Assembly (NCBI RefSeq): GCF_900141755.1
Contig: NZ_LT670844.1
Location: 2,852,001-2,916,000 of the forward strand
From: Bradyrhizobium lablabi
Lineage (GTDB): Bacteria; Pseudomonadota; Alphaproteobacteria; Rhizobiales; Xanthobacteraceae
DNA: 64,000 bases
Direction: 5' to 3'
Part shown: one piece after another, positions 1 to 64,000 of the stretch
Layout: each line of letters opens with the position of its first letter
How positions within the stretch are numbered: position 1 is the stretch's first letter
Notes under the pieces: model-generated
Database searches by the model: none
Told to the model about the DNA's origin: nothing
The model's input: only the letters and a program-made list of their open reading frames with translations
Made by a program: the position numbers and the translations under genes

Positions 1-61
1 ACCAGGCCGCCCAGGCACAGGCAACCACAGCTGCAATGAGCGCGACGCGAGTGAGGTTCAT
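1..61 (-). CDS. Start of an exported protein (partial, runs off the window)
   Basis: An ATG at 61-59 on the minus strand opens a frame that reads MNLTRVALIAAVVACAWAAW before the window edge. That is a basic residue followed by a hydrophobic stretch, as in a signal peptide. It begins 5 nt after the stop of the upstream binding-protein gene, so the two are probably co-transcribed. It could be a second periplasmic binding protein, but the mature part is outside the window and no function can be assigned. Confidence 0.55.
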   Translation of the reverse strand, partial: MNLTRVALIAAVVACAWAAW

Positions 62-66
62 TCGGG

Positions 67-1275
67 TCAATTGCCGGTCTGCAATTCGCCAAACCGCTCC
101 CAGCTCTTGCCGTTGAAGCGCATGAACTGCATCTGGTCGACCGGCACGTGGTCGGTCGGCGAGGTGTTGACCTTGATGCCGGGCAGCAGCATCGGCAGTT
201 CCAGATCCCTGATGGAATAGGCCTGTTTCAAGATATTCTCGGTCGACAGATCGTCGCCGCAGGCTTTTAGCACGGCTTCCAGCGCCATCGCGCTATTATA
301 GGAGTTGACATAATTGTTGTCGTGCTGGTCGCCGTCCGGAACATATTTGGTCATGAATTCGCGCCAGGCCTTGACGCCGGCATCGTCCTTCCAGGCGGGA
401 TCGTCGGGATCCTTGACATAAGCGGTGGAGAGAACGCCGGTGGAGGCCTCGAGGCCCGCGGGCTCCAGCACCGTGTTCACCCAGACCGCGACATTGGACA
501 GGAACGTCAGCGGCCGCCAGCCGATCTCGAAGGCTTTTCGGATCGATTGGGCGGCAAACTTCGGTGTTGCCGCAATGACAAAAACGTCGGCGCCGGAGGA
601 TTTCAATTTGACGATCTGAGAGTCGATGGTCGGGTCCTGGACTTCGTAGGTTGCCGCCGTAACGATGGAATCGTAATTGTCGCCGAGCACATCCTTCAAC
701 CCCAACAGATAATCGCGGCCGAAATCGTCGTTCTGCGAAATCACCGCGAATCTGGCGTTCGGATTTTTCGAAAGCGCATAGCGCGCGTAGAGCCGCGCCT
801 CGTAGCGGAACGGCCCCTGCACGCCCAGCGTCGCCTGAGGATATTGCGCGATGTCGGCGAATTTCGAGGCACCGGAGCCGACGAATAATTGCGGGATGTT
901 CTTGCCCTGCAGATATTTTGCGATCGCGGTGTTGTGGGCGGTGCCGATCGAGGAGAAGATCAACGCGACCTCGTCGCTTTCCACCAATCGCCGGGTTTGC
1001 TCCACGGTCTTCGGCGGCGCGTAGCCGTCGTCAAGCGAGATCAGATTGACCTTGCGGCCGCCTATGCCGCCACGCTCGTTGAGCATGTTGAAATAGCCGA
1101 CCTCGCCCTTGCCGAGCGCACCGAACGCCGAGACCGGGCCGCTATAGGGCATGGTCTGGCCAATTCTGATTTCGGTCGCGGTGACCCCGCGCATTTCGGC
1201 GGCCGACAAGGCAAGCGGCCAGATCAGTGCGGAAGTCAGCATCGCAAACGCGCCAGATCTCGCGACGAAACGCAT
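67..1275 (-). CDS. ABC transporter substrate-binding protein, branched-chain amino acid type (LivK-like)
   Basis: Periplasmic binding protein of about 402 residues for a high-affinity ABC importer. A signal peptide (MRFVARSGAFAMLTSALIW, cleavage near ALSA-AE) is followed by the LivK-type opening TEIRIGQTMPYSGPVSA and the type I fold motifs FNMLNERGGIGGRKVNLISL and SQNDDFGRD. An upstream in-frame ATG at 1329 would add 18 residues. The start at 1275 is preferred because GGGAGG lies 5 nt before it and because it places the signal peptide at the N-terminus. The ligand cannot be read from the sequence, since this family binds leucine-type amino acids, amides, urea and aromatic acids. No permease or ATPase genes are visible in the window. 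Confidence 0.85.
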   Translation of the reverse strand: MRFVARSGAFAMLTSALIWPLALSAAEMRGVTATEIRIGQTMPYSGPVSAFGALGKGEVGYFNMLNERGGIGGRKVNLISLDDGYAPPKTVEQTRRLVESDEVALIFSSIGTAHNTAIAKYLQGKNIPQLFVGSGASKFADIAQYPQATLGVQGPFRYEARLYARYALSKNPNARFAVISQNDDFGRDYLLGLKDVLGDNYDSIVTAATYEVQDPTIDSQIVKLKSSGADVFVIAATPKFAAQSIRKAFEIGWRPLTFLSNVAVWVNTVLEPAGLEASTGVLSTAYVKDPDDPAWKDDAGVKAWREFMTKYVPDGDQHDNNYVNSYNSAMALEAVLKACGDDLSTENILKQAYSIRDLELPMLLPGIKVNTSPTDHVPVDQMQFMRFNGKSWERFGELQTGN

Positions 1276-1392
1276 CAAGTCCCTCCCCTTTTGCCTTCGG
1301 GCACGCGCGACGGCGGCCGCGACGGGCACGGTTTAGGCCCGCGCTCTCAGCCGGAAACATGCCATGACGGGCGGATCTGCGACAAGGTCACC

Positions 1393-1430
1393 GCAAAAAT
1401 ACAAAAGCCCGGCTTGATGCCGAGCTTTTG
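1393..1430 (-). terminator. Rho-independent terminator after ftsH
   Basis: Read on the minus strand, AAAAGCTCGGC and GCCGGGCTTTT form an 11-bp stem with one G-U pair around a 5-nt loop, followed by GTATTTTTG. It lies about 50 nt past the ftsH stop and separates ftsH from the binding-protein gene. Confidence 0.7.
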
Positions 1431-1477
1431 CACGAGTGGCTTTCCGGAGTAGCCGGCCAACTTAAGCTTGGCCAGCG

Positions 1478-3400
<1,923 letters not shown>

Positions 3401-3676
3401 CGATCTTCCTTCGTGGTCGCGCGGATCGCGGCCCTAAATTCCTTGGGTAGTGTCCTCGGACAGGCACGAGGGAATCCCTCGGGTTGACTGCATACAATCT
3501 AGGTGCGGCCCCGGTCGATGCCAAGGGAACCGGATGGGACTATTTAGCCCATCCTAGCGTGATTCCCGCTCAAATAATGACGCTGGAATGGGTGTTTTCT
3601 TGGGTGGTTAAGACTCAAAGATGGATTATGGCCGCCTTGCAGGTAATTCGGTCGAACCTCGGCGCAATTTGGCGGC

Positions 3677-4765
3677 TCAAGTGGAATCCGGATCGCCGCC
3701 AAAATGGGCGCTATTTCGTCTCCGGCGGGTTGGCGCCGGCTCGATATGGATCCGGCCGTCGATCAGGCTGACCAGGGCGCCGGCGAGGGTCTGTTTCAGC
3801 CGGGCCTTTTGCCCGGCGGTTTTTTTTTCCGTAATTTCCCGGTCCAATGCCTGCAGCAAGGCCTCGACCTTGCCGAGTTCCGCCGGCCCTTCATGACCGA
3901 CCCGATTGATCGCGCGCAGCAATAGCCGCACGCGGATTTCCTCCGGCATCGCGGCAAAAACATTGGCATCGAATCCGCTGGCATTGATTGGCGAATGCGA
4001 CGCTTTGCCACCCCTAAGCGCGAGATAGCGCTCGGCGCCATCGACCAGAATTTCCAGCGCGGCATTGGCGCGCCCAAGCCGCGACGCCAGCCGCGCCAGG
4101 TTGCGCGCATCGCCACCTTCGGCGGCGAGAAGGGGCATCAGCGTGCGCAGACGCGGCCGGGTAAAACTCACATCGCGGTTGGTTGGATCGTCGGCGAAGT
4201 CGATCTTTGCTTGCTTCAGCGTCGCGATCAGCCGGGACTTTGAAACATTCAGAAACGGACGCGCCAACAGGACGCCGTCGCGTTCCGAGAGGCGCGCCAT
4301 CGCCGAAAGACCGGCGATGCCGCTGCCGCGCAGCATCCGCATCAACAGCGTCTCGGCCTGGTCGTCTCGTGTATGCGCGGTCAGGATATGCGTTGCGCCG
4401 CTTCGTTGCGCCGCCCGCGCCAGCAAACGATAGCGCGCCTCGCGCGCCGCGGCCGGCAATCCGGTCTTCGGCTTTGCGTCCCTCCAGCGCAGCGTGCGGT
4501 GGGGCAAATCGAGCGTGCGCGCCAGGCGCTTGACCTCACGGGCCTCGCGCGCGGCCTCGGCGCGCAAGCCGTGGTCGACGGTGACGGCGAACAGACGCGG
4601 ACCGTGTGCCAAAGCGCGGCGCCAGCGCGCCGCAAGCCACATCAGCGCGACCGAATCCGGCCCGCCGGAAACGGCAAGGACGATGGCGGGCGCGCCCTTC
4701 CAGTCCGCGAACAGGCGTTTTGCGTCGCTCACCGAGATCGGGGAATGGTCGTCGTCGGGCATCAT
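3677..4765 (-). CDS. tilS: tRNA(Ile)-lysidine synthase TilS
   Basis: Converts the wobble cytidine of tRNA-Ile(CAU) to lysidine using ATP and lysine, which switches decoding from AUG to AUA. It acts in the cytoplasm and is normally essential. The PP-loop signature SGGPDS sits at residues 33-38 of the 362-residue product, followed by VDHGLRAEA and the ATP-pyrophosphatase region ILTAHTRDDQAETLLMR. A longer frame begins at 4825, but its first 20 residues look non-coding. The adjacent ATGATG at 4765 is the more natural start, although neither has a convincing Shine-Dalgarno sequence. It lies between cpoB and ftsH, as in related genomes. Confidence 0.93.
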   Translation of the reverse strand: MMPDDDHSPISVSDAKRLFADWKGAPAIVLAVSGGPDSVALMWLAARWRRALAHGPRLFAVTVDHGLRAEAAREAREVKRLARTLDLPHRTLRWRDAKPKTGLPAAAREARYRLLARAAQRSGATHILTAHTRDDQAETLLMRMLRGSGIAGLSAMARLSERDGVLLARPFLNVSKSRLIATLKQAKIDFADDPTNRDVSFTRPRLRTLMPLLAAEGGDARNLARLASRLGRANAALEILVDGAERYLALRGGKASHSPINASGFDANVFAAMPEEIRVRLLLRAINRVGHEGPAELGKVEALLQALDREITEKKTAGQKARLKQTLAGALVSLIDGRIHIEPAPTRRRRNSAHFGGDPDST

Positions 4766-4954
4766 CGATTTGATCAGGAGCGGGTGTGCACTGCCCAAAA
4801 ACCGGCACCGCCATATCCGTGCCAAGTCATAGACTGATAACAGGGATTTTCATATCGGCTGAAGCACTCATTCAACGCTGGCCGGCAACGCCGGCTTGTC
4901 CAGATCGGGACCTGCGTTATATTGTACACAAGCAAACACAACGGGACCGAGATC

Positions 4955-5218
4955 ATGCGCTCAACAACCTTCACCGTGAGGGTCGATGCGGCCGCCAAGA
5001 AGCGTCTCGAGAGATTGGCCAAGAACACGGGCCGCAGCCGTTCGTTCCTCGCGGCCGAGGCGATCAACGAGTACCTCGACGTCAATGAGTGGCAGGTTGC
5101 CGGCATCAAGCAAGCGATCGCCTCTCTCGATCGCGGCGAAGGAGTTCCGCACCAGGGGGTCAAGGATTGGATCACATCCTGGGGCAGCGGTAGAGAGCAG
5201 CCGATCCCCAAACGCTGA
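4955..5218 (+). CDS. Ribbon-helix-helix antitoxin (CopG/ParD-like)
   Basis: An 87-residue protein starting MRSTTFTVRVDAAAKKRLE, the beta-strand and helix opening of a ribbon-helix-helix DNA-binding domain. SRSFLAAEAINEYLD follows as the second helix. The C-terminal half (WQVAGIKQAIASLDRGEG, then VKDWITSWG) is the usual toxin-binding tail of ParD-type antitoxins. Its stop codon overlaps the ATG of the following ParE remnant by one base, the classic operon layout. It lies in the opposite orientation to the flanking tol-pal and tilS genes. A TATATT-like -10 element sits about 40 nt upstream. Confidence 0.85.
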   Translation: MRSTTFTVRVDAAAKKRLERLAKNTGRSRSFLAAEAINEYLDVNEWQVAGIKQAIASLDRGEGVPHQGVKDWITSWGSGREQPIPKR

Positions 5219-5349
5219 TGATCCCGGTTTGGTCGCCCGAGGCAGTCAACGACCTTGTCGCACTCCGCGCCTACATTGAGCAGGACGGCAACACGGCACA
5301 GATTCTCCGGATCTTCCATGGGGCTCGTCGTTGGCCCGAAGGATTTTGA
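5218..5349 (+). pseudogene. ParE-type toxin with a large internal deletion
   Basis: The frame opening with the ATG that overlaps the antitoxin stop encodes only 43 residues. It starts MIPVWSPEAVNDLVALRAYI, the first strand and helix of ParE/RelE toxins. After EQDGNTAQ it goes straight into ILRIFHGARRWPEGF, the typical ParE C-terminus. About half of a normal 95-100 residue toxin is missing from the middle, and the reading frame is preserved across the junction. It is therefore very likely inactive, leaving an orphan antitoxin. Confidence 0.75.
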
Positions 5350-5370
5350 ACCGCCGCCCCGGATCAGCCG

Positions 5371-6453
5371 TTAGCACTTCACCCGCTTTTGCTCGCGATC
5401 GACGGCGGCTTTGACGCCGGTCGAGGCGCGCGGATATTTGCGCGTCACTTCGCCAAATGCGGCGCAGGCGGCTTCCTTTTCCTTTAGCGCCGCCAGCGAT
5501 TGCCCGAGCCGCAGCAGGGCATCGGGGGCCTTGCCTGATTTGTCGAATTTGGTGGTGACGCCGAGAAAGGTTTCGGCGGCATCGCGATATTGCTGGCGCT
5601 GGAAGAAGCTCTCGCCGAGCCAGTATTGCGAATCCGCGATCAGGGGATCGCTCGGGTATTTCTGCGCGAAGTCGCGCATGGTCTGTTCGGCGAGCGCATA
5701 GTCCTTGCGCTGCATATAGCCGATGCCGAGATCGAACTCGTCCTTCGGGGTTGCTGACGGCGGCAGGGTGGCAAGCGTCGTACCGCCGCCGCGTGGCGGC
5801 GGTAACCCGCCGGCTGGATTGCCGGCTGCGCCGGTATTGGCAAGATCGAGCGGCTCGCCTGCGCCGCGGCCGCCCGGCGCGCCGACGGGCGCCTCAGCGG
5901 GGATCGGAAGCTGACCGCCCCCGAGCGCGCGCGGCGCGCCCGGGGCGTTCGGGTTCTGGTTGGGATCGAAGGCATCGCCGCGGCGCCGCGCTTGCGCCGG
6001 CGGCACGCCCTGTGGCGCGCCAGGCGCTTCTTGCATGGTCGGCGCCGGAGCGGCGATCTGCGGCTGGTCAGACCCCGGCTGCCGATAGGTTGGATTGAGC
6101 TGCGCCGGCGGCGTCGCGGCTATATTGGGCTGGCCGACGACAGGTTGACCAACAACAGGCTGATTAACGAGAGGCTGATTAACGAGAGGCTGGCCGGCAA
6201 CAGGCTGGCCGGGGGCGCCAGGCTGACCGCCCTGGAGCTGCCGCAGGCGCTCCTCGAGCTGGCGGTTGCGGTATTGCAGTTCCTCGTTCTGGCCGGTGAG
6301 TTGCCGCAGCTGATTCTCAAGCTGCTGGATCCGCATTTCCGGGTCGGCGTCGTCGGATTGCGCCAGGGATTGCGCGGGCAACGCCTGCGACCACAGCGCC
6401 AGCAGCGCGGACAATGCCGCGGCACCGGCAATCCTATTAAATCTGAATGTCAT
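5371..6453 (-). CDS. cpoB: Cell division coordinator CpoB (YbgF), Tol-Pal associated
   Basis: Periplasmic protein that binds TolA and links outer-membrane constriction to peptidoglycan synthesis. A signal peptide (cleavage near LPAQS) leads to a coiled-coil with MRIQQLENQLRQLTGQNEEL. A long Pro/Gln/Gly-rich linker follows, then C-terminal TPR repeats such as FDLGIGYMQRKDYALAEQTM and DSQYWLGESFF. The 360-residue form begins at ATG 6453. ATG 6474 would add seven residues, and the open frame extends to 6603, but only the 6453 start puts a clean signal peptide first. It follows pal on the same strand behind a terminator-like hairpin. Confidence 0.92.
   Translation of the reverse strand: MTFRFNRIAGAAALSALLALWSQALPAQSLAQSDDADPEMRIQQLENQLRQLTGQNEELQYRNRQLEERLRQLQGGQPGAPGQPVAGQPLVNQPLVNQPVVGQPVVGQPNIAATPPAQLNPTYRQPGSDQPQIAAPAPTMQEAPGAPQGVPPAQARRRGDAFDPNQNPNAPGAPRALGGGQLPIPAEAPVGAPGGRGAGEPLDLANTGAAGNPAGGLPPPRGGGTTLATLPPSATPKDEFDLGIGYMQRKDYALAEQTMRDFAQKYPSDPLIADSQYWLGESFFQRQQYRDAAETFLGVTTKFDKSGKAPDALLRLGQSLAALKEKEAACAAFGEVTRKYPRASTGVKAAVDREQKRVKC
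6128..6217 (-). repeat. Six 15-nt tandem units in the CpoB linker
   Basis: Six consecutive 15-nt units, the two central ones identical, encode a pentapeptide series of the QPVVG/QPLVN type in the flexible linker of CpoB. The array keeps the frame, so unit number can change without disrupting the protein. Confidence 0.85.
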
Positions 6454-6550
6454 TTTGGCCTGACGATGTGACATCGAAAGCGGGAACACATTGAGAGAGG
6501 GAGTACGCCAAAAATGTGACTGAAACAAATAGCGCCTGGAGCTACGCCGC

Positions 6551-6580
6551 CAAAATAAAACCGGCGCCCGAAGGCGCCGG
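6551..6580 (-). terminator. Terminator hairpin between pal and cpoB
   Basis: On the minus strand an 8-bp perfect stem CCGGCGCC/GGCGCCGG encloses a TTCG tetraloop and is followed by TTTTATTTT. It is positioned 30 nt after the pal stop and upstream of cpoB, so it probably attenuates read-through and makes cpoB less abundant than Pal. Confidence 0.8.
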
Positions 6581-6609
6581 CAACAAACATTTGCGACCCG
6601 CAAACGCTC

Positions 6610-7098
6610 TTAGGAGTTGGCGTTCAGGACGGTAACCGCACGGCGGTTCTGCGACCAGCACGAGATGTCGTTGCAGACCGCGACCGGACGTTCCTTGCCG
6701 TAGGAGATGGTCCGCATCCTCGAGGGATCGATTCCGCGCGAGGCGAGGAAGGTACGAACCGACTGGGCGCGCCGGGCACCGAGCGCGATATTGTATTCGC
6801 GGGTGCCGCGCTCGTCGGCGTGGCCTTCGATGGTGAAGGAGTAGCGCGGATAGGTCTGCAGCCATTGCACCTGCTTGTCCAGGGTCACGACGGCCTGCGG
6901 GGACAAATCGGTCTGGTCGCTCTCGAAGAACACGCGGTCGCCGACATTGACCACGAAATCCTGCTGGCTGCCCGGAGTAGCCGCACTGGCCATCGCGTCG
7001 GCGCCGAGGTTCTTGTTGGCGCAGGCGCCCATCGACAGGGCCACCGCGAGCACCGCGGCCAGCTTCAATCCCTGGAGGATACGCATCTGGTATTTCAT
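6610..7098 (-). CDS. pal: Peptidoglycan-associated lipoprotein Pal
   Basis: Outer-membrane lipoprotein that anchors the membrane to peptidoglycan and is released by TolB during constriction. Of 162 residues, the first 25 form a lipoprotein signal with the acylated cysteine at about C26 (LSMGAC). The OmpA-like domain follows, with FFESDQTDLSPQA, the EGHADERGTREYNIALGARR peptidoglycan-binding core and SYGKERPV. GGAGG lies 6 nt before the ATG. It is separated from tolB by two signalling genes, which is unusual. Confidence 0.97.
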   Translation of the reverse strand: MKYQMRILQGLKLAAVLAVALSMGACANKNLGADAMASAATPGSQQDFVVNVGDRVFFESDQTDLSPQAVVTLDKQVQWLQTYPRYSFTIEGHADERGTREYNIALGARRAQSVRTFLASRGIDPSRMRTISYGKERPVAVCNDISCWSQNRRAVTVLNANS

Positions 7099-7440
7099 TC
7101 CGGAGCCTCCACGCTCACGTTATACGACTGTCATCCGGTCTACAGGGCGATGGTTAAGCGAACGTTCCGTCAACCTTGATGGGGTGTTGCCAGACCCGAT
7201 CAAATGCCGACAAACGCCGAAAAGCAACCGCGATAGTTAATGGGTTGTAAATGTGGCGCGAGGGTGAAGGCAAGCCGGGAGTCGGCCGGGGTCAGCGGTT
7301 TGGTATCGATTTAGATGCCGATCCCGCGGAAAAATGGGGGAGCCCGCAAAGCGGGCGGTGCCGGGAACAAGTGCTCAGGAAAAAGGCAAGCGGGCGGATT
7401 TGATCCGTGCCGTTGCCGAAAGTCGCGCTGGCCCGATCCG
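7099..7440. other. Intergenic region upstream of pal
   Basis: These 342 nt hold the pal leader and the 3' flank of the N-acyl synthase-like gene. Apart from the pal ribosome-binding site no promoter, hairpin or small gene could be supported. Short frames here lack family features. Confidence 0.4.
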
Positions 7441-8184
7441 TCAGGACCGCGGCACGATTGAGGCACGCTCGAAAGTGGATACGGTCGCACTCGGAGACGG
7501 CGAGCGGCGCTCGCCGCTCCGCTCAAACAACATTCGCCGTTCGAAAGCGGTCGAACGCATCATCGGATAGCGCTCAAAGACCTTCTCGCGCAACGCCGGA
7601 AAATCCGCAGCCATCAGCCCGACCGGCTTCAGGAGCCCCGGGAAGAAGCGTGGTTCCGCGATGCTCTCGTGCAGGAAGACGCGGCGATAAAACGCCTGAT
7701 GTTCGGCGCGAACGATGGCGAGCCCAAGGTCGGCGTTGAAATATTCGCACGCCATGTAGGCCAGGCGAAGCGTCACATAGGGCAGTTCGGGAAACCGCCC
7801 GGCCTTGTCTGGATCCGCCACGAACCGCGCCGGATCGACGATGACCTCGCCGCGATCGAGCCTGGGATAGAGAATCTCGCCAAAGGCCTCCGCCGAGCAG
7901 GACAACCGCCATTCGGAGGTCAGCACGCTGATCCGGACCGAGCTATAGAGTTCACCTTGCAGATAAACGCCAAATGTCCAGGAATTGGGCAGGTCATCAT
8001 ATTGATCGCTAACCCGCTGATCGGCGGATTCCGTGACCGCCCCCTCGCGCAGGTAGGCCCGGTAGCGAAGATGATAGATTTCTTCCTTTTCCTCGGGCGT
8101 CTGCGCCAGTCGATAGTCGACTTGATCCAGCAGGTCCAAACTCCGTCCAAGAGCCGAGGTGGACGCTTCGGCGGCGGACGCCAT
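7441..8184 (-). CDS. N-acyl amino acid synthase-like protein (FeeM/acyl-HSL synthase fold)
   Basis: A 247-residue soluble protein of the GNAT-like fold shared by autoinducer synthases and FeeM. FeeM-type enzymes transfer an acyl chain from acyl-carrier protein to an amino acid. Visible family features are the N-terminal YRLAQTPEEKEEIYHLRYRA, the FGVYLQGELYSSVRIS strand pair, VIVDPARFVADP and the helix LPYVTLRLAYMACEYFN followed by AIVRAEHQAFYRR. The start at 8184 has GGAG 6 nt upstream, and an earlier ATG at 8196 is possible. It lies 170 nt downstream of the GGDEF/EAL gene on the same strand. The substrate is unknown, and a general acetyltransferase role cannot be excluded. Confidence 0.7.
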   Translation of the reverse strand: MASAAEASTSALGRSLDLLDQVDYRLAQTPEEKEEIYHLRYRAYLREGAVTESADQRVSDQYDDLPNSWTFGVYLQGELYSSVRISVLTSEWRLSCSAEAFGEILYPRLDRGEVIVDPARFVADPDKAGRFPELPYVTLRLAYMACEYFNADLGLAIVRAEHQAFYRRVFLHESIAEPRFFPGLLKPVGLMAADFPALREKVFERYPMMRSTAFERRMLFERSGERRSPSPSATVSTFERASIVPRS

Positions 8185-8354
8185 GCGATACTCCATACAA
8201 CTTCCCAACAACTTCTACGCGCAGACAAAAACATTAACAGCTTCTTAACGAAGATGCAAAGGGATCGAAAGGTTAGGGTTAACCCCATACAACTACGGGT
8301 TGGCGGCACTGCGTCGAGACAAGTGCCCGCCGGCCAGGCTCCTTTGGAATTTTT

Positions 8355-10688
8355 TCAGGCGATCGAGCGTGACGGGACCGCGAGCAATTGCTCTTCGGAC
8401 AGATGGCGGCCGTGCGACGCATTGAGGAGCTGGCGTATCCGCACCGCCGGCACCGGGCGTGAGAACAGGTAGCCCTGCGCCTCGGTCACCGTGCCGTCGG
8501 CGCTGATCCGTTCCAATTGCTCGTTGGTCTCGATGCCCTCGACCACGACCGACATCCCGAGATCGGCCGAAAGCCGCGCCACGCCCCGCAACAGCGTCAG
8601 CGGGCGATCGCTGTCGATGCCTTCCAGGAAGGACCGATCGATCTTCACCTTCTGCAGCGGGAAATTGTGCAGATAGCTCAGGCTCGAATAGCCGGTGCCG
8701 AAATCGTCCAGCGAGATTTTCACCCCGATGGTGCGCAATTGGGACAACACGTCGTGGGTCAATTGGGTGTTGCGCAACAGCGAGGATTCGGTGATCTCGA
8801 TTTCAAGCCGGTGCGCCGACAGACCGGAGACCTCCAGCGCGTAGCGAACTTCGCTCAGCACGTCGCGCTGATGGAATTGCTGCGGCGAGAAATTCACCGC
8901 GACGCTGACGCCTTCCGGCCATTTCATGCATTCGATGCAGGCCTTGCGCAGGATCCAGCGGCCGAGATCGACGATCAGGCCCATATCCTCGGCGACCGGG
9001 ATGATATCGATCGGGGAAACCGTGCCGCGCACCGGATGATTCCATCGCAGCAGCGCTTCGCAGGTCGCGATGCGTCCGGTTTTGAGATTGACCAGCGGCT
9101 GATAGAACAGCTCGAATTCCTCGTTCGCCAGCGCCTTGCGCAGGTCTAGTTCCAGGATGCGGCGCGCCTCGACGGTTTGCGCCATCTCGTCGCGGAAGAA
9201 GCAGAAGGTTCCGCGGCCGTCCGCCTTGGCGCGATAAAGCGCCATGTCCGCGTTCTTCAACAGCGTGTCGGCAGAGACGCCGGGCAATGTCATGGCGATG
9301 CCGACGCTGGCGCCGATCTCGACCAGATGATTGTCGATCTTGTAGCGCTCGCTCAGATGATCGACGATTCGCTGGGCCAAATGGGCTGCTTCCTCGTTCG
9401 ATCTGATATTCTGCTGAAATACCACGAATTCGTCGCCGCCGAACCGCGCCACGAAATCCTCCGGGCGCAGCATGGCGCGAAGGCGGTCGGCGACGGCGCA
9501 TAGCAACTGGTCGCCGCAAGGATGGCCGAGCGTGTCGTTGACCTGCTTGAATTGATCGAGGTCGACAAACAATAGCGCCGACAATTGCTCGGCATCATGG
9601 GGCACCGCCAACAGGCGCTCGATCTCGTCGCGGAAATTGACCCGGTTCGGGAGCGCGGTCAGCTCGTCGTAGCGCGCCAAATGGGTAATTCTGGCTTCAG
9701 CGTTGCGCCGTTCGGTGATGTCCTCGAGCAGCACGACGGCGCCGCCATTGGCCATCGGCTGAAACGTCCATGACAGCGAACGGGCGCTGGCGGCGTCGGG
9801 ATCGGTGGTGATGATGTCCCTCGCCTGCGAATTCTCGATTTCCGAGCGAATGATCTTTCCGCTCGCCGCCGAGATCGATCCGCCGCTGACGCAGGCATCG
9901 ACGATGTCGGACGCGCAAGCACCGCGATGCACGAGATCATCCGACAGCTTCATCATCTCGCTGAAACGGTGGTTCATGACCGCAAGCCTCCCGTCGGCGG
10001 CGAACATGCAAAGGCCGTGAGGCATGTTGTTCAGGGCGGTGTCGAACTGGCCGGCAAGAGCCGCCTCCCTGAAGCTCGAGGTCAGCGCCTTTACGAAAAT
10101 GGCGTGCAGGCTGATGTTGATTTCTTTCAGGCCGATGAAGAACAGCATCAGCAGCGCGGCCAAGCCGATGTAGTAGAATCCGCCATGCAGCGCCAGCGCC
10201 AGCGACATTGGCCCGCAGGCGAAAAGAATATGCAATTGGATGAGCCTGGGGCGACCGTAATTGCGGGCGGCGCCGCCCGCGGTATAGCCGATCGTCACGG
10301 CCACGCAGAGCATGTGCGCGATCGGATCGTCGCTGCCGAGAATGGTGATGAAGCACCAGGCGCCAAGTACGCCGGCGTAGACAATGGCGCCGATCGCGTA
10401 GCGCGGCTCCAGATATTTCGCCTGCTCGAACGTCAGCACTGACGTGCGCCGTTCGTAGCGGCGCATATGGAACGCGCGTACGGTACCGATTGCAACGATC
10501 AGGACGGCGCACGGCCAGAGCAGAACATTTCCGGTCTTGAGCGCCGTCATCAGGGCGGCGGCTCCGGCGCAGAACGTGCCGATAAGCATGGGCCAGAAAT
10601 TCTGGCACATGGAATCGACCAGCGCTGCATAAAGCACCGGCTCCAGTTCTTCCTGGCTGCTTCGCTCTTTCTGATCGACCAACTGCAT
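8355..10688 (-). CDS. Membrane GGDEF/EAL protein with PAS-like sensor (c-di-GMP turnover)
   Basis: A 777-residue regulator with five or so N-terminal membrane segments (about 31-190) and a PAS-like region at 212-325 (ALNNMPHGLCMFAADGRLAVMN). The diguanylate cyclase domain has the intact active site GGDEF at 417-421 and the inhibitory RxxD site (RPED, 408-411). The phosphodiesterase domain has EALLRWNHP at 544-552 and DDFGTGYSSLSYL, so both halves look catalytically competent. Net activity cannot be predicted. It is encoded between tolB and the N-acyl synthase-like gene. Confidence 0.93.
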   Translation of the reverse strand: MQLVDQKERSSQEELEPVLYAALVDSMCQNFWPMLIGTFCAGAAALMTALKTGNVLLWPCAVLIVAIGTVRAFHMRRYERRTSVLTFEQAKYLEPRYAIGAIVYAGVLGAWCFITILGSDDPIAHMLCVAVTIGYTAGGAARNYGRPRLIQLHILFACGPMSLALALHGGFYYIGLAALLMLFFIGLKEINISLHAIFVKALTSSFREAALAGQFDTALNNMPHGLCMFAADGRLAVMNHRFSEMMKLSDDLVHRGACASDIVDACVSGGSISAASGKIIRSEIENSQARDIITTDPDAASARSLSWTFQPMANGGAVVLLEDITERRNAEARITHLARYDELTALPNRVNFRDEIERLLAVPHDAEQLSALLFVDLDQFKQVNDTLGHPCGDQLLCAVADRLRAMLRPEDFVARFGGDEFVVFQQNIRSNEEAAHLAQRIVDHLSERYKIDNHLVEIGASVGIAMTLPGVSADTLLKNADMALYRAKADGRGTFCFFRDEMAQTVEARRILELDLRKALANEEFELFYQPLVNLKTGRIATCEALLRWNHPVRGTVSPIDIIPVAEDMGLIVDLGRWILRKACIECMKWPEGVSVAVNFSPQQFHQRDVLSEVRYALEVSGLSAHRLEIEITESSLLRNTQLTHDVLSQLRTIGVKISLDDFGTGYSSLSYLHNFPLQKVKIDRSFLEGIDSDRPLTLLRGVARLSADLGMSVVVEGIETNEQLERISADGTVTEAQGYLFSRPVPAVRIRQLLNASHGRHLSEEQLLAVPSRSIA

Positions 10689-10859
10689 CGGGGGCGCAAA
10701 CGTCCTCTTCGAGCCCGTACTTTTAACCGTCGCAGATGAAGTCTTTCTGAGGGAACATCGTTACCAGGACGTTGTCTGCCGTCCTGCAGGACTAAAATCC
10801 GCCCGATAAATCAGCAGGCTAGGCAAGGTTTGCCGAGTTTGGGACAGCGTGCCGCGGGC

Positions 10860-12251
10860 TCACGACAATAGCGGCGACCACGCCGGATCGGAGGCGAAGC
10901 CGGGCGTTGGAACGCGCTGTTCGTTGCGTCCGGAAATGTCCACAGTGAACAGCGACGGCCCGCTGTTGCCTCCGGGATCGCGGAAGAACATCAGGACGCG
11001 GCCGTTCGGCGCAAACGTCGGTCCCTCGTTGTGGAATCCGGAGGTGAGAATCCGCTCGCCCGAACCGTCCGGCTTCATGATGCCGATGGAGAATTGTCCG
11101 CCGCCCTGTTTGGTGAAGGCGATGTAATCGCCGCGCGGCGACCACACCGGGGTCGAGTAGCTGCCGCCGTCGCCTTCGTCCTTGGTGAAGGAGATGCGCT
11201 GCGCCGGACCGCCGGTTGCCGGCATCACGTAGATCTGCGGCTTGCCGCCGCGGTCGGATTCGAAGCAGATGCGGCTGCCGTCGGGCGAATAGGACGGCGA
11301 AGTATCGATCGCCGGCGTATCGGTCAATCGCGTGGTCGATTTCGAACGCAGGTCCATCACGAACAGGTTCGAATTGCCGCCCTGCTGCAGGCTCATGATG
11401 ACGCGCTGGCCATCGGGCGAGAAGCGCGGCGAGAACGACATGCCGGGAAAATTGCCGACGATCTCGCGCTGCCCGGTCTCGATATTGAACAGATAGACCC
11501 GCGGGTCGCCCTGGCCGAATTCCATATAGGTGATTTCCTGGGTCGACGGCGAGAACCGCGGCGTCAGCACGAGGTCCGAGCCGCGCGTCAGATAGCGGAC
11601 ATTGGCGCCATCCTGATCCATCAGCGCCAGCCGCTTGATGCGGTGTTCCTTAGGGCCACTTTCGTCGACGAACACCACGCGGCTGTCGAAATAGCCTTTT
11701 TCTCCAGTCAGGCGCTCATAGATCTGGTCGGAGATGATGTGCGCGATCCGCCGCCAGTATTCCGGAGCGGTGAAGTATTGCTGGCCGGTGAGCTGCTGGC
11801 CGGCGGCCACATCCCACAAGCGGAACTCGGCCTTCAGGCGGCCATCGGGTTGACGGGTCATGCGGCCGGTAACCAGCGCCTGGGCGTTGATGGTCTTCCA
11901 GTTCTGGAATTGCGGCGCGACGTCGATATTGCTGATCTTTTCGATGAAAGCCGCCTGGTCGATCGGCGCAAACAGTCCGCTGCGCTTGAGGTTGTTGGTG
12001 ATGACCTGGGCGACGCCAGCGCTGACCTCGCTGTCCGCCGGCGATCCCGGAACAAAATTCGGGATCGCGATCGGAACGGCCTGAGTGCCGCCGGGGACAA
12101 CCTCAAGCCGCTGCTGCGGGGCCTGTGCCGATAGTGCTGTCGGCCGAACCATTCCCAACAACGCCAGGGCACCGCCGGCCATTGTGAAAGCACGTCGGGA
12201 AATCGCTGATGACAGGCCGGGCATCGAATTGTCGCGAAACGGACGAAACAT
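10860..12251 (-). CDS. tolB: Tol-Pal system beta-propeller protein TolB
   Basis: Periplasmic protein that competes with peptidoglycan for Pal and is pulled off by TolA. The 463-residue product has a signal peptide with a twin-arginine-like stretch ([17 protein letters not shown]). An N-terminal alpha/beta domain follows ([19 protein letters not shown]), then a six-bladed propeller with repeated SPDG-type turns such as [12 protein letters not shown] and [11 protein letters not shown]. The open frame reaches 12431. The ATG at 12251 is chosen because it lies 1 nt past the tolA stop and starts the signal peptide. Confidence 0.97.
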
Positions 12252-12252
12252 A

Positions 12253-13191
12253 CTAATAAGCCTTGTTATGAAACAGGAACGGTAACGACTTCCATTCGGC
12301 ATATTTCGCGGGCGGAAGCATGGTGTATGGCTGACAATTGATGATGGCCCGGCGGGCGCCTTCGAAGATCGCGCGCTCGCGATCGTTGCGCGGCTCACTC
12401 TCCAGCAAAGGCGGGGATGACAGCGTGCCATCCTGTTTGAACGTCAGCGTGATCGGAATTTTTACCTCGTCTTCGTCGAACCCACCGCCGTCCCGCTGCC
12501 AGCAATCATGGATCCTGCTGACCAGCGCGGAAAGATAACTTGCGGATAGCGTTGCCGCACTTCCCTTGGCCGTTCCGAGCGCCGGAGTTGAATTCAGCGT
12601 GTCACCGGCGAACGCCTGTCGGGTCGGATCGCGTTTATCCACCAGCGCCGCAATGGTTTCCTTATCGAACTTGTATTCGCGCTTCTTGACCGGAGGCGGC
12701 GGCGCAGCCTTGGCCTCGGGCTTCGGTGTCGGTTTCTTGGCTTCTTCTTTTTTCAAAGCCTCGGCGATCGGATCGACCTTGGGCGGATCGGGCTTCTTCT
12801 CGATCGGCTTCGGTTCGTCCTTGGGTTTGCTCTCGGCGACCGGTTTTGGCGGATCGGGCTTTTTCTCGGGCGGCTTTTCCACCGGCTTCGGCGCAGGATC
12901 CGGCGCGGCATCGGTGACGATGGCTTTCTTCTCGGTGATCTTGCCGACGGCGTCATCGACCGGCTTGGCTTCGGCGACCTTCTCCACCAGCGGCTTCGGG
13001 TTTTCCTTTTTGCCCGACTTCATGCCGGCTGTGATCTTGTTGAGCTGATCGTCGGTCACGAATTCGACCGGTATGGACTCGATCTCCGTCGACTCGAACG
13101 CCTTGGAGGAGAACGATACCAGTCCCCACCCGATCACGAGGACGTGCAGGGCCACAGACGCAACAAGTGTCTTGTCGACCTTCACGTTCAC
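12253..13191 (-). CDS. tolA: Cell envelope integrity protein TolA
   Basis: Inner-membrane protein bridging TolQR to TolB/Pal and powered by the proton motive force. It has 312 residues: one N-terminal membrane anchor ([18 protein letters not shown]), a long Lys/Pro/Glu-rich spacer (about 60-175) and a C-terminal TonB-like domain ending in [19 protein letters not shown]. The gene sits 3 nt downstream of the tolR stop and 1 nt before tolB, so it is translated as part of one transcript. Confidence 0.95.
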
Positions 13192-13194
13192 CCT

Positions 13195-13641
13195 CTACTG
13201 CCCCTGCTCAACTTCGGTGACCAGCGCCAGTCGCTTGAAGCCTGCGCCCGACAATTGCCCCATCACCCTCGCCACGGTTCCGTAATCGGCCTTCTTGTCC
13301 GCCCGCATGAATATACGCTCATCCATGCCGCCGCGGGCGTCGGTGATCGCCTTTAATTTCGCCACCAGATCGGTCATCGCAACTTCGGTATCGTTGATGA
13401 ATACTTTCCCATTGACATCGACCGAAAGCTGCAACGGCGTCTTGTCCTGGTCGAGGCTCTTGGCTTGGGTCTGCGGCAGATCGAGCGGCACGCCCACCGT
13501 CAAAAGCGGCGCCGAGACCATGAAGATGATCAACAGCACCAGCATGACGTCGACCATCGGCGTGACGTTGATCTCCGCCATCACCGGCTTGCGCCGGCCG
13601 CGGCGTCCGCCGCCGGACGAACCTGCCACGTTCATCGCCAT
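13195..13641 (-). CDS. tolR: Tol-Pal system protein TolR (ExbD family)
   Basis: Single-span inner-membrane protein of the proton-driven TolQR motor, 148 residues. The N-terminus NVAGSSGG is followed by EINVTPMVDVMLVLLIIFMV, whose membrane aspartate (in MVD) is the proton-carrying residue. The periplasmic domain has ISVDVNGKVFINDTEV-type features. It lies 38 nt after tolQ and 3 nt before tolA. Confidence 0.96.
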   Translation of the reverse strand: MAMNVAGSSGGGRRGRRKPVMAEINVTPMVDVMLVLLIIFMVSAPLLTVGVPLDLPQTQAKSLDQDKTPLQLSVDVNGKVFINDTEVAMTDLVAKLKAITDARGGMDERIFMRADKKADYGTVARVMGQLSGAGFKRLALVTEVEQGQ

Positions 13642-13679
13642 GGTCTGATGCTCACGATGCGCTCACAATATACCGTTCC

Positions 13680-14393
<714 letters not shown>

Positions 14394-14739
14394 AAGCGGG
14401 TTCCTCTCAACGCCAGTGTCCCAGATCCTCCGGAAGCAAAATGGCTGCCGGTTCCACAGCCACGCGACGCGCGCGGCAGCAGGCGCTCGCGCTAAAGCCT
14501 TGATGTGTCACATGGGAGGCCCGTCCAAAGCCGAGGCCTGCTTCCCCTGCCAACATGTCAAAACGAGGGCTATGAGCGCGACTTTACGCCCCTAACCAGA
14601 CGCTAATCATGGTTAACGCCAGGTTACCACAGGGGATTTTGGCAGCGGGAATCAAGGTAATCCGGGCGGTTAGGGGAGCCGGGCTAGTTTCCCCGGGGGT
14701 TCCCAGGCGTGCCCCGCCCGTCAATCCTGAAAAAGGATA

Positions 14740-15363
14740 CAAGTCTACCTTCTCGCGACGCCATGAGCCCGAGGTTTGCGAGAGCCTTGTCCCTCTGAAG
14801 ACAGAGGGCGCAGGGAAAGCCGGATGCCCGATGCACCCGCAGCCCGTGTGCATTGGTAGTAAGCACACGGTAGTCACCACGAGTACGCCGGAAATCACCC
14901 GGCTTTCCCCGCGCAATGGTTTTAACGGTTTCCTTCGTGCTCTCCCCGGCGACGAATTCCTTTTTGTCACCGTCGCCTCGCGGATTACGATTTGTCTAAG
15001 CCCGGTTGGGCCGACGCATCTCTGCGAGGCTTGACATCAGCAACGGATGCCAGGACCACACGACTTCGCCGTACGCAGCGACCTTGCCAAACGCATCGAC
15101 AGGCCATGTGCCGCCGACCGAGGCTTTGGCGAAGGCGTTGAAGCGCCGTTCGTCCGCGCGCTGGCTGTTCGCTCACAGATCATAAGACCTGCCCTGCGAC
15201 TCCACGCGCGCCCGACGCTGCCGCGTCCACCGCATCCCACCGCACGTTCGTGACGATCGCGAGCCGCCCCTCTTTCGGGTGAGACGGGCAAGCTTGTAGA
15301 GATGATTTGCCCGACGGGTTAAGCGGAATATTTTTCGCAAGCGATCTGGACAGGGCAAATCAG
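14740..15363. repeat. Structured repeat, copy 1 (long form)
   Basis: About 620 nt that recur at 60525-61016 and, truncated, at 28262-28404. Nested hairpins include CCCTCT/AGAGGG and a 16-bp stem formed by 14808-14823 with 14899-14914. The latter encloses CCGTGTGC/GCACACGG and the loop TAGTCACCACG. A conserved block containing CGCAATGGTTTTAACGG and a distal block containing GACGATCGCGAGCCGCCCC follow. Frames through it are translation artefacts: their products mirror the repeat rather than a protein family. Confidence 0.8.
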
Positions 15364-15508
15364 CTTGATGCGGCAGGCGAATTTTCTTTCGAGGCGCAAC
15401 GCCGTGGCCGGCCGCAACGTCATGCGAGCGAACGGCCGGAGGCGGGCATTGATCCGTCCTTCGAGCCGGATATGCTCCGAATGGCCCGAGCTTGCAAAAG
15501 GTCCGTCG

Positions 15509-15535
15509 AACGTAGAGATCGTGGATTATCATTGA
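15509..15535 (+). pseudogene. Possible 3' end of a HigB toxin gene
   Basis: Eight codons NVEIVDYH followed by TGA match the typical VDYxDYH-like C-terminus of HigB/RelE toxins and stand 14 nt before higA, where higB normally ends. The rest of the toxin is not recognisable upstream, where the structured repeat begins. The match is short, so this remains a suggestion. Confidence 0.35.
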
Positions 15536-15549
15536 CTGGAAAGACGACG

Positions 15550-15852
15550 ATGCCCCGCCCCGCAATTCATCCCGGCGAGATTCTCGCCGACGAACTGAAC
15601 GAACTCGAGATCACGCCGACCGAGCTGTCGCGTCAGATTTCCGTGCCGCCGAACCGCATCTCGCAGATCATTCAGGGCAAGCGTGCGATTACCGGCGATA
15701 CCGCGCTCCGTCTCGGACACTGGTTCCAGACCAGCCCTCAATTCTGGCTCAATCTTCAATCCGCCTACGATCTGCGCCTCGCAGATGATGCGATCGGACG
15801 CGAGGTCGCAGCACTTCCGACCAAACCGGAAAGACGCCGCGCCGGCGCATAA
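15550..15852 (+). CDS. higA: HigA-family antitoxin (XRE helix-turn-helix)
   Basis: A 100-residue protein with the HigA opening MPRPAIHPGEILADELNE and the helix-turn-helix ITPTELSRQISVPPNRISQI, followed by the family motifs GKRAITGDTALRLGHWF and SPQFWLNLQ. HigA represses its operon and neutralises the mRNA-cleaving HigB. GGAAAG lies 7 nt before the ATG. The upstream toxin gene appears to be missing. The open frame extends to 15307 through repeat sequence, but homology starts only at 15550. Confidence 0.93.
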   Translation: MPRPAIHPGEILADELNELEITPTELSRQISVPPNRISQIIQGKRAITGDTALRLGHWFQTSPQFWLNLQSAYDLRLADDAIGREVAALPTKPERRRAGA

Positions 15853-15855
15853 AGC

Positions 15856-15925
15856 AAACCGCCCGTCTGCTGATCGCAAACGGGCGGTTTGTTGCTATCA
15901 GGCTCTATGACGGCACATCGCCTGA
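15856..15925 (+). terminator. Terminator hairpin after higA, part of a repeated element (copy A)
   Basis: AAACCGCCCGT and ACGGGCGGTTT form an 11-bp stem, starting 4 nt after the higA stop. The hairpin and the next 35 nt (ending near CGCCTGAGG) are closely repeated at 21008-21078. The element could terminate transcription from either side. Confidence 0.7.
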
Positions 15926-16264
15926 GGCTGTCGAAATTACTTCTGCTTTGGGGGCATGGCGGACGTGGCCATACTTGCTGCTGGCTCGCCCCGGTCGCCA
16001 GAGAGGGCTGGGCGCAGAACCCTGGAAAGATATATCGAGTGGGCGTGGTGGTTGTCCTCCCGCCGAATCTTCTCCCGCCTAATGGTCCGCGGCCGTCGTT
16101 TCCAGGGGGTCCGCTGGGCCGCGCGCTTCTGGATCGGCTGGCCGACCACGGCTACGGGGCTGGGTGAGCGCAGCGAGTAGAGCCTGACCGGCGAAGCCGG
16201 ACGCGCCTGATTCCGAAACTTCTCTCATTCCACTTTTGGTTGATTCTCTTTATTGTCGCCGATC
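15926..16264. other. Non-coding or degenerate stretch before the DUF3800 gene
   Basis: No intact gene. One plus-strand frame contains REGWAQNPGKIYRVGVVV followed later by LDRLADHGYGAG. This faintly resembles the signal-peptide junction and first helix of a family of ABC binding proteins, so it may be a decayed fragment. Evidence is too weak to call a pseudogene. Confidence 0.3.
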
Positions 16265-17437
16265 ATGTCCGAGATTCTAGACATTTCATGTGATGAAGCC
16301 GGCCATACTGGACCTGACCTTCTCCAGAAGGATCAGCGGATGTTTGCTTTCGGTTCGGTCGCAATCAGCGACGCAGAAGCCTTCGAAATCATTCGGAAGG
16401 TGCGCGCGGACCATCCTGTGCAGATGCCTGAGCTCAAGGCATCCAAGCTTCTCGCAACGGAACGTGGGCGAAAGCTTGTGGCCGCGCTGTTCAGTGCTAT
16501 GGACGGTCGATACGTCGTTAGCGTCAACGACAAGCTCCTGGCGCTCTGCGGATGGTTCTTCGAGTACATCTACGAGCCAGTCTACCAGGACAATCCGCGA
16601 CTTCTCTATCAGAAGAATTTCCACCGCTTCATTGCGATGTATTCCTATCTTTGGATGACCGATCCGAGCAGCGACGCGAGGCGCGCAATCGAGCAATTTC
16701 AAAAATACATGCGCTCGCGCGATCCTGCTGATGCGCCATTCCTCTTTGATAACCCGCGCCCTCCGCTTTCCGACGCGGGGACCGAACACCCGTTCGAATC
16801 CGTCCTGCGTTTTGCCTATGGATACCGTGACATCATTACGGCCGACAACGCCCGACTTGATGTTGTCCTTCCTGATCAAGCGCGCTGGGTTCTCGACCTT
16901 TCGGCCGCAGCTTTGTGGAGTCATCTCAACCACTGGGGCCGCACCGGAAAACTGCTGTCGGTGCGGTGCGATTCAAGCAAGCCGCTTCAGGCGATCGCTT
17001 CGAAATTCACCGGCGACGATAACGACCCTGGAATCCACCAAGCGCGCATGAAACACAACCCGGAGCCGCTAGGCTGGAAGCTTCTCGAACCTGTCGCTTT
17101 TGTGGACTCGCGCGATCACCCCGCAATTCAGCTCGCGGACGTGGTCGCGGGAACGACGGTAGCTCTATTCACAGACGGCCTGCCCGGATGCGACGTTATC
17201 GTCGAGAGCATCAGCCGCCATGGTCATCCCCATTCCATTCTGCCGGACATGGAGGTGGTTGATCCGGCGACCCGCGCCGCCGCTGTCAACGCTCTGATGG
17301 TTTATGACCTCGCCAAGCGAGCGGAGCGGCACGGCGACCCCTATGAAAACCTTGAAGCGATGTATCGTTTTGCCGATGTGAGCTGGGTCAGGGGCGATTT
17401 CGAACTCATTAAAAGCGGGCGTAATCCGGCCGGTTGA
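16265..17437 (+). CDS. DUF3800 protein (predicted RNase H-like fold)
   Basis: A 390-residue protein starting MSEILDISCDEAGHTG. DUF3800 proteins carry an N-terminal D-E pair and a distal QLAD motif that fit an RNase H-like metal site. Here these are CDEAGHTG (9-16) and HPAIQLADVVAGTTVAL (about 285-301). FAFGSVAI and a middle SRDPADAPFLFDN region are also seen. A TTG at 16253 could extend it by four residues. It faces the second DUF3800 gene tail to tail across 22 nt. The biochemical activity of the family is not established, and members are often found in defence or mobile contexts. Confidence 0.8.
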   Translation: MSEILDISCDEAGHTGPDLLQKDQRMFAFGSVAISDAEAFEIIRKVRADHPVQMPELKASKLLATERGRKLVAALFSAMDGRYVVSVNDKLLALCGWFFEYIYEPVYQDNPRLLYQKNFHRFIAMYSYLWMTDPSSDARRAIEQFQKYMRSRDPADAPFLFDNPRPPLSDAGTEHPFESVLRFAYGYRDIITADNARLDVVLPDQARWVLDLSAAALWSHLNHWGRTGKLLSVRCDSSKPLQAIASKFTGDDNDPGIHQARMKHNPEPLGWKLLEPVAFVDSRDHPAIQLADVVAGTTVALFTDGLPGCDVIVESISRHGHPHSILPDMEVVDPATRAAAVNALMVYDLAKRAERHGDPYENLEAMYRFADVSWVRGDFELIKSGRNPAG

Positions 17438-17459
17438 CGGCGGCTGCGACCGACGTCGT

Positions 17460-18623
17460 CTAGGACTTCATCGGGGGGGCGTAGGTACCATCCTGGAAGC
17501 CCAGGAATAGATCTAGCTTGTCGAGATCGTGCATGCTGGAGACATGATTCAGGAAGGCAATGTTGGCATCGTGCGAAGCAGCAAGAAGATCGCGAAGTAG
17601 CTCCGAATTCTGCAGGCTAGTGCCAGTCAAGTTCGCTCGATCCGCAGCCACCTCGTCCCGTGGCGTTTCGGTGAAGTAGCTGTGCATCTTGCCTAGCACT
17701 CCCACGACGATATCGGCGAGCTGGATGCCGGGCTCGGCTTTGGAGTCCGCAAAGCGATAATGCATGACCGGTTCGCCGCCCCTGGTGAGGGGCGTTTTCA
17801 GGAAACGGTCCTGGATCGACTCCTCCATGTCCAGGACATGGGTGGCGTGTTTGAATATGGCAATGCGGCCCAAGTAGAAGGTGCTGAAGTCGTCAATCAG
17901 CATGTTGGGCGGATAGCCTTCAATGAAGTCGAGGCTGTCGAGCCCTCGTCCAGACTTGAGCACGCCCTTCAGCATGGTTGCATTGAGCGCCGGCAGCACA
18001 GCGCTATTGTGCTCCAGCAGGGCGACGAGTTCATTCAGGAACGGCTTACGACTTTCGGGGGTCAAGCCAGGATAGCCGTAGTGATGGAATAGGCCGATCG
18101 TGGCCGGAAGATCACTCCTCAGCACCGCAGCCAGGTCGCTCTTCAGCAGCGCATGGTATTGGAACAGGACGGGATCGCGGAGCTTGGGTAGAATCGAATC
18201 GACGATGTCGACAATCGACCAATAGAGCGGGTCAAGTTCATGGTAGTGAATCATTAGCCTGTTGTCGGTGATCCAGCGCAAGAACGTGGTCAGCTTGGCA
18301 GAGCGCAATAGCTCCAGAAAATCGCCTTTCGCGACGTGCTCAAGTTTGATTTCGCGGGCCGTCTTCTGAATTTGCATGGCCGCCCGCAAAGGCTGAACGT
18401 CTATGGGGCGCGGCGCACCGTCATGCACCACGCCGCCCAAGACGAATACCTTCAATTCGGCGACGTTTAGGCCGTGAGCGGCGACATGCAGCTTGCGGAT
18501 ATTGTTCGTCTCATCGTGATAGAATGTATAGCTCTCATTGGCCTTGGTGAGCCCGTACAGCCTTATTTGAGACTCTCTAAACTCATCGATATCAACCAAA
18601 AAGCATCCCCGAGCTTCAGTCAC
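17460..18623 (-). CDS. Second, divergent DUF3800-like protein
   Basis: A 387-residue protein. Its N-terminal YTFYHDETNNIRKLHV and C-terminal SKAEPGIQLADIVVGVLGK match the two ends of the DUF3800 signature. The two DUF3800 proteins here share little beyond these motifs, so they are not a recent duplication. The frame opens with GTG at 18623. TTG eight codons in has a better-placed GGGGA, so the start is uncertain. It follows the TIR gene on the same strand after 96 nt, suggesting co-transcription. Confidence 0.72.
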   Translation of the reverse strand: MTEARGCFLVDIDEFRESQIRLYGLTKANESYTFYHDETNNIRKLHVAAHGLNVAELKVFVLGGVVHDGAPRPIDVQPLRAAMQIQKTAREIKLEHVAKGDFLELLRSAKLTTFLRWITDNRLMIHYHELDPLYWSIVDIVDSILPKLRDPVLFQYHALLKSDLAAVLRSDLPATIGLFHHYGYPGLTPESRKPFLNELVALLEHNSAVLPALNATMLKGVLKSGRGLDSLDFIEGYPPNMLIDDFSTFYLGRIAIFKHATHVLDMEESIQDRFLKTPLTRGGEPVMHYRFADSKAEPGIQLADIVVGVLGKMHSYFTETPRDEVAADRANLTGTSLQNSELLRDLLAASHDANIAFLNHVSSMHDLDKLDLFLGFQDGTYAPPMKS

Positions 18624-18719
18624 TCCCGAATGTACAGAATGTTTGCACGTGGCGACCCAGTACTATCCATCTCCTGGGTATGTGAGGTAGTAGAGGGCTT
18701 GCGCGCACTGCGGTGCTAG

Positions 18720-19574
18720 TTACGGCTCAGTGATTGCGTTGTACAGTTTTCGAACGACTTCAGCTTCCCCCAGTTGTTCCCAATTGAGACCGACCTTGTC
18801 AGCGAGGCTCGGTGAATACTCATACACCTGTCGAGCTGAAACGTTATGCCATACGGGCAGCACCACAGAACGTTGCTCCAAAATCTCTCGTGTGAATACC
18901 GAGTTAAACTCCACCTTTGTCCATCCGCCATTGGAAATGAAATTCGGACTCAGAATCAATACGCATTTTTTGGTCTCTTTCAAACCCTTCTCAATGCTTT
19001 CGCGAAGGCTATCGCCTACCTTGAGAGAATATTCATCGTACCAAACGTGGCACATAAGTTTTTGTAGTCCGATCGTAATCGGGAGCGCAATGTCCGTCTT
19101 GTCTCTGCTGTCATGAGAGATGAAAGCCATCGGTTTTTCGAGCTCGATTTTCGTCTTCATGTACTGCTGCCCCCTCACGGTTAGCCATAGCATTTTCTGC
19201 TTACACAACGCGTCTAACGCCGGGTCGGGCGCATCATCTACGACATCATCAGAATAGATATAGACACGATTAGAGAAGGGCGAATTGTCAGACCCTATCA
19301 AGCCATATTGAACGTCACCACCAAATGACGAAAGAGTCCTGATGCCATTTGATTGGGTTACAGCCTCATCCACGCTGTTCACCAACGATTCGAAAATCTG
19401 CAGAAAGTGTGCGTGATGTGGAACCCAATAGGCGACAAATTTCGCCGACGAATAAGTCTCGGTTCCCACCTTCACATCGATGTCGATCGGATTCGGGCCA
19501 GTCGTTTTCCAAGAAAAAAAGAAGGTCAGGGCGTTCGCAAAATCCGTCTGAAAATATTCTTTGAGAGTCGCCAC
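18720..19574 (-). CDS. TIR-domain protein with unassigned N-terminal domain
   Basis: A 284-residue protein. The C-terminal half (about 148-284) is a TIR domain with FISHDSRDK (151-159), WYDEYSLKVGDSLRESIEKG (178-197), the strand CVLILSPNF and GGWTKVEF. E192 or E195 is the likely NADase glutamate by position. The N-terminal 145 residues (MATLKEYFQTDFANALTF) form a separate domain I cannot name. Bacterial TIR domains commonly cleave NAD or make signalling nucleotides in anti-phage defence. Base composition looks AT-richer than the surroundings, consistent with transfer. There is no membrane segment. Confidence 0.85.
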   Translation of the reverse strand: MATLKEYFQTDFANALTFFFSWKTTGPNPIDIDVKVGTETYSSAKFVAYWVPHHAHFLQIFESLVNSVDEAVTQSNGIRTLSSFGGDVQYGLIGSDNSPFSNRVYIYSDDVVDDAPDPALDALCKQKMLWLTVRGQQYMKTKIELEKPMAFISHDSRDKTDIALPITIGLQKLMCHVWYDEYSLKVGDSLRESIEKGLKETKKCVLILSPNFISNGGWTKVEFNSVFTREILEQRSVVLPVWHNVSARQVYEYSPSLADKVGLNWEQLGEAEVVRKLYNAITEP

Positions 19575-20005
19575 CGATTACCTCGCCAAGCAAAGCACAA
19601 TCCATCGTAGCACGCGCAAAGTGTCTCACCCAATCGAAAAAGCATTTCCTCTATTTCCACCACACCAAACCCGTCCTTCTCTTTCGACGATTTAGCACCA
19701 TTCGTCGGCTGAATGGCTGCAAGTGCTTCCGCCTTCGCCAAGGCTGCGGCGGACGGGGACGCACTCCTTCTCTGTGTTCCGGTCGCAGGCGATGTACCCG
19801 CCGTCTCCGGCGGAAGGCCTCCGTCAGAAGGCCGCGATTGGCGCGGTCGAAACGCGCTCTGGGTCCCAAGGAAGACTCTCGGCGGCAGCGTCTTCTCACA
19901 TCCTTCAGAGCCCACGGCAATCATTGGCGATCGACATTCCGCGGATGGCGCCTCGTCGAGTGCGCCATCCGCACCTGCAATCGGTCTCTTACGAAGAAAC
20001 AAGCC
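19575..20005. other. Intergenic stretch between TIR and cupin genes
   Basis: No gene was recognised in these 431 nt. Overlapping short frames on both strands have no family features. The promoter of the TIR gene should lie near 19600, but no clear -35/-10 pair stands out. Confidence 0.4.
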
Positions 20006-20413
20006 TTAAGCCTTCAGGTCCGTGATCCGCATGATCGCGACCCCGCTCCCATCGTTGTACGCCTGCTCTTTTGTGTCCTTGTTGCAGGTCCAGACAAAGT
20101 TCTTCTTGGCCGTAAAGGTCTTTCCCTCCTGCTCGATCCGAAGCTCCCCCTCGGGGATATGGCAGATCATGGCATTCATCATCGGGGGGCCGGCTGTCTT
20201 CGATCCCGGCTGCATAATGACATCGCGCATTGAGACGGTCTTAAAACCGGGGATGATGGATGGTGTCTCGCCATCGTAAGCACGCACCACGACACCGGGC
20301 CACGGCGTCGTGTCCTTGTAGCCCGTGGTTTGAGCGGCGGCTGGCTTCATGATGGCCACCGTAGCCGCTGCCAACCCGATTCCCAATGCTGACCTTCGAT
20401 CGATCTTGTTCAT
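20006..20413 (-). CDS. Exported cupin-like protein
   Basis: A 135-residue product with the N-terminus MNKIDRRSALGIGLAAATV, a twin-arginine-type export signal cleaved near PAAAQ. A small beta-rich domain follows: MRDVIMQPGSKTAGPPMMN, then ICHIPEGELRIEQEGKTFTA and FVWTCNKDTKEQAYN. The pattern fits a cupin barrel with only part of the metal-binding histidines. The function is unknown. It shares its strand with the TIR gene, but 431 nt separate them. Confidence 0.6.
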   Translation of the reverse strand: MNKIDRRSALGIGLAAATVAIMKPAAAQTTGYKDTTPWPGVVVRAYDGETPSIIPGFKTVSMRDVIMQPGSKTAGPPMMNAMICHIPEGELRIEQEGKTFTAKKNFVWTCNKDTKEQAYNDGSGVAIMRITDLKA

Positions 20414-21002
20414 CGCTTTTCTCCTGACGTTACGCGACGAGCCGCCGCAGAAGCGGCGCGCGCATTTCGTGGAATGTGAATGGTGGTGCGAACCGAAAAA
20501 AGCATCGGTCTCTCAAGAGAGCGTGCCTGCCGATGGCATCAGTGCTGCTCGTTCGCCCCGGACGGCGATTTCGGCTGTCCCGTTTCAAGGGCAACTACAT
20601 TGTACGCGACCTGACGCGCCTGAGAAACAGCATCAAAAATGCACAATGTCTCAAATTGGTTAGAGCCTGTGACGGAAGACGGGACCCGGTGTCGGCAGCT
20701 TCACTCCGGCCATAGCGGGTCAGCGTGACTGACCGGCCCCGCGGCTCGGTCGGCGGTAAGTGCGCCGCCACGACCCGATTGGAGTCCCGTCCGGAGGCGA
20801 CGACTGCGGTCCCAGAATGTCCGGATTTGGCACATCGCGACGTCTCTCCGCGCTATAGAATTTGGTCACTGTCGGGCTATAGCGGACATCGATCAAGCCG
20901 CGCCAATTAAAGCTTGATTTGAGAACGCGCCCTAGGCCCAGCCCTGATTCAATCAGAACCGAACAGGCTCGGGCCCGGCCTTGACGGAACGCCCGCTGCA
21001 CA
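20414..21002. other. Long intergenic stretch
   Basis: About 590 nt without a supportable gene. Several short frames exist on both strands, but none has a ribosome-binding site plus recognisable protein features. It may include decayed coding sequence. Confidence 0.4.
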
Positions 21003-21078
21003 AAACAAAACCGCCCGTCTGCTCATCGCAAACGGGCGGTCATCGCCGTCAGGTTTTGTGGGGGCACGCGGCCTGAAG
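21003..21078 (-). terminator. Terminator hairpin after the DUF2852 gene (copy B of the higA-terminator element)
   Basis: On the minus strand ACCGCCCGT/ACGGGCGGT plus flanking bases forms a stem followed by TTTTGTTTTG, about 70 nt past the DUF2852 stop. The hairpin with its side sequence is the near-copy of 15856-15925. Together they bracket the HigA-distal/TIR/DUF3800/cupin segment. Confidence 0.7.
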
Positions 21079-21109
21079 GCGTTGGCCTTCCGGTCTCAGG
21101 CTTGGGATC

Positions 21110-21592
21110 TCAGGCTTGCGGCTGGCCGTCCTGGGGCGGCGGGGTCGGGCGTGTGCGGTGCTGCGCCATGAACTGGTCGAACTCTTCCTTGTCCTTGGCG
21201 TGACGCAGCCGGTCGAGGAATGCCTTGAACTCGGTCTGCTCTTCTTCGAGACGCCGCAAGGTTTCCATGCGGTATTCGTCGAAGGCGCGGTTGCCGCTGG
21301 TGGGCGGGCCGAACGGGAAACCGCGGCGCTCCATGCGGTCGCGCATCCGCTCCATCTTGTACTGCATGCGCTCCATCTTGTTCGAGAAGCGGTCCCCGTT
21401 GCTCCAGCAAGCCATTTTTCTGCTCCCGAGTGTGAAAAAGAGAAGGGCGAGGCCGATCGGCCACCAGATGATGAAGCCGAGCACGGTCACGGCGATCCAG
21501 CCGGGGTGCCAGGGTGAATCGAGCATATGCGGGCGGTAGTGGGGCTCTTCAGCGGGGCCGCGCCAGCGATTGACATCTGCGGTGTAGGCCAT
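21110..21592 (-). CDS. DUF2852 small membrane protein
   Basis: A 160-residue protein. It has one strong membrane segment, GWIAVTVLGFIIWWPIGLAL (about 31-50). A very basic amphipathic region follows (NKMERMQYKMERMRDRMERR) and then a charged helix (LRRLEEEQTEFKAFLDRLR) likely to form a coiled coil. This is the DUF2852 arrangement common in Rhizobiales, and its function is unknown. The ATG at 21592 is preceded by GAGAGG, while upstream in-frame ATGs at 21604 and 21655 lack one. A perfect inverted repeat lies 34 nt upstream. Confidence 0.8.
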   Translation of the reverse strand: MAYTADVNRWRGPAEEPHYRPHMLDSPWHPGWIAVTVLGFIIWWPIGLALLFFTLGSRKMACWSNGDRFSNKMERMQYKMERMRDRMERRGFPFGPPTSGNRAFDEYRMETLRRLEEEQTEFKAFLDRLRHAKDKEEFDQFMAQHRTRPTPPPQDGQPQA

Positions 21593-21625
21593 TTCCCTCT
21601 CCATGACGGCATCACGCCGTTGTGA

Positions 21626-21644
21626 ATGTAAATAACATTTACAT
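21626..21644. promoter_or_regulatory. Inverted repeat, probable TetR operator for the DUF2852 gene
   Basis: ATGTAAAT-aac-ATTTACAT is a perfect 8-bp inverted repeat in the leader of the DUF2852 gene. The same half-site core (CATGTnAAA/TTTACATG) recurs at the start of the neighbouring tetR, which suggests that this regulator binds both. Confidence 0.6.
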
Positions 21645-21697
21645 AGGTAACCCATCGCGGATTTTTGTCAAGCTGGGCGCAACCCGCGTCCTCGAAT

Positions 21698-22453
21698 TTA
21701 TTTTGGGGTGCCCCAAGGACCTGAGGGAGGGCCTGAAGGAGGGCCTGAAGGCGGAATGGGAGGCGGCTCGGCCGCTTTTTGATCGGCCTTGTCCTTCTGT
21801 GCCGAGGGCCGCTGGTCGGTCAGGAAGCCGAGGCCACGCAGATAGATCAGCACCTCGGCTTCGAGCAGATCCTCCGCCGTCATCGGCAATTTGCGGCGCG
21901 CCGCATCGCCGCGGGCGAACAGCGAGGCGACGCCGTGCGACATCGACCAGATATGCAACGCGATCATCATCGCCGGCGGGCGCGGCACACCAGGCGGCGC
22001 CAGCGCGGCGAGGCGCTCGGCGGCGGCCCTGATGATGCCGAAGGCGCGCTCGCTTGCGGCCATCAATGCGGGACTAACGTCGACCGGAAGCCCCGATTCG
22101 AACATCGCCGAATAGAACGCCGGCTCGTTGCGGGCGAACGCGAGATAGGCCTTGCCGACCCGCTCGAACGCTGTGACGGTGTCGGGGCGTCCGTCGTCCC
22201 AGGCCTCCGTCAACACCGCCTCGAACTGCTCGAATCCGCGTTGTGCGATGGAGGAAAGCAGCTCGTCGCGGTCGCGAAAATGCCGGTAGGGCGCCGCCGG
22301 GCTGACGCCGGCCATGCGCGCGGCATCGGCGAAGGTAAATCCGGCCGCGCCTTTCTCCGCGATCAGTCCGAGTGCTGCCTGCAGCAGCGCCTCTTTCAGA
22401 TTGCCGTGATGGTAGCCGCGCTCGGCGCGGCGCTCTTCCTTGCGCCAGCTCAT
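21698..22453 (-). CDS. TetR-family regulator (WHG-type C-terminal domain)
   Basis: About 251 residues. The helix-turn-helix is at 20-65, with LLQAALGLIAEKGAAGFTFA and MAGVSPAAPYRHFRDRDELL. The ligand-binding half has AYLAFARNEPAFYSAMFESG. The extreme C-terminus is a Pro/Gly/Ser tail built from short repeats (PPSGPPSGP), encoded by direct repeats in the DNA. ATG 22453 is used here. ATG 22483 would add 10 residues, and neither has a clear ribosome-binding site. The start codon overlaps an inverted repeat, so autorepression is likely. Confidence 0.85.
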   Translation of the reverse strand: MSWRKEERRAERGYHHGNLKEALLQAALGLIAEKGAAGFTFADAARMAGVSPAAPYRHFRDRDELLSSIAQRGFEQFEAVLTEAWDDGRPDTVTAFERVGKAYLAFARNEPAFYSAMFESGLPVDVSPALMAASERAFGIIRAAAERLAALAPPGVPRPPAMMIALHIWSMSHGVASLFARGDAARRKLPMTAEDLLEAEVLIYLRGLGFLTDQRPSAQKDKADQKAAEPPPIPPSGPPSGPPSGPWGTPK

Positions 22454-22474
22454 GTGAAAGGCTTTTACATGAGC
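22448..22474. promoter_or_regulatory. Inverted repeat over the tetR start codon
   Basis: Arms of 13 nt, GCTCATGTGAAAG and CTTTTACATGAGC, around one central base match at 12 of 13 positions. The core resembles the operator at 21626-21644. Confidence 0.6.
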
Positions 22475-22490
22475 CGGGCGCAAAGGTCAC

Positions 22491-22605
22491 TAGAGCCCAT
22501 TCCGTTTCGATGAAATCGAACCGGAATGGGCTCTAGATTCTTGTTTTGACGCGTTTTCTTAACGCGAACCGGTTTCCACTTCGCTTGAAAACGCTCTAGC
22601 TTGTC
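22491..22605. repeat. Palindromic intergenic element (TAGAGCCCATTCC type)
   Basis: A 21-bp inverted repeat with one mismatch (22491-22511 with 22515-22535) around the triplet GAA is followed by a second part with GACGCG/CGCGAACCGGTTTCC. The layout resembles the two GAGCATGATC elements at 24981 and 50033, sharing the ACCGGT..CCACTT core. Confidence 0.7.
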
Positions 22606-22620
22606 CAAGGTTGCCAAACG

Positions 22621-23037
22621 TTAACGCTTGGTTCCGGCTTGCAATTCGGCGAATCCGGCGGCGGCCTGTTGCACATCGGGCGGAAAATCCGACATTTCCT
22701 GCACCTGGCGGATTTCGATGATCTCATTGCTCGACGCCGGGCACTTTTTCGCCCACTCGATCGCCTCCTCGCGCGATTTCACGTCGATCATCCAGTAGCC
22801 GCCGAGCACCTCCTTGGACTCGGTGAAGGGACCGTCGGTCACCACGGGCTTGCCGGTCCCGAATGAGACGCGAGCGCCCGTCGACGGTGGATGCAAGCCA
22901 TCGAGCGCGAGCAGTACGCCGGCGTCCTTCAGGGCTTGGTTGTATTTCATCATCGCGGACACCCGCTCAGGGTCGAGCTTAATTTCGGGCGGCGCGGTCT
23001 CGTAGCCTAACGGGATCATCAGCATCATGAATCGCAT
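22621..23037 (-). CDS. YCII/DGPF-domain protein
   Basis: A 138-residue protein starting MRFMMLMIPLGYETAPP. The DGPF signature is VVTDGPFTESKEVLGGYWMI, with the family segment SREEAIEWAKKCPASS. The YCII fold is ferredoxin-like, and its activity is unproven. DGPF proteins are typical partners of ECF42-type sigma factors, one of which lies at 33.9-35.2 kb. AAGGA lies 8 nt before ATG 23037. The longer frame to 23085 lacks a site. Confidence 0.9.
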   Translation of the reverse strand: MRFMMLMIPLGYETAPPEIKLDPERVSAMMKYNQALKDAGVLLALDGLHPPSTGARVSFGTGKPVVTDGPFTESKEVLGGYWMIDVKSREEAIEWAKKCPASSNEIIEIRQVQEMSDFPPDVQQAAAGFAELQAGTKR

Positions 23038-23064
23038 GGTCGGAGTCCTTGCTAGTTCGGCTTT

Positions 23065-23157
23065 CGTCATTCCGGGGCGCGCCACGCGCGAACCCGGAAT
23101 CTCGGGCCGTAATCTCGGGATTCCGGGTTCAGCCCTGCGGGCTGCCCCGGAATGACG
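23065..23157. repeat. Palindromic repeat (CGTCATTCCGGGG type)
   Basis: A 13-nt outer inverted repeat, CGTCATTCCGGGG/CCCCGGAATGACG, encloses inner palindromes containing CCCGGAATCTCGG and TTCCGGGTTC. It fills the gap between two YCII genes. Confidence 0.8.
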
Positions 23158-23177
23158 GTGTGGGCAATTCTACTTCT

Positions 23178-23585
23178 TCACTGACTGGCGCGCAGACGTT
23201 GTTCCTGGTCGCGCAATTCGGGCGTCAGCGCCTCGCCGAAATCTTCCGCATCGAACACCTGCCGGATTTCGATTTCGGACCCACCGTCGAACGGCGCGCG
23301 CTTCATCCACTCGATCGCCTCATCCAGCGATTCGGTCTGGATCAGCCAGAAGCCGCAGACGAGATCGTTCGTCCCGCTGAAAGGACCGTTGGTGATGGTG
23401 CGTTGCTTGCCGGAATATTTGATGCGGGCGCCTCTCGAACTTGGATGCAGGCCCTCGCCGGCCAGCATGACGCCGGCCTTGACCATCTCTTCGTTGAATT
23501 TTCCCATCGCCATCAGCAGCTCGGTGCTCGGCATGATGCCGGCCTCGCTGTTCCTGTCGGCTTTCACAATCACCATGAATCGCAT
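23178..23585 (-). CDS. YCII/DGPF-domain protein with a diverged motif
   Basis: A 135-residue paralogue of the neighbouring YCII protein, starting MRFMVIVKADRNSEAG. The signature is degraded to TITNGPFSGTNDLVCGFWLI, so the conserved aspartate of DGPF is asparagine. EAIEWMKRAPFDGGSEIEIR is retained. GGGAG lies 7 nt before this ATG. The ATG two codons upstream is too close to that site. It is probably co-expressed with the 22621-23037 gene despite the intervening palindrome. Confidence 0.88.
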   Translation of the reverse strand: MRFMVIVKADRNSEAGIMPSTELLMAMGKFNEEMVKAGVMLAGEGLHPSSRGARIKYSGKQRTITNGPFSGTNDLVCGFWLIQTESLDEAIEWMKRAPFDGGSEIEIRQVFDAEDFGEALTPELRDQEQRLRASQ

Positions 23586-23710
23586 CGTCATGCTCCCTTT
23601 GATTTTAAAAGGCCGGCACTTGACCGGCGCTCGTCAACAAGACGAACCGGGTTTTTCGGCACCGACATATCCGGTGGAATTATTTCGAAGCTGATTGCCG
23701 GCATGGATCC

Positions 23711-24928
23711 TCACGCCACCTGCAGCTGATCGCGCGAGCGCGGCAGCGGCGGAAATGCAAATGCTACCGCCATCGCACCGAGCCCCAGGCTGAACGAGCC
23801 GATATAGAGCCAGCTATAGGCATTGAACGTGTCGAACACAAAACCGCCGGCCAATGGCCCGATCGCCATGCCGAGACTCGATACCATCGTCGCCGCGCCG
23901 AATATCGTGCCCATGATGCGCTGGCCGAAATATTCGCGCGCCAGCACGGCATAAAGCGGCATCACGCCGCCGTAAGCGGTGCCGAAGATCACCGACAGCG
24001 CATAGAACTCGCCGAGCCGGTTGACGAACAGATAGGTCGCGATCGCAAGCGCCTGCACCAATAGGCCCGCGATCAGGACCGGCTTGGCGCCGAGCCGGTC
24101 GGCGAGCACGCCGAGCAGCAGGCGGCCGCCCAGTCCCGACAAACCCTCGAGGCTGTAGATGCTCACCGCCGCCATTGCCGGGACGCCGCATGAGATGGCG
24201 TAGCTCACCATGTGGAAGATCGGCCCGGAATGCGCGGCGCAACAGCCGAAGAAGGTGAGCGCCAGAACCATGAATTGCGGCGAACGCAGCGCCTGGGTTG
24301 CCGACATCCCGGCCCCGCCCGCCTCGATCGCCAGAGGCGATGCCGCGCCGGTCGTCGACGCGGCCGGAGGCTTGCGCACCAGGAGCGCTGCCGGGATCAA
24401 GAGGATCCAGGCGCCGATGCCGATGGTCATCATGGCGACGCGCCAGTCGTAGGTTGAAATCAGCCAGCGCGCGAACGGCGAGATCGTCATCGGCGCCACG
24501 CCCATGCCCGCCGACACCAGCGAAACAGCAAGGCTGCGATTGTTCTCGAACCACTGCGTGGCCGCCGCGATCATCGGGGCGAAGAAGGCGCCGGCGGCAA
24601 GGCCGACCAGAATGCCGTAGACGAGCTGGAATTCGATCAACGAGGTCGCCCGGCTCGCCAGCACCAGCCCCGCTCCAAGCAGCACCGCCCCGATCAAGAC
24701 GACGATGCGGGTGCCGATCCGGTCGCTCAAAGCGCCCCAGCCGAAGCCCGCGACGCCCATGGTCAGGAAATCCAGCGTCATCGCGCTCGATATTCCGGCC
24801 CGCGACCAGCCGGTCTCCACCGACATCGGCGCCAGATAGACCGCCAGTGAAAACATCGCGCCGATGCCGACGCAGGTCATCAGCGCGCCGGCGGCGACGA
24901 TGACCCAACGATAGCCGAGATGATTCAT
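23711..24928 (-). CDS. Major facilitator superfamily transporter
   Basis: A 405-residue inner-membrane protein with about 12 hydrophobic segments. The MFS loop 2-3 motif appears as WGALSDRIGTR, and a related LGVLADRLGAKP occurs in the second half. The profile resembles MCT/oxalate-formate-type exchangers (RWVIVAAGALMTCVGIGAMFS), but the substrate is not predictable. GGAGG lies 7 nt before ATG 24928. The longer frame to 25063 runs into a repeat element and is rejected. Confidence 0.88.
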   Translation of the reverse strand: MNHLGYRWVIVAAGALMTCVGIGAMFSLAVYLAPMSVETGWSRAGISSAMTLDFLTMGVAGFGWGALSDRIGTRIVVLIGAVLLGAGLVLASRATSLIEFQLVYGILVGLAAGAFFAPMIAAATQWFENNRSLAVSLVSAGMGVAPMTISPFARWLISTYDWRVAMMTIGIGAWILLIPAALLVRKPPAASTTGAASPLAIEAGGAGMSATQALRSPQFMVLALTFFGCCAAHSGPIFHMVSYAISCGVPAMAAVSIYSLEGLSGLGGRLLLGVLADRLGAKPVLIAGLLVQALAIATYLFVNRLGEFYALSVIFGTAYGGVMPLYAVLAREYFGQRIMGTIFGAATMVSSLGMAIGPLAGGFVFDTFNAYSWLYIGSFSLGLGAMAVAFAFPPLPRSRDQLQVA

Positions 24929-24980
24929 GCATGCGCCTCCGTTCGAACCGTTGCTGCGCGCCGGCTTTCGCGCCGGCCCT

Positions 24981-25083
24981 AAAGCGTGATGACTCTTCTT
25001 CGAATCGTCATTCCGCTCTATCTTTTTGTTTGAGCATGATCTTTTCGGAAAACCGGTACCCACTTTTCCGGATCATGCTCTGA
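24981..25083. repeat. GAGCATGATC-type palindromic element, copy 1
   Basis: Two hairpins, one around GATGAC/GTCATT-like arms and one from GAGCATGATC/GATCATGCTC with inner TTTTCGG/CCGxxxA-like pairing. It is almost identical to 50033-50136 (three differences in about 98 nt). It lies upstream of the MFS gene. Confidence 0.85.
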
Positions 25084-25165
25084 TGAGTAAGACGAACGGG
25101 ATTTCGCGGGAACGACAGGTCCCCGCGGAATTATTTCGCTGGTAGGTCGGGCGCTAAAGCGACCC

Positions 25166-26374
25166 TCAATCGTCGATCGCCTGATAGGCCGAGGTCCAGA
25201 AATCCGCCATCACGCGCGGCGGCTGCGGCGAATCCATCATCCGCTGGGTCAGCAGAATGCCGGTGAGATTCTCGTTCGGGTCGGAATACCAGGAGGTGCC
25301 GTACCCGCCGTCCCAGCCGAACCGGCCGGGCGAGTTGTGGAGATCGTCGCGCCGGGTAGAAACCGACATGCCGAAACCCCAGCCCCGGTTGTCGCCCAGC
25401 AACAACTCCGAGCCCAGTTTCTGTTCCGGCGTGATCTGGTCGGCCGTCATCAACTCCACCGATGGACGCGACAGGATGTGCTCGCTGCCCAGACGACCGC
25501 CATTGAGCATCATCTGCGCGAAGGCATTGAAATCGTCGGCAGTCGAAACTAGGCCGGCGCTGCCGTTTTCGAACACCGGCGGGCTCGAGAATTTTCCAGT
25601 GACGGGATCGTCGAACACTTTCAGTTTTTGGGTTGCGTGATCACGGGCATAGCTGGTGGCAAACCGGTCGTATTTGCTTTCCGGCACGCTGAACGCCGTA
25701 TCCTTCATCCCGAGCGGATCAAAGATGCGCTCTCGAAAAAAATCGCCGAGCGTAGTGCCGGCCACCCGCGCGATCAACACGCTCAGGATTTCCGTTCCGC
25801 TGTTGTAGAGCCAGCGCTCGCCGGGCTGATGAATCAGCGGCAGGCTGCCATAGCGCCGCACCAATTCGTCCGGCGGGAAGGACGGAAACACCGGCCCCGG
25901 CGCGAAGCCGGCTTCCGCAATCGCCGTCTGGATCGGATAGCGATCCGGGAAAATCGCAATCATGCCGTAGCCCAGCCGGAAGGTGAGCAGATCGCGCAAG
26001 GTGATCGCGCGTTTGGCCGGCACCGTGTCGTCGATAGCGGCATCGATCGTTCGTAACACCTTGCGATCGGCCAATTCCGGCAGCCAGCGATCAACGGCAT
26101 CGTCGAGCCGTATTTTGCATTCCTCGACCAGGATCATGGCGGCAACTGCGGTCACCGGTTTTGTCATCGAGGTAATGCGAAAAATCGTGTCGCGCGCCAT
26201 CGGCGCGCCGCCGATCGCCGCGTTGCCGATCGCGTCGACATGAATCTCGCCATGCCGGCTCACCAGCGTCACCAGCCCGGGCAACTCGCCCGCCTCGACG
26301 TGGCCGGCCAACACATCGTGCATGCGGCCGAGGCGCGCCTTCGACAGGCCCCCGGTGCTGGTCATCTTCATCAT
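25166..26374 (-). CDS. Serine hydrolase, class C beta-lactamase/esterase family
   Basis: A 402-residue protein of the penicillin-binding-like hydrolase fold. The nucleophile motif SxxK is SMTK (S69-K72), and the second motif is Y190-N-S rather than a strict YxN. The third strand region is FGWDGGYGTSWYSDP, replacing KTG as in esterase-type members. No signal peptide is seen, which favours a cytoplasmic esterase over a beta-lactamase. The start with GAGGAAGG upstream is the first of three close ATGs. Confidence 0.88.
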   Translation of the reverse strand: MMKMTSTGGLSKARLGRMHDVLAGHVEAGELPGLVTLVSRHGEIHVDAIGNAAIGGAPMARDTIFRITSMTKPVTAVAAMILVEECKIRLDDAVDRWLPELADRKVLRTIDAAIDDTVPAKRAITLRDLLTFRLGYGMIAIFPDRYPIQTAIAEAGFAPGPVFPSFPPDELVRRYGSLPLIHQPGERWLYNSGTEILSVLIARVAGTTLGDFFRERIFDPLGMKDTAFSVPESKYDRFATSYARDHATQKLKVFDDPVTGKFSSPPVFENGSAGLVSTADDFNAFAQMMLNGGRLGSEHILSRPSVELMTADQITPEQKLGSELLLGDNRGWGFGMSVSTRRDDLHNSPGRFGWDGGYGTSWYSDPNENLTGILLTQRMMDSPQPPRVMADFWTSAYQAIDD

Positions 26375-26467
26375 GTTGGTTCCTTCCTCAGGTATCCTGA
26401 ATATTCCTGCAAGAAAGACGATTGGAACCACACCGAATCGACATGCCCGGAGTATTTTTGTACGGCC

Positions 26468-27127
26468 TCAGGAGCGGGCTTCTCTCGGGAACATCGCGAA
26501 ATAAGGCTCGGCCTCTCTCAGGACGCGCGCGTAGGACGGCCGCGCCTTCAGGCGATCGAAATACGCCGCGACGTTCCGGTGCGCATCGCCAAACGGCATG
26601 ACCTCGTTGGCATAGAACAAAGCGGGTGCCGCGGCGCAATCGGCGAGACTAAACGCTTCGCCCATCGCCCAGCTCTGCCCTGCCATCTCCCGATCGATCA
26701 TCGCGTAGGAAGTCCGCAGCCGCGCTTTGGCCTCCTCGACGCCATGCGGATCGGCTTTGCCCTGCGGCCGGATTCGGTCGCCGACGATCTTCTGCATCGG
26801 CTCGTGCACATAAAGATCGTAAAATCGATCGCGCAGCCGTACCTGGCGCGCGCGGTCGGCATCCTCCGGGATAAATCGCGTGCGGCCCGGATAATACCGA
26901 TCGAGATACTCGATGATGACGGTCGATTCCGGCACGGTGTCGTCCCGCGCGTCATCGCGCAGCACCGGGAACTTCCCGATCGGCCATAGCTTCAAGAGCG
27001 CCGCGCGCTCGGCCTCGTTACCGAGATCGACCATGTTGGCCGTGAACGGCGTCTCGTTCTCATACAGCGCGGTGAGCACCTTGTGGCAGTACGAGGCCAG
27101 GGGATGGAAATGCAGCGTGAGGGACAT
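26468..27127 (-). CDS. Glutathione S-transferase family protein
   Basis: A 219-residue cytosolic GST. The thioredoxin-like domain has LHFHPLASYCHKVLTALYE and the glutathione-contact motif PESTVIIEYLDRYYPG. The helical domain has the capping box FSLADCAAAPALFYA. The catalytic residue of the N-terminal domain is Ser or Cys in the SYCHK segment. It is first of a minus-strand run with SnoaL-like and DHFR-like genes upstream. Confidence 0.92.
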   Translation of the reverse strand: MSLTLHFHPLASYCHKVLTALYENETPFTANMVDLGNEAERAALLKLWPIGKFPVLRDDARDDTVPESTVIIEYLDRYYPGRTRFIPEDADRARQVRLRDRFYDLYVHEPMQKIVGDRIRPQGKADPHGVEEAKARLRTSYAMIDREMAGQSWAMGEAFSLADCAAAPALFYANEVMPFGDAHRNVAAYFDRLKARPSYARVLREAEPYFAMFPREARS

Positions 27128-27149
27128 GCACGAAGCTCCGGATCAGTTT

Positions 27150-27515
27150 TCACTTTTGCTTGACGAAGACGCCGTCTTGATAGCTGGCGCCGAAATACAC
27201 GTCGATACGTTTGATTTTGTCGCCTGCAAAGCCGAAGAACTCGGTATTCCGGAACTGCTTTCCGCTCTTGGCGAGACATTTGTAGGCGACAAAAGCCTCA
27301 TCGCCCTCGACCAGGATTTTTTCGAGTTCGTGCCGTTCGATCCAGTCGGCGACGCGCCAGCAGCGCGAAAAATACGTCGGCTTGTCGATCTCGTCATCAT
27401 ACGGGCTGGTGAAGCGGAAGTCGTCAGTGAACGCGTCTACGACGGCCTTGCGGTCGTTCGTCAGGTAGGCGGCAAAGAGCACCCGGATCATCTCCGCCCT
27501 GTCCCTATTGGACAT
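27150..27515 (-). CDS. SnoaL-like/NTF2-fold protein
   Basis: A 121-residue single-domain protein opening MSNRDRAEMIRVLFAAYL, then DRKAVVDAFTDDFRFTSPYD, the helix-to-cone start of the NTF2 fold. Later strands include VAYKCLAKSGKQFRNTEFF and KIKRIDVYFG. Such proteins bind small hydrophobic ligands or act as isomerases, and the substrate is unknown. GGAGG lies 6 nt before the ATG. It lies 12 nt downstream of the DHFR-like gene and 22 nt upstream of the GST gene, an apparent operon. Confidence 0.85.
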   Translation of the reverse strand: MSNRDRAEMIRVLFAAYLTNDRKAVVDAFTDDFRFTSPYDDEIDKPTYFSRCWRVADWIERHELEKILVEGDEAFVAYKCLAKSGKQFRNTEFFGFAGDKIKRIDVYFGASYQDGVFVKQK

Positions 27516-27527
27516 TGCGATCCTCCA

Positions 27528-28073
27528 TTATTTCGCGGGTTCGTAACGCAGGATGACGATCCCGGTCGAATGCGATCTGCTGTCGAGCAACTTGAGCCGG
27601 ACCCGTTCGCCGGGTTTGAACAACGGCGCGCCGCCGCCGAGGACAATCGGATTGACCGCGATACGAAACTCGTCGATCAGCCGGTGCGGTATCAAGCTCG
27701 CCGCGAGATCGGCGCTGCCGAACAGAAAAATCTCTTTTGTGCTCTCACGCTTCAACTTTGACACGGTGCCCGGCACATCCGTGCCGAACAATTGGGTGTT
27801 ATTCCAATTGGATTTGGTCAGCGTGCGGGAGAACACATATTTCGGCAGCGCGTTCATGAGGTCCGCAACCTCGCCGGTCGCGTTTGGCCAATAATTCGCC
27901 ATCAATTCATAGGTGACGCGGCCGAACATCAGCCCACCGGCGGATTTCAGTTGCTCGATCGAAAGCCGCTCCAGTTCCTCGCCCCAGACATCGAGATGCC
28001 AGGAGAGGTCGCGGTTTTCGCCTTCGATTAAGCCATCCAGCGTCATCAGATTCCACATGATCAGCTTCGCCAT
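27528..28073 (-). CDS. Dihydrofolate reductase-family (RibD C-terminal) protein
   Basis: A 181-residue NADPH-dependent reductase-like protein. Motifs are MAKLIMWNLMTLDGLIEG at the start, GGLMFGRVTYELMANYWP, the strand KYVFSRTLTKSNWNNTQLF and FLFGSADLAASLIPHRLIDE followed by VLGGGAPLF. This group is distinct from folate DHFR and often found beside sigma-factor or YCII genes. The substrate is unknown. AAGGGAC precedes the ATG. Confidence 0.9.
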   Translation of the reverse strand: MAKLIMWNLMTLDGLIEGENRDLSWHLDVWGEELERLSIEQLKSAGGLMFGRVTYELMANYWPNATGEVADLMNALPKYVFSRTLTKSNWNNTQLFGTDVPGTVSKLKRESTKEIFLFGSADLAASLIPHRLIDEFRIAVNPIVLGGGAPLFKPGERVRLKLLDSRSHSTGIVILRYEPAK

Positions 28074-28261
28074 GCTGCCGTCCCTTCAACCGATTGGATG
28101 CCGGTTGCAAACCGGCGCTAATCTAGGAGACGAACGGAATTTTGCGGTGCCGACATTTGCGACGAAATTATTTTTGAGGGTGTCGGCACTGGCTCAGGGG
28201 GAAGAGCGCGTCTTCGACCGTCCCGCGGTCGTTCGACAGGTAGGCGGCAAAGATCGCAACA

Positions 28262-28404
28262 CGACTCAGCGATCTCGCGGCGCGATGCGCCCGAGTCTTG
28301 GATCAACTCTTCGCCCAGAACAGGGCGTGGGGAATGCCGGGCGCCGATGCACCCGCAGCCGCGCGTGTAGTGTAGTAAACACGCGCTGCCGATTTCCCTC
28401 CGCG
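28262..28404. repeat. Structured repeat, copy 2 (truncated)
   Basis: Contains the left part of the element seen at 14740 and 60525. Stems CGCCC/GGGCG and GCGCGTGT/ACACGCGC are kept, but with different bases from the other copies. The sequence stops at a CGTCATGGCCGGG palindrome, so the right half is lost. Confidence 0.75.
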
Positions 28405-28526
28405 TCATGGCCGGGCGCGTCCCGGCGATCCACGTCTTGGGGCACGGGTGAAGAAAGACGTGGATGCCCGGGCATAGGCGAGCGGAAGCGACGCCGTCCT
28501 TCGGACGGCTATGCCCGGGCATGACG
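28405..28526. repeat. Palindromic repeat (CGTCATGGCCGGGC type)
   Basis: An outer inverted repeat of GTCATGGCCGGGC and GCCCGGGCATGAC encloses CCACGTCTT/AAGACGTGG and GCCGTCC/GGACGGC. It directly joins the truncated structured repeat. Confidence 0.8.
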
Positions 28527-28543
28527 GCGGAGGAATTTGGAGC

Positions 28544-28927
28544 TCAAACCGCCTCCCACCTTCGCACCGTCTCGATCGCCCCTTCCGGTGTGGCTTCGAA
28601 AATCGGCGAGGCCAATACCGCGTGCAGATGCAGCGTGGCGGGGCCGGAATTGCGGAAGCCGTGCTTGCGCCCCGCGGGCACGATCAGCGATTGACCCGCC
28701 TGCACGATGATTCGCGCGTCATCGATCCACATCTCGGCTTCGCCTTCGCGCACGGTCAGCACCTCCTCCACCGGATGCGAATGCGTCGGCGCACCGACGC
28801 CGGGCGCCACCCATTGCTCGAAGATGCATAATTGCGCCGCGCCGTTTCTGGCCGAGACCAGCATGCGGGTCTCCACGCCCGGGCGCCACGCTTCCCGAGC
28901 ATTGTTCTGATGAGCGATGGCCTTCAT
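28544..28927 (-). CDS. Cupin-domain protein
   Basis: A 127-residue cytoplasmic cupin barrel. Motif 1 reads PTHSHPVEEVLTVREGEAEM with two histidines and a glutamate in place. Motif 2 is QSLIVPAGRKHGFRNSGP with its histidine, so a metal site is likely. The reaction is not predictable. AAGGGA precedes the ATG. Confidence 0.88.
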   Translation of the reverse strand: MKAIAHQNNAREAWRPGVETRMLVSARNGAAQLCIFEQWVAPGVGAPTHSHPVEEVLTVREGEAEMWIDDARIIVQAGQSLIVPAGRKHGFRNSGPATLHLHAVLASPIFEATPEGAIETVRRWEAV

Positions 28928-29095
28928 TGATTGATCCCTTCACGCCACTGACAGAGCAATTGTCACATTTTTCATTCGAATTCTTCGCTGACGCAGCATG
29001 ACCTTCCCGGTCCGAAGGCCTAGACTGCACGCGGCGATGGTCCGGCGCCATGCTTAACGCTTAAAATTGAACACCGGATCGGGGAGTATCGCGCC

Positions 29096-29389
29096 ATGTC
29101 GGGAGTACTCATCAATCTGATCATACAAATCATCAGCGGCGCCGTCGGCGGTAATGTTGCGGCGGGCGCCGCCAAGAATATCGATCTCGGTACGCTTGGA
29201 AACACCATTGCGGGCGCGGTCGGCGGTGGCGTCGGGGGACAGATCCTCGGCATGCTTATTCCGCTGCTCGCCAATTCCGCCTCGACGCCGGATATCGGCA
29301 GCATCATCGGCCAGGTGGCCGGTGGCGGCGTTGCAGGGGCGGTGCTGACCGCGATCGTCGGCGCCATCAAGAACAGGACGACGGCCTGA
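29096..29389 (+). CDS. Glycine-rich hydrophobic small protein
   Basis: A 97-residue protein with alternating small residues: LINLIIQIISGAVGGNVAAG, TIAGAVGGGVGGQILGMLIP and VAGGGVAGAVLTAIVGAIK. The glycine-zipper-like pattern suggests a membrane-embedded or self-associating protein. GGGGAG lies 9 nt before the ATG. No family could be assigned, and neighbouring genes give no clue. Confidence 0.65.
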   Translation: MSGVLINLIIQIISGAVGGNVAAGAAKNIDLGTLGNTIAGAVGGGVGGQILGMLIPLLANSASTPDIGSIIGQVAGGGVAGAVLTAIVGAIKNRTTA

Positions 29390-29514
29390 CCAATCTGCGA
29401 TCGTGAGAGGCGCGGGGTACACAGGCGTGCCCCGGATGCTGGGCCGCGTCCGGGACATGATGCGCTGCATGGGTTATAGAAACGGCAGTTCATCAACTAC
29501 AAACGGTCCCACGC

Positions 29515-30300
29515 ATGACCCCTGCCCCGCAAAAAGTCGCACTCGTCACCGGCGCCGCGCGCGGCATCGGGCTTGCGGTGGCAAAACGGTTTCTCGCCGA
29601 GGGCTGGCGGGCGGCGCTGCTCGACATCGAAGGCGAGTTGTTGTGGAAAAGCGTCGAGGGGCTGGCCGCCGCCGGCCGGACGCTGGGGCTACATTGCGAC
29701 GTCTCCGACGCGAAAGCCGTCGCGAGCGCGTTCGCGGAAATCGAACGCCGCTTCGGCCGGCTCGATGCGCTGGTCAACAATGCCGGCATCGCGGTGTTCG
29801 CGCCGCTATTGGAAACTTCCGACGAGGACTGGAGCCGGGTGCTGGAGGTCAATCTGACCGGGCCGTTCTTCTGCACCAAGGCGGCGGTGCCCTTGATGCG
29901 CGAACATGGCGGCGCGATCGTCAACATCACGTCGATCTCGGCGGTGCGCGCTTCTACCTTGCGCTCGGCCTACGGCACCAGCAAAGCCGGGCTGGCGCAT
30001 CTGACCAAACAACTCGCCGTCGAGCTCGCCGCGCTCGGCATTCGCGTCAACGGCGTAGCGCCCGGCCCGGTCGAGACCGCGATGGCGAAAGCCGTCCACA
30101 CCCCGGAAATCCGCGCCGATTATCACGACGCCATCCCGCTCAACCGTTACGGCCTCGAAGAGGAACTAGCGGAGGCGGTGTTCTTTCTGTGCAGCGAGCG
30201 TGCGAGCTACATCACCGGACAGATTCTCGCCGTTGACGGCGGATTTGACGCCGCCGGCATCGGACTGCCGACGCTGCGCGGGCAGCGAAGGAACGGATAG
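29515..30300 (+). CDS. Short-chain dehydrogenase/reductase (SDR)
   Basis: A 261-residue NAD(P)-dependent oxidoreductase. The Rossmann motif TGAARGIG is at 12-19, NNAG near 88-91, and the catalytic set S142, Y153 and K157 (YGTSK). The acidic D37 after the second strand (ALLDIEG) suggests NAD(H) preference. The substrate is unknown. A palindromic repeat follows it. Confidence 0.93.
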   Translation: MTPAPQKVALVTGAARGIGLAVAKRFLAEGWRAALLDIEGELLWKSVEGLAAAGRTLGLHCDVSDAKAVASAFAEIERRFGRLDALVNNAGIAVFAPLLETSDEDWSRVLEVNLTGPFFCTKAAVPLMREHGGAIVNITSISAVRASTLRSAYGTSKAGLAHLTKQLAVELAALGIRVNGVAPGPVETAMAKAVHTPEIRADYHDAIPLNRYGLEEELAEAVFFLCSERASYITGQILAVDGGFDAAGIGLPTLRGQRRNG

Positions 30301-30310
30301 CGCCTTCTTC

Positions 30311-30448
30311 GCCCTCTCCCCGCCCTTCGCGGGGAGAGGGTTGGGTGAGGGGCTGCTTCCACGAATGCTGAAGCAGAAGGCATGCGGAGGCTCCCCCTCA
30401 CCCGCCGCGCAAGAGCGCGGCGACCTCTCCCCGCAGGCGGGGAGAGGT
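30311..30448. repeat. Palindromic repeat (CCTCTCCCCGC type)
   Basis: Two hairpins built on CCCTCTCCCCGC/GCGGGGAGAGGG and CCTCTCCCCGC/GCGGGGAGAGG flank a GGGTGAGGGG..CCCCTCACCC long-range pairing. It starts 11 nt after the SDR stop and could also end its transcript. Confidence 0.75.
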
Positions 30449-30541
30449 AAGCAAGGAGCTGGCGGACGCATCAATAATCTTGCCGCCGGCCTCACAATTG
30501 CCTAGCTGATTTCATTATTCGCTCGAAGGAGCGTTCTTTGC

Positions 30542-30982
30542 ATGCGGACAGCTTTCGCCAGAATCATCCTGCTCGCGACACTCGTGCTTGCCCTCGCCGC
30601 GCCGCCTGCCCAGGCCGAGGTCCGCATCCTCGCCAGTCCGGGGGGACAGGTCGGGCCGTTCCTCGATCTGTTCGAGCGCGTGCGTGATTCCGGCGAACGC
30701 GTCGTGATCGACGGGCCGTGCCTGTCGGCCTGCACGCTGGTGTTGAGCATGGTGCCGAGCAGCCGCATCTGCGTGACGCGGCGCGCGATCCTCGGATTCC
30801 ACGCCGCGCGTTCGATCGACCGGCGGGGGCGGATGTATGCCGAGCCGGAGGCGTCCGAACTCGTGCTCGAGGCCTATCCCGCCGCGGTGCGGGGCTGGAT
30901 TCTCCGCCGCGGTGGGTTGACCTCGCGCCTGCTTTTACTGCGCGGGCGCGAATTGTCGGCGATTTATCCGTCGTGTCGCTGA
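30542..30982 (+). CDS. Exported ClpP/crotonase-fold-like protein
   Basis: A 146-residue protein with a signal peptide cleaved near PPAQA-E. The mature part has ILASPGGQVGPFLDLFERVR, then GERVVIDGPCLSACTLVLSM and RAILGFHAARS, matching the SPGG, serine (in CLSACT) and histidine elements of a periplasmic ClpP-like family. The protease activity is not shown. AAGGAG precedes the ATG. It is convergent with the VOC gene, with one base between the stops. Confidence 0.7.
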   Translation: MRTAFARIILLATLVLALAAPPAQAEVRILASPGGQVGPFLDLFERVRDSGERVVIDGPCLSACTLVLSMVPSSRICVTRRAILGFHAARSIDRRGRMYAEPEASELVLEAYPAAVRGWILRRGGLTSRLLLLRGRELSAIYPSCR

Positions 30983-30983
30983 C

Positions 30984-31397
30984 TTATCCCTGCTCCGCCG
31001 GGCAGAACACCATCCAGGGAATGTCGAACTTATCGACACACATTCCAAAGCCCTTGGCAAAGAAGGTTTTGGCGAACGCCATATCGACCCTGCCGCCGTC
31101 GGACAGCGCCTTGAACTTTCGCTCGGCGTCGGCGAGGTCCTCGACCAATAGTGAAACCGAAAAGCCCTGCGGCTTGTGGAAGTGGCCGGGAGGCGCGTCG
31201 GACGCCATGATGGTGGCGCCCCCGAGCGATGCCCGGGCGTGCATGATCTTCTTCTTCCACTCCGGCGGCGTCGGCATATCCGCCGGCGCGCTCTCATGCG
31301 TCATCATCATCTCGATTTTCGCGCCGAGCGCCTTTTCGTAGTATTTCAACGCCGCTTCGCAATTGCCGTTGTAATAGAGATAGGGATTGACCTGCAT
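30984..31397 (-). CDS. VOC-family (PhnB/glyoxalase-like) protein
   Basis: A 137-residue protein opening MQVNPYLYYNGNCEAALKYY, the PhnB-type VOC start, with EMMMTHESAPADMPTPPEW, IMASDAPPGHFHKPQGFSVS and WMVFCPAEQG. VOC proteins form metal-binding or ligand-binding beta-alpha-beta dimers. The substrate is unknown. AAGGAG lies 6 nt before the ATG. It is followed upstream on the same strand by SRPBCC and DoxX genes. Confidence 0.9.
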   Translation of the reverse strand: MQVNPYLYYNGNCEAALKYYEKALGAKIEMMMTHESAPADMPTPPEWKKKIMHARASLGGATIMASDAPPGHFHKPQGFSVSLLVEDLADAERKFKALSDGGRVDMAFAKTFFAKGFGMCVDKFDIPWMVFCPAEQG

Positions 31398-31427
31398 CGC
31401 TTGCTCCTTGGGGCTGGTAGTGGTGGA

Positions 31428-31964
31428 CTATTTCTCGGTGAGCCTTTTCAAATTGGCGAGACCGATTTCAAAATCCTTGCCAATCATGTGGTCCAGGTTG
31501 ATGAACACCTGCATCACCTTGGACACGAAGACCGCCGGGCCATGCATGAGCCATGTCAAATGAGTGGCATCACCCTGCGGCAGCATTGTGAACTCGGCGG
31601 TGTTGTGGCCCTCGAACGGGGTAAAGAAATCGAGTTTGATGACGATCTTGGTCGGCACCGTCGTATCCAGGATCTCCATCCGCCCCGAGCCGACATTCTT
31701 GTTGCCGTCCCACCCATAGACCGCGCCCTTGCCGCTCGCGGCGCCGCTATAGCTGCGCTTCATCGCGGGATCCTTGGCCTCGTAGGGCGACCAGCTGCCC
31801 CATTGGTGGAAGTCGTTGATCAGCGGGAAGATTTTTTCCGGCGCCGCCTTGACCGTGGTAGCGCGCTGGATGCTGAACGTCCCCGGCTTGGTCGCGGCGA
31901 GGATGAGGATGACCGCAATCGCGATGGCGAGCACGATGGCGATGATGGCAATGATTTCAACCAT
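31428..31964 (-). CDS. SRPBCC-fold protein with N-terminal membrane anchor
   Basis: A 178-residue protein. Residues 1-25 form one hydrophobic helix (IIAIIAIVLAIAIAVILIL). A polyketide-cyclase/START-like domain follows, with TTVKAAPEKIFPLINDFHQW and SYSGAASGKGAVYGWDGN. It probably binds a hydrophobic ligand at the membrane. AAGGAG lies 6 nt before the ATG. It sits 39 nt after the DoxX gene and 30 nt before the VOC gene. Confidence 0.88.
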   Translation of the reverse strand: MVEIIAIIAIVLAIAIAVILILAATKPGTFSIQRATTVKAAPEKIFPLINDFHQWGSWSPYEAKDPAMKRSYSGAASGKGAVYGWDGNKNVGSGRMEILDTTVPTKIVIKLDFFTPFEGHNTAEFTMLPQGDATHLTWLMHGPAVFVSKVMQVFINLDHMIGKDFEIGLANLKRLTEK

Positions 31965-32003
31965 GGAAAGCTCCTTACTTCGTGAAATTGTCAGCGCGTA
32001 CAG

Positions 32004-32417
32004 TCAGCGGCGGAAGGGTATGAGCCCGCGCAAACTGCCGTCGCGCAGCCATAGCCCGCCCCACAGCATCAGCCCGAGATAAAACCCGAACAGGATGTGG
32101 GTGAACAGCGGACTGCCGATCCGCACATGCGATGCCATCGCGCCGCCGAGATATCCGGTCAAGAGGATCGCACCGACGAACGAGGTCGGCGGGATCGCGT
32201 AGAGAATGGTGCAGACGATCGAGATGATCCCGAGGCTTCGCGCCAGGCTTTCGCTCGAACCATAGCCGATCCGGTCCATCGTTTCCGTGACAATCGGCCA
32301 CGGCACCAGCTTAATGGCGCCGTCGAACAGCATGAACACAATGACGAGACCGCTGAGAACGCGGCCCAACCAGAGCGCGGGTCTTGAGACCGGCGCGGTC
32401 TCTGCGATCGTCGACAT
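32004..32417 (-). CDS. DoxX-family membrane protein
   Basis: A 137-residue four-helix membrane protein. Helices are near WLGRVLSGLVIVFMLFDGA, SLGIISIVCTILYAIP, TSFVGAILLTGYLGGAM and FTHILFGFYLGLMLWGG. The TGYLGGA motif of the DoxX-like subfamily is present. Members take part in respiratory or redox stress functions, and the precise role is unknown. The start at 32417 has GGAG upstream. The open frame extends to 32447. Confidence 0.88.
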   Translation of the reverse strand: MSTIAETAPVSRPALWLGRVLSGLVIVFMLFDGAIKLVPWPIVTETMDRIGYGSSESLARSLGIISIVCTILYAIPPTSFVGAILLTGYLGGAMASHVRIGSPLFTHILFGFYLGLMLWGGLWLRDGSLRGLIPFRR

Positions 32418-32585
32418 GGCTTTCTCCGTGAGGAATAGCTGATGCATGCCTTTAAGACGAACGAGACCGGGGCGGGACGACAGGGGGGTGAAAAAAATTT
32501 CACTCCGTCATGCCCGGGCTTGTCCCCGGGCATCCACGTCTTTCTTGTGCGCGCATCCGAAGACGTGGATGGCCGGGACAAGCCC

Positions 32586-33855
32586 ACCACTGTCCGGTTC
32601 GATTTTTGTAGACAGGGTGCATGACGAGGATTCTTCTGTGTTTTGAGCGCTTCGCACACGTTCGAGACACCGAAGGAGGTCCACGCCATGCGGCATCAGA
32701 ATAGCGTATTTCACAGTCTAACAAAGCACGTTCCTTGGTCTAAGTTCGAACAGATCGTGGAGAAGTACGGGGCCGACCGGCTGGTGCGGAAATTGACGAC
32801 GAAGCGTCAGTTCATCGCATTGCTGTACGGGCAATTGAGCGGCTCGACGAGCCTGCGGGAGGTCGTGACCGGGATGGCGAGCCACGAGACGCGGCTTTAT
32901 CACGTGGGGGCGGCGCCGGTGAAGCGTTCGACGATGTCGGACGCCAATTCGACGCGGCCTTGGCAAGTGTTCAGCGAGCTGTTCGCGCAGATGCTGCCGC
33001 AAGCGCATCGTGGGCTGCGGCGCGCGACGGCAGACGCGGTCCGGCTCATTGATTCCACCAGTGTTCGGCTCTCCAGCCTGAGCGAAGGCTGGGCGACATT
33101 TTCGGCCGATGTGTTCGGCGCCAAGGCGCATATCGTCTACGATCCGAATGCCGATCGGCCGGTTTACTTTGCGGTGACGCCCGCTAACGTCAACGACATC
33201 ACAGCCGCCAAGGCGATGCCGATCGAGCCGGGCGCAACCTACGTCTACGACCTCGGTTATTACGATTATGGCTGGTGGGCGCGGCTCGATGACGCCGGCT
33301 GCCGCTTCGTGACGCGACTGAAGAAGAATACCCCGTTCAGCGTGGTAAAGGAGAACCGCGTCCCCAAAAACAGCAATATTCTGCGCGACCGCATCGGTCA
33401 TTTGCCGGCCCGGCTCGCCAACAGCCGCAAAAATCCGCTGCAAGTTCCGGTCCGAGAGATCACCGTGATCATCGACACCGGTAAGCTGTTGCGCATCGTG
33501 ACCAATGATATCGACGCGCCGGCAGAAGAGATCGCAGAGCTTTACAAACAGCGCTGGCAGATCGAATTGTTCTTTCGCTGGGTCAAGCAGACGCTTCGAA
33601 TCAGGCACTTCATCGGTGTCTCCGAGAATGCCGTCCGCATTCAGATCGCCATCGCCCTGATCGCCTTTCTCATCTTGCGCATGGCCCAGCTGGCTCAAAA
33701 AGCGGTGCACAGCCCTCTCGAATTTGCCCGCCTCGTCCGCACCAACCTCATGCACAGACGCCCGATCAACCATTTGCTCGAACCCCTACAGCCGATCCCG
33801 ATAAACCCCGATCAGTTGAAACTTGGACTATACTTCCAATGAACCGGACAGTGGT
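32586..33855 (+). mobile_element. IS4-family insertion sequence, intact
   Basis: About 1.27 kb bounded by inverted repeats ACCACTGTCCGGTTC and GAACCGGACAGTGGT (perfect over 15 nt, 18 including flank). The 11-nt direct repeat GGGACAAGCCC stands on each side (32575-32585 and 33856-33866), the expected target duplication. One transposase gene fills it. The right terminal repeat supplies the transposase stop codon. The exact boundary could shift by 1-2 nt, because target and termini share bases. Confidence 0.88.
32688..33842 (+). CDS. IS4-family transposase
   Basis: A 384-residue DDE transposase. An N-terminal helical domain (DUF4372-like: FHSLTKHVPWSKFEQIVEKY) precedes the catalytic core. Its first aspartate is in LIDSTSVRLS, the second in VYDLGYYDYGWW and the glutamate in YKQRWQIELFFRWVKQ, the IS4 Y-(2)-R-(3)-E-(6)-K signature. 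All three are intact and there is no frameshift, so the element may be active. The start at 32688 fits the conserved N-terminus. Confidence 0.95.
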   Translation: MRHQNSVFHSLTKHVPWSKFEQIVEKYGADRLVRKLTTKRQFIALLYGQLSGSTSLREVVTGMASHETRLYHVGAAPVKRSTMSDANSTRPWQVFSELFAQMLPQAHRGLRRATADAVRLIDSTSVRLSSLSEGWATFSADVFGAKAHIVYDPNADRPVYFAVTPANVNDITAAKAMPIEPGATYVYDLGYYDYGWWARLDDAGCRFVTRLKKNTPFSVVKENRVPKNSNILRDRIGHLPARLANSRKNPLQVPVREITVIIDTGKLLRIVTNDIDAPAEEIAELYKQRWQIELFFRWVKQTLRIRHFIGVSENAVRIQIAIALIAFLILRMAQLAQKAVHSPLEFARLVRTNLMHRRPINHLLEPLQPIPINPDQLKLGLYFQ

Positions 33856-33895
33856 GGGACAAGCCCGGCCATGACGGATGATAAGCTCTACGGCT

Positions 33896-35167
33896 CTATT
33901 TCGCCTTGGCGCCGCGCGGCTGGCTGTCGCGCATCAGGCGGTCGAGATGCATCCGGATGTGGGCGGCTTCGGCGGAAGTATTGGCCAGCGCGATGGCGCG
34001 GTCGAAGGCGATGCGGGCCTCGTCATTGCGGCCAAGCTGCATCAAAAACGCGCCGCGCACGCCGAAGAAATGAAAGTAATTCGACAGCCGCTCGCCGAGC
34101 GGCTCGATCATCGCGAGTGCGGCCTCCGCCCCGCGCACCTTGGATACCGCGACCGCGCGGTTGAGCGTCACCACCGGCGAGGGCTGCATCAGTTCGAGCG
34201 CGCCGTAGAGCAGATCGATCTGGGCCCAGTCGGTATCTTCGGGTTTTGCGGCGCGGGCATGCAGGGCGGCGATCGCCGCCTGAATCTGGTAGGGCCCGCT
34301 GTGGCGGTGGCGCATCGCCTTGTCGATCAGCGCCAGCCCCTCCGCGATCATCTTCTGGTTCCACAGCGCGCGGTCCTGATCGTCGAGCAACACCAGCGTG
34401 CCGTCTTTGTCGAAACGCGCCGCCGTGCGGGCGTGCTGCAGCAACAACAGCGCGGTCAGCCCCATGATCTCGGGCTCGCTCTGGAACAGCCGCAGCAACA
34501 GCCGTGCCAGCCGGATCGCCTCCTCGCACAGAGGTGCGCGGGCTTCGGCGGTGTCGCCGCCGGCCGAATAACCCTCGTTGAAAATCAGGTAGATCATCGC
34601 GGCGACCCCCGACAGCCGCTCGGTGCGCTCCACCGCGCCGGGCGTCTCGAACGGCACGTCGGCATCGGCAACCCGCGCTTTCGCACGGGTGATGCGCTGC
34701 TCCATGGCGGCTTCCGAGACCAGAAACGCGCGCGCGATCTGTTTCACCGTCAATCCGGAGACGATGCGCAGCGCGAGCGCGATCTGCTGGGTTGCCGGCA
34801 AATCCGGATGGCAGCAAATGAACAGCAATCGCAAAATGTCGTCGCGGTAATGCGAGCCGTCGAGGCGTTCGGCGATTGCGTCTTCGGCATCATCGAGATC
34901 GGAGATCGACTGATCGTCCTCGGGCAATGGCTGCTGCTTGCGGCTGCGGCGCACCTCGTCGATCGCGACATTGCGGCCGACCATGATCAGCCATGCCGCG
35001 GCATCGCGCGGCGGGCCATTTTGCGGCCAGCTTTTCAGCGCGCGCAAGGACGCGTTCTGGAAGGCTTCCTCGGCGGTATCGAGATTGCGGAAGTAACGCA
35101 GCAGCGCACCGACCGCCTGGGGACGCGCCGAGGTCAGCGCGGCATCGATCCAGGCGGTGTCGGTCAC
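33896..35167 (-). CDS. ECF sigma factor, ECF42/SigJ-like with C-terminal TPR-type domain
   Basis: A 423-residue sigma factor. Region 2 includes YFRNLDTAEEAFQNASLRAL and PRDAAAWLIMVGRNVAID. Region 4 has LALRIVSGLTVKQIARAFLV. It continues into a roughly 200-residue DUF6596-like extension (AMIYLIFNEGYSAGGD, GLTALLLLQHAR, FFGVRGAFLMQLG), typical of ECF42. Translation starts at GTG, and the four bases GTGA overlap the stop of the DGPF gene, so translation is coupled. ECF42 factors have no classical anti-sigma factor, and the extension is thought to regulate them. Confidence 0.93.
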   Translation of the reverse strand: MTDTAWIDAALTSARPQAVGALLRYFRNLDTAEEAFQNASLRALKSWPQNGPPRDAAAWLIMVGRNVAIDEVRRSRKQQPLPEDDQSISDLDDAEDAIAERLDGSHYRDDILRLLFICCHPDLPATQQIALALRIVSGLTVKQIARAFLVSEAAMEQRITRAKARVADADVPFETPGAVERTERLSGVAAMIYLIFNEGYSAGGDTAEARAPLCEEAIRLARLLLRLFQSEPEIMGLTALLLLQHARTAARFDKDGTLVLLDDQDRALWNQKMIAEGLALIDKAMRHRHSGPYQIQAAIAALHARAAKPEDTDWAQIDLLYGALELMQPSPVVTLNRAVAVSKVRGAEAALAMIEPLGERLSNYFHFFGVRGAFLMQLGRNDEARIAFDRAIALANTSAEAAHIRMHLDRLMRDSQPRGAKAK

Positions 35168-35532
35168 TTTGCCACACTCCCAGGCGTAAACATGCCGACA
35201 GGGCGGATTTCATAGGCACCGCCGGGATTGGCGGCGCCGAGATCGCGCGCGATGTCGAGCGCCTCGTCGAGATTCTTGCAGTCGACGACGTAAAAGCCGA
35301 GCAACTGCTCTTTGGTTTCAGCATAGGGGCCGTCGAGCACAACAGGCGGATTTTCCTTGCGCAGCGTGGTCGCCGCCGTCGTCGGCAACAACCGCGCCAC
35401 CGGGCCGAGCCGGCCCTGTTTTGTCAGTTTGTCCTGGACGACGGCAAGTTTCTGCATGACGGCGGCGTCCTGCTCCTTGGTCCAAGAGCCGGTGAAGTCT
35501 TCATCGTGGTAGCAAAGGATGGCGTAAAGCAT
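35164..35532 (-). CDS. DGPF/YCII-domain partner of the ECF sigma factor
   Basis: A 122-residue protein starting MLYAILCYHDEDFTGSWTKE, with the signature VVLDGPYAETKEQLLGFYVV and a tail NLDEALDIARDLG. The operon with an ECF42-type sigma factor is the standard pairing, and the gene overlaps it by 4 nt. Its biochemical role is unknown. Two more family members lie at 22.6-23.6 kb. Confidence 0.93.
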   Translation of the reverse strand: MLYAILCYHDEDFTGSWTKEQDAAVMQKLAVVQDKLTKQGRLGPVARLLPTTAATTLRKENPPVVLDGPYAETKEQLLGFYVVDCKNLDEALDIARDLGAANPGGAYEIRPVGMFTPGSVAK

Positions 35533-35660
35533 GCGCAGGGTTCCCGTTTAATCCAAGGACGTTTCAGTATGCCCGGAGCCGACAGCCCAGCGGAAATATT
35601 TTGCAAGACAGGCGCGTGCCGGTAAGGTCCGGAATTCCCCAATTATGAGGCAAAAATCCG

Positions 35661-36626
35661 ATGAAGAAAGGCGCACTCGCCCTGCTGGTGCACGGCGGGA
35701 CCGAAAACTGGTCCCCGGAACGATGGAAGAACCGGTTCAACGAGGTGTGCAGCGATCGCCGCGTCGTGCTGTTGCCCGATATGGCGTTCGATCCGGCCGA
35801 AATCCATTACGCCGCGGTGTGGAAGCCGGCCCCGGGCGAGCTCGCGGCATTTTCGAACCTGCGGGTGATTTTCAACCTCGGCGCCGGCGTCGATGCGCTG
35901 ATGGCGGACAACAGCCTGCCGAAAGTGCCGCTGGTTCGCGTCGCGGTCGCTGACCTCACCTTTCGGATGACGGAATATGTCGTGCTGCACGTGCTGATGC
36001 ATCATCGCCAGGAGCTCTATCTGCGGGAAAGCCAGCGCGAAAAACGCTGGGCGCCGCGGGCGCAGTGGCCGGCGGGTGCGATTTCGGTCGGGATCATGGG
36101 TCTCGGTACGCTCGGGGCGAATGCAGCCGAGGCGCTCCGGCATCTCGGCTTTCTCGTGTCGGGCTGGAGCCGGAGCCGCAAGCAGATCGACGGCATCGCC
36201 TGCTTTCACGGCGAGGCAGAGTTCGATACGTTTCTGCGACAAACCGATATCCTGGTCAGCCTGCTGCCGCTGACGCCGGACACAAGACACATCCTCGATC
36301 GAAAATTATTCGCAAAACTTAAGCGCGACAGCCCGCTGGGCGCGCCGGTCCTGATCAATGCCGGCCGCGGCGGCTTGCAAAACGAAGCCGACATCCTGGC
36401 GTGTCTCGATGACGGCACCCTCGGGGCCGCATCGCTCGACGTGTTCGAAAAGGAGCCGCTTCCCGCCGACAGCCGGTTCTGGACGCACCCAAAAGTCGTG
36501 CTGACGCCGCACAACGCCGCCGATACCGACGCCGACGAGATTTCAAAATACGTCGCGCGCCAGATCGAGCGTTTCGAGGCCGGCGGGGCGCTGGAAAACG
36601 TCGTCGATCTCGCGCGGGGGTATTAA
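35661..36626 (+). CDS. ghrA: D-2-hydroxyacid dehydrogenase, glyoxylate/hydroxypyruvate reductase A-like
   Basis: A 321-residue NAD(P)H-dependent reductase that probably reduces glyoxylate and hydroxypyruvate. The coenzyme motif is GIMGLGTLGANAAEALRHLG. The active-site arginine is in INAGRGG, the glutamate in DVFEKEPLP and the histidine in VLTPHNAADT. SQREKRWAP fits the GhrA branch. GAGG lies 10 nt before the ATG. It stands alone on the plus strand, diverging from the DGPF/sigma operon. Confidence 0.88.
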   Translation: MKKGALALLVHGGTENWSPERWKNRFNEVCSDRRVVLLPDMAFDPAEIHYAAVWKPAPGELAAFSNLRVIFNLGAGVDALMADNSLPKVPLVRVAVADLTFRMTEYVVLHVLMHHRQELYLRESQREKRWAPRAQWPAGAISVGIMGLGTLGANAAEALRHLGFLVSGWSRSRKQIDGIACFHGEAEFDTFLRQTDILVSLLPLTPDTRHILDRKLFAKLKRDSPLGAPVLINAGRGGLQNEADILACLDDGTLGAASLDVFEKEPLPADSRFWTHPKVVLTPHNAADTDADEISKYVARQIERFEAGGALENVVDLARGY

Positions 36627-36640
36627 GCGCGAGCTATAAA

Positions 36641-36770
36641 TCCATCGTCGTCCCTGCGAAAGCAGGGACCCATAACCACCGGCCTCTGTTGTTACAAAAG
36701 CCAACTACCCCCGGCGCAAAACCGAGAAGCCGCGGCGTATGGGTCCCTGTTTTCGCAGGGACGACGATGG
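36641..36770. repeat. Palindromic repeat (CGTCCCTGCGAAAGCAGGGAC type)
   Basis: The left unit has GTCCCTGCGAAAGCAGGGAC with CCATAACC beyond it. The right unit has GGGTCCCTGTTTTCGCAGGG followed by ACGACGATGG, the complement of the left edge. The same design recurs at 39735 and 45420. Confidence 0.85.
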
Positions 36771-36779
36771 AATTTTACT

Positions 36780-37271
36780 TCACGCCAACCCCGCAACGAC
36801 ATCGGCGAGGCGGTCGTAGGCCGGCGTGACGCCGCGCTCGATGCCCGAATTCAGATGCCCGTCGCGATTTTCCTTGCTGTTGTGAAGGATGGTCGTTGTC
36901 AGTCTGGTTTTGCCGCCGAGATCCGCAAAGCTCGACGTCACCTGGTATTCGTCGGTGGTGTAACTCGGCAACACGATCCGCTCGACGAACACCAGGCGTT
37001 CGGGCCGCACGATCTCGCGATAGACGCCTTGCAGCGTGGTGTCGCGGCCGTCAGGCGAACGCAGCGTGAAGCGGTAAGCGCCGCCGACCCGCAGGTCGAT
37101 CTCGCAGGCGGTCATCGGCATCTCGGCGCAGCCGAGCCAGCGCTTGAGATGCTCTGGCGTGGTCATGGCGTCGAACACCAGATGCCGCGGCGCGTCGAAC
37201 ATCCGCGTCATGGCGATTTCGAGATCCGACGGGGTGGTGATTTTCAGAGTCTTATCTATCCTTGCGTCCAC
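36780..37271 (-). CDS. SRPBCC/AHSA1-family protein
   Basis: A 163-residue START-like protein with ITTPSDLEIAMTRMFDAPRH, LVFDAMTTPEHLKRWLGC and YREIVRPERLVFVE, the activator-of-Hsp90-ATPase-1 subgroup. It starts at GTG, 7 nt after AAGGAG. Its first codons overlap the 3' end of the upstream ArsR gene by 20 nt. The ArsR-SRPBCC pairing is common and usually marks a repressor with its target. Confidence 0.9.
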   Translation of the reverse strand: MDARIDKTLKITTPSDLEIAMTRMFDAPRHLVFDAMTTPEHLKRWLGCAEMPMTACEIDLRVGGAYRFTLRSPDGRDTTLQGVYREIVRPERLVFVERIVLPSYTTDEYQVTSSFADLGGKTRLTTTILHNSKENRDGHLNSGIERGVTPAYDRLADVVAGLA

Positions 37272-37668
37272 GGTGCTTCTCCTTGGTAGGCTTCGGCTTA
37301 TTGTTCGGCTTGCGCGTACGTTGCGATCCGGCTTTCGCGGCCTGATTGGCCTTCAGTTCTTCCAGATAGTCGTCGAGGCGACCGAAATTCTCGTCCCAGA
37401 ACCGGCGGAAGCCTCCCAGCCAGCCATCGACTGCCCTCAGCGACACCGGCGCGATCCGGCACGGCCGCCACTGCGCCTCGCGGCCGCGCGAGATCAACCC
37501 GGCATGTTCCAGCACCTTGAGATGTTTCGAGATCGCCGGAAGGCTCATGTCGAACGGCTCGGCCAGTTCCATCACCGAGGTTTCGCCGAGCGTGAGCCGC
37601 GACAGGATTGCCCGCCGCGTCGGATCGGCAAGTGCGGCAAAAGTCGTGCTGAGCGGATCGGACGGCAT
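37252..37668 (-). CDS. ArsR-family transcriptional regulator
   Basis: A 138-residue winged-helix repressor: FAALADPTRRAILSRLTLGE, SVMELAEPFDMSLPAISKHL and LKVLEHAGLISRGREAQWR. There is no cysteine pair of the metal-sensing type. The C-terminus is very basic (RTRKPNNKPKPTKEKHRGRK). The open frame runs to 37872, but homology starts at 37668. It is translationally linked with the SRPBCC gene, and GGTTA repeats lie directly upstream. Confidence 0.9.
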   Translation of the reverse strand: MPSDPLSTTFAALADPTRRAILSRLTLGETSVMELAEPFDMSLPAISKHLKVLEHAGLISRGREAQWRPCRIAPVSLRAVDGWLGGFRRFWDENFGRLDDYLEELKANQAAKAGSQRTRKPNNKPKPTKEKHRGRKDR

Positions 37669-37685
37669 TCTGTGTTTAGCCTTCT

Positions 37686-37697
37686 GGTTAAATAACC
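37686..37697. promoter_or_regulatory. Candidate ArsR operator
   Basis: GGTTA-aa-TAACC is a hyphenated palindrome 18 nt before the ArsR start, with a further GGTTAAATA 12 nt beyond. Small and unproven, but well placed for autorepression. Confidence 0.45.
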
Positions 37698-37778
37698 TTT
37701 GGGTTAAATACGGCAGGCCGATATCGATGTCAAGCGCCGCGCGGCTCTCACCGGGCGGCGCCTTGTTCCCGTAGAAAC

Positions 37779-38210
37779 TCAGCCCTTCGCCGGCAACGCG
37801 TGTGCAAAGCTCCAGGAATGGCCGAACGGGTCCATGATGCGGGCATAGCGCGCGCCCCAAAATGCGTCCCACGGCGCCATGGTGACGACGGCGCCGGCGT
37901 CGGCGGCGCGTTGCACCGCCGCGTCGCAGTTCTCGACTTCGAGATGCATGGTGACCGAGGTTCCCTTGATCTGGTCGGGCGGATACACCGCGTCCACCAT
38001 GCCATGCCCGCCGCGGTGTTCGGGAAAGTCATCCATCAGGAAAATCCGCGCGCCGTTGACGCTAATTTCCGAATGCATCAGGCGTTTGCCGTCCTGCGCC
38101 GGCATTCGCATCACCTCGGAGGCGCCAAGCGCCTTCTTGTAGAATTCGATCGCAGCGTTGGCATCGTTGACGATGAGATGCGGCGTAACGGCTTGTACGG
38201 GGTCGGCCAT
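37779..38210 (-). CDS. VOC-family (PhnB-like) protein
   Basis: A 143-residue protein: VQAVTPHLIVNDANAAIEFY, KRLMHSEISVNGARIFLMDD and MDPFGHSWSF, the metal-site glyoxalase/PhnB pattern. GGAG lies 7 nt before the ATG at 38210. It is upstream of ArsR and SRPBCC on the same strand, but with its own leader. The substrate is unknown. Confidence 0.9.
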   Translation of the reverse strand: MADPVQAVTPHLIVNDANAAIEFYKKALGASEVMRMPAQDGKRLMHSEISVNGARIFLMDDFPEHRGGHGMVDAVYPPDQIKGTSVTMHLEVENCDAAVQRAADAGAVVTMAPWDAFWGARYARIMDPFGHSWSFAHALPAKG

Positions 38211-38329
38211 GTTCAAGCTCCTAGATTTTGAAAGCACGACACCATGACGAACGAGAAGTGTTGGTGCCGACAGGGGAGCCGTAAAAAATCTCCACGTCGT
38301 TCTCGCTTAAGCGGCGACGACGCGCGGGG

Positions 38330-38977
38330 CTAGGACCGCACCATCACGTCGATCGCACCCTTCACGATCGCTTCCAGCTCCTTGCGCGGTACCCGCGCCC
38401 GAGCCCGGATAGCGATGGTGTGGATGGTCGCGGACGCAAGCTGCGAAAGCACCACGGGATCGGCTGACGCCGGAAGCTCGCCTTTCTCCTTGGCGGAGCG
38501 GAAGCAAGCAGCGAATGCCTTGTCGAGTTCGGAAAATCCTTCCAGCACCATGCTGCGGATATCGGGGTCGAACACCGCTTCCGAGGCCGCCGTCATCACC
38601 GTGAAGCAGCCGCGCGGGCCGCTCTCGCCGGAAAGATAAATATCGAGCGCCACCGCGAAGATGCGCGCGAGGCGCTCGCGGATCGGCATTTCGTCCCGGA
38701 AAATTTCGAGCATCGCCTCGCGCGCGTCGGCGCGATAGCGCGCATAGCTCTTGATGTAGAGCTCGCGCTTGTCGCCGAACGCGCCATAAAGGCTCGGCCG
38801 GTTCATGCCGGTGGCGGCGCTGAGATCGTCGAGCGAAGTCGCCGCAAACCCGTCCTTGCGGAACAGATCGAGCGCCTTGCCGAGCGCGACCTCCGGCTCG
38901 TACGCGCGCGGCCGGCCCCGGCGCTTCGGCGTAACGGAATCAGGCTTAGCTGCCAGCTTTTTACTTTTTTGTACCAT
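38330..38977 (-). CDS. TetR-family regulator
   Basis: A 215-residue repressor with a basic N-terminal arm (VTPKRRGRPRAYEPEVAL). The helix-turn-helix is FAATSLDDLSAATGMNRPSL followed by YGAFGDKRELY. The C-terminal domain has the AcuR/NemR-like RGCFTVMTAASEAVF. It is divergent from the GST gene. A half-site of a long inverted repeat covers its start codon, so it probably represses both genes, perhaps in response to an electrophile that the GST removes. Confidence 0.88.
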   Translation of the reverse strand: MVQKSKKLAAKPDSVTPKRRGRPRAYEPEVALGKALDLFRKDGFAATSLDDLSAATGMNRPSLYGAFGDKRELYIKSYARYRADAREAMLEIFRDEMPIRERLARIFAVALDIYLSGESGPRGCFTVMTAASEAVFDPDIRSMVLEGFSELDKAFAACFRSAKEKGELPASADPVVLSQLASATIHTIAIRARARVPRKELEAIVKGAIDVMVRS

Positions 38978-39022
38978 TTCGCAAAAAATCCCTTGACGGC
39001 GTTTATATTATGCGAAATGGTA
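38972..39022. promoter_or_regulatory. Divergent promoter region with inverted operator half-sites
   Basis: TACCATTTCGCA (38972-38983) and TGCGAAATGGTA (39011-39022) are perfect inverted copies, and the match extends outward to 17 of 18 positions. Their centres are 39 nt apart, nearly four helical turns, with TTGACG between them. The left copy overlaps the tetR start, while the right one lies 54 nt before the GST start. Confidence 0.65.
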
Positions 39023-39075
39023 TAAAAATCAACCCTGGTCAAAAACGCCGGACCAAACCGCCAAGGAGGCTTCCC

Positions 39076-39720
39076 ATGGACCTGTATTTCTCGCCGCTGG
39101 CCTGCTCGCTGGCGACCCGCATCGCGCTGTACGAAGCCGGCACCGACGCCAATTATCTTGAGGTCGATCCGAAGACCAAGGTGGTGCAGAACGACGGCTC
39201 GGATTTTTATCAGGTCAACCCGCTCGGGCTAGTGCCGACGCTGCGCACCGATGACGGACTGGTGCTCACCGAGAACGCGGCGATCCTGCAATATGTCGCC
39301 GACCGCTTTCCGCAGGCCGGCATCTCAGCCGGACCCGGCATGGAGCGCAGCCGGCTGCATCAATGGCTCTGCTTCATCGGCACCGAACTGCACAAGGGCT
39401 TGTTCGTGCCGGTGCTCGACAAGAAGGCGCCGCCGGAAATGAAGACCTACATCCTCGGCAAGGGCCTGTCGCGGCTCGATTACCTCGAAAATTATCTCAA
39501 GGGCCGCGAATTCCTGCTCGACCATTTCAGCGTCGCCGACGCCTACCTCGTCACCGTCATCAACTGGACCATGGCGACGCCGCCGATCGAACTGGCCAAA
39601 TGGCCTGTTGTGAAGGCTTATTACGAACGGCTGCGCGCGCGGCCCAGCATCGCGAGAGCGGTCGCGGAAGAGTTCAAGCTCTATCAGGCCGAGCAAGCAC
39701 GCCATCAGGCGGCGGCGTAG
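39076..39720 (+). CDS. Glutathione S-transferase
   Basis: A 214-residue GST of the beta/YfcG-like kind. It starts MDLYFSPLACSLATRIALYE, with the glutathione motif VLTENAAILQYVADRFP and the C-terminal FSVADAYLVTVINWTM. AAGGAGG lies 6 nt before ATG 39076. The open frame from 39010 would cross the operator and is rejected. Expression is probably controlled by the divergent TetR. Confidence 0.93.
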   Translation: MDLYFSPLACSLATRIALYEAGTDANYLEVDPKTKVVQNDGSDFYQVNPLGLVPTLRTDDGLVLTENAAILQYVADRFPQAGISAGPGMERSRLHQWLCFIGTELHKGLFVPVLDKKAPPEMKTYILGKGLSRLDYLENYLKGREFLLDHFSVADAYLVTVINWTMATPPIELAKWPVVKAYYERLRARPSIARAVAEEFKLYQAEQARHQAAA

Positions 39721-39734
39721 GCGTTATCTCTCAC

Positions 39735-39861
39735 CGAATCGTCCCCGCGAAAGCGGGGACCCATAACCACCAGCGGCGTGATTTAAGGAAGTCGTCGTAC
39801 ACCACGCTGCAACGGAAAATTCCCGGCGTATGGGCCCCCGCTTTCGCGGGGGCGACACCGG
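39735..39861. repeat. Palindromic repeat (GTCCCCGCGAAAGCGGGGAC type)
   Basis: Left GTCCCCGCGAAAGCGGGGAC and right GGGCCCCCGCTTTCGCGGGG pair with themselves and with each other around a short core. It belongs to the family seen at 36641 and 45420. Confidence 0.85.
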
Positions 39862-39877
39862 AATTTTAGTTACACCA

Positions 39878-40345
39878 TCAAAACGGGCTCTCGCCCAACC
39901 CCGGGACATCCGCAGGCCTTGGACCAGGTGCTGCCCAGCGAAAGCGGCGGTCGGCTTCGGTAATCGTAACATCGTTGATGCTGGCTTCGCGGCGGCGCAT
40001 CAGGCCGTGCTCATCGAACTCCCATTGTTCGTTGCCGTAGGAGCGATGCCACTGCCCGGCATCGTCATGCCACTCGTATTGAAAGCGCACCGCGATGTGG
40101 TTCCCGTCGAACGCCCAGAGATCCTTGATCAGGCGATACTCATGCTCTTTCGCCCATTTGCGGGTGAGGAAGGCTATGATCGCGGCGCGGCCTTCAAAAA
40201 ATTCCGAGCGGTTGCGCCAACGGCTGTCCTCGGTATAGGCCAGCGCCACGCGCTCGGGATCCCTGGAATTCCAGGCGTCCTCGGCCATGCGGGCTTTTTG
40301 GGCGGCGGTTTCTCTGGTGAACGGCGGAAGCGGCGGACGCGACAT
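39878..40345 (-). CDS. DUF1348 nuclear-transport-factor-2-like protein
   Basis: A 155-residue protein with [40 protein letters not shown] and [20 protein letters not shown], the hallmark of the DUF1348 branch of NTF2-like proteins. The function is unknown. GAGG lies 5 nt before ATG 40345. It is downstream of ybgC on the same strand. Confidence 0.9.
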
Positions 40346-40410
40346 GGGAACCTCAAGGGTTTGCGAGAGTGGTCGCCTGCATCTAGTGACGAGATGGCAA
40401 GTTGCCATCG

Positions 40411-40863
40411 CTAGATCAGATCGGCCTTCAGCAGCACCCGCAGCGACTTCGGGATCGGCTGCGCCCGGCCCTCGCTGATGAAGGCGACGCGGACTTGCGC
40501 TTTCACCAGCAAATGCTCGCCGCGGCGCACCTCCTGCGCCAGCGTGATGGAAGCGCCCTTCACCGCGACCGGCCAGGTCACGATGTCGAGCACGTCATCC
40601 ATTCGCGCGGGTCTTAGGTAATCGATCTGCATCGAGCGCACCACGAAGGCAAATCCCGGGGTTTCCGTCTGCGCTTCCGCGAACAGCGCATGCTGTTCAG
40701 CACCCATCAGCCGCAGATGATTGGTGCGGCCGCGCTCCATGAAGCGCAGATAATTGGCGTGGTAGACGATGCCGGAGAAATCGGTGTCCTCGTAAAAGAC
40801 CCGGACCTGCATGTGATGGCGGCCGTCGCGGATTACGCCGTCGAGATGGGCAGTCTTAGTCAT
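40411..40863 (-). CDS. ybgC: Tol-Pal-associated acyl-CoA thioesterase YbgC
   Basis: A 150-residue hot-dog-fold thioesterase. The catalytic aspartate is in [33 protein letters not shown] and [20 protein letters not shown] complete the fold. It hydrolyses short acyl-CoA esters and is usually encoded just upstream of tolQ. Here it is about 26 kb from tolQ and starts 4 nt after the vapC stop. Its ribosome-binding site is poor, so translation may depend on vapC. Confidence 0.93.
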
Positions 40864-40867
40864 GACA

Positions 40868-41233
40868 TCAAGACCGGACTGAAAGAGTCAAACGTACTGC
40901 GGCCGCAAATAATCGCTTGTCTCTCGACCACAACGAAGTTCCAGGCGTCAAACTCACTGCCGCCAGAAGATGGACGTCGATATAACCCAATCCTTGCCCC
41001 GCAAGCGAGAAGTTAGAGATGAACTCGAGAACCTCCTCATGAGATGCCACGTTGGCAACTGGCAAGAAGCTCAGCATCAACAGTACTTCGTCGCGATTTC
41101 GCAGATGGCCTACTGCAACTTCGCCGACGACGAACGGATGAGTGGATACTTGCTGAACGTCAAGGAGCCGCGTTAAGCCTGCATCTTTGCTGCGGAGGTG
41201 ATCGACCCAGATTGAGGTGTCGACCAGGATCAA
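40868..41233 (-). CDS. vapC: VapC-type PIN-domain toxin
   Basis: A 121-residue PIN ribonuclease. Acidic residues are present in MILVDTSIWVDHL, VVGEVAVGHL and LGYIDVHLLAAVSL, and the final SRDKRLFAAA is typical of VapC. VapC toxins usually cut tRNA or rRNA. Four bases overlap the antitoxin stop. Nothing suggests inactivation. Confidence 0.92.
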   Translation of the reverse strand: MILVDTSIWVDHLRSKDAGLTRLLDVQQVSTHPFVVGEVAVGHLRNRDEVLLMLSFLPVANVASHEEVLEFISNFSLAGQGLGYIDVHLLAAVSLTPGTSLWSRDKRLFAAAVRLTLSVRS

Positions 41234-41421
41234 CGGGGTCGCCGGCGCGGGATCGGGCGAAGTTGAGGCTCGGTGCCGCCGAGCCGCGCCAGCCGACGGG
41301 CCGCTTCACGTTCAATCAGCGCTTTGAGTGCCTCGCGAAGAAGGGCCGACCTTTCGTGAACATTGGTCAATTGCTCGGCGCGGGCGAGCAATTCATCGTC
41401 GAGAGCTACCGTCGTACGCAT
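41230..41421 (-). CDS. vapB: VapB-type antitoxin, ribbon-helix-helix
   Basis: A 63-residue protein beginning MRTTVALDDELLARAEQLTN, followed by ERSALLREALKALIEREAAR. This is the RHH DNA-binding fold, and the basic tail RPIPRRRPR probably contacts VapC. It overlaps vapC by 4 nt. Repeats in the AT-rich leader at 41425-41500 may be operators, but none is convincing. Confidence 0.9.
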   Translation of the reverse strand: MRTTVALDDELLARAEQLTNVHERSALLREALKALIEREAARRLARLGGTEPQLRPIPRRRPR

Positions 41422-41535
41422 CCGATTTTCTCCGAGGCACCAAATATAGCATCATCTGATGCACATTTCCATGCCCACTCTTCCCTCAAAACTCGGGTAA
41501 TCCGCGTGATGCTGCTGCACAGACACAGCAGCGGT

Positions 41536-42456
41536 CTAAGCCGCGGCCGGAGCCGATCCGCCCAGCGTCACCAGCACGATCTCCGGCGGGACGCCGAGGC
41601 GGAACGGCATGATGCTGCAGCCGAGGCCGCCGGAGACGATGACGTCGCAATTGGCCCTTGTGTGGCCATAGGCGAACCGGTTGCCGTAACGCGACGGCAC
41701 CACCGGCGACCAGCCGAACAACCGAATTTGGCCACCATGGGTATGGCCGGACAGCTGCAGCGCCACCCGCTCCGGCACCCGCACCGCCACGTCGGGCTCG
41801 TGCGCCAAAAGAATGAGCGGCGCATCGTCGGTCACTTTCGCCAACGTCGCTGCGAGATCATCGACGCCGATGCGCGGAACGGGGCGGAAACGCCGTGCCG
41901 GAACATAGGCCAGTTGATCGCCGAGCCCGGCGAGCCAGAACGGACGCCCGTCTTTGGTCAGGCGCATCGCGTCGTTCTCATAAACCGGAATACCGACCGC
42001 TTCGAGCGCGCGCCGGGCGTTGGTCAACCCGCGTCCTTCCCGTTGCACGGTCTTGTCTTCCCACCAATCATGATTGCCGAGGATCGCATGGACGCCGAGC
42101 GGAGCCTTTAGTCTGGCCAGCACCGGCGCCCATTCGTCCGCCGGAATGAAACTCGTCACGTGGCGATGGCCGGCGACATAATCGCCGAGCATCACGATGA
42201 TATCCGCGTTGAGTGCGTTGGTGCGCTCGACGATCGACTGGATGTGTTCCAGCGACATCCAGGGATCGCAGGCATGCAGGTCAGCAATGACGGCGATCTT
42301 GAGCTGGAGACCAGCGGGCCATCGCGGCGGCTGGATGTCATAGCGCGTAATATCAAGCCGCAGCTCGGGCTCGATACCAAAACCGTATGCCGCGGTCGTG
42401 GCGCTGAAAGCACCGAACCCGGCAAAGAAACGAAAGAACTGGCGGCGCGAGATCAT
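41536..42456 (-). CDS. Metallophosphoesterase (YkuE/LpxG-like)
   Basis: A 306-residue calcineurin-type phosphoesterase with an N-terminal twin-arginine-like or membrane segment (MISRRQFFRFFAGFGAFSAT). The metal motifs are IADLHACDP, VMLGDYVAG, ILGNHDWW, LAHEPD and SGHTHGGQIRLFG. Members hydrolyse nucleoside-diphosphate lipids or remain uncharacterised. It follows ruvB by 90 nt on the same strand. Confidence 0.9.
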   Translation of the reverse strand: MISRRQFFRFFAGFGAFSATTAAYGFGIEPELRLDITRYDIQPPRWPAGLQLKIAVIADLHACDPWMSLEHIQSIVERTNALNADIIVMLGDYVAGHRHVTSFIPADEWAPVLARLKAPLGVHAILGNHDWWEDKTVQREGRGLTNARRALEAVGIPVYENDAMRLTKDGRPFWLAGLGDQLAYVPARRFRPVPRIGVDDLAATLAKVTDDAPLILLAHEPDVAVRVPERVALQLSGHTHGGQIRLFGWSPVVPSRYGNRFAYGHTRANCDVIVSGGLGCSIMPFRLGVPPEIVLVTLGGSAPAAA

Positions 42457-42545
42457 GAATGGTTAATTGTGATGCACGCTTACGCTAAGCACGGATTGCA
42501 GCTTAATTGGGGTAGGTTTGTGCAGAAAGCCAGCAGCCGCGCGCG

Positions 42546-43595
42546 TTAACCATCATCGTCGCCGTTGCCGAACAATCCGAACTGCGCCGGATCGCGCGCG
42601 GGCTCGGCGAGACCAAGATGGCGGAAGGCGTGCGAGGTCAGAAGCCTGCCGCGCGGGGTGCGCTGCAGATAGCCGCACTGAATCAAAAACGGCTCGATGA
42701 TGTCCTCGATCGCATCGCGCGGCTCCGACAGCGCCGCCGCCATGGTTTCGACGCCGACCGGGCCGCCGCCGTAATTCATCGCGATGGTCGAGAGATAGCG
42801 CCGGTCCATGGCATCGAGGCCGGCGCCGTCGACCTCGAGCGCGCTCAGCGCGTTGTCGGCAATCGCACGGTCGATCGCGGCGGCATCGGCCGCGGAAGCA
42901 AAATCGCGCACCCGCCGCAACAACCGTCCGGCGATCCGCGGCGTGCCGCGGGCGCGGCGCGCGATCTCGTTGGCGCCATCGCTCGTCATGCCGATCTTGA
43001 GCACGCGCGCGCCGCGGGTGACGATCTTCTCCAGTTCCTCTTCGGTGTAGAAATTCAGCCGCACCGGGATGCCAAAACGGTCGCGCAGCGGATTGGTCAG
43101 AAGCCCGGCGCGCGTGGTCGCACCAACGAGCGTGAATTTTGCCAATTCGATCTTGACCGAGCGCGCCGCCGGTCCCTCGCCGATGATGAGGTCGAGCTGA
43201 AAGTCCTCCATCGCCGGATAAAGCACTTCCTCCACCGCCGGGCTCAGGCGATGGATTTCATCGATGAATAGCACGTCGCGCTCTTCGAGATTGGTCAGAA
43301 GGGCGGCGAGATCGCCGGCCTTGGCGATCACGGGACCGGAGGTTGCGCGAAAGCCGACGCCTAATTCGCGCGCCACGATCTGCGCCAGCGTGGTCTTGCC
43401 GAGACCGGGGGGGCCTACGAACAGCACATGGTCCAGCGCCTCGCCCCGCTTGCGCGCGGCCTCGATGAAGATCGAGAGATTGGCGCGCGCCTGCGCTTGT
43501 CCAACGAACTCCGACAGAAGTTGCGGGCGCAGCGCGGTGTCGGGCACATCCTCGGTGCGGCGCTCAGGCGTGATGATGCGGGAGGGCGGGGTCAT
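42546..43595 (-). CDS. ruvB: Holliday junction ATPase RuvB
   Basis: A 349-residue AAA+ branch-migration motor. Walker A is GPPGLGKTT, Walker [10 protein letters not shown], and sensor 1 is in [13 protein letters not shown]. The winged-helix end has [20 protein letters not shown] and the arginine-rich [12 protein letters not shown]. The frame opens further to 43796, but the protein begins at [16 protein letters not shown]. It overlaps the upstream membrane-protein gene by 4 nt. Confidence 0.98.
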
Positions 43596-44089
43596 GCGGG
43601 CAGGATAGCACGAGACAGCGGCTTGGTGAGCCACCAACAAAGAGTGGTCGGCAGGATTGCGAGCACCGCGAGCATGGCAAATGCCACGAGCACCTGCCCC
43701 GCGTCTGGCAACATGGCGGCCGAAGATTCCTCGAGGATGGTGCCGGACACGATAACGCCGATAATCGCGATGGCCACGGCGAGCCACGCCACCCACAGCG
43801 CGTTCTTCCCGGCATAGACCGCGGCCAAGGCGAAAATCAATCCCGCCACGGCTGACGGCGGGAATGAGGCCAGCACCGTTGCGACAGCGAGCAGCAACGC
43901 CGCGATCGAAACCATGGTGCCCAGCGCCTTAAGACCTACAAAAGCGAGAACGAGCTGCAGGATCGGTGCGCCTAACCCGGCGATGATCAGCAGAATAAGC
44001 GCCGCGAAGGCTATCGGCCCCACGACCGAAAATATCATGGTGATGCCGATCACCCGCGCCAGGCGATGGAATAAAGCACCAACGCTCAC
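43592..44089 (-). CDS. Unassigned membrane protein between ruvA and ruvB
   Basis: A 165-residue protein with about five membrane segments: [78 protein letters not shown] and [18 protein letters not shown]. It overlaps ruvA and ruvB by 4 nt each, so it is translated in step with both. I recognise no family, and no known RuvAB partner has this form. Confidence 0.75.
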
Positions 44090-44703
44090 TTCGCCAATTC
44101 CTTCAGCCCGAGCCGGATGAGCTGCGCGGTCTCGGCGCCCTCACCGGCGCTGCGCGAAGCCGACGCAATCGCGGCCGCCGCCTGCGGCTGGCCGTAGCCG
44201 AGATTGACCAGCGCCGAGATCGCGTCGGTGACCGGGCGCGGCGCGCGGGAATCGTCGATCGCGCCGGACAGATGCACCAGCGCCGGATCGACATTGGCAA
44301 AGGCGGGTGCCTTGTCCTTCAATTCGGTGACGATGCGCTCGGCCACTTTCGGGCCGACGCCCGGCGTGCGCGTCACTGCCGCCTTGTCGCGCAGCGCGAT
44401 CGCGTTGGCGAGATCGGACGGCGGCAAGGTGCCGAGCACGGCGAGCGCGACCTTGGCGCCGACGCCCTGCACCGTCTGCAACAGCCGAAACCATTCGCGC
44501 TCGACATCGCTGCGAAAGCCGAACAGTTTTATCTGGTCCTCGCGCACATACGTCTCGATCGAGAGCACGGCGGCCTCCCCGGCCGCCGGCAGCGCCTGCA
44601 GCGTGCGGCTCGAGCAATGCACCTGATAGCCGACGCCGCCGACGTCGAGAATGACAAAATCCTCGCCGTAGCTGTCGATCAGGCCTTTTAGTTTACCGAT
44701 CAT
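44086..44703 (-). CDS. ruvA: Holliday junction-binding protein RuvA
   Basis: A 205-residue protein that tetramerises on the four-way junction and loads RuvB. The N-terminal OB fold has [20 protein letters not shown]. Two helix-hairpin-helix motifs are [16 protein letters not shown] and [18 protein letters not shown], and the C-terminal RuvB-binding domain includes [16 protein letters not shown]. It is separated from ruvC by a palindromic repeat. Confidence 0.98.
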
Positions 44704-44737
44704 GATGAGGACTCGGAAAGGCCAGGCACATCTCGCT

Positions 44738-44824
44738 CGTCATGCCCGGGCTTGTCCCGGGCATCCACGTCTTTCTTGCCGATGTCCCCGACGTGGATGG
44801 CCGGGACAAGCCCGGCCATGACGG
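44738..44824. repeat. Palindromic repeat (CGTCATGCCCGGGC type) between ruvC and ruvA
   Basis: CGTCATGCCCGGGCTTGTCC on the left pairs with GGACAAGCCCGGCCATGACG on the right, and CCACGTCTT with GACGTGG inside. It is the intact version of the element split by the IS at 32.6-33.9 kb. Confidence 0.88.
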
Positions 44825-44844
44825 CTGAGAGCGATGCGCGGACA

Positions 44845-45372
44845 TCATACCCCGACCATCCTCAGCCGCAGCGGGGTGCTCTGGCGGTGATGCGCATGGG
44901 TAATCGCAATGGCGAGCGCATCGGCGGCGTCGGGCGATTTCGGTTCGGCCTTCGGCAGCAGGATTTTCAGCATCACCAGAACCTGGTTCTTGTCGGCGTG
45001 GCCGGCGCCGACCACGGTCTTCTTGACCTGGTTTGGCGCGTATTCGGCAACCGATATCCCGAACATCGCCGGCGCCAGCATCGCAACCCCCCTCGCCTGC
45101 CCGAGTTTTAAGGTAGCGACACCGTCTTTATTGACAAAGGTCTGCTCGACCGCGGCTTCCGCCGGCTTGAAATCGCCGAGCACGGCCGCGAGCCCCTCGT
45201 GGATCGCGAGCAGGCGGCTCGCCAGCGGCAGGCTGTCAGCCGGTTCCACCGAGCCGCAGCCGAGGAAAGTCAGCCGGTTGCCCTCGATCTCGATCACGCC
45301 CCATCCGGTGCGGCGCAGGCCCGGATCGATGCCAAGGATGCGGACGGGGTGGCGAATCGGCGGTGGGGTCAT
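44845..45372 (-). CDS. ruvC: Crossover junction endodeoxyribonuclease RuvC
   Basis: A 175-residue resolvase. The catalytic acidic residues occur in [29 protein letters not shown] and [15 protein letters not shown], the RNase H-like set. It nicks Holliday junctions symmetrically after RuvAB migration. It is flanked by repeats on both sides, so it may be transcribed separately from ruvA. Confidence 0.97.
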
Positions 45373-45419
45373 GGGGTAGTGATAGCGCCGGAGCCGGGTC
45401 GGCGAAATAGACCACCAGT

Positions 45420-45522
45420 CGTCATCACCCGCGAAAGCGGGTGATCCAGTACGCCGAGGCCTCTCGGTTCAATCGCAACTGCTCCGGAATACTGGATCGC
45501 CCGGTCAAGCCGGGCGACGACA
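45420..45522. repeat. Palindromic repeat (GTCATCACCCGCGAAAGCGGGTGA type)
   Basis: ATCACCCGCGAAAGCGGGTGAT is a perfect hairpin. GATCCAGTA..TACTGGATC and CGTC/GACG pair across, and the right end has GCCCGGTCAAGCCGGGC. It lies between yebC and ruvC. Confidence 0.85.
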
Positions 45523-45546
45523 CCTGTGTGTGTGGCGCCCGGCGCC

Positions 45547-46293
45547 CTATCCGCCCATCTTCGCAACAAGCGCGTCGGAAACCTCGAAATTGGCGTAGAC
45601 GTTTTGGACGTCGTCGTGCTCGTTCAGGAGATCGATCAACTTCAACAGCTTCTCGCCGGTTTCGTCGTCCACCGGAACCGTGTTCTGCGGCTTCCAGGTC
45701 AGCGCCGACTTGCGGGGTTCGCCGAATTTCGCTTCCAGCGCCTTTGCCACCTCGCGAAACGTCTCCGGCGAGGCGTAGATCTCGTGGCCGTTTTCGCTCG
45801 ACGACACGTCGTCGGCGCCGGCCTCGATCGCCGCCTCGAGCATTGCATCGTCGGAGGCGGCCTTGGCGTCGTATTCGATGATGCCAGTGCGATCGAACAT
45901 GAAGGCGACCGAGCCGGTTTCGCCGAGATTGCCGCCCGCCTTGGTGAAATAGGACCGGATGTCCGATGCCGCGCGGTTGCGGTTGTCGGTCAGCGCCTCG
46001 ACGATCACGGCAACCCCGCCCGGACCATAGCCCTCGTAGCGGATCTCGTCGTAATTCTCGCTATCGCTGCCGCTCGCCTTCTTGACCGCGCGCTCGATCG
46101 AGTCCTTCGACATGTTTTCCTGGCGGGCGGAAATGATCGCCGCGCGCAGCCGCGCGTTCATCGAAGGATCGGGCTGGCCCATCTTGGCCGCCACCGTGAT
46201 TTCCCGCGCCAGCTTACTGAAAAGCTTCGACTTCTGGGCATCCTGCCGGCCCTTGCGGTGCATGATGTTCTTGAACTGGGAATGTCCGGCCAT
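45547..46293 (-). CDS. YebC/PmpR-family DNA-binding protein
   Basis: A 248-residue protein starting [20 protein letters not shown], followed by [20 protein letters not shown] and [20 protein letters not shown]. These are the conserved blocks of YebC, which acts as a transcriptional regulator or in the rescue of ribosomes stalled on polyproline. Its place beside ruvC is conserved in many bacteria. The length is normal. Confidence 0.96.
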
Positions 46294-46499
46294 GCGGTCT
46301 CTCTTAGGTCTTCATCCGGTAACTAAACGGGGGTGGGAGAGCGCGGCGTTATAGGCCCGGAAACCGTCAAAATCAAAGATTCGGCGGTCATTTCGGTATA
46401 CAGGTAGTGCCTTCTGCCGGAATATGAGGCAATCGTTAACTATGACTTCACGCCCAAATGCGAGGATGACGTCCTCATTGCAAGTGCCCGAGAGAGCCC

Positions 46500-48260
46500 A
46501 TGGCGTTCGGTTTGTTTCGAAAGCGTCTGCCGGAACCGGCTGCGCCGGTGGCTGATCCGCAGGCGGTGACGCCGGCGGCGGCCGCCGAGGCTAACGCCCC
46601 CTCAGACGGCGATTCCGCCAGGGAAATCCTCGAACTGCTCGAACTCGAACTCGGCGCCATGATCCGGCAGCTCGAGCGCGCGGCCAATTCGGTCGCCGGC
46701 GGCGCCGAGGCGACGGCGGCGACACTTGCGACCATCCGCCAGCGCACCGACGCGCTGACCGGGCGCACCAGCGCCGCGCAGAACACCGCGACCACTTTCT
46801 CGCAGGCCGCGGACAAGTTCACCCAGTCGGCGCACGGAATTGGCGCCCAGGTGCGCGACGCCGGCAAGCTCGCCGACCAGGCCAGCGCCGCCGCCCGAGA
46901 AGCCAGCGCCAATGTCGATCGGTTGCGCGAATCCTCGGCCGCGATCGGCAACGTCGTCAATTTGATCGCGCAGATCGCGCGGCAAACCACGCTGCTCGCG
47001 CTCAACTCCACCATCGAGGCGGCGCGCGCCGGCTCGGCCGGGCGCGGCTTCGCGGTGGTTGCGACCGAAGTCAAGGCGCTCGCGGTGCAGACCCAGAGCG
47101 CCACCGAAGAGATCAGCAAGAAGATCGACGCGCTGCAGAAGGATGCCGCCGGCTCGGTCGATGCCGTGCATCGCATCTCGCTGGCGATCGAGGCGATCCG
47201 CCCGGTATTCGAAAATGTCAACGGCGCAGTGGCGGAGCAGAACGAAACCACCGGCGAGATATCCGAAAGCGCCGCCAGCGCCTCACATTTCATCGTCTCG
47301 GTCGGCGACAGTGCGGCCGAGATCGACAGCGCCACCAAGGAAGCCGAAGCCCATGGCGAGAGCGTCGCCAAGGCCGGCACGGCCGTCACCCAGTTCGCGC
47401 AGAAATTAAAATCCCGCTGCGCGGTATTGCTGCGCCAGGGCGACCGCGAAGACCGGCGCAAGCGCGAAAAGCTGCCGTGCAACCTGAAAATGGAAATCCA
47501 GACCGCGCGCGGCCTGGTCGCGGCGCCGGTCTACGAGATTTCCATGGAAGGCATTTTGATTTGCGGGCCAGACGCCGAACGGCTGCCGCGCAATGAAAGC
47601 CTCGGTGCGATACTGGAGAATATCGGCGCCTGCCGAATTCGCATCACTGAGCATTCCAAGGCCGGCGCGCAGGCGCGGTTCGAACGCCTCGATGCCGAGC
47701 TTGCCGAAAAGGTCGAAGACCGGCTGTGGCTGATCCGCGACGAGAACACCGAATTCGTTACCCGCGCCATGGGAGCCGGCACCGCGCTGACCCGGATTTT
47801 CGAGGATGCGGTGGCAAGCGGCGCCATCTCAATCGACGACATGTTCGACGCGAACTATGTCGAGATCGCCGGCAGCAATCCGCTGCAGCACCGCACCAAA
47901 ATTCTCGATTGGGCGGACCGCGCGCTGCCGCCATTCCAGGAGGCGTTCCTCGCCAAGGACCCGCGCATGGTGTTTTGCGTGATGATCGACCGCAACGGCT
48001 ATCTGCCGGTGCACAACAAGATCTACTCGCATCCGCAGCGGCCCGGCGACGTCGCCTTCAACACCGCCAGCTGCCGCAACCGCCGCATCTTCAACGATCC
48101 CGCCGGCCTCGCCGCCGGCCGCAACACCCGCTCCTATCTGATCCAGAGCTACGCCCGCGACATGGGCAACGGCAAAACCATCATGATGCGCGAGATCGAC
48201 GTGCCGGTGCGCGTCAATGGCCGGCACTGGGGCGGCTTCCGTACCGCGTACAAACTGTGA
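46500..48260 (+). CDS. Soluble chemoreceptor with N-terminal signalling domain and degenerate PilZ-like segment
   Basis: A 586-residue cytoplasmic chemoreceptor without membrane segments. The signalling coiled coil is N-terminal, with its tip at [20 protein letters not shown] followed by [17 protein letters not shown] PilZ-like segment follows around 325-415 ([28 protein letters not shown]), whose c-di-GMP motifs are incomplete (RxxxK and ExSxxG). The C-terminal 160 residues are a sensory-like domain ([33 protein letters not shown]) shared with the next gene. The usual sensor-to-signal order is reversed. Confidence 0.9.
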
Positions 48261-49696
48261 CCAAAGCGACACCGATGACGCAACCCGCAAGACTGGAACG
48301 CGCTGACGCCACTGTCTCGGACAGCGAACGTCTGGTCGACCGGCTCGCGAACCGGATCGGCGGCCTCGGCGTCGAGCTCGCCGACGTCGCGGGAAATCTG
48401 CAGGAAGTCGCAGGCCGCGTATCGAGCCAGGCCGAGCGGTTCGGGCATCTGCAAAAGACCGCGGAGACGATGGTCTCCGCCAATCACGATATTGCCAGCG
48501 CCTCCGGCGCGGTGCAGTCCGCGGCGACGGCGGCCGTCGGTGAAATCACCCAATCGCGTGCCGCGGTGGATACGGCGGTGAAGCATATCGCCGAACTGAT
48601 CGAGGCGGTTAAGCGCATCGAACTTCGCCTCGGCGACGTCGGGACGGCATTGGCGCAGGTCGCAAAAGTCTCCGGCTCGATCGAAGCGATCGCGAAACAG
48701 ACCAACCTGCTGGCGCTGAACGCGACCATCGAAGCCGCCCGGGCCGGCGCCGCGGGAAGGGGTTTTGCGGTCGTCGCCAGCGAAGTGAAGAGCCTTGCAG
48801 AGGCGACCCGCCAGGCCACGCATCTGATCGGCGATACCGTCCGCGATCTGGACGGCCAGGTCGGCAATTTGATCAGCGCAAGCGGCGACGCCTCGTTGCG
48901 CGCCAAGAGCGCCGGCGAAGGCGCCGAGCAGATTCAGGGCATCATCGTCCGCGTCCAGGACGGCTTTACCGCGGTCGGCAGGGAGATCGATGGGGTCACC
49001 AAAGCCGCCACCTCCAATCTCGCGCATTGCGACATGGTGATCGGCGAACTCGGCAACCTCGCCAAGGGCGTCGAGCTGTCATCGACCGAGCTCAAGCACG
49101 CCGACGACCGGGTCGCCAAATTGCTCGAACTGTCCGAGGGGCTGATCGAGCTGATCGCCGACAGCGGCGTCGAGACGTCGGACGCACCATTGATCCGCGT
49201 CGTGATCGACACTGCAAAGCAAATCTCAAAAGCATTCGAGACGGCGATCGAGCGTGGCGAGATCACGGTCGAGCAATTGATGGACGAAAAATATCGCGAG
49301 ATTGCCGGCACCAATCCCAAGCAATACCTCACCGACTATGTCGCATTCACCGACCGGATTCTGCCCGCCATTCAGGACCCGATCCAAAAAATCGACCCCC
49401 GGGTCGTGTTCTGCGTCGCCTGGGCCAAGGGCGGCTATCTTCCGACCCATAATCCGAACTACCGCCTGCCACAGGGGCCCGACCCGGTCTGGAACAACGC
49501 CAATTGCCGCAACAAGCGGCTGTTCAACGATCGCGCGGTGAAGAAGGTGGCGGCCAATACAAAACCGTTTTTGCTGCAGACCTACCGGCGCGACATGGGC
49601 GGCGGCAATTTCGTCCTGATGAAGGACGTCTCCTCGCCGATCTATGTCCGCGGCCGCCATTGGGGCGCGTTCCGCATGGGCTTTCGGCAGTCCTGA
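48257..49696 (+). CDS. Soluble chemoreceptor with C-terminal sensory domain
   Basis: A 479-residue paralogue of the preceding receptor, without the PilZ-like insert. The signalling tip is [20 protein letters not shown] with [17 protein letters not shown]. The C-terminal domain has [40 protein letters not shown] and a [11 protein letters not shown] end like that of its neighbour. GTG at 48257 overlaps the upstream stop as GTGA. ATG at 48275 is an alternative start. Coupled translation suggests that the two receptors work together. Confidence 0.9.
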
Positions 49697-49801
49697 GCTA
49701 TCCCACGACGCGCGCCGCTCGCCGGCGATGTCGTCGTTCCTTCATTTCGCCGCGCTATAAACTGCGCGCGCTTGCGAAACGGAATTGGCGGGGCTTTTAA
49801 A

Positions 49802-50035
49802 ATGAGCAGTGAGCATCCTGAACTCGACGAGCTGCAGGCCGCCTACAAGAACGCGGTGGAGGCCTGGATTTCCTCGATCCGGAAAGAGGAAGCGCTTGCC
49901 TCCGTCAATCACACGGTGGCCGAGGTCGACGAGTGGGAAAAGGCGCATTTCGAAGAGGACGAGATGCGCAGCACGGTGAAAGCCGCGAAGGAGAACTACG
50001 AGGACGCACTTCGCGCCAAGTTCTTCGGATTCTAG
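49802..50035 (+). CDS. Small acidic helical protein
   Basis: A 77-residue protein (MSSEHPELDELQAAYKNAVE, then EWEKAHFEEDEMRSTVKAAK and ENYEDALRAKFFGF). It is almost wholly helical and charged, without cysteine or a membrane segment, and likely forms a coiled coil. GGGG is 10 nt before the ATG. No family was recognised. It is immediately followed by a palindromic element. Confidence 0.65.
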   Translation: MSSEHPELDELQAAYKNAVEAWISSIRKEEALASVNHTVAEVDEWEKAHFEEDEMRSTVKAAKENYEDALRAKFFGF

Positions 50036-50136
50036 AGCGTGATGACTTTTCTTCGAATCGTCATCCCGCTCTATCTTTTTGTTTGAGCATAATCTTTTCG
50101 GAAAACCGGTACCCACTTTTCCGGATCATGCTCTAG
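50033..50136. repeat. GAGCATGATC-type palindromic element, copy 2
   Basis: Near-identical to 24981-25083. The last bases of the small-protein stop are shared with its left end. Its GATGAC/GTCATC hairpin and the long GAGCATAATC/GATCATGCTC palindrome are intact. Confidence 0.85.
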
Positions 50137-50139
50137 CTT

Positions 50140-51000
50140 TTAAAAATTGATGCCGTAGATCAAGCGCGCCTGGTGACGCTCGAAGTTAACGAGATCGAGC
50201 GAGCCCGGCATTTCCGCCGCGCGGCCCGCGACCTGAAAACTCCAGGCCGCCGTCAGGCGCGAGCGCTCCGACAGCTGTATGTACATGGTCGGTCCGACGA
50301 ACAGCGCGTGACCAGCAAATACATCGAGGCCGAAGCCTTCGTATTTCCGTAAGTAACGCGCTTCGCCGCCGATCAGGACGCCGGGTCGGACTTGCGCCAT
50401 TATCGCTCCTGCGACGCCGAGGGTGGCGTCGTGCTCCGTTTTGCCGGTGGCGAGAAAGTTCGTCCACTCCGGCTGGTAGAGGAGGTTGACGGCGGCGACC
50501 AGTTTGTTGGCAATGAACTCGCGATCGAACGCGAGAGCAAAGTCCGTTCCATACGCGCGCACATGCTGCCCCGATGTCTCATCCAGGCGATTTGCGTGCG
50601 GCTCGGCCTCGAACAGCAGGCCGAAGGGCGAGGTAGCTCGATCCAGAAACCTGTATCGCAAGTCCACCGCGGCGCCCTGCACTGCCGTTTGATTGACATC
50701 GTCAAATCCGGGAACGCCGCCGATATTGTAGGACGCCGCGACGGCAGCGAACTCCACACGAAAATTCTTGACCGGCACAAATTCGAGTTCGGCCGAGTTG
50801 GTCACCGCACGATAGGTGCCGGCACTCTTGTCGAACCGTCCGGTCGTTTCGTTTTGAAATTCCCGCTCGCCGGGCTCGCCAATATCGGACCCGATTGTAA
50901 AGCCAAACAGATGCTCGGTATCGATGCCTTCGGCATGCCCGGGAAGCGGCAGCAGCAGGCAGCCCAGCGCGATCTGCAGCAATGTTGAACAGGTCCGCAT
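50140..51000 (-). CDS. Outer-membrane beta-barrel-type protein
   Basis: A 286-residue protein with a signal peptide cleaved at PGHA-EG and a mature chain of amphipathic strands ending in RLIYGINF, the terminal aromatic expected of an outer-membrane barrel. Strands include AELEFVPVKNFRVEFAAVAA and PTMYIQLSERSRLTAAW. There is no recognised family, and a porin- or transporter-like role is only inferred. It lies on the same strand as the LysR gene, 109 nt downstream of it. Confidence 0.7.
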   Translation of the reverse strand: MRTCSTLLQIALGCLLLPLPGHAEGIDTEHLFGFTIGSDIGEPGEREFQNETTGRFDKSAGTYRAVTNSAELEFVPVKNFRVEFAAVAASYNIGGVPGFDDVNQTAVQGAAVDLRYRFLDRATSPFGLLFEAEPHANRLDETSGQHVRAYGTDFALAFDREFIANKLVAAVNLLYQPEWTNFLATGKTEHDATLGVAGAIMAQVRPGVLIGGEARYLRKYEGFGLDVFAGHALFVGPTMYIQLSERSRLTAAWSFQVAGRAAEMPGSLDLVNFERHQARLIYGINF

Positions 51001-51108
51001 GTTTCTTAAGCCTGCGCCGCGACGGTAGCTTCTACCGCACCATATGGCTTTCCGATCATGAAGACCACCACAGCAGGCCAGCGACGGCTTTTAGGCTCTG
51101 CTTCGTCG

Positions 51109-52128
51109 TCACGCTCGCGCGAGCCTGGGGGACCGGACCCGTCGACGCTTCGCCCGCTTTGCTGACGGGTGAAGGCTCGGCCCGCGCGCCTTGCTTGCCT
51201 GCGGCTTTGCAATTTGTCGAGCCGACGGCTCCGCCTCGTCGGTGAGTGTCACCAGCCTCTCGATCAGCCACCGCCCGGCCGGACCCGGCGGAGTATCGAT
51301 CTTGTGGATGGCCATCATGGGATATTCTCCACCGCGCCACTCGGGAAGCTTCAACCGCACGAGCTTACCGGTTTCGATATCGGCACGAACTGTCGGTTCC
51401 GGCATTCCGCACCATCCTAGCCCAGCGAGAAGAAGCTTGTGCCTGACGGCTTGATCGCTGATGCGCCAGGTATTGAGACTGACGACACCGAAGTCCCGGC
51501 CCTCGCCCGCGGGTTGCTCCGAGAGAACAAGCTGGACGAAATCACGTGCCTGCGGTGGATCGGTTTCGCTCGCGTTAGCCAGCGGATGGCTTGGCGCAGC
51601 GACGGGAACGAGGCGGATCCCCTCTAGATCGATGCGGCGAAATCCGGTCATATCCATGTGCATGAGGCTTCCCACGCCGATGTCGGCATCGCCGTTTCGA
51701 ACCACGCGCTCGACGTCGCCAAGGGTCTGCACCAGGAGACGAACCGGCACCGTCGGAAACTGCGCGTGGAATTCGCGGAGCAGCGTCGTGAGCCGATCGT
51801 TCGGCAACATGCTGTCGACCGCGAGCGACACTTCAGGCTCAAGCTCTTGCAGAAACCCCCGGACCCGGGCGCGCAGTGTTTCGATGCTAAGTGCGACCGC
51901 CCTCGCTTCGGACACAACCGCTTTGCCCTGTTGCGTGAGCTTCGGCTTGCGGGTCGTTCCGCGATCGAAAAGAGAAATGCCGAGCTGCGCCTCCAGCGTA
52001 TCGATGGCGTAGCTGATCGCGGAGGTGGCGCGCCCCAGCCGTTTGGCGGCGGCGGTAAAGCTTCCCGCTTCGGCGACGGTCAATAGCACCCGAAGCTGAT
52101 CGACGCTCGGTACCGCGGGGCTCCGCAT
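51109..52128 (-). CDS. LysR-family regulator
   Basis: A 339-residue regulator. The helix-turn-helix is VDQLRVLLTVAEAGSFTAAA followed by KRLGRATSAISYAIDTLE, and the effector domain has LSLAVDSMLPNDRLTTLLRE. The C-terminal 45 residues are basic and unusual (ARQIAKPQASKARGPS). It diverges from the pirin/DoxX pair across 95 nt and is the probable regulator of them. Confidence 0.93.
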   Translation of the reverse strand: MRSPAVPSVDQLRVLLTVAEAGSFTAAAKRLGRATSAISYAIDTLEAQLGISLFDRGTTRKPKLTQQGKAVVSEARAVALSIETLRARVRGFLQELEPEVSLAVDSMLPNDRLTTLLREFHAQFPTVPVRLLVQTLGDVERVVRNGDADIGVGSLMHMDMTGFRRIDLEGIRLVPVAAPSHPLANASETDPPQARDFVQLVLSEQPAGEGRDFGVVSLNTWRISDQAVRHKLLLAGLGWCGMPEPTVRADIETGKLVRLKLPEWRGGEYPMMAIHKIDTPPGPAGRWLIERLVTLTDEAEPSARQIAKPQASKARGPSLHPSAKRAKRRRVRSPRLARA

Positions 52129-52143
52129 TTCAAATTCCCTGAA
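52129..52143. promoter_or_regulatory. Candidate LysR-box in the lysR-pirin intergenic region
   Basis: TTCAAATTCCCTGAA has TTCA and TGAA arms around 7 nt and begins directly before the lysR start codon, as in autorepressing LysR systems. A second AT-rich palindrome-like stretch follows toward the pirin gene. Confidence 0.4.
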
Positions 52144-52223
52144 AAGATTTTCCAGTTTTATACGGATTTTTTTGGGTCGAGAAAAGCCTTAGTTCTCCGC
52201 CGTGGGGACCCAGGAGTTTCGCC

Positions 52224-53066
52224 ATGGCTAAATCGACTGCAGTGATCGGAGAGCGCCCGCGTCAGATCGTGCACCGGACGCGTGGCCGGCGTCACGGGCC
52301 CATCACCCGCCTGATGAGCCCGTCTGACCTCGGCCAAAGTCTCAAGCCGTTCGTCTTTCTCGATCTCTTCGATAACGAAGGAGCCTCGTTTTCGGGCTTC
52401 GGGCTGCACCCGCATTCGGGCATTGCGACGCTGACCTACCTGCTGGAAGGCAGTGTCCGATACGAAGACACCACGGGAGCCACCGGGATTTTGCCCCAGG
52501 GCGGGGTCGAATGGTTCAAGGCCGGCCGCGGTGCATGGCACGGCGGCGGCGATGGCGAATCCGGCCGGACACGCGGCTTCCAGCTCTGGATCGCGCTGCC
52601 GCCCGAGCACGAACTCACGCCAGCCGAAAGCATCTACCAGACCCCGCAGGACATTCGCCGGATCGGACCCGCTTCCGTCCTGCTCGGCAAACTCGGTGCG
52701 GTTTCGAGCGCGCTTCCCGCGCCATCGCCGGTAAATTACCTGGCCGTGCGCCTGAAGGCCGGCGAATCCTGGCGCTATCAGCCGCCAGCCGATCACAGCG
52801 TTTGCTGGGTTGCGCTCGCTACCGGAAGTCTTGCCGTTCCCGAGCCCGTGCAGGCGGGCGAACTTGCCTCCTTTGAGCCGTCGAACGAGGCGATCGACTT
52901 CCACGCCGAAACCGACACCGAATTCGTTCTCGGGTCGGCCGCAAGACATCCATATGAACTCGCCCTCGGACATTACTCCGTGCATACGAGTCCAGCCTCG
53001 CTTGAAGCCGGCGAACGGCACATCGGCGAAATAAAAGCGCAACTGCAAAAGCAGGGCTTGTTGTAG
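52224..53066 (+). CDS. Pirin-family protein with altered metal site
   Basis: A 280-residue bicupin of the pirin type (LGQSLKPFVFLDLFDNEG, HPHSGIATLTYLLEGSVRYE). Pirins bind iron through HxH plus HxE. H62 and H64 are present here, and H106 is present, but the glutamate is G108 (AWHGGG). The protein may therefore bind metal weakly or with another ligand, a variant seen in other bacterial pirins. Roles range from quercetin cleavage to redox-sensing regulation. It is probably controlled by the divergent LysR. Confidence 0.92.
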   Translation: MAKSTAVIGERPRQIVHRTRGRRHGPITRLMSPSDLGQSLKPFVFLDLFDNEGASFSGFGLHPHSGIATLTYLLEGSVRYEDTTGATGILPQGGVEWFKAGRGAWHGGGDGESGRTRGFQLWIALPPEHELTPAESIYQTPQDIRRIGPASVLLGKLGAVSSALPAPSPVNYLAVRLKAGESWRYQPPADHSVCWVALATGSLAVPEPVQAGELASFEPSNEAIDFHAETDTEFVLGSAARHPYELALGHYSVHTSPASLEAGERHIGEIKAQLQKQGLL

Positions 53067-53135
53067 CCGCGCGCGAGGGCACGGCCGCTCCCTCTGGAAA
53101 ATCCGCATATCATCGAAAGACCGAAAGATCCGACC

Positions 53136-53537
53136 ATGCAAAACTTGGACACTGCACTTGCGGCCTCCGGCCGCATTCTCATCGCCGCTCTCTTCCTCCT
53201 GAGCGGTGTCGGCAAGATTGCCGCGCCAGCGATGACCCAGGGCTATATCGCTTCGTCGGGTTTGCCGGCACCGCTGCTCGCTTATCTCATTGCCATCATC
53301 ATCGAGGTCGGCGGCGGACTGCTGCTTATTGTTGGCTTTCAGACCCGGATCGTCGCGCTGATCCTGGCGGTTTTCACTCTGGCGGCCGCGCTGGCATTCC
53401 ACAACAAATTCGCCGACACAAACCAGATGATCCACTTCCTGAAGGATGTCGCAATTACCGGTGGCCTGCTTCAGGTCGCCGCTTTCGGCCCGGGCTCGGT
53501 TAGTCTCGATGCCCGCCGCCTGAACCTCGCACACTGA
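53136..53537 (+). CDS. DoxX-family membrane protein
   Basis: A 133-residue four-helix membrane protein: AASGRILIAALFLLSGVGKI, GLPAPLLAYLIAIIIEVGGG, LLLIVGFQTRIVALILAVFT and DVAITGGLLQVAAFGPGS. It follows the pirin gene by 69 nt. LysR, pirin and DoxX together form a common stress or redox cassette. Confidence 0.92.
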   Translation: MQNLDTALAASGRILIAALFLLSGVGKIAAPAMTQGYIASSGLPAPLLAYLIAIIIEVGGGLLLIVGFQTRIVALILAVFTLAAALAFHNKFADTNQMIHFLKDVAITGGLLQVAAFGPGSVSLDARRLNLAH

Positions 53538-53907
53538 GATCGATCCGAGAAATCATGTTGATCGGACGATGCGTCGAAGGAAGAACATGCTGCTCGGCGC
53601 GAACAATATGACTTTAATATGATGACCTTCATTCTACCCCAGCTTGGAACGAGGGTTCCATGGCCTGAATCGTCGCGTTTACGTCCTTGGAGGAAGAACC
53701 TTCGACAGCTATCTTGAATTTCCGAGACAGAGTTTCAGCGAGGCTATGGTCCAGAAATCAACGGCGACGCAAGCCAGCGTTGCAAAATAAATCTCGGCTT
53801 TGTTGACGGATAGCAGCGCGATATTATCTAGCCACCACCTCAATCGGCCCCTGGGCGAGCTTCATCGCGGCGGGCGCTGTGCGGTGATTGCTGAATTGGA
53901 GGCGCCG
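53538..53907. other. Intergenic region upstream of the molybdenum hydroxylase operon
   Basis: 370 nt with no supportable gene. The promoter of the operon is probably within its right half, which is locally AT-richer (around 53600-53630 and 53815-53830), but no clear boxes were identified. Confidence 0.45.
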
Positions 53908-54372
53908 ATGGCCACGACCCTGACAATCAATGGCGAACAGAAGTCGTTCGACGCGCCGGCGGACATGCCGCTGCTCTGGGTGTTGCGTGACATCCTCGGC
54001 CTGACCGGAACCAAATTCGGCTGCGGCATCGCGCAATGCGGCGCCTGCACCGTGCATATCGACGGCAAGCCGGTGCGCTCCTGCATGCTGCCGGTCGGCG
54101 CGCTGCGCGACCGCGCCGTCACCACCATCGAGGGCGTCGGCGCGACGCCGGCCGGCGCCAAGGTGCAGAAGGCCTGGCTCGATCTCGAGGTGATCCAGTG
54201 CGGTTATTGCCAGCCGGGCCAGGTCATGTCGGCAGCGGCGCTGCTGGCTTCGACCCCCAATCCCGACGATTCCGATATCGATGCCGCGATGGCGGGAAAT
54301 ATCTGCCGCTGCGGCACCTATGTACGGATTCGCGCCGCCATCAAGCAGGCCGCCTCCGGCCGCCAGTCGTGA
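53908..54372 (+). CDS. (2Fe-2S) subunit of an aldehyde oxidase-type molybdenum hydroxylase (IorA-like)
   Basis: A 154-residue iron-sulfur protein that carries electrons from the molybdenum centre. The plant-type cluster cysteines are C39, C44, C47 and C59 ([16 protein letters not shown]). The second cluster cysteines are C98, C101, C133 and C135 ([17 protein letters not shown]). GGAGG lies 5 nt before ATG 53908. It is 10 nt upstream of the large subunit, with which it forms the enzyme. Confidence 0.95.
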
Positions 54373-54382
54373 GGGCTAAGCC

Positions 54383-56566
54383 ATGAAACTCGCAGAACAG
54401 AATTCAACTGACGTTTCGCGCCGCGCGCTGTTGACCGGTGGTCTGGCGGGCGGATTTCTGCTCGCCTTCCATCTCCCGCTCCGCGCGCTGACGCCAAACG
54501 AACCGGTGCAGCCGCCGGACGACACGATCGGCAAGTTTGCGCCCAACGCCTTCATCCGCATCGACCAGGCCGGCCACACCACGCTGGTCATGCCGCAGGT
54601 CGAGATGGGGCAAGGAATCTATACGGGGGTGGCAATGATCTTGGCCGAAGAACTGGACGCCGATTTTTCATCGATCGTTCTTGAGCATGCCCCGCCTAAC
54701 GAGAAGCTTTACGCAAATCCAGCTTTCGGCATCCAGGCGACGGGAGGCTCTACGTCGGTCCGGGTCTTTTGGAAACCGCTCCGCGCGGCCGGCGCGACAG
54801 CCCGCGCCATGCTCATTCAAGCCGCCGCACAACAGTGGCAGGTAGAGCCGGCAAGCTGCACGGCATCGAAAGGCGAGGTCATTCATAAAGAGAGCGGGCG
54901 CAAGCTTTCCTATGGCGTGCTGGCGGCGAGCGCGAGCAGCCAGACGCCGCCAAAGGATGTCGCGCTCAAGGATCCCAAGGATTTCGTGCTGATCGGCAAG
55001 CCGCTGAAACGCTTCGACACACCCGACAAGGCCAACGGCAAGGTTGTCTACGGGATCGACGCGATCCTGCCCGGCATGAAGTTCGCAACGCTCAAGGCGT
55101 GTCCGGTGTTCGGCGGCAAGGTCGGCAAGGTTGACGACAGCGCCGCCAAGAAAATCCCGGGCGTGCAGAAGATCGTCGTGCTGGACGATATGGTCGCCGT
55201 TATCGGCGATCACATGTGGGCGGCAAAGAAAGGCCTCGACGCGCTCGTGGTTGACTGGGACGAAGGCCCGAACGCGCGCATCAGTTCGAACGACATCTGG
55301 CAGGATTTGCGCGCAGCAAGCGAAAAGGACGGCGCGGTCGCGAAATCGGAAGGCGATATCGCCAAGGGCCTTGCGACCGGCGACAGGCTGGATGCGGCAT
55401 ACGAGCTGCCGTTTCTGGCGCATGCGCCGATGGAGCCGCTGAACGCCACGGTTCATGTCAAGCCCGACTCCTGCGAAATCTGGACCGGCACCCAGATCAT
55501 GGCCCGGGTGCAGTCGGAGGCGGCGAAAGCGGCCGGGCTCCCGGTCGAGAAAGTGACCGTCAATAACCACCTGATCGGCGGCGGTTTCGGCCGCAGGCTC
55601 GAGCCCGACATGGTGGTCGCGGCCGTTCGTGTGGCGAAAGAGGTCGATGGTCCGGTAAAGGTAGTGTGGACCCGCGAGGAAGACATCCAGCACGATATCT
55701 TTCGTCCGGTCTATCGCGACACCATTGCCGCGACGTTGTCCGACGGCAAGATCATCGGCTGGAAATACAAGGTCGCAGGCTCGTCCATCATCGCGCGCTG
55801 GCTGCCGCCGGCGTTCCAGAAGGGCATCGACATCGACGCCATCGATAGCGCGGCCGACCTGCCTTACGACATTCCCAACGTCCATGTCGAATATGTGCGG
55901 GCCGAACCACCGGCGGTGCCGACCGGGTTCTGGCGCGGCGTCGGCCCCAACAACAACGTTTTCGCGATCGAATGCTTCATGGACGAACTCGCGCGCAAGG
56001 CGGGCAAGGATCCGATCGATTTCCGCCGCGGCATGCTCGGAAAGAACCCGCGCCTGCTGGCCGCGCTCAATCTGGTGGCAGAAAAATCCGGTTGGGGTCA
56101 GCCGCTCCCGGCGCGCGTCGGGCGCGGCGTCAGCGCGCAGCCGTCGTTCGGCAGTTTTATTGCGACCGTGGTGGAAGCAGAAATCGACGAACAAGGCGAG
56201 GTGCATCTGCGCCGGGTGACATCGGCGGTCGATACCGGCATCGCCGTTAATCCCGATACCATCATGGCGCAGCTCGAAGGCGGCCTGATCTTCGGCCTGA
56301 CGGCAGCGCTCTACGGCGAGATCACCATCGACAAGGGCCGCGTGCAGCAATCCAACTTCAACGACTACCGCATGCTGCGCATCGACCAAGTGCCGAAGAT
56401 CGACGTCCACGTCATCAAGAGCGGCGAGGCGCCCGGCGGTATCGGCGAGACCGGCGTGACGGCCGGGCCGCCGGCGCTGCGCAACGCGATTTATGCCGCA
56501 ACCGGCGTCGCCTTGCGGCGGCTGCCGATCGACCGCGCCATGATTTCAGCGGGGAAAAAATCATGA
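54383..56566 (+). CDS. Molybdopterin-binding subunit of an aldehyde/isoquinoline oxidoreductase-type enzyme (IorB-like)
   Basis: A 727-residue large subunit. Its N-terminus DVSRRALLTGGLAGGFLLAF is a twin-arginine signal, so the complex is probably exported fully folded. Cofactor contacts are visible in VEMGQGIYTGVAMILAEELD, GGGFGRRLEPDM and the catalytic-loop GIGETGVTAGPPALRNAI, where E689 is the likely catalytic base. The substrate, probably an aldehyde or N-heterocycle, is unknown. No FAD subunit is present, so electrons should pass to the encoded cytochrome. It overlaps the cytochrome gene by 4 nt. Confidence 0.95.
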   Translation: MKLAEQNSTDVSRRALLTGGLAGGFLLAFHLPLRALTPNEPVQPPDDTIGKFAPNAFIRIDQAGHTTLVMPQVEMGQGIYTGVAMILAEELDADFSSIVLEHAPPNEKLYANPAFGIQATGGSTSVRVFWKPLRAAGATARAMLIQAAAQQWQVEPASCTASKGEVIHKESGRKLSYGVLAASASSQTPPKDVALKDPKDFVLIGKPLKRFDTPDKANGKVVYGIDAILPGMKFATLKACPVFGGKVGKVDDSAAKKIPGVQKIVVLDDMVAVIGDHMWAAKKGLDALVVDWDEGPNARISSNDIWQDLRAASEKDGAVAKSEGDIAKGLATGDRLDAAYELPFLAHAPMEPLNATVHVKPDSCEIWTGTQIMARVQSEAAKAAGLPVEKVTVNNHLIGGGFGRRLEPDMVVAAVRVAKEVDGPVKVVWTREEDIQHDIFRPVYRDTIAATLSDGKIIGWKYKVAGSSIIARWLPPAFQKGIDIDAIDSAADLPYDIPNVHVEYVRAEPPAVPTGFWRGVGPNNNVFAIECFMDELARKAGKDPIDFRRGMLGKNPRLLAALNLVAEKSGWGQPLPARVGRGVSAQPSFGSFIATVVEAEIDEQGEVHLRRVTSAVDTGIAVNPDTIMAQLEGGLIFGLTAALYGEITIDKGRVQQSNFNDYRMLRIDQVPKIDVHVIKSGEAPGGIGETGVTAGPPALRNAIYAATGVALRRLPIDRAMISAGKKS

Positions 56567-57906
56567 GCGCCGCGCGTCGCATTTGGCTCAGCGTTGTCGC
56601 GATCGTCGTGATCGCGCTGGGGCTCGGAATCCTGTTCGTTCGCGGGCCCGGCCCGATGACCTTCACGCGCGACGCAAAGGTAACGCTCGCGGATTATCAC
56701 GGCCCCGATCCGACCGGCGTTCCGGCGTCGCTCGCCAAGGCTGATATCATCGAGCGCGGCGCTTATCTCGCGCGAGCCGCGGACTGCATGGTCTGCCACA
56801 CCACGGAAGGCGGCAAGCCCTATGCCGGCGGGCTTGGTTTCCGACTGCCGTTCGGAACGCTCTATTCCACCAACATCACCCCGGACAAAGAGACCGGCAT
56901 CGGCAATTACAGCGACCAGGATTTTATCAATGCCGTTCATCGCGGCGTCCGCCGCGACGGCGCCAGACTTTATCCGGCGATGCCGTTTACCTCCTATACC
57001 TACATCACCGACGCCGACGCGCTAGCCATCAAAGCCTACCTGTTCAGCTTGCCGCCGGTGCGGGCGGTGGCGCCCGAAAACACGCTACAATTTCCGTTCA
57101 ACCAGCGCTGGGCGATGAGCATCTGGTCGGCGGTGTTCAATCCGGACACCCGCTTCGAGCCCGACCCGGAAAAGTCTCCGGAGTGGAATCGCGGCGCCTA
57201 TCTCGCGGAGGCGCTGGCGCATTGCGGCGAATGCCATACGCCGCGCAATCTGGCGTTTGCGCTCGACAACCACAAGAAATTCCAGGGCGCGGTGACCGCG
57301 GGCTGGCGCGCCTTCAACATCTCTTCGGACAAGGCCACCGGCGTCGGCGCCTGGCGCGACGAGGATCTCGTCGCCTATCTCCGGATCGGTCACGCCGACG
57401 GCCACGGCACCGCCTCAGGGCCGATGGCCGAAGCGGTCGACCACAGTTTTTACCAGTTCGCGCCGGAAGACATCCGCGCCGTGCTGGCCTACCTGCGCAC
57501 CGTGCCGCCGATCGCCTCGCCCGATCTGCCCGCGACCTTGGCGCCGCCGGCGCCGCCATCGCACAAGCAGGGCGTCACGGCGGACGCACGCGGCAAGATG
57601 GTGTTCGAAGGCGCCTGCGTCAGTTGCCATGGCTGGACCGGCGAGAGCCCGATCTCGCCCTTCGCCACCATCACCGGCGCCTGGGCGGTCAACGACCCCA
57701 GCGCGATCAATGTGGCGCAAGTCGTGATTCACGGAACCAGGCGGCATAACCCGCCCGATGCCATCTCGATGCCCGCGTTCGGCAATGCCTATTCCGACGA
57801 CGAGATCGCAGCGGTGGCCAATTACGTCACCGCCCGCTTCGGAGCCAAGCCATCGCAGCTCACCGCCAAGGACGTGGCCGAGTTGCGACAGCAGGCGTCG
57901 GAGTAG
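56563..57906 (+). CDS. Three-haem cytochrome c (alcohol/aldehyde dehydrogenase type)
   Basis: A 447-residue membrane-anchored cytochrome. An N-terminal helix (VVAIVVIALGLGILFV) precedes three CxxCH haem sites: C75-H79 (CMVCH), C221-H225 (CGECH) and C352-H356 (CVSCH). The architecture is that of the cytochrome subunit of periplasmic alcohol dehydrogenases. It probably accepts electrons from the IorAB-like enzyme and hands them to quinone or a terminal oxidase. The gene overlaps the preceding one as ATGA. Confidence 0.95.
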   Translation: MSAARRIWLSVVAIVVIALGLGILFVRGPGPMTFTRDAKVTLADYHGPDPTGVPASLAKADIIERGAYLARAADCMVCHTTEGGKPYAGGLGFRLPFGTLYSTNITPDKETGIGNYSDQDFINAVHRGVRRDGARLYPAMPFTSYTYITDADALAIKAYLFSLPPVRAVAPENTLQFPFNQRWAMSIWSAVFNPDTRFEPDPEKSPEWNRGAYLAEALAHCGECHTPRNLAFALDNHKKFQGAVTAGWRAFNISSDKATGVGAWRDEDLVAYLRIGHADGHGTASGPMAEAVDHSFYQFAPEDIRAVLAYLRTVPPIASPDLPATLAPPAPPSHKQGVTADARGKMVFEGACVSCHGWTGESPISPFATITGAWAVNDPSAINVAQVVIHGTRRHNPPDAISMPAFGNAYSDDEIAAVANYVTARFGAKPSQLTAKDVAELRQQASE

Positions 57907-57992
57907 TTCACAAGAAGGCGAGGGTTAACCACTTGTAAAGAATTTCCAGAACATTTTAGTAATCCCGCCGTCCGATTGGCAGGAGCACTGAA

Positions 57993-58145
57993 ATGGCACG
58001 GATCAACCGTCGAGAACTGGAGCGGAAATTGGAGCAGGCCCGCCGGCTGGCCGCCGAGCCCACCGATCCGCTGACGCGAGAGCGACTGGCAGAGCTCGTC
58101 GAAGAACTGGAGTTTCAACTCCAGGAGCAGCGCAAGGTCGCCTGA
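57993..58145 (+). CDS. Small helical protein, 50 residues
   Basis: A 50-residue frame, MARINRRELERKLEQARRLA, followed by DPLTRERLAELVEELEFQLQ. It is two charged amphipathic helices around a proline. AGGAG is 8 nt before the ATG, and a terminator hairpin follows the stop by 18 nt. No family was recognised, but the codon pattern and terminator support a real gene. Confidence 0.6.
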   Translation: MARINRRELERKLEQARRLAAEPTDPLTRERLAELVEELEFQLQEQRKVA

Positions 58146-58163
58146 CCGGCACGCGTGAATGAA

Positions 58164-58188
58164 AAGGCCCGGCGCTGAACCGGGCCTT
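58164..58188. terminator. Bidirectional terminator hairpin between two convergent small genes
   Basis: AAGGCCCGG and CCGGGCCTT form a 9-bp perfect stem around a 7-nt loop, with A/T tails on both sides. It serves the 50-residue gene on the plus strand and the His-rich gene on the minus strand. Confidence 0.8.
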
Positions 58189-58202
58189 CGTTGCTGATCG
58201 CT

Positions 58203-58397
58203 TCACTTCTGCTGCTGGCTTTTCGAATGGGCCTGCTCGCTATGCTGGTGGGCCGTTTGCGAGTGTTGTTTCGCGCTGACGGCGTGTTCCTTGCCCTTGG
58301 CATGATCGCCCTTGCCGTGATGTTCGGCGGCGGATCGATGGGCCTTGGCAGCGTTTTCGTGATGTTCGGCCGCTTTGTTGTGTTCGTCTCTCGCCAT
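58203..58397 (-). CDS. Histidine-rich small protein
   Basis: A 64-residue protein, MARDEHNKAAEHHENAAKAH, with about 14 histidines and repeated AxxH(H) units (AAEHHGKGDHAKGKEHAVSA, AHQHSEQAHSKSQ). It is helical and highly charged, possibly metal-binding or protective. GAGGAAGG lies 6 nt before ATG 58397. Its upstream neighbour, on the same strand but 90 nt away, is the hybrid kinase. Similar proteins are seen in Rhizobiales without known function. Confidence 0.7.
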   Translation of the reverse strand: MARDEHNKAAEHHENAAKAHRSAAEHHGKGDHAKGKEHAVSAKQHSQTAHQHSEQAHSKSQQQK

Positions 58398-58486
58398 CTT
58401 GAACCTTCCTCGGTTGTTTGGCTCCCAGTCCTGTCGGCTCAAACCGCTTTCCCCTGGAATGGTTCCTGTTCGGTGCCTCGCACGAT

Positions 58487-60385
58487 CTAGCCCTCGGTCA
58501 ATTTGGTGAGTTCCAGGCTCAGTTCCTGCAGCAGATAGGGTTTCTTCAACACCGGAAAGTCGATGTGCAGATCCTTCGGGCTGCCGCTGTATCCGGTCGT
58601 GAGCAGCACCGGCAGGTCGGGCTTCATCTTTCTGATGGCACGCGCGAGATTCACGCCGTCCATCTTTCCCGGCATCACGATGTCGGAAAAAACGATGTCG
58701 ATGCCGTCGCGCTCGATTTCCTGCAGTGCCGTTTCGGCATCGGACACCCAGCGAACCTGATATCCGAGCTGTTCGAGCAATCCGGTAGAGGCATCGGCCA
58801 CTTCCGGATTGTCTTCGACGAGGAGGATAGTCCCGGAACCGGATTTGCTTGACCCCTCCGAATCCTGATTTTCGTCGCTGGCAGCCCGCGGCAGGCGCAT
58901 GCGGACTGTCGTTCCCTTGCCGAGCTGGCTGGATATCTCGACGTTGCCGCCAGCCTGATGGGCAAACCCATGAACCTGCGAAAGGCCAAGTCCGGTTCCT
59001 TTGCCGATAGGCTTGGTGGTGAAAAAGGGCTCGAACACCTTGGCAAGAACGTCGTCCGGAATTCCGACACCGGTATCCGCGACACCGACAACGACTTGTC
59101 CGGATTCGGCCTCATTGTATGCGGAGATGGTGACGGCGCCGCCGTCCGGCATCGCGTCCCTCGCATTGACGACCAGATTGACCAGCGCCGTTTCGAACTC
59201 GGCGGGGTCGGCGACGATCGGCCAAACGCCGTCGGCGAAGTCGACTTCCAGCGCAACGGCGCTACCGAGGCCGCTATTGAGGACCTCGCGCAACGACATC
59301 ACCCGCTTGACGACATCGATGGCCTGCGGATTGACGCTCTGCCTCCGCGCGAAGGTCAGCAATTGGCTGGTCAGTGAGGCCGCGCGCTGGGAGGCAATGT
59401 CGATGGCATTCAACGCTTTGAGACCCGCCTCGCTCGACAGCTCTTTCTTGATGCGATGAAGGTTGCCCGCGATGATCATGAGCAGATTATTGAAGTCGTG
59501 CGCGACGCCGCCGGTCAATTGGCCGAGCGCGTCCATCTTTTGCGATTCGGCGAGCTGCCGCTGCATCTCTTCGAGCCTCTGCTGCGCTTCGCGCCGCTCG
59601 GTAATATCGCGGGTGATTTTTGCAAACCCGATCAGTTGACCGCGGTCGTCGCGGATCGGATCGATGACGACACTGGCCCAGAAAAACGAGCCGTCCTTTC
59701 GGACGCGCCAGCCTTCTTCCTCGTAGTGGCCGGTTTCCTCGGCGATCTCTAGGGCGCGCTGCGGCTTGCCCGCGGCCCGATCGGCCGGGGTGTAAAAGTT
59801 CGAAAAATTCTGGCCGATGATTTCCGAAGGCAGATAGCCCTTGATGCGTTGGCCCCCGGCGTTCCAGTTCGAAATGACCCCGGTTGGCGTCAGCATATAA
59901 AGCGCGTAGTCGGTGACGCCTCCAACCAGCATCCGGAACTGGCTCTCGCTCTTGTTGAGGTCCTCCAGCGCCTGCTGTCGCTCGGTCACGTCACGCGTGA
60001 TCTTGGCGTAACCGATCAGCTTTCGCTTTTCGAAGATCGGATCGATGACAACGGAGGCAAAAAACCGCGAACCATCTTTGCGAACGCGCCAGCCGTCGGT
60101 GAGGAAATGCTTCTCTTTGCGCGCCGTTGCCAGCGCCTTGGCCGGAAGACCCGCCTCGCGATCTTCGGGTGTATAAAAGATGGAAAAATGCTTGCCGAGA
60201 ATTTGCTTGGCCTTGTAGCCCTTGATCCGTTCGGCGCCGGCATTCCAGTTGATGACGTGGCCTTCAGGATCGAGCATGCAGATCGCGTAATCGGTAACGC
60301 CCTGCACCAGGAGCCGGAAGTTGCGCTCGCTGTCGCGAAAGCCTTTTTCCAGTTTCGATGGTTTGTCTTTTCTTGGTTTGGTCAT
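58487..60385 (-). CDS. Hybrid sensor histidine kinase, PAS-PAS-HisKA-HATPase-receiver
   Basis: A 632-residue soluble kinase. The two PAS domains (about 20-135 and 147-262) share YTPEDREAGLP/YTPADRAAGKP-type segments and look like a duplication. The H-box GGVAHDFNNLL has the phospho-accepting histidine at H296. N-, G1- and G2-box features include VNLVVNARDAMPDGG, GVADTGVGIPDDV and KGTGLGLSQVHGF. The receiver domain has its phospho-accepting aspartate at D568 (SDIVMPG). There is no membrane segment. No partner regulator is adjacent. Confidence 0.95.
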   Translation of the reverse strand: MTKPRKDKPSKLEKGFRDSERNFRLLVQGVTDYAICMLDPEGHVINWNAGAERIKGYKAKQILGKHFSIFYTPEDREAGLPAKALATARKEKHFLTDGWRVRKDGSRFFASVVIDPIFEKRKLIGYAKITRDVTERQQALEDLNKSESQFRMLVGGVTDYALYMLTPTGVISNWNAGGQRIKGYLPSEIIGQNFSNFYTPADRAAGKPQRALEIAEETGHYEEEGWRVRKDGSFFWASVVIDPIRDDRGQLIGFAKITRDITERREAQQRLEEMQRQLAESQKMDALGQLTGGVAHDFNNLLMIIAGNLHRIKKELSSEAGLKALNAIDIASQRAASLTSQLLTFARRQSVNPQAIDVVKRVMSLREVLNSGLGSAVALEVDFADGVWPIVADPAEFETALVNLVVNARDAMPDGGAVTISAYNEAESGQVVVGVADTGVGIPDDVLAKVFEPFFTTKPIGKGTGLGLSQVHGFAHQAGGNVEISSQLGKGTTVRMRLPRAASDENQDSEGSSKSGSGTILLVEDNPEVADASTGLLEQLGYQVRWVSDAETALQEIERDGIDIVFSDIVMPGKMDGVNLARAIRKMKPDLPVLLTTGYSGSPKDLHIDFPVLKKPYLLQELSLELTKLTEG

Positions 60386-60524
60386 CAGGGGTTCCGGCCT
60401 TTGACCGAACGTCCCAACGTGGGTGTTGGTTCCGGCGAGGATGATGGCAAGGTCGCCAAATTAATCATTTTGACAGTCAGAGATGGATCGATTTTGGCTG
60501 GAACTCGCGAGAGGACAAGCATCC

Positions 60525-61016
60525 GCGAACTCGCGGCGCGATGCGCCCGAGCTGTGCAAGCAATTTGACCCTCGAAAATACAGAGGGCGCAGGGAATGCC
60601 GGGCGCTCGATGCGCCCGCAGCCGCGCGTGTAGAAAAAAACACGCGCGTTAGTCACCACGGTCACACCGGAACAACCCGGCATTCCCCGCGCAATGGTTT
60701 TAACGGCTGCTTCGTGCTCTCCCCGGTGACCGGGCTCTTTTGCCACCGTCATCGGCGGAGACAACTCCGCCAACTTGACACCAGCGTCGGGGTGTCAGGA
60801 CCACACGACTTCGCCGTCCGCTTGAGCGCTGTTCGTCAATAGCGCCGCTCGCGTCCACCGCATCCCGCCCCGCGTCCGTGACGATCGCGAGCCGCCCCTC
60901 TGTGGGACGAGACGGTGATGGATATACGGGTGATTTGGGTCAACGGCGAAGAGGAATATTTTTGCGAGAGGGGCTGGACACGAATTTAGTGATTTGCCCG
61001 TCGGGCAAATCAGTGG
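60525..61016. repeat. Structured repeat, copy 3 (full)
   Basis: Matches 14740-15363 in order, with stems CCCTC/GAGGG, a 16-bp stem 60587-60602 with 60677-60692 and an inner stem CGCGCGTGT/ACACGCGCG. The bases differ from copy 1 on both arms, keeping pairing. The distal ends of both copies include GACGATCGCGAGCCGCCCC, AATATTTTT and a GGGCAAATC edge. It fills the gap between the kinase and the barrel-type gene. Confidence 0.8.
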
Positions 61017-61813
61017 AGTGGGCGCGTTCCAAGAATTACCGGCGATGGCACCAAAGGAAAGCCAAATGTCAGCCCTGCGCGCACCTCGTTCACCGGATGA
61101 CCGTTCGTGAGCGCGTGACGTAACCCAACGTCGAAGCTGAGATCATCACGAACGCGCCAAATGAGCCCGATCAATGCTGATACCGTTTCCGATTTGCCAA
61201 ATTCGTTCTCGTAAAAAAATTCCGCAACCGGTCGGATCGTCCATTTTGATGGACCCTCGATAATGGCGCCGAGAAACAGGTCGGCGTGATGCTCGCGGGT
61301 AAGCGCCGTCTCGGCGTTCAAATGGATCGTTCCCCAATCCCAGCGCTGCGAAACGATTCCAGCCAGACTTGCACCGACGCCTGAATTGCCGGTGCTGTCT
61401 GGAAGCAGCACGCCAAATTCCGTCGCAACGCTCGGCCCCGTCTTGTCCTGCAGAGCGCCGGGTTGCAGGACATGCTTGAGGAACGCTCCCGTGGCCGTCA
61501 GGCTGGTGGGACCTGTTGGTGAAAGTGGCGTCTGGCCCTGGCCTTCGAACACGGCCTCCCATCCTTCGCTCAACCCGTAATTAAAGACGGTTGCCGGTGC
61601 GACAAGCGTAGTATTTCCCTCCTCACGCAAACGTCCGGCGGGCTGCAATTCAATTTCTAGCTCTCCCGGAGCAGCAACCGCCGCATCAGTTCCGTCGAAG
61701 GGACGATAGGCCAAAGCCGGGGGAGACCATGCTGCCAGGCTCAACGCAATGACCGGCGCCGGCATAAACCATTTCGGAAGTCGCGGTTCCCGACGCTGGA
61801 GGTTCGCGAGCAT
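61010..61813 (-). CDS. Outer-membrane transporter-type protein (MetA-like beta-barrel)
   Basis: A 267-residue protein with a signal region (PAPVIALSLAAWSPPALA) and repeated amphipathic strands (TLVAPATVFNYGLSEGWEAV, DDLSFDVGLRHALTNG), resembling the transporter/MetA-pathway-of-phenol-degradation barrel family. It starts at 61813, with GAGGG 6 nt upstream. Its C-terminus overlaps the edge of the repeat element at 61010-61016. It follows the YncE-like gene by 30 nt, probably in one operon. Confidence 0.72.
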   Translation of the reverse strand: MLANLQRREPRLPKWFMPAPVIALSLAAWSPPALAYRPFDGTDAAVAAPGELEIELQPAGRLREEGNTTLVAPATVFNYGLSEGWEAVFEGQGQTPLSPTGPTSLTATGAFLKHVLQPGALQDKTGPSVATEFGVLLPDSTGNSGVGASLAGIVSQRWDWGTIHLNAETALTREHHADLFLGAIIEGPSKWTIRPVAEFFYENEFGKSETVSALIGLIWRVRDDLSFDVGLRHALTNGHPVNEVRAGLTFGFPLVPSPVILGTRPLH

Positions 61814-61843
61814 GCGCTGCCCTCGTGCTCTGCGGTCACTTGC

Positions 61844-62857
61844 TCAAGGCAGCGGACGGTACAGCCAAATCGCTGCTGGTACTTCCGGACTCGCTCGAAC
61901 GGCAACTATCAAACGATCAAGTTCGGGCACGAAGAGCGAGGTGCGCGCGCCCGAAACCGTCGGAATACGCGCGAGTTGGCGGTATGCCACACCTTTTGGC
62001 TCGAAAACGTCGAGGAAACCGGCGCCACAGCTCACGTAAACGCGCGCCCGCTTCGCATCGACAAACAGGTCATCAGCATCACCGCAGGTCTCGGCGGTCG
62101 CAATGAGCTTGCCACCAGTCATGGAAAAAACGCCGAGCTCCGCAGGAGCCCGAAAGATTACAAGAACCTGGCGGCGGCCTTGATCGAGCGCCATTGGAAA
62201 ATTCGCGCCCCGACCATGGGTTGGCCATTTCGCGATCTGCTTTTGCGAGACGCGGTCAACGACTGCGATACCGTGGCCATCCGGCACGTTGACGAAGATC
62301 TGGCTGGTATCCGGGTCGATCTGGAAAGCTTCGGGGTGCGCCTTCACCGGAACGTCGCCAACCTTGCCATGGGTCGAAGGATCGATGACGGCAAGCGCCC
62401 CGTTGCCGTATCCGATGAAGACCCGACTGGTCGCGGCGTCGATGCGAATATTGTCCGCGTCGTCGCCAAGCTCGATCTGTCCGGCGGACTTGTAGTCGTT
62501 TCCTTCAAACAATCGTACCGAGCCATCTCCGGCATTAGCGATATAAAGCATGTCGGTCGACGGCTCGTAGCCGACGCCCTGGGGCTCCTTCAGTCCTGAA
62601 ATCCTGCGGATCAACTTGCGATTTTGGAGATCGACAATTCCAACGCTGCCATTTCCTAATTCGGCAACGAATAGACGTTGCCGCTTCAAATCAACAGCCA
62701 TGTGGTCGATCCGGCCGCGCACGTCGCCCAAGGGAATCTTTGCCTCAAGCTGGAGCGGCGCCGTCTCCGCGGGCTGGGCAAACACTGCGGTGTTAGCCAG
62801 CACCACGATGCCGGCTAACATGGTCACGATCGTCGAGAGCGGATGTGACATCGCCAT
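61844..62857 (-). CDS. Exported YncE-like seven-bladed beta-propeller protein
   Basis: A 337-residue protein with a signal peptide (IVTMLAGIVVLANTAVFAQP). It has repeated strand sets such as RQRLFVAELGNGSVGIVDLQ, VGYEPSTDMLYIANAGDGSV and SRVFIGYGNGALAVIDPST, typical of YncE/lactonase-like propellers. The function is unknown. AAGGA precedes the ATG. It pairs with the downstream barrel-type gene. Confidence 0.85.
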   Translation of the reverse strand: MAMSHPLSTIVTMLAGIVVLANTAVFAQPAETAPLQLEAKIPLGDVRGRIDHMAVDLKRQRLFVAELGNGSVGIVDLQNRKLIRRISGLKEPQGVGYEPSTDMLYIANAGDGSVRLFEGNDYKSAGQIELGDDADNIRIDAATSRVFIGYGNGALAVIDPSTHGKVGDVPVKAHPEAFQIDPDTSQIFVNVPDGHGIAVVDRVSQKQIAKWPTHGRGANFPMALDQGRRQVLVIFRAPAELGVFSMTGGKLIATAETCGDADDLFVDAKRARVYVSCGAGFLDVFEPKGVAYRQLARIPTVSGARTSLFVPELDRLIVAVRASPEVPAAIWLYRPLP

Positions 62858-63112
62858 AACATCCTTGAGGAATGAGTTGTTTCAGTTCCCAAATCCAAGG
62901 CTGTTGGACAATCTTGAACGGTTTGCCAGCCTCAGCTAGTGGACCATTACCCAAGTCGGTTGAAGCAGCGGGCGAAGCGCAATCCAGGACCGGCGGATCC
63001 AATTGCAGCATTGCCCCGGATTTCGCTTCGCTTTATCCAGGCTACAACAGCTAATTTGCGGGGCCGCCTCCCGCCTTCGGACGCAAGCGAGGGACGTCGC
63101 GCAGTATAGCTG
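62858..63112. other. Intergenic stretch with one short palindromic unit
   Basis: No gene found. CCGGATTTCGCTTCGC followed by TTATCCAGGCTAC near 63015-63050 looks like a single degenerate unit of another common intergenic palindrome. Confidence 0.4.
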
Positions 63113-63835
63113 CTAGCTTTCGCGGCTGTACTGATCGTACAGCCTCAAAGCGTTGTCCCAGCGGATTGCCTCCATGTAGATGTCGACATAGCGCGCGGCT
63201 GCGGCGCCGTAGTCCATGTGATAGGCGTGCTCGTACATGTCGAGCACCAGCACCGGCCGGCCGCCGGCCAATGTCGTGGTGTGGTCCGCCGCCCATTGAT
63301 TGACGAGGCGCTTGTCGCGCGGCGAATAGGACAGGATCACCCAGCCCGAGCCGCCGCCTTCCGCCTTGCCCATCGCGGCGAATTCCGTGCGCCAACGCTC
63401 GAGGCTGCCGAAATCCCGCGCGATGGCGCCTGCCAGCGCGCCGCTCGCACTGGCACCGCCACCGAGCCCGTCGAAATAGATCTCGTGCAGGATCATCGAG
63501 TTCGCGGCGATCAATTCCTCGCGCTTCAAGCCGTTGATCACAAAATTCGGCGCCTTGGCGAAATCGAGTTCGGCGAGCTGCGTGCCGATCGCGTTGAGGC
63601 GTTTTACGGCGCCGACGTAGTTATTTTCGTAATGGCTTACGAGCACTTTTTCAGAAATGCCCTTGATCGACTTCGGATCGAGTGACAAAGGTTTTGCTTG
63701 ATACGGCATCGTTTTGGCTCCGCTTCCTTGGTTGCCTTGGGCGAATGCGGGGCTTGCCACTAGGGTCGCTGATGCGGCGGCGGCAGCGAGTCCCGCTCCC
63801 TGAATGAAGCTTCGGCGTTCGGTCGTGATGGTCAT
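63113..63835 (-). CDS. Exported Fe/Mn superoxide dismutase
   Basis: A 240-residue protein. The N-terminus TTERRSFIQGAGLAAAAASA is a twin-arginine signal cleaved near PAFAQ. The dismutase domain has the metal ligands in LVSHYENNYVGAV, SMILHEIYFDGLGG and VLVLDMYEHAYHMDYGAAAA (aspartate and final histidine). It should remove superoxide in the periplasm. AAGGAG lies 6 nt before ATG 63835. The longer frame to 63979 is not supported. Confidence 0.92.
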   Translation of the reverse strand: MTITTERRSFIQGAGLAAAAASATLVASPAFAQGNQGSGAKTMPYQAKPLSLDPKSIKGISEKVLVSHYENNYVGAVKRLNAIGTQLAELDFAKAPNFVINGLKREELIAANSMILHEIYFDGLGGGASASGALAGAIARDFGSLERWRTEFAAMGKAEGGGSGWVILSYSPRDKRLVNQWAADHTTTLAGGRPVLVLDMYEHAYHMDYGAAAARYVDIYMEAIRWDNALRLYDQYSRES

Positions 63836-63899
63836 GGAAGACTCCTTGTGTTGACAGCCCCGAAAGGTGAACGTGGCAGACGACTGGTTGATTGCGGAC

Positions 63900-64000
63900 T
63901 CATGGCAACGGTGCGATCTCGATCTGGTCGAAGCGAGTGACGCTGTCGCCTTTGGTCCAGAGTGCGATCTTTCCCGCACCGGATAGAGTTCTATCGAACC
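63900..64000 (-). CDS. C-terminal end of a DUF1080/LamG-like protein (partial)
   Basis: The last 33 codons of a minus-strand gene end with TGA at 63902-63900. They read FDRTLSGAGKIALWTKGDSV and then TRFDQIEIAPLP, the closing strands of a beta-sandwich of the 3-keto-disaccharide hydrolase/laminin-G-like kind. The main part lies outside the window. It is upstream of the superoxide dismutase on the same strand by 64 nt, so the two are probably co-transcribed. Confidence 0.6.
   Translation of the reverse strand, partial: FDRTLSGAGKIALWTKGDSVTRFDQIEIAPLP

Follow-up and report, generated by a model that had tools for sequence, protein, structure and literature searches.

A two-domain TIR gene and a convergent DUF3800 gene pair as putative separate modules in an acquired stretch of Bradyrhizobium lablabi

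In the 64 000 nt stretch of the Bradyrhizobium lablabi genome analysed here (the window), a TIR-domain gene lies beside two genes of the DUF3800 family, D1 and D2. Do these three genes form a single defence system, as the initial annotation proposed? The locus is better explained, with a probability of about 0.68, as an accretion patch resembling a defence island and holding at least two independent modules, namely a two-domain NADase-type TIR protein and a DUF3800 pair. The tempting three-gene system, which is unsupported, is thereby set apart from two leads that hold. One is a two-domain TIR family, encoded by a single gene near virion genes in three phage-like contigs; the other consists of two dissimilar DUF3800 genes in convergent orientation, the junction of which is conserved in another genome (G093). 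In addition, the residue to target by mutation is corrected to E222.

Gene arrangement and the acquired stretch

ORF and Pfam analysis places D1 on the plus strand (16265–17437; 390 aa, or 394 aa from an alternative TTG start at 16253) and D2 on the minus strand (17460–18623; at most 387 aa). The D2 start is perhaps near 18599, as a copy in the database (P0121) is 379 aa long and the majority of the homologues listed begin at around residues 9–11. The TIR gene (18720–19574, minus strand) has a GTG start and encodes 284 aa, comprising an N-terminal domain and a C-terminal TIR domain. Both DUF3800 proteins exceed the 21-bit gathering cut-off of PF12686 (39.1 bits for D1, 25.9 for D2), and the TIR protein scores 51.4 against a cut-off of 28 for TIR_2. 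Genome-wide (7.91 Mb), there are a single TIR_2 match and two DUF3800 matches, all within 3.3 kb at this locus. The ORF coordinates bear out the arrangement originally described, in which TIR and D2 are co-directional and D1 is tail to tail with D2. The similarity between D1 and D2 is confined to one 39-residue stretch (38% identity), and they were therefore correctly termed sequence-distinct; the TIR gene was also rightly described as AT-richer, since its GC content (47.5%) is below that of D2 (55.8%), D1 (57.2%) and the window (61.5%). TIR and D2 are about 96–120 nt apart on a common strand and could be co-transcribed.

Comparison with a relative (G018) reveals a stretch of 6.35 kb (14648–21001) that is present here and replaced there by about 50 bp. 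A 38-nt hairpin direct repeat is located at 15851–15888 on the plus strand (RNA fold of 15851–15895, z −7.1), and a second copy, 92% identical, at 21003–21040 on the same strand; D1, D2 and TIR all lie between the two, and the 29-nt hairpin core has only these two occurrences in the genome. By eye, a diverged hairpin copy is visible at the right-copy spot of the empty site in G018. To the left of the left hairpin is a gene encoding an HTH_3 protein, read as HigA type (15553–15852, plus strand), a neighbour outside the TIR and DUF3800 modules. Eight proteins were considered at the tolQ site in relatives; Pfam identified a peptidase, an acetyltransferase, two glutamyltranspeptidases and a desaturase, and three were unmatched. 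These matches do not establish the tolQ site as a defence hotspot.

Putative active sites of the TIR and DUF3800 proteins

The TIR domain (18723–19136, minus strand; residues 147–284) is close to AbTir, BtpA and PdTIR. It contains a W218-x3-E222 motif (18909–18923, minus strand), in which E222 aligns with E208, described as the catalytic residue of AbTir (PMC10022894). On this alignment E222, the counterpart of E208, is the predicted catalytic glutamate, and not E192 or E195, the candidates of the initial annotation, at which positions AbTir has Q and D. The active site itself is able to form, as the initial annotation presupposed: W218 and E222 are invariant across all 78 homologues of the thinned set, and the structure model, with a mean pLDDT of 90.1, confidently predicts two domains. 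The protein combines the TIR fold and W-x3-E motif of the AbTir class of TIR NADases, and the best reading is of a putative NADase-type enzyme with its own N-terminal domain. That domain (19137–19574, minus strand; residues 1–146) has a conserved MATLxEYFxTDF start, matches no Pfam model and is probably a sensor. In this first module, the N-terminal domain would sense an infection cue, and the assembled TIR domain, by analogy with AbTir, would then cleave or cyclise NAD+ via E222, halting the cell.

DUF3800 has been reported as an RNase H-fold family (PMC10910872, PMC12669027), in keeping with the RNase H-like character suggested for D1 and D2 at the outset. Acidic positions DE, ExK and QxxD are common to the two families, and are represented by D10-E11, E56-x-K58 and Q289-x-x-D292 in D1 and by D37-E38, E91-x-K93 and Q301-x-x-D304 in D2; conservation is 97% or higher across the 70 sequences of D1 type and 74 of D2 type that remained after thinning at 85% identity. 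These positions may constitute the DUF3800 active site. Taking the fold from the literature and the acidic motifs from sequence, D1 and D2 are probably paired RNase H-fold nucleases. The second module would be a tail-to-tail pair of metal nucleases, and this pair can also occur without TIR. Searching PDB sequences with D1 and D2 gave no match better than E 0.23, and no TPR family was matched in either protein (Pfam). Rfam detected no RNA at gathering score in the window; between 14400 and 21200, at E ≤ 5, two weak matches to other families were obtained. An RNA partner for the DUF3800 proteins was thus considered and none was found in the Rfam search.

Distribution, neighbourhoods and rival explanations

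Were the three genes a single abortive-infection system, phage sensing would lead to a TIR nucleotide signal or NAD+ drain, with the DUF3800 pair as nuclease arm. The gathering of the only such matches of the genome into one hairpin-bracketed stretch, with TIR and D2 on one strand, would be consistent with this. Their distribution argues against it. Among 265 genomes of the genus, including that of the window (G000), the TIR family with the N-terminal domain is present in five and D2 in 23, and both are present in the window's genome only; this N-terminal-domain test took in 30 of the 44 genomes with TIR hits, the matches in the other 14 starting at residue 141 or later. D1 hits occur in eight of the 265 and overlap with D2 solely in the window's genome (about 0.7 expected). 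One genome (G074) encodes the two-domain TIR and also gives a weak DUF3800 hit of D1-like type, the two being on separate contigs of a draft assembly. Any TIR hit coincides with any D2 hit in six of 265 genomes, with no clear excess over the 3.8 or so expected (44 × 23/265). In the five of these six other than the window's genome, no TIR match begins before residue 140; in G036 the TIR hit and a D2 fragment are separated by about 17 kb, and in G045, G052, G082 and G182 TIR and D2 are on different contigs. Any TIR hit accompanies D1 in three of 265 genomes (G000, G074 and G112; about 1.3 expected).

In the order sample, searched with a loose first look that may miss distant copies, D2 was found in two of 382 genomes, both of the window's genus (E ≤ 1e-20), TIR in five of 382 (E ≤ 1e-12), with the N-terminal domain in the window only, and D1 in eight of 397 including the window, mostly as weak or partial hits. 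At ten sites of the two-domain TIR elsewhere (G178, G041, G074, G156, L002, L003, L004, L110, L111 and L112), no D1 or D2 profile match was present in the stretches examined, some of them short. Contig sizes were also compared among the best 120 hits per list, from the listed sizes alone, copied by hand. TIR and D2 relatives have no size of at least 3 kb in common; the two sizes that do coincide are 1694 and 2030, where about one coincidence would be expected. TIR and D1 relatives share 3807 and 1649; the listed sources for 3807 differ, and this is therefore likely to be a coincidence. The closest TIR relatives (80–97% identical) are known as listed proteins only (jgi or lgn), and TIR–D2 pairing may exist among them.

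D1 and D2, by contrast with the three-gene grouping, seem to recur together. A DNA block covering D2, the D1–D2 gap and the end of D1 (17321–18616) is 79% identical in G093 (L077) and ends at the D2 start, before TIR; the D1 end there is decayed, and was missed by the D1 search of the 265 genomes. Contig sizes common to D1 and D2 relatives, again among the best 120 hits per list, are 25036, 14097, 3183 and 1016, the last being too small for both proteins and therefore a coincidence; two sizes of at least 10 kb are shared, where about 0.03 would be expected. Within the genus, the majority of D2 copies lack an adjoining D1. The basis of the pairing is one genome, the contig-size coincidences and one loose plasmid case. 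No recurrent TIR and DUF3800 neighbourhood was found, and co-occurrence in related genomes does not exceed chance, the outcome that the initial annotation itself named as refuting; the cassette that it envisaged is rejected on the separate distributions and the G093 block.

The interpretation in the initial annotation is supported in part: a single TIR and DUF3800 system is unsupported, but some relatives of each gene adjoin defence genes (two of six TIR sites and two of five D2 sites, chosen neighbours scanned with PADLOC). The TIR relative of G074 adjoins DarT and DarG (DarTG) and that of G041 an AbiTii-like gene; the chosen neighbours at four further TIR sites gave no PADLOC match. Full-length TIR relatives are found on three viral contigs, next to a major head gene in L111, a tape-measure gene in L112 and an unclassified gene in L110, with an integrase and a terminase further on. 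Matches to TIR numbered six in phage records and 150 on plasmids, none covering >80% of the query, and no close D1 or D2 relative was confirmed on viral contigs. D2 directly follows two small genes in all six of the loci L080–L085, a common arrangement in non-independent loci. In L080 the small genes are of HigB and HigA type (Pfam), and a 231-aa ORF, GajA and a UvrD-type gene come next.

The genes might instead be mainly selfish stabilisers of mobile DNA, akin to addiction modules. D2 relatives do occur on plasmids, where 65 of the 147 records with a match are typed as conjugative, and beside toxin–antitoxin-type genes, and a HigA-type gene adjoins the present locus. However, an antitoxin partner was recognised for none of the three genes, and both the neighbours of relatives (Gabija, DarTG, AbiTii-like) and the TIR copies carried by phages point to defence; we consider the selfish reading unlikely. 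Slightly less likely still is that the acquired genes are silent or inactive remnants. Relatives are often broken, with only partial D2 matches in 12 of the 23 D2-hit genomes, D1 broken off after residue 42 in G256 and an internal deletion in the TIR of G156, but here the three ORFs are full length and retain the family-conserved motifs. The three-gene abortive-infection system ranks below both and is improbable. It would be more surprising again if the hairpin-bracketed 5.1 kb (15889–21002) were mobile as a unit, and the TIR protein, with a catalytically dead restriction-endonuclease-like N-terminal sensor, made an NAD-derived signal activating the DUF3800 nuclease pair, in a Thoeris-like logic. 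In the favoured reading of separate modules, the two adjoin because both are within the same 5–6 kb acquired stretch. The presence together of the genome's only TIR_2 and DUF3800 matches was counted against separate modules, and a functional link would explain it too.

Comparison with known systems

Likeness to the TIR-retron (NF042941) and to RT-TIR type XII is limited to TIR residues 112/116 to 267/269, which match the end of these profiles only, at 77.1 bits against an NCBIfam equivalog cut-off of 600. The TIR half also matches PADLOC profiles of Thoeris ThsB (best E 2.9e-27) over residues 150–277 only; none of the three proteins matches the ThsA profile, and a search for STALD (PF18185) gave no match in the genome, nor in 14 control genomes. 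DUF3800 proteins tied to CRISPR types V-A2 and VI-F and to ncRNAs belong to the same Pfam family as D1 and D2, with an RNase H fold reported in the two papers cited above; the present pair differs in that no TPR family was matched in either protein and Rfam gave no hit at its gathering score anywhere in the window.

The candidate PADLOC family PDC-S66 resembles the TIR half (residues 146–281, E 1.1e-43), but only profile positions 147–280 of 282 are covered and the N-terminal 145 residues are unmatched, so that the protein does not match the whole profile. Relative to the AbTir, BtpA (TcpB) and PdTIR class, compared over the TIR domain, the present protein adds an N-terminal domain particular to its family, which has a start of MATLxEYF type. 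The candidate family PDC-S51 is matched by D2 over near full length (residues 11–376 of 387, E 1.5e-104); in the present locus, D2 is tail to tail with another DUF3800 gene, D1, the product of which matches PDC-S51 over 39 residues only.

Three genes within an acquired stretch

The three genes described by the initial annotation are borne out, since ORFs D1 (16265-17437, forward strand), D2 (17460-18623, reverse strand) and TIR (18720-19574, reverse strand) were found and their Pfam families agree: DUF3800 for D1 and D2 and TIR_2 for TIR, all above the cut-off. The locus is a genuine acquired region in a genome of 7.91 Mb, carried on a single contig of which the window covers positions 2852001-2916000. 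The GC fraction of the TIR gene is 0.475, compared with 0.615 for the window. D1 and D2, which face each other tail to tail, have in common only a 39-residue local match (38%).

Nearby is a gene that we take to be tolQ (13680-14393); this name, like that of ruvB, comes from reading translations and not from a family search. In the relative G018, 402 bp separate the tolQ homologue from the homologue of a 181-aa ORF at 21110; alignment blocks between the two genomes stop at 14647 and restart at 21002, with approximately 50 bp between them in G018. A homologue of the 21110 ORF is present within the examined stretch upstream of tolQ in nine of 11 relatives, at distances of 402 to 7522 bp, and absent from that region in two. 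D1, D2 and TIR were detected at the tolQ site in none of the 11 (filter E 1e-10, identity >45%).

Two copies of a 38-nt hairpin, 92% identical, are situated at 15851-15888 and 21003-21040. The RNA fold has a z score of -7.1, the 29-nt core occurs genome-wide only at these two sites (three or fewer mismatches allowed), and a diverged hairpin, judged by eye, is present at the right-hand spot in G018. The hairpin is probably a resident terminator; D1, D2, TIR and a 135-aa ORF without a Pfam match (20006-20413) are thus bracketed by two copies of a probable terminator. Pfam identified no recombinase among the five larger proteins scanned within and beside the stretch.

An HTH_3 gene lies within 15200-15852; we read it as HigA-type, and the sequence just upstream looks like the end of a disrupted HigB-type gene. 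Between the genes read as tolQ and ruvB there are approximately 28 kb (14393-42546), in which the order of several genes is kept in nine of the 11 relatives examined. A 399-aa ORF at 32643-33842 resembles an IS4-type transposase.

Distribution of the two-domain TIR family

A search with the whole TIR protein over 2646 candidates gave 1787 matches with E <= 0.001, of which the best 120 are listed; for many of the 1787, similarity may extend over the TIR half alone. Among the matches listed, the closest relatives (97, 87 and 87%) are under jgi or lgn only. Some TIR match is present in 44 of 265 genus genomes. Among the 30 of these 44 whose loci were examined, the N-terminal domain (residues 1-146) is found in the window's genome (G000), G178, G041, G074 and G156. 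In the G156 copy (L037, 9326-10012), which is one open frame, positions 12-82 of the TIR profile are missing; the catalytic motif is lost with them, and the N-terminal domain is retained.

Ten chosen neighbours at six sites were scanned with PADLOC. In G074, TIR is accompanied by DarT and DarG and by a gene that weakly matches ZorA, and in G041 by an AbiTii-like gene; the chosen neighbours at L034, L003, L110 and L004 gave no matches. Full-length TIR relatives are encoded on three viral contigs, and the TIR domain alone on a fourth. These three relatives, each a single gene, lie at L111 4949-5863, L112 1-915 and L110 31-876; they adjoin, respectively, a major head protein gene, a tape-measure gene and an unclassified gene beyond which there are an integrase and a terminase. 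Such genes would look as expected of single-gene prophage defence cargo.

Pairing of D1 and D2, and their separation from TIR

The proposal that TIR and the two DUF3800 proteins form one defence cassette is unsupported. A D1- or D2-type profile match was seen at none of ten other two-domain TIR sites (stretches of about 6 to 20 kb, several contigs ending near the gene), and no TIR profile match lies within the 19.9 kb examined around the D1/D2 block of G093. No literature joining DUF3800 with a TIR domain and defence was found among the matches listed, where coverage is thin. The leads that remain are the phage-borne family of two-domain TIR proteins and the convergent pair of DUF3800 genes.

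In G093, window 17321-18616 aligns as a single 1302-column block (79%) comprising D2, the short spacer between the genes and the last part of D1, a gene that is broken in G093; the block stops at the D2 start. Adjoining it are genes for a 1314-aa CHAT-domain protein and two uncharacterised genes (L077, 2868-9160), none with a PADLOC match. Overall, eight of the 265 genomes of the genus have D1 (three near full length, window included) and 23 have D2 (11 near full length, window included, and 12 partial); the near full-length copy in G182 contains a stop. No D1 match was found beside the other near-full-length D2 copies in the stretches examined, and the D1-D2 pair is therefore not the rule for D2. 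Contig sizes 25036 and 14097 are common to D1 and D2 relatives among the matches listed, with about 0.03 expected at sizes of at least 10 kb. On pLA4 of Novosphingobium pentaromativorans, a D2-type gene faces another DUF3800 gene, with an HU gene between; this lends loose support to the pairing, because the likeness of that other DUF3800 gene to D1 is distant (E 3.4e-17).

The D1 copy in G256 (L093, 7923-8232) is cut after residue 42 and is 90% identical before the cut; the sequence beyond resembles a transposase. In G189 the D2 relative (L089, 8866-11531) is in two parts about 1.5 kb apart.

At all six loci that share one layout (L080-L085), D2 is directly 3' of two small genes, which in L080 encode an HTH_37 protein and a Gp49 of HigB type. 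Downstream in L080 are a 231-aa ORF, GajA and a UvrD-type gene, and 5390-11320 of this locus is a compact defence island. Ten neighbours of D2, chosen from five loci, were scanned with PADLOC, and matches came only from L080 (GajA) and L078 (PDC-M68B). Abortive-infection or AbiEii-type genes are near D2-type genes on two of four plasmids examined (pLA4 and p172_1). Both D1-type plasmids examined have an adjoining integrase; on one of them QatC and QatD are also close by.

Putative functions and likeness to known systems

From its sequence, TIR is predicted to be an NAD-consuming enzyme, with a probability of roughly three in four. A phage cue would act on the N-terminal domain, the TIR domains could then assemble, and NAD+ would be consumed or converted, so that growth stops.

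D1 and D2 are somewhat more likely than not to be nucleases working together, perhaps as a heteromer, and could target foreign RNA, DNA or hybrids. D-E, E-x-K and Q-x-x-D are conserved at 97% or more in both families and may fit a metal-dependent site. Sequence comparison of D1 and D2 with solved structures gave no match below E 0.23. PMC10910872 gives, from a prediction, an RNase H fold for DUF3800 in TPR-DUF3800 proteins beside one branch of Cas12a2, and links DUF3800 to putative ncRNAs; Rfam RNA families of DUF3800 are listed in PMC11701678. No Rfam family reached the gathering score in the window, and relaxing the threshold over 14400-21200 turned up two matches, both weak and both to other families.

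Among known systems, likeness to the PDC-S66, ThsB and TIR-retron profiles is confined to the part of the window TIR protein from about residue 112-150 onwards. D2 resembles the PADLOC candidate PDC-S51 over nearly its whole length (E 1.5e-104).
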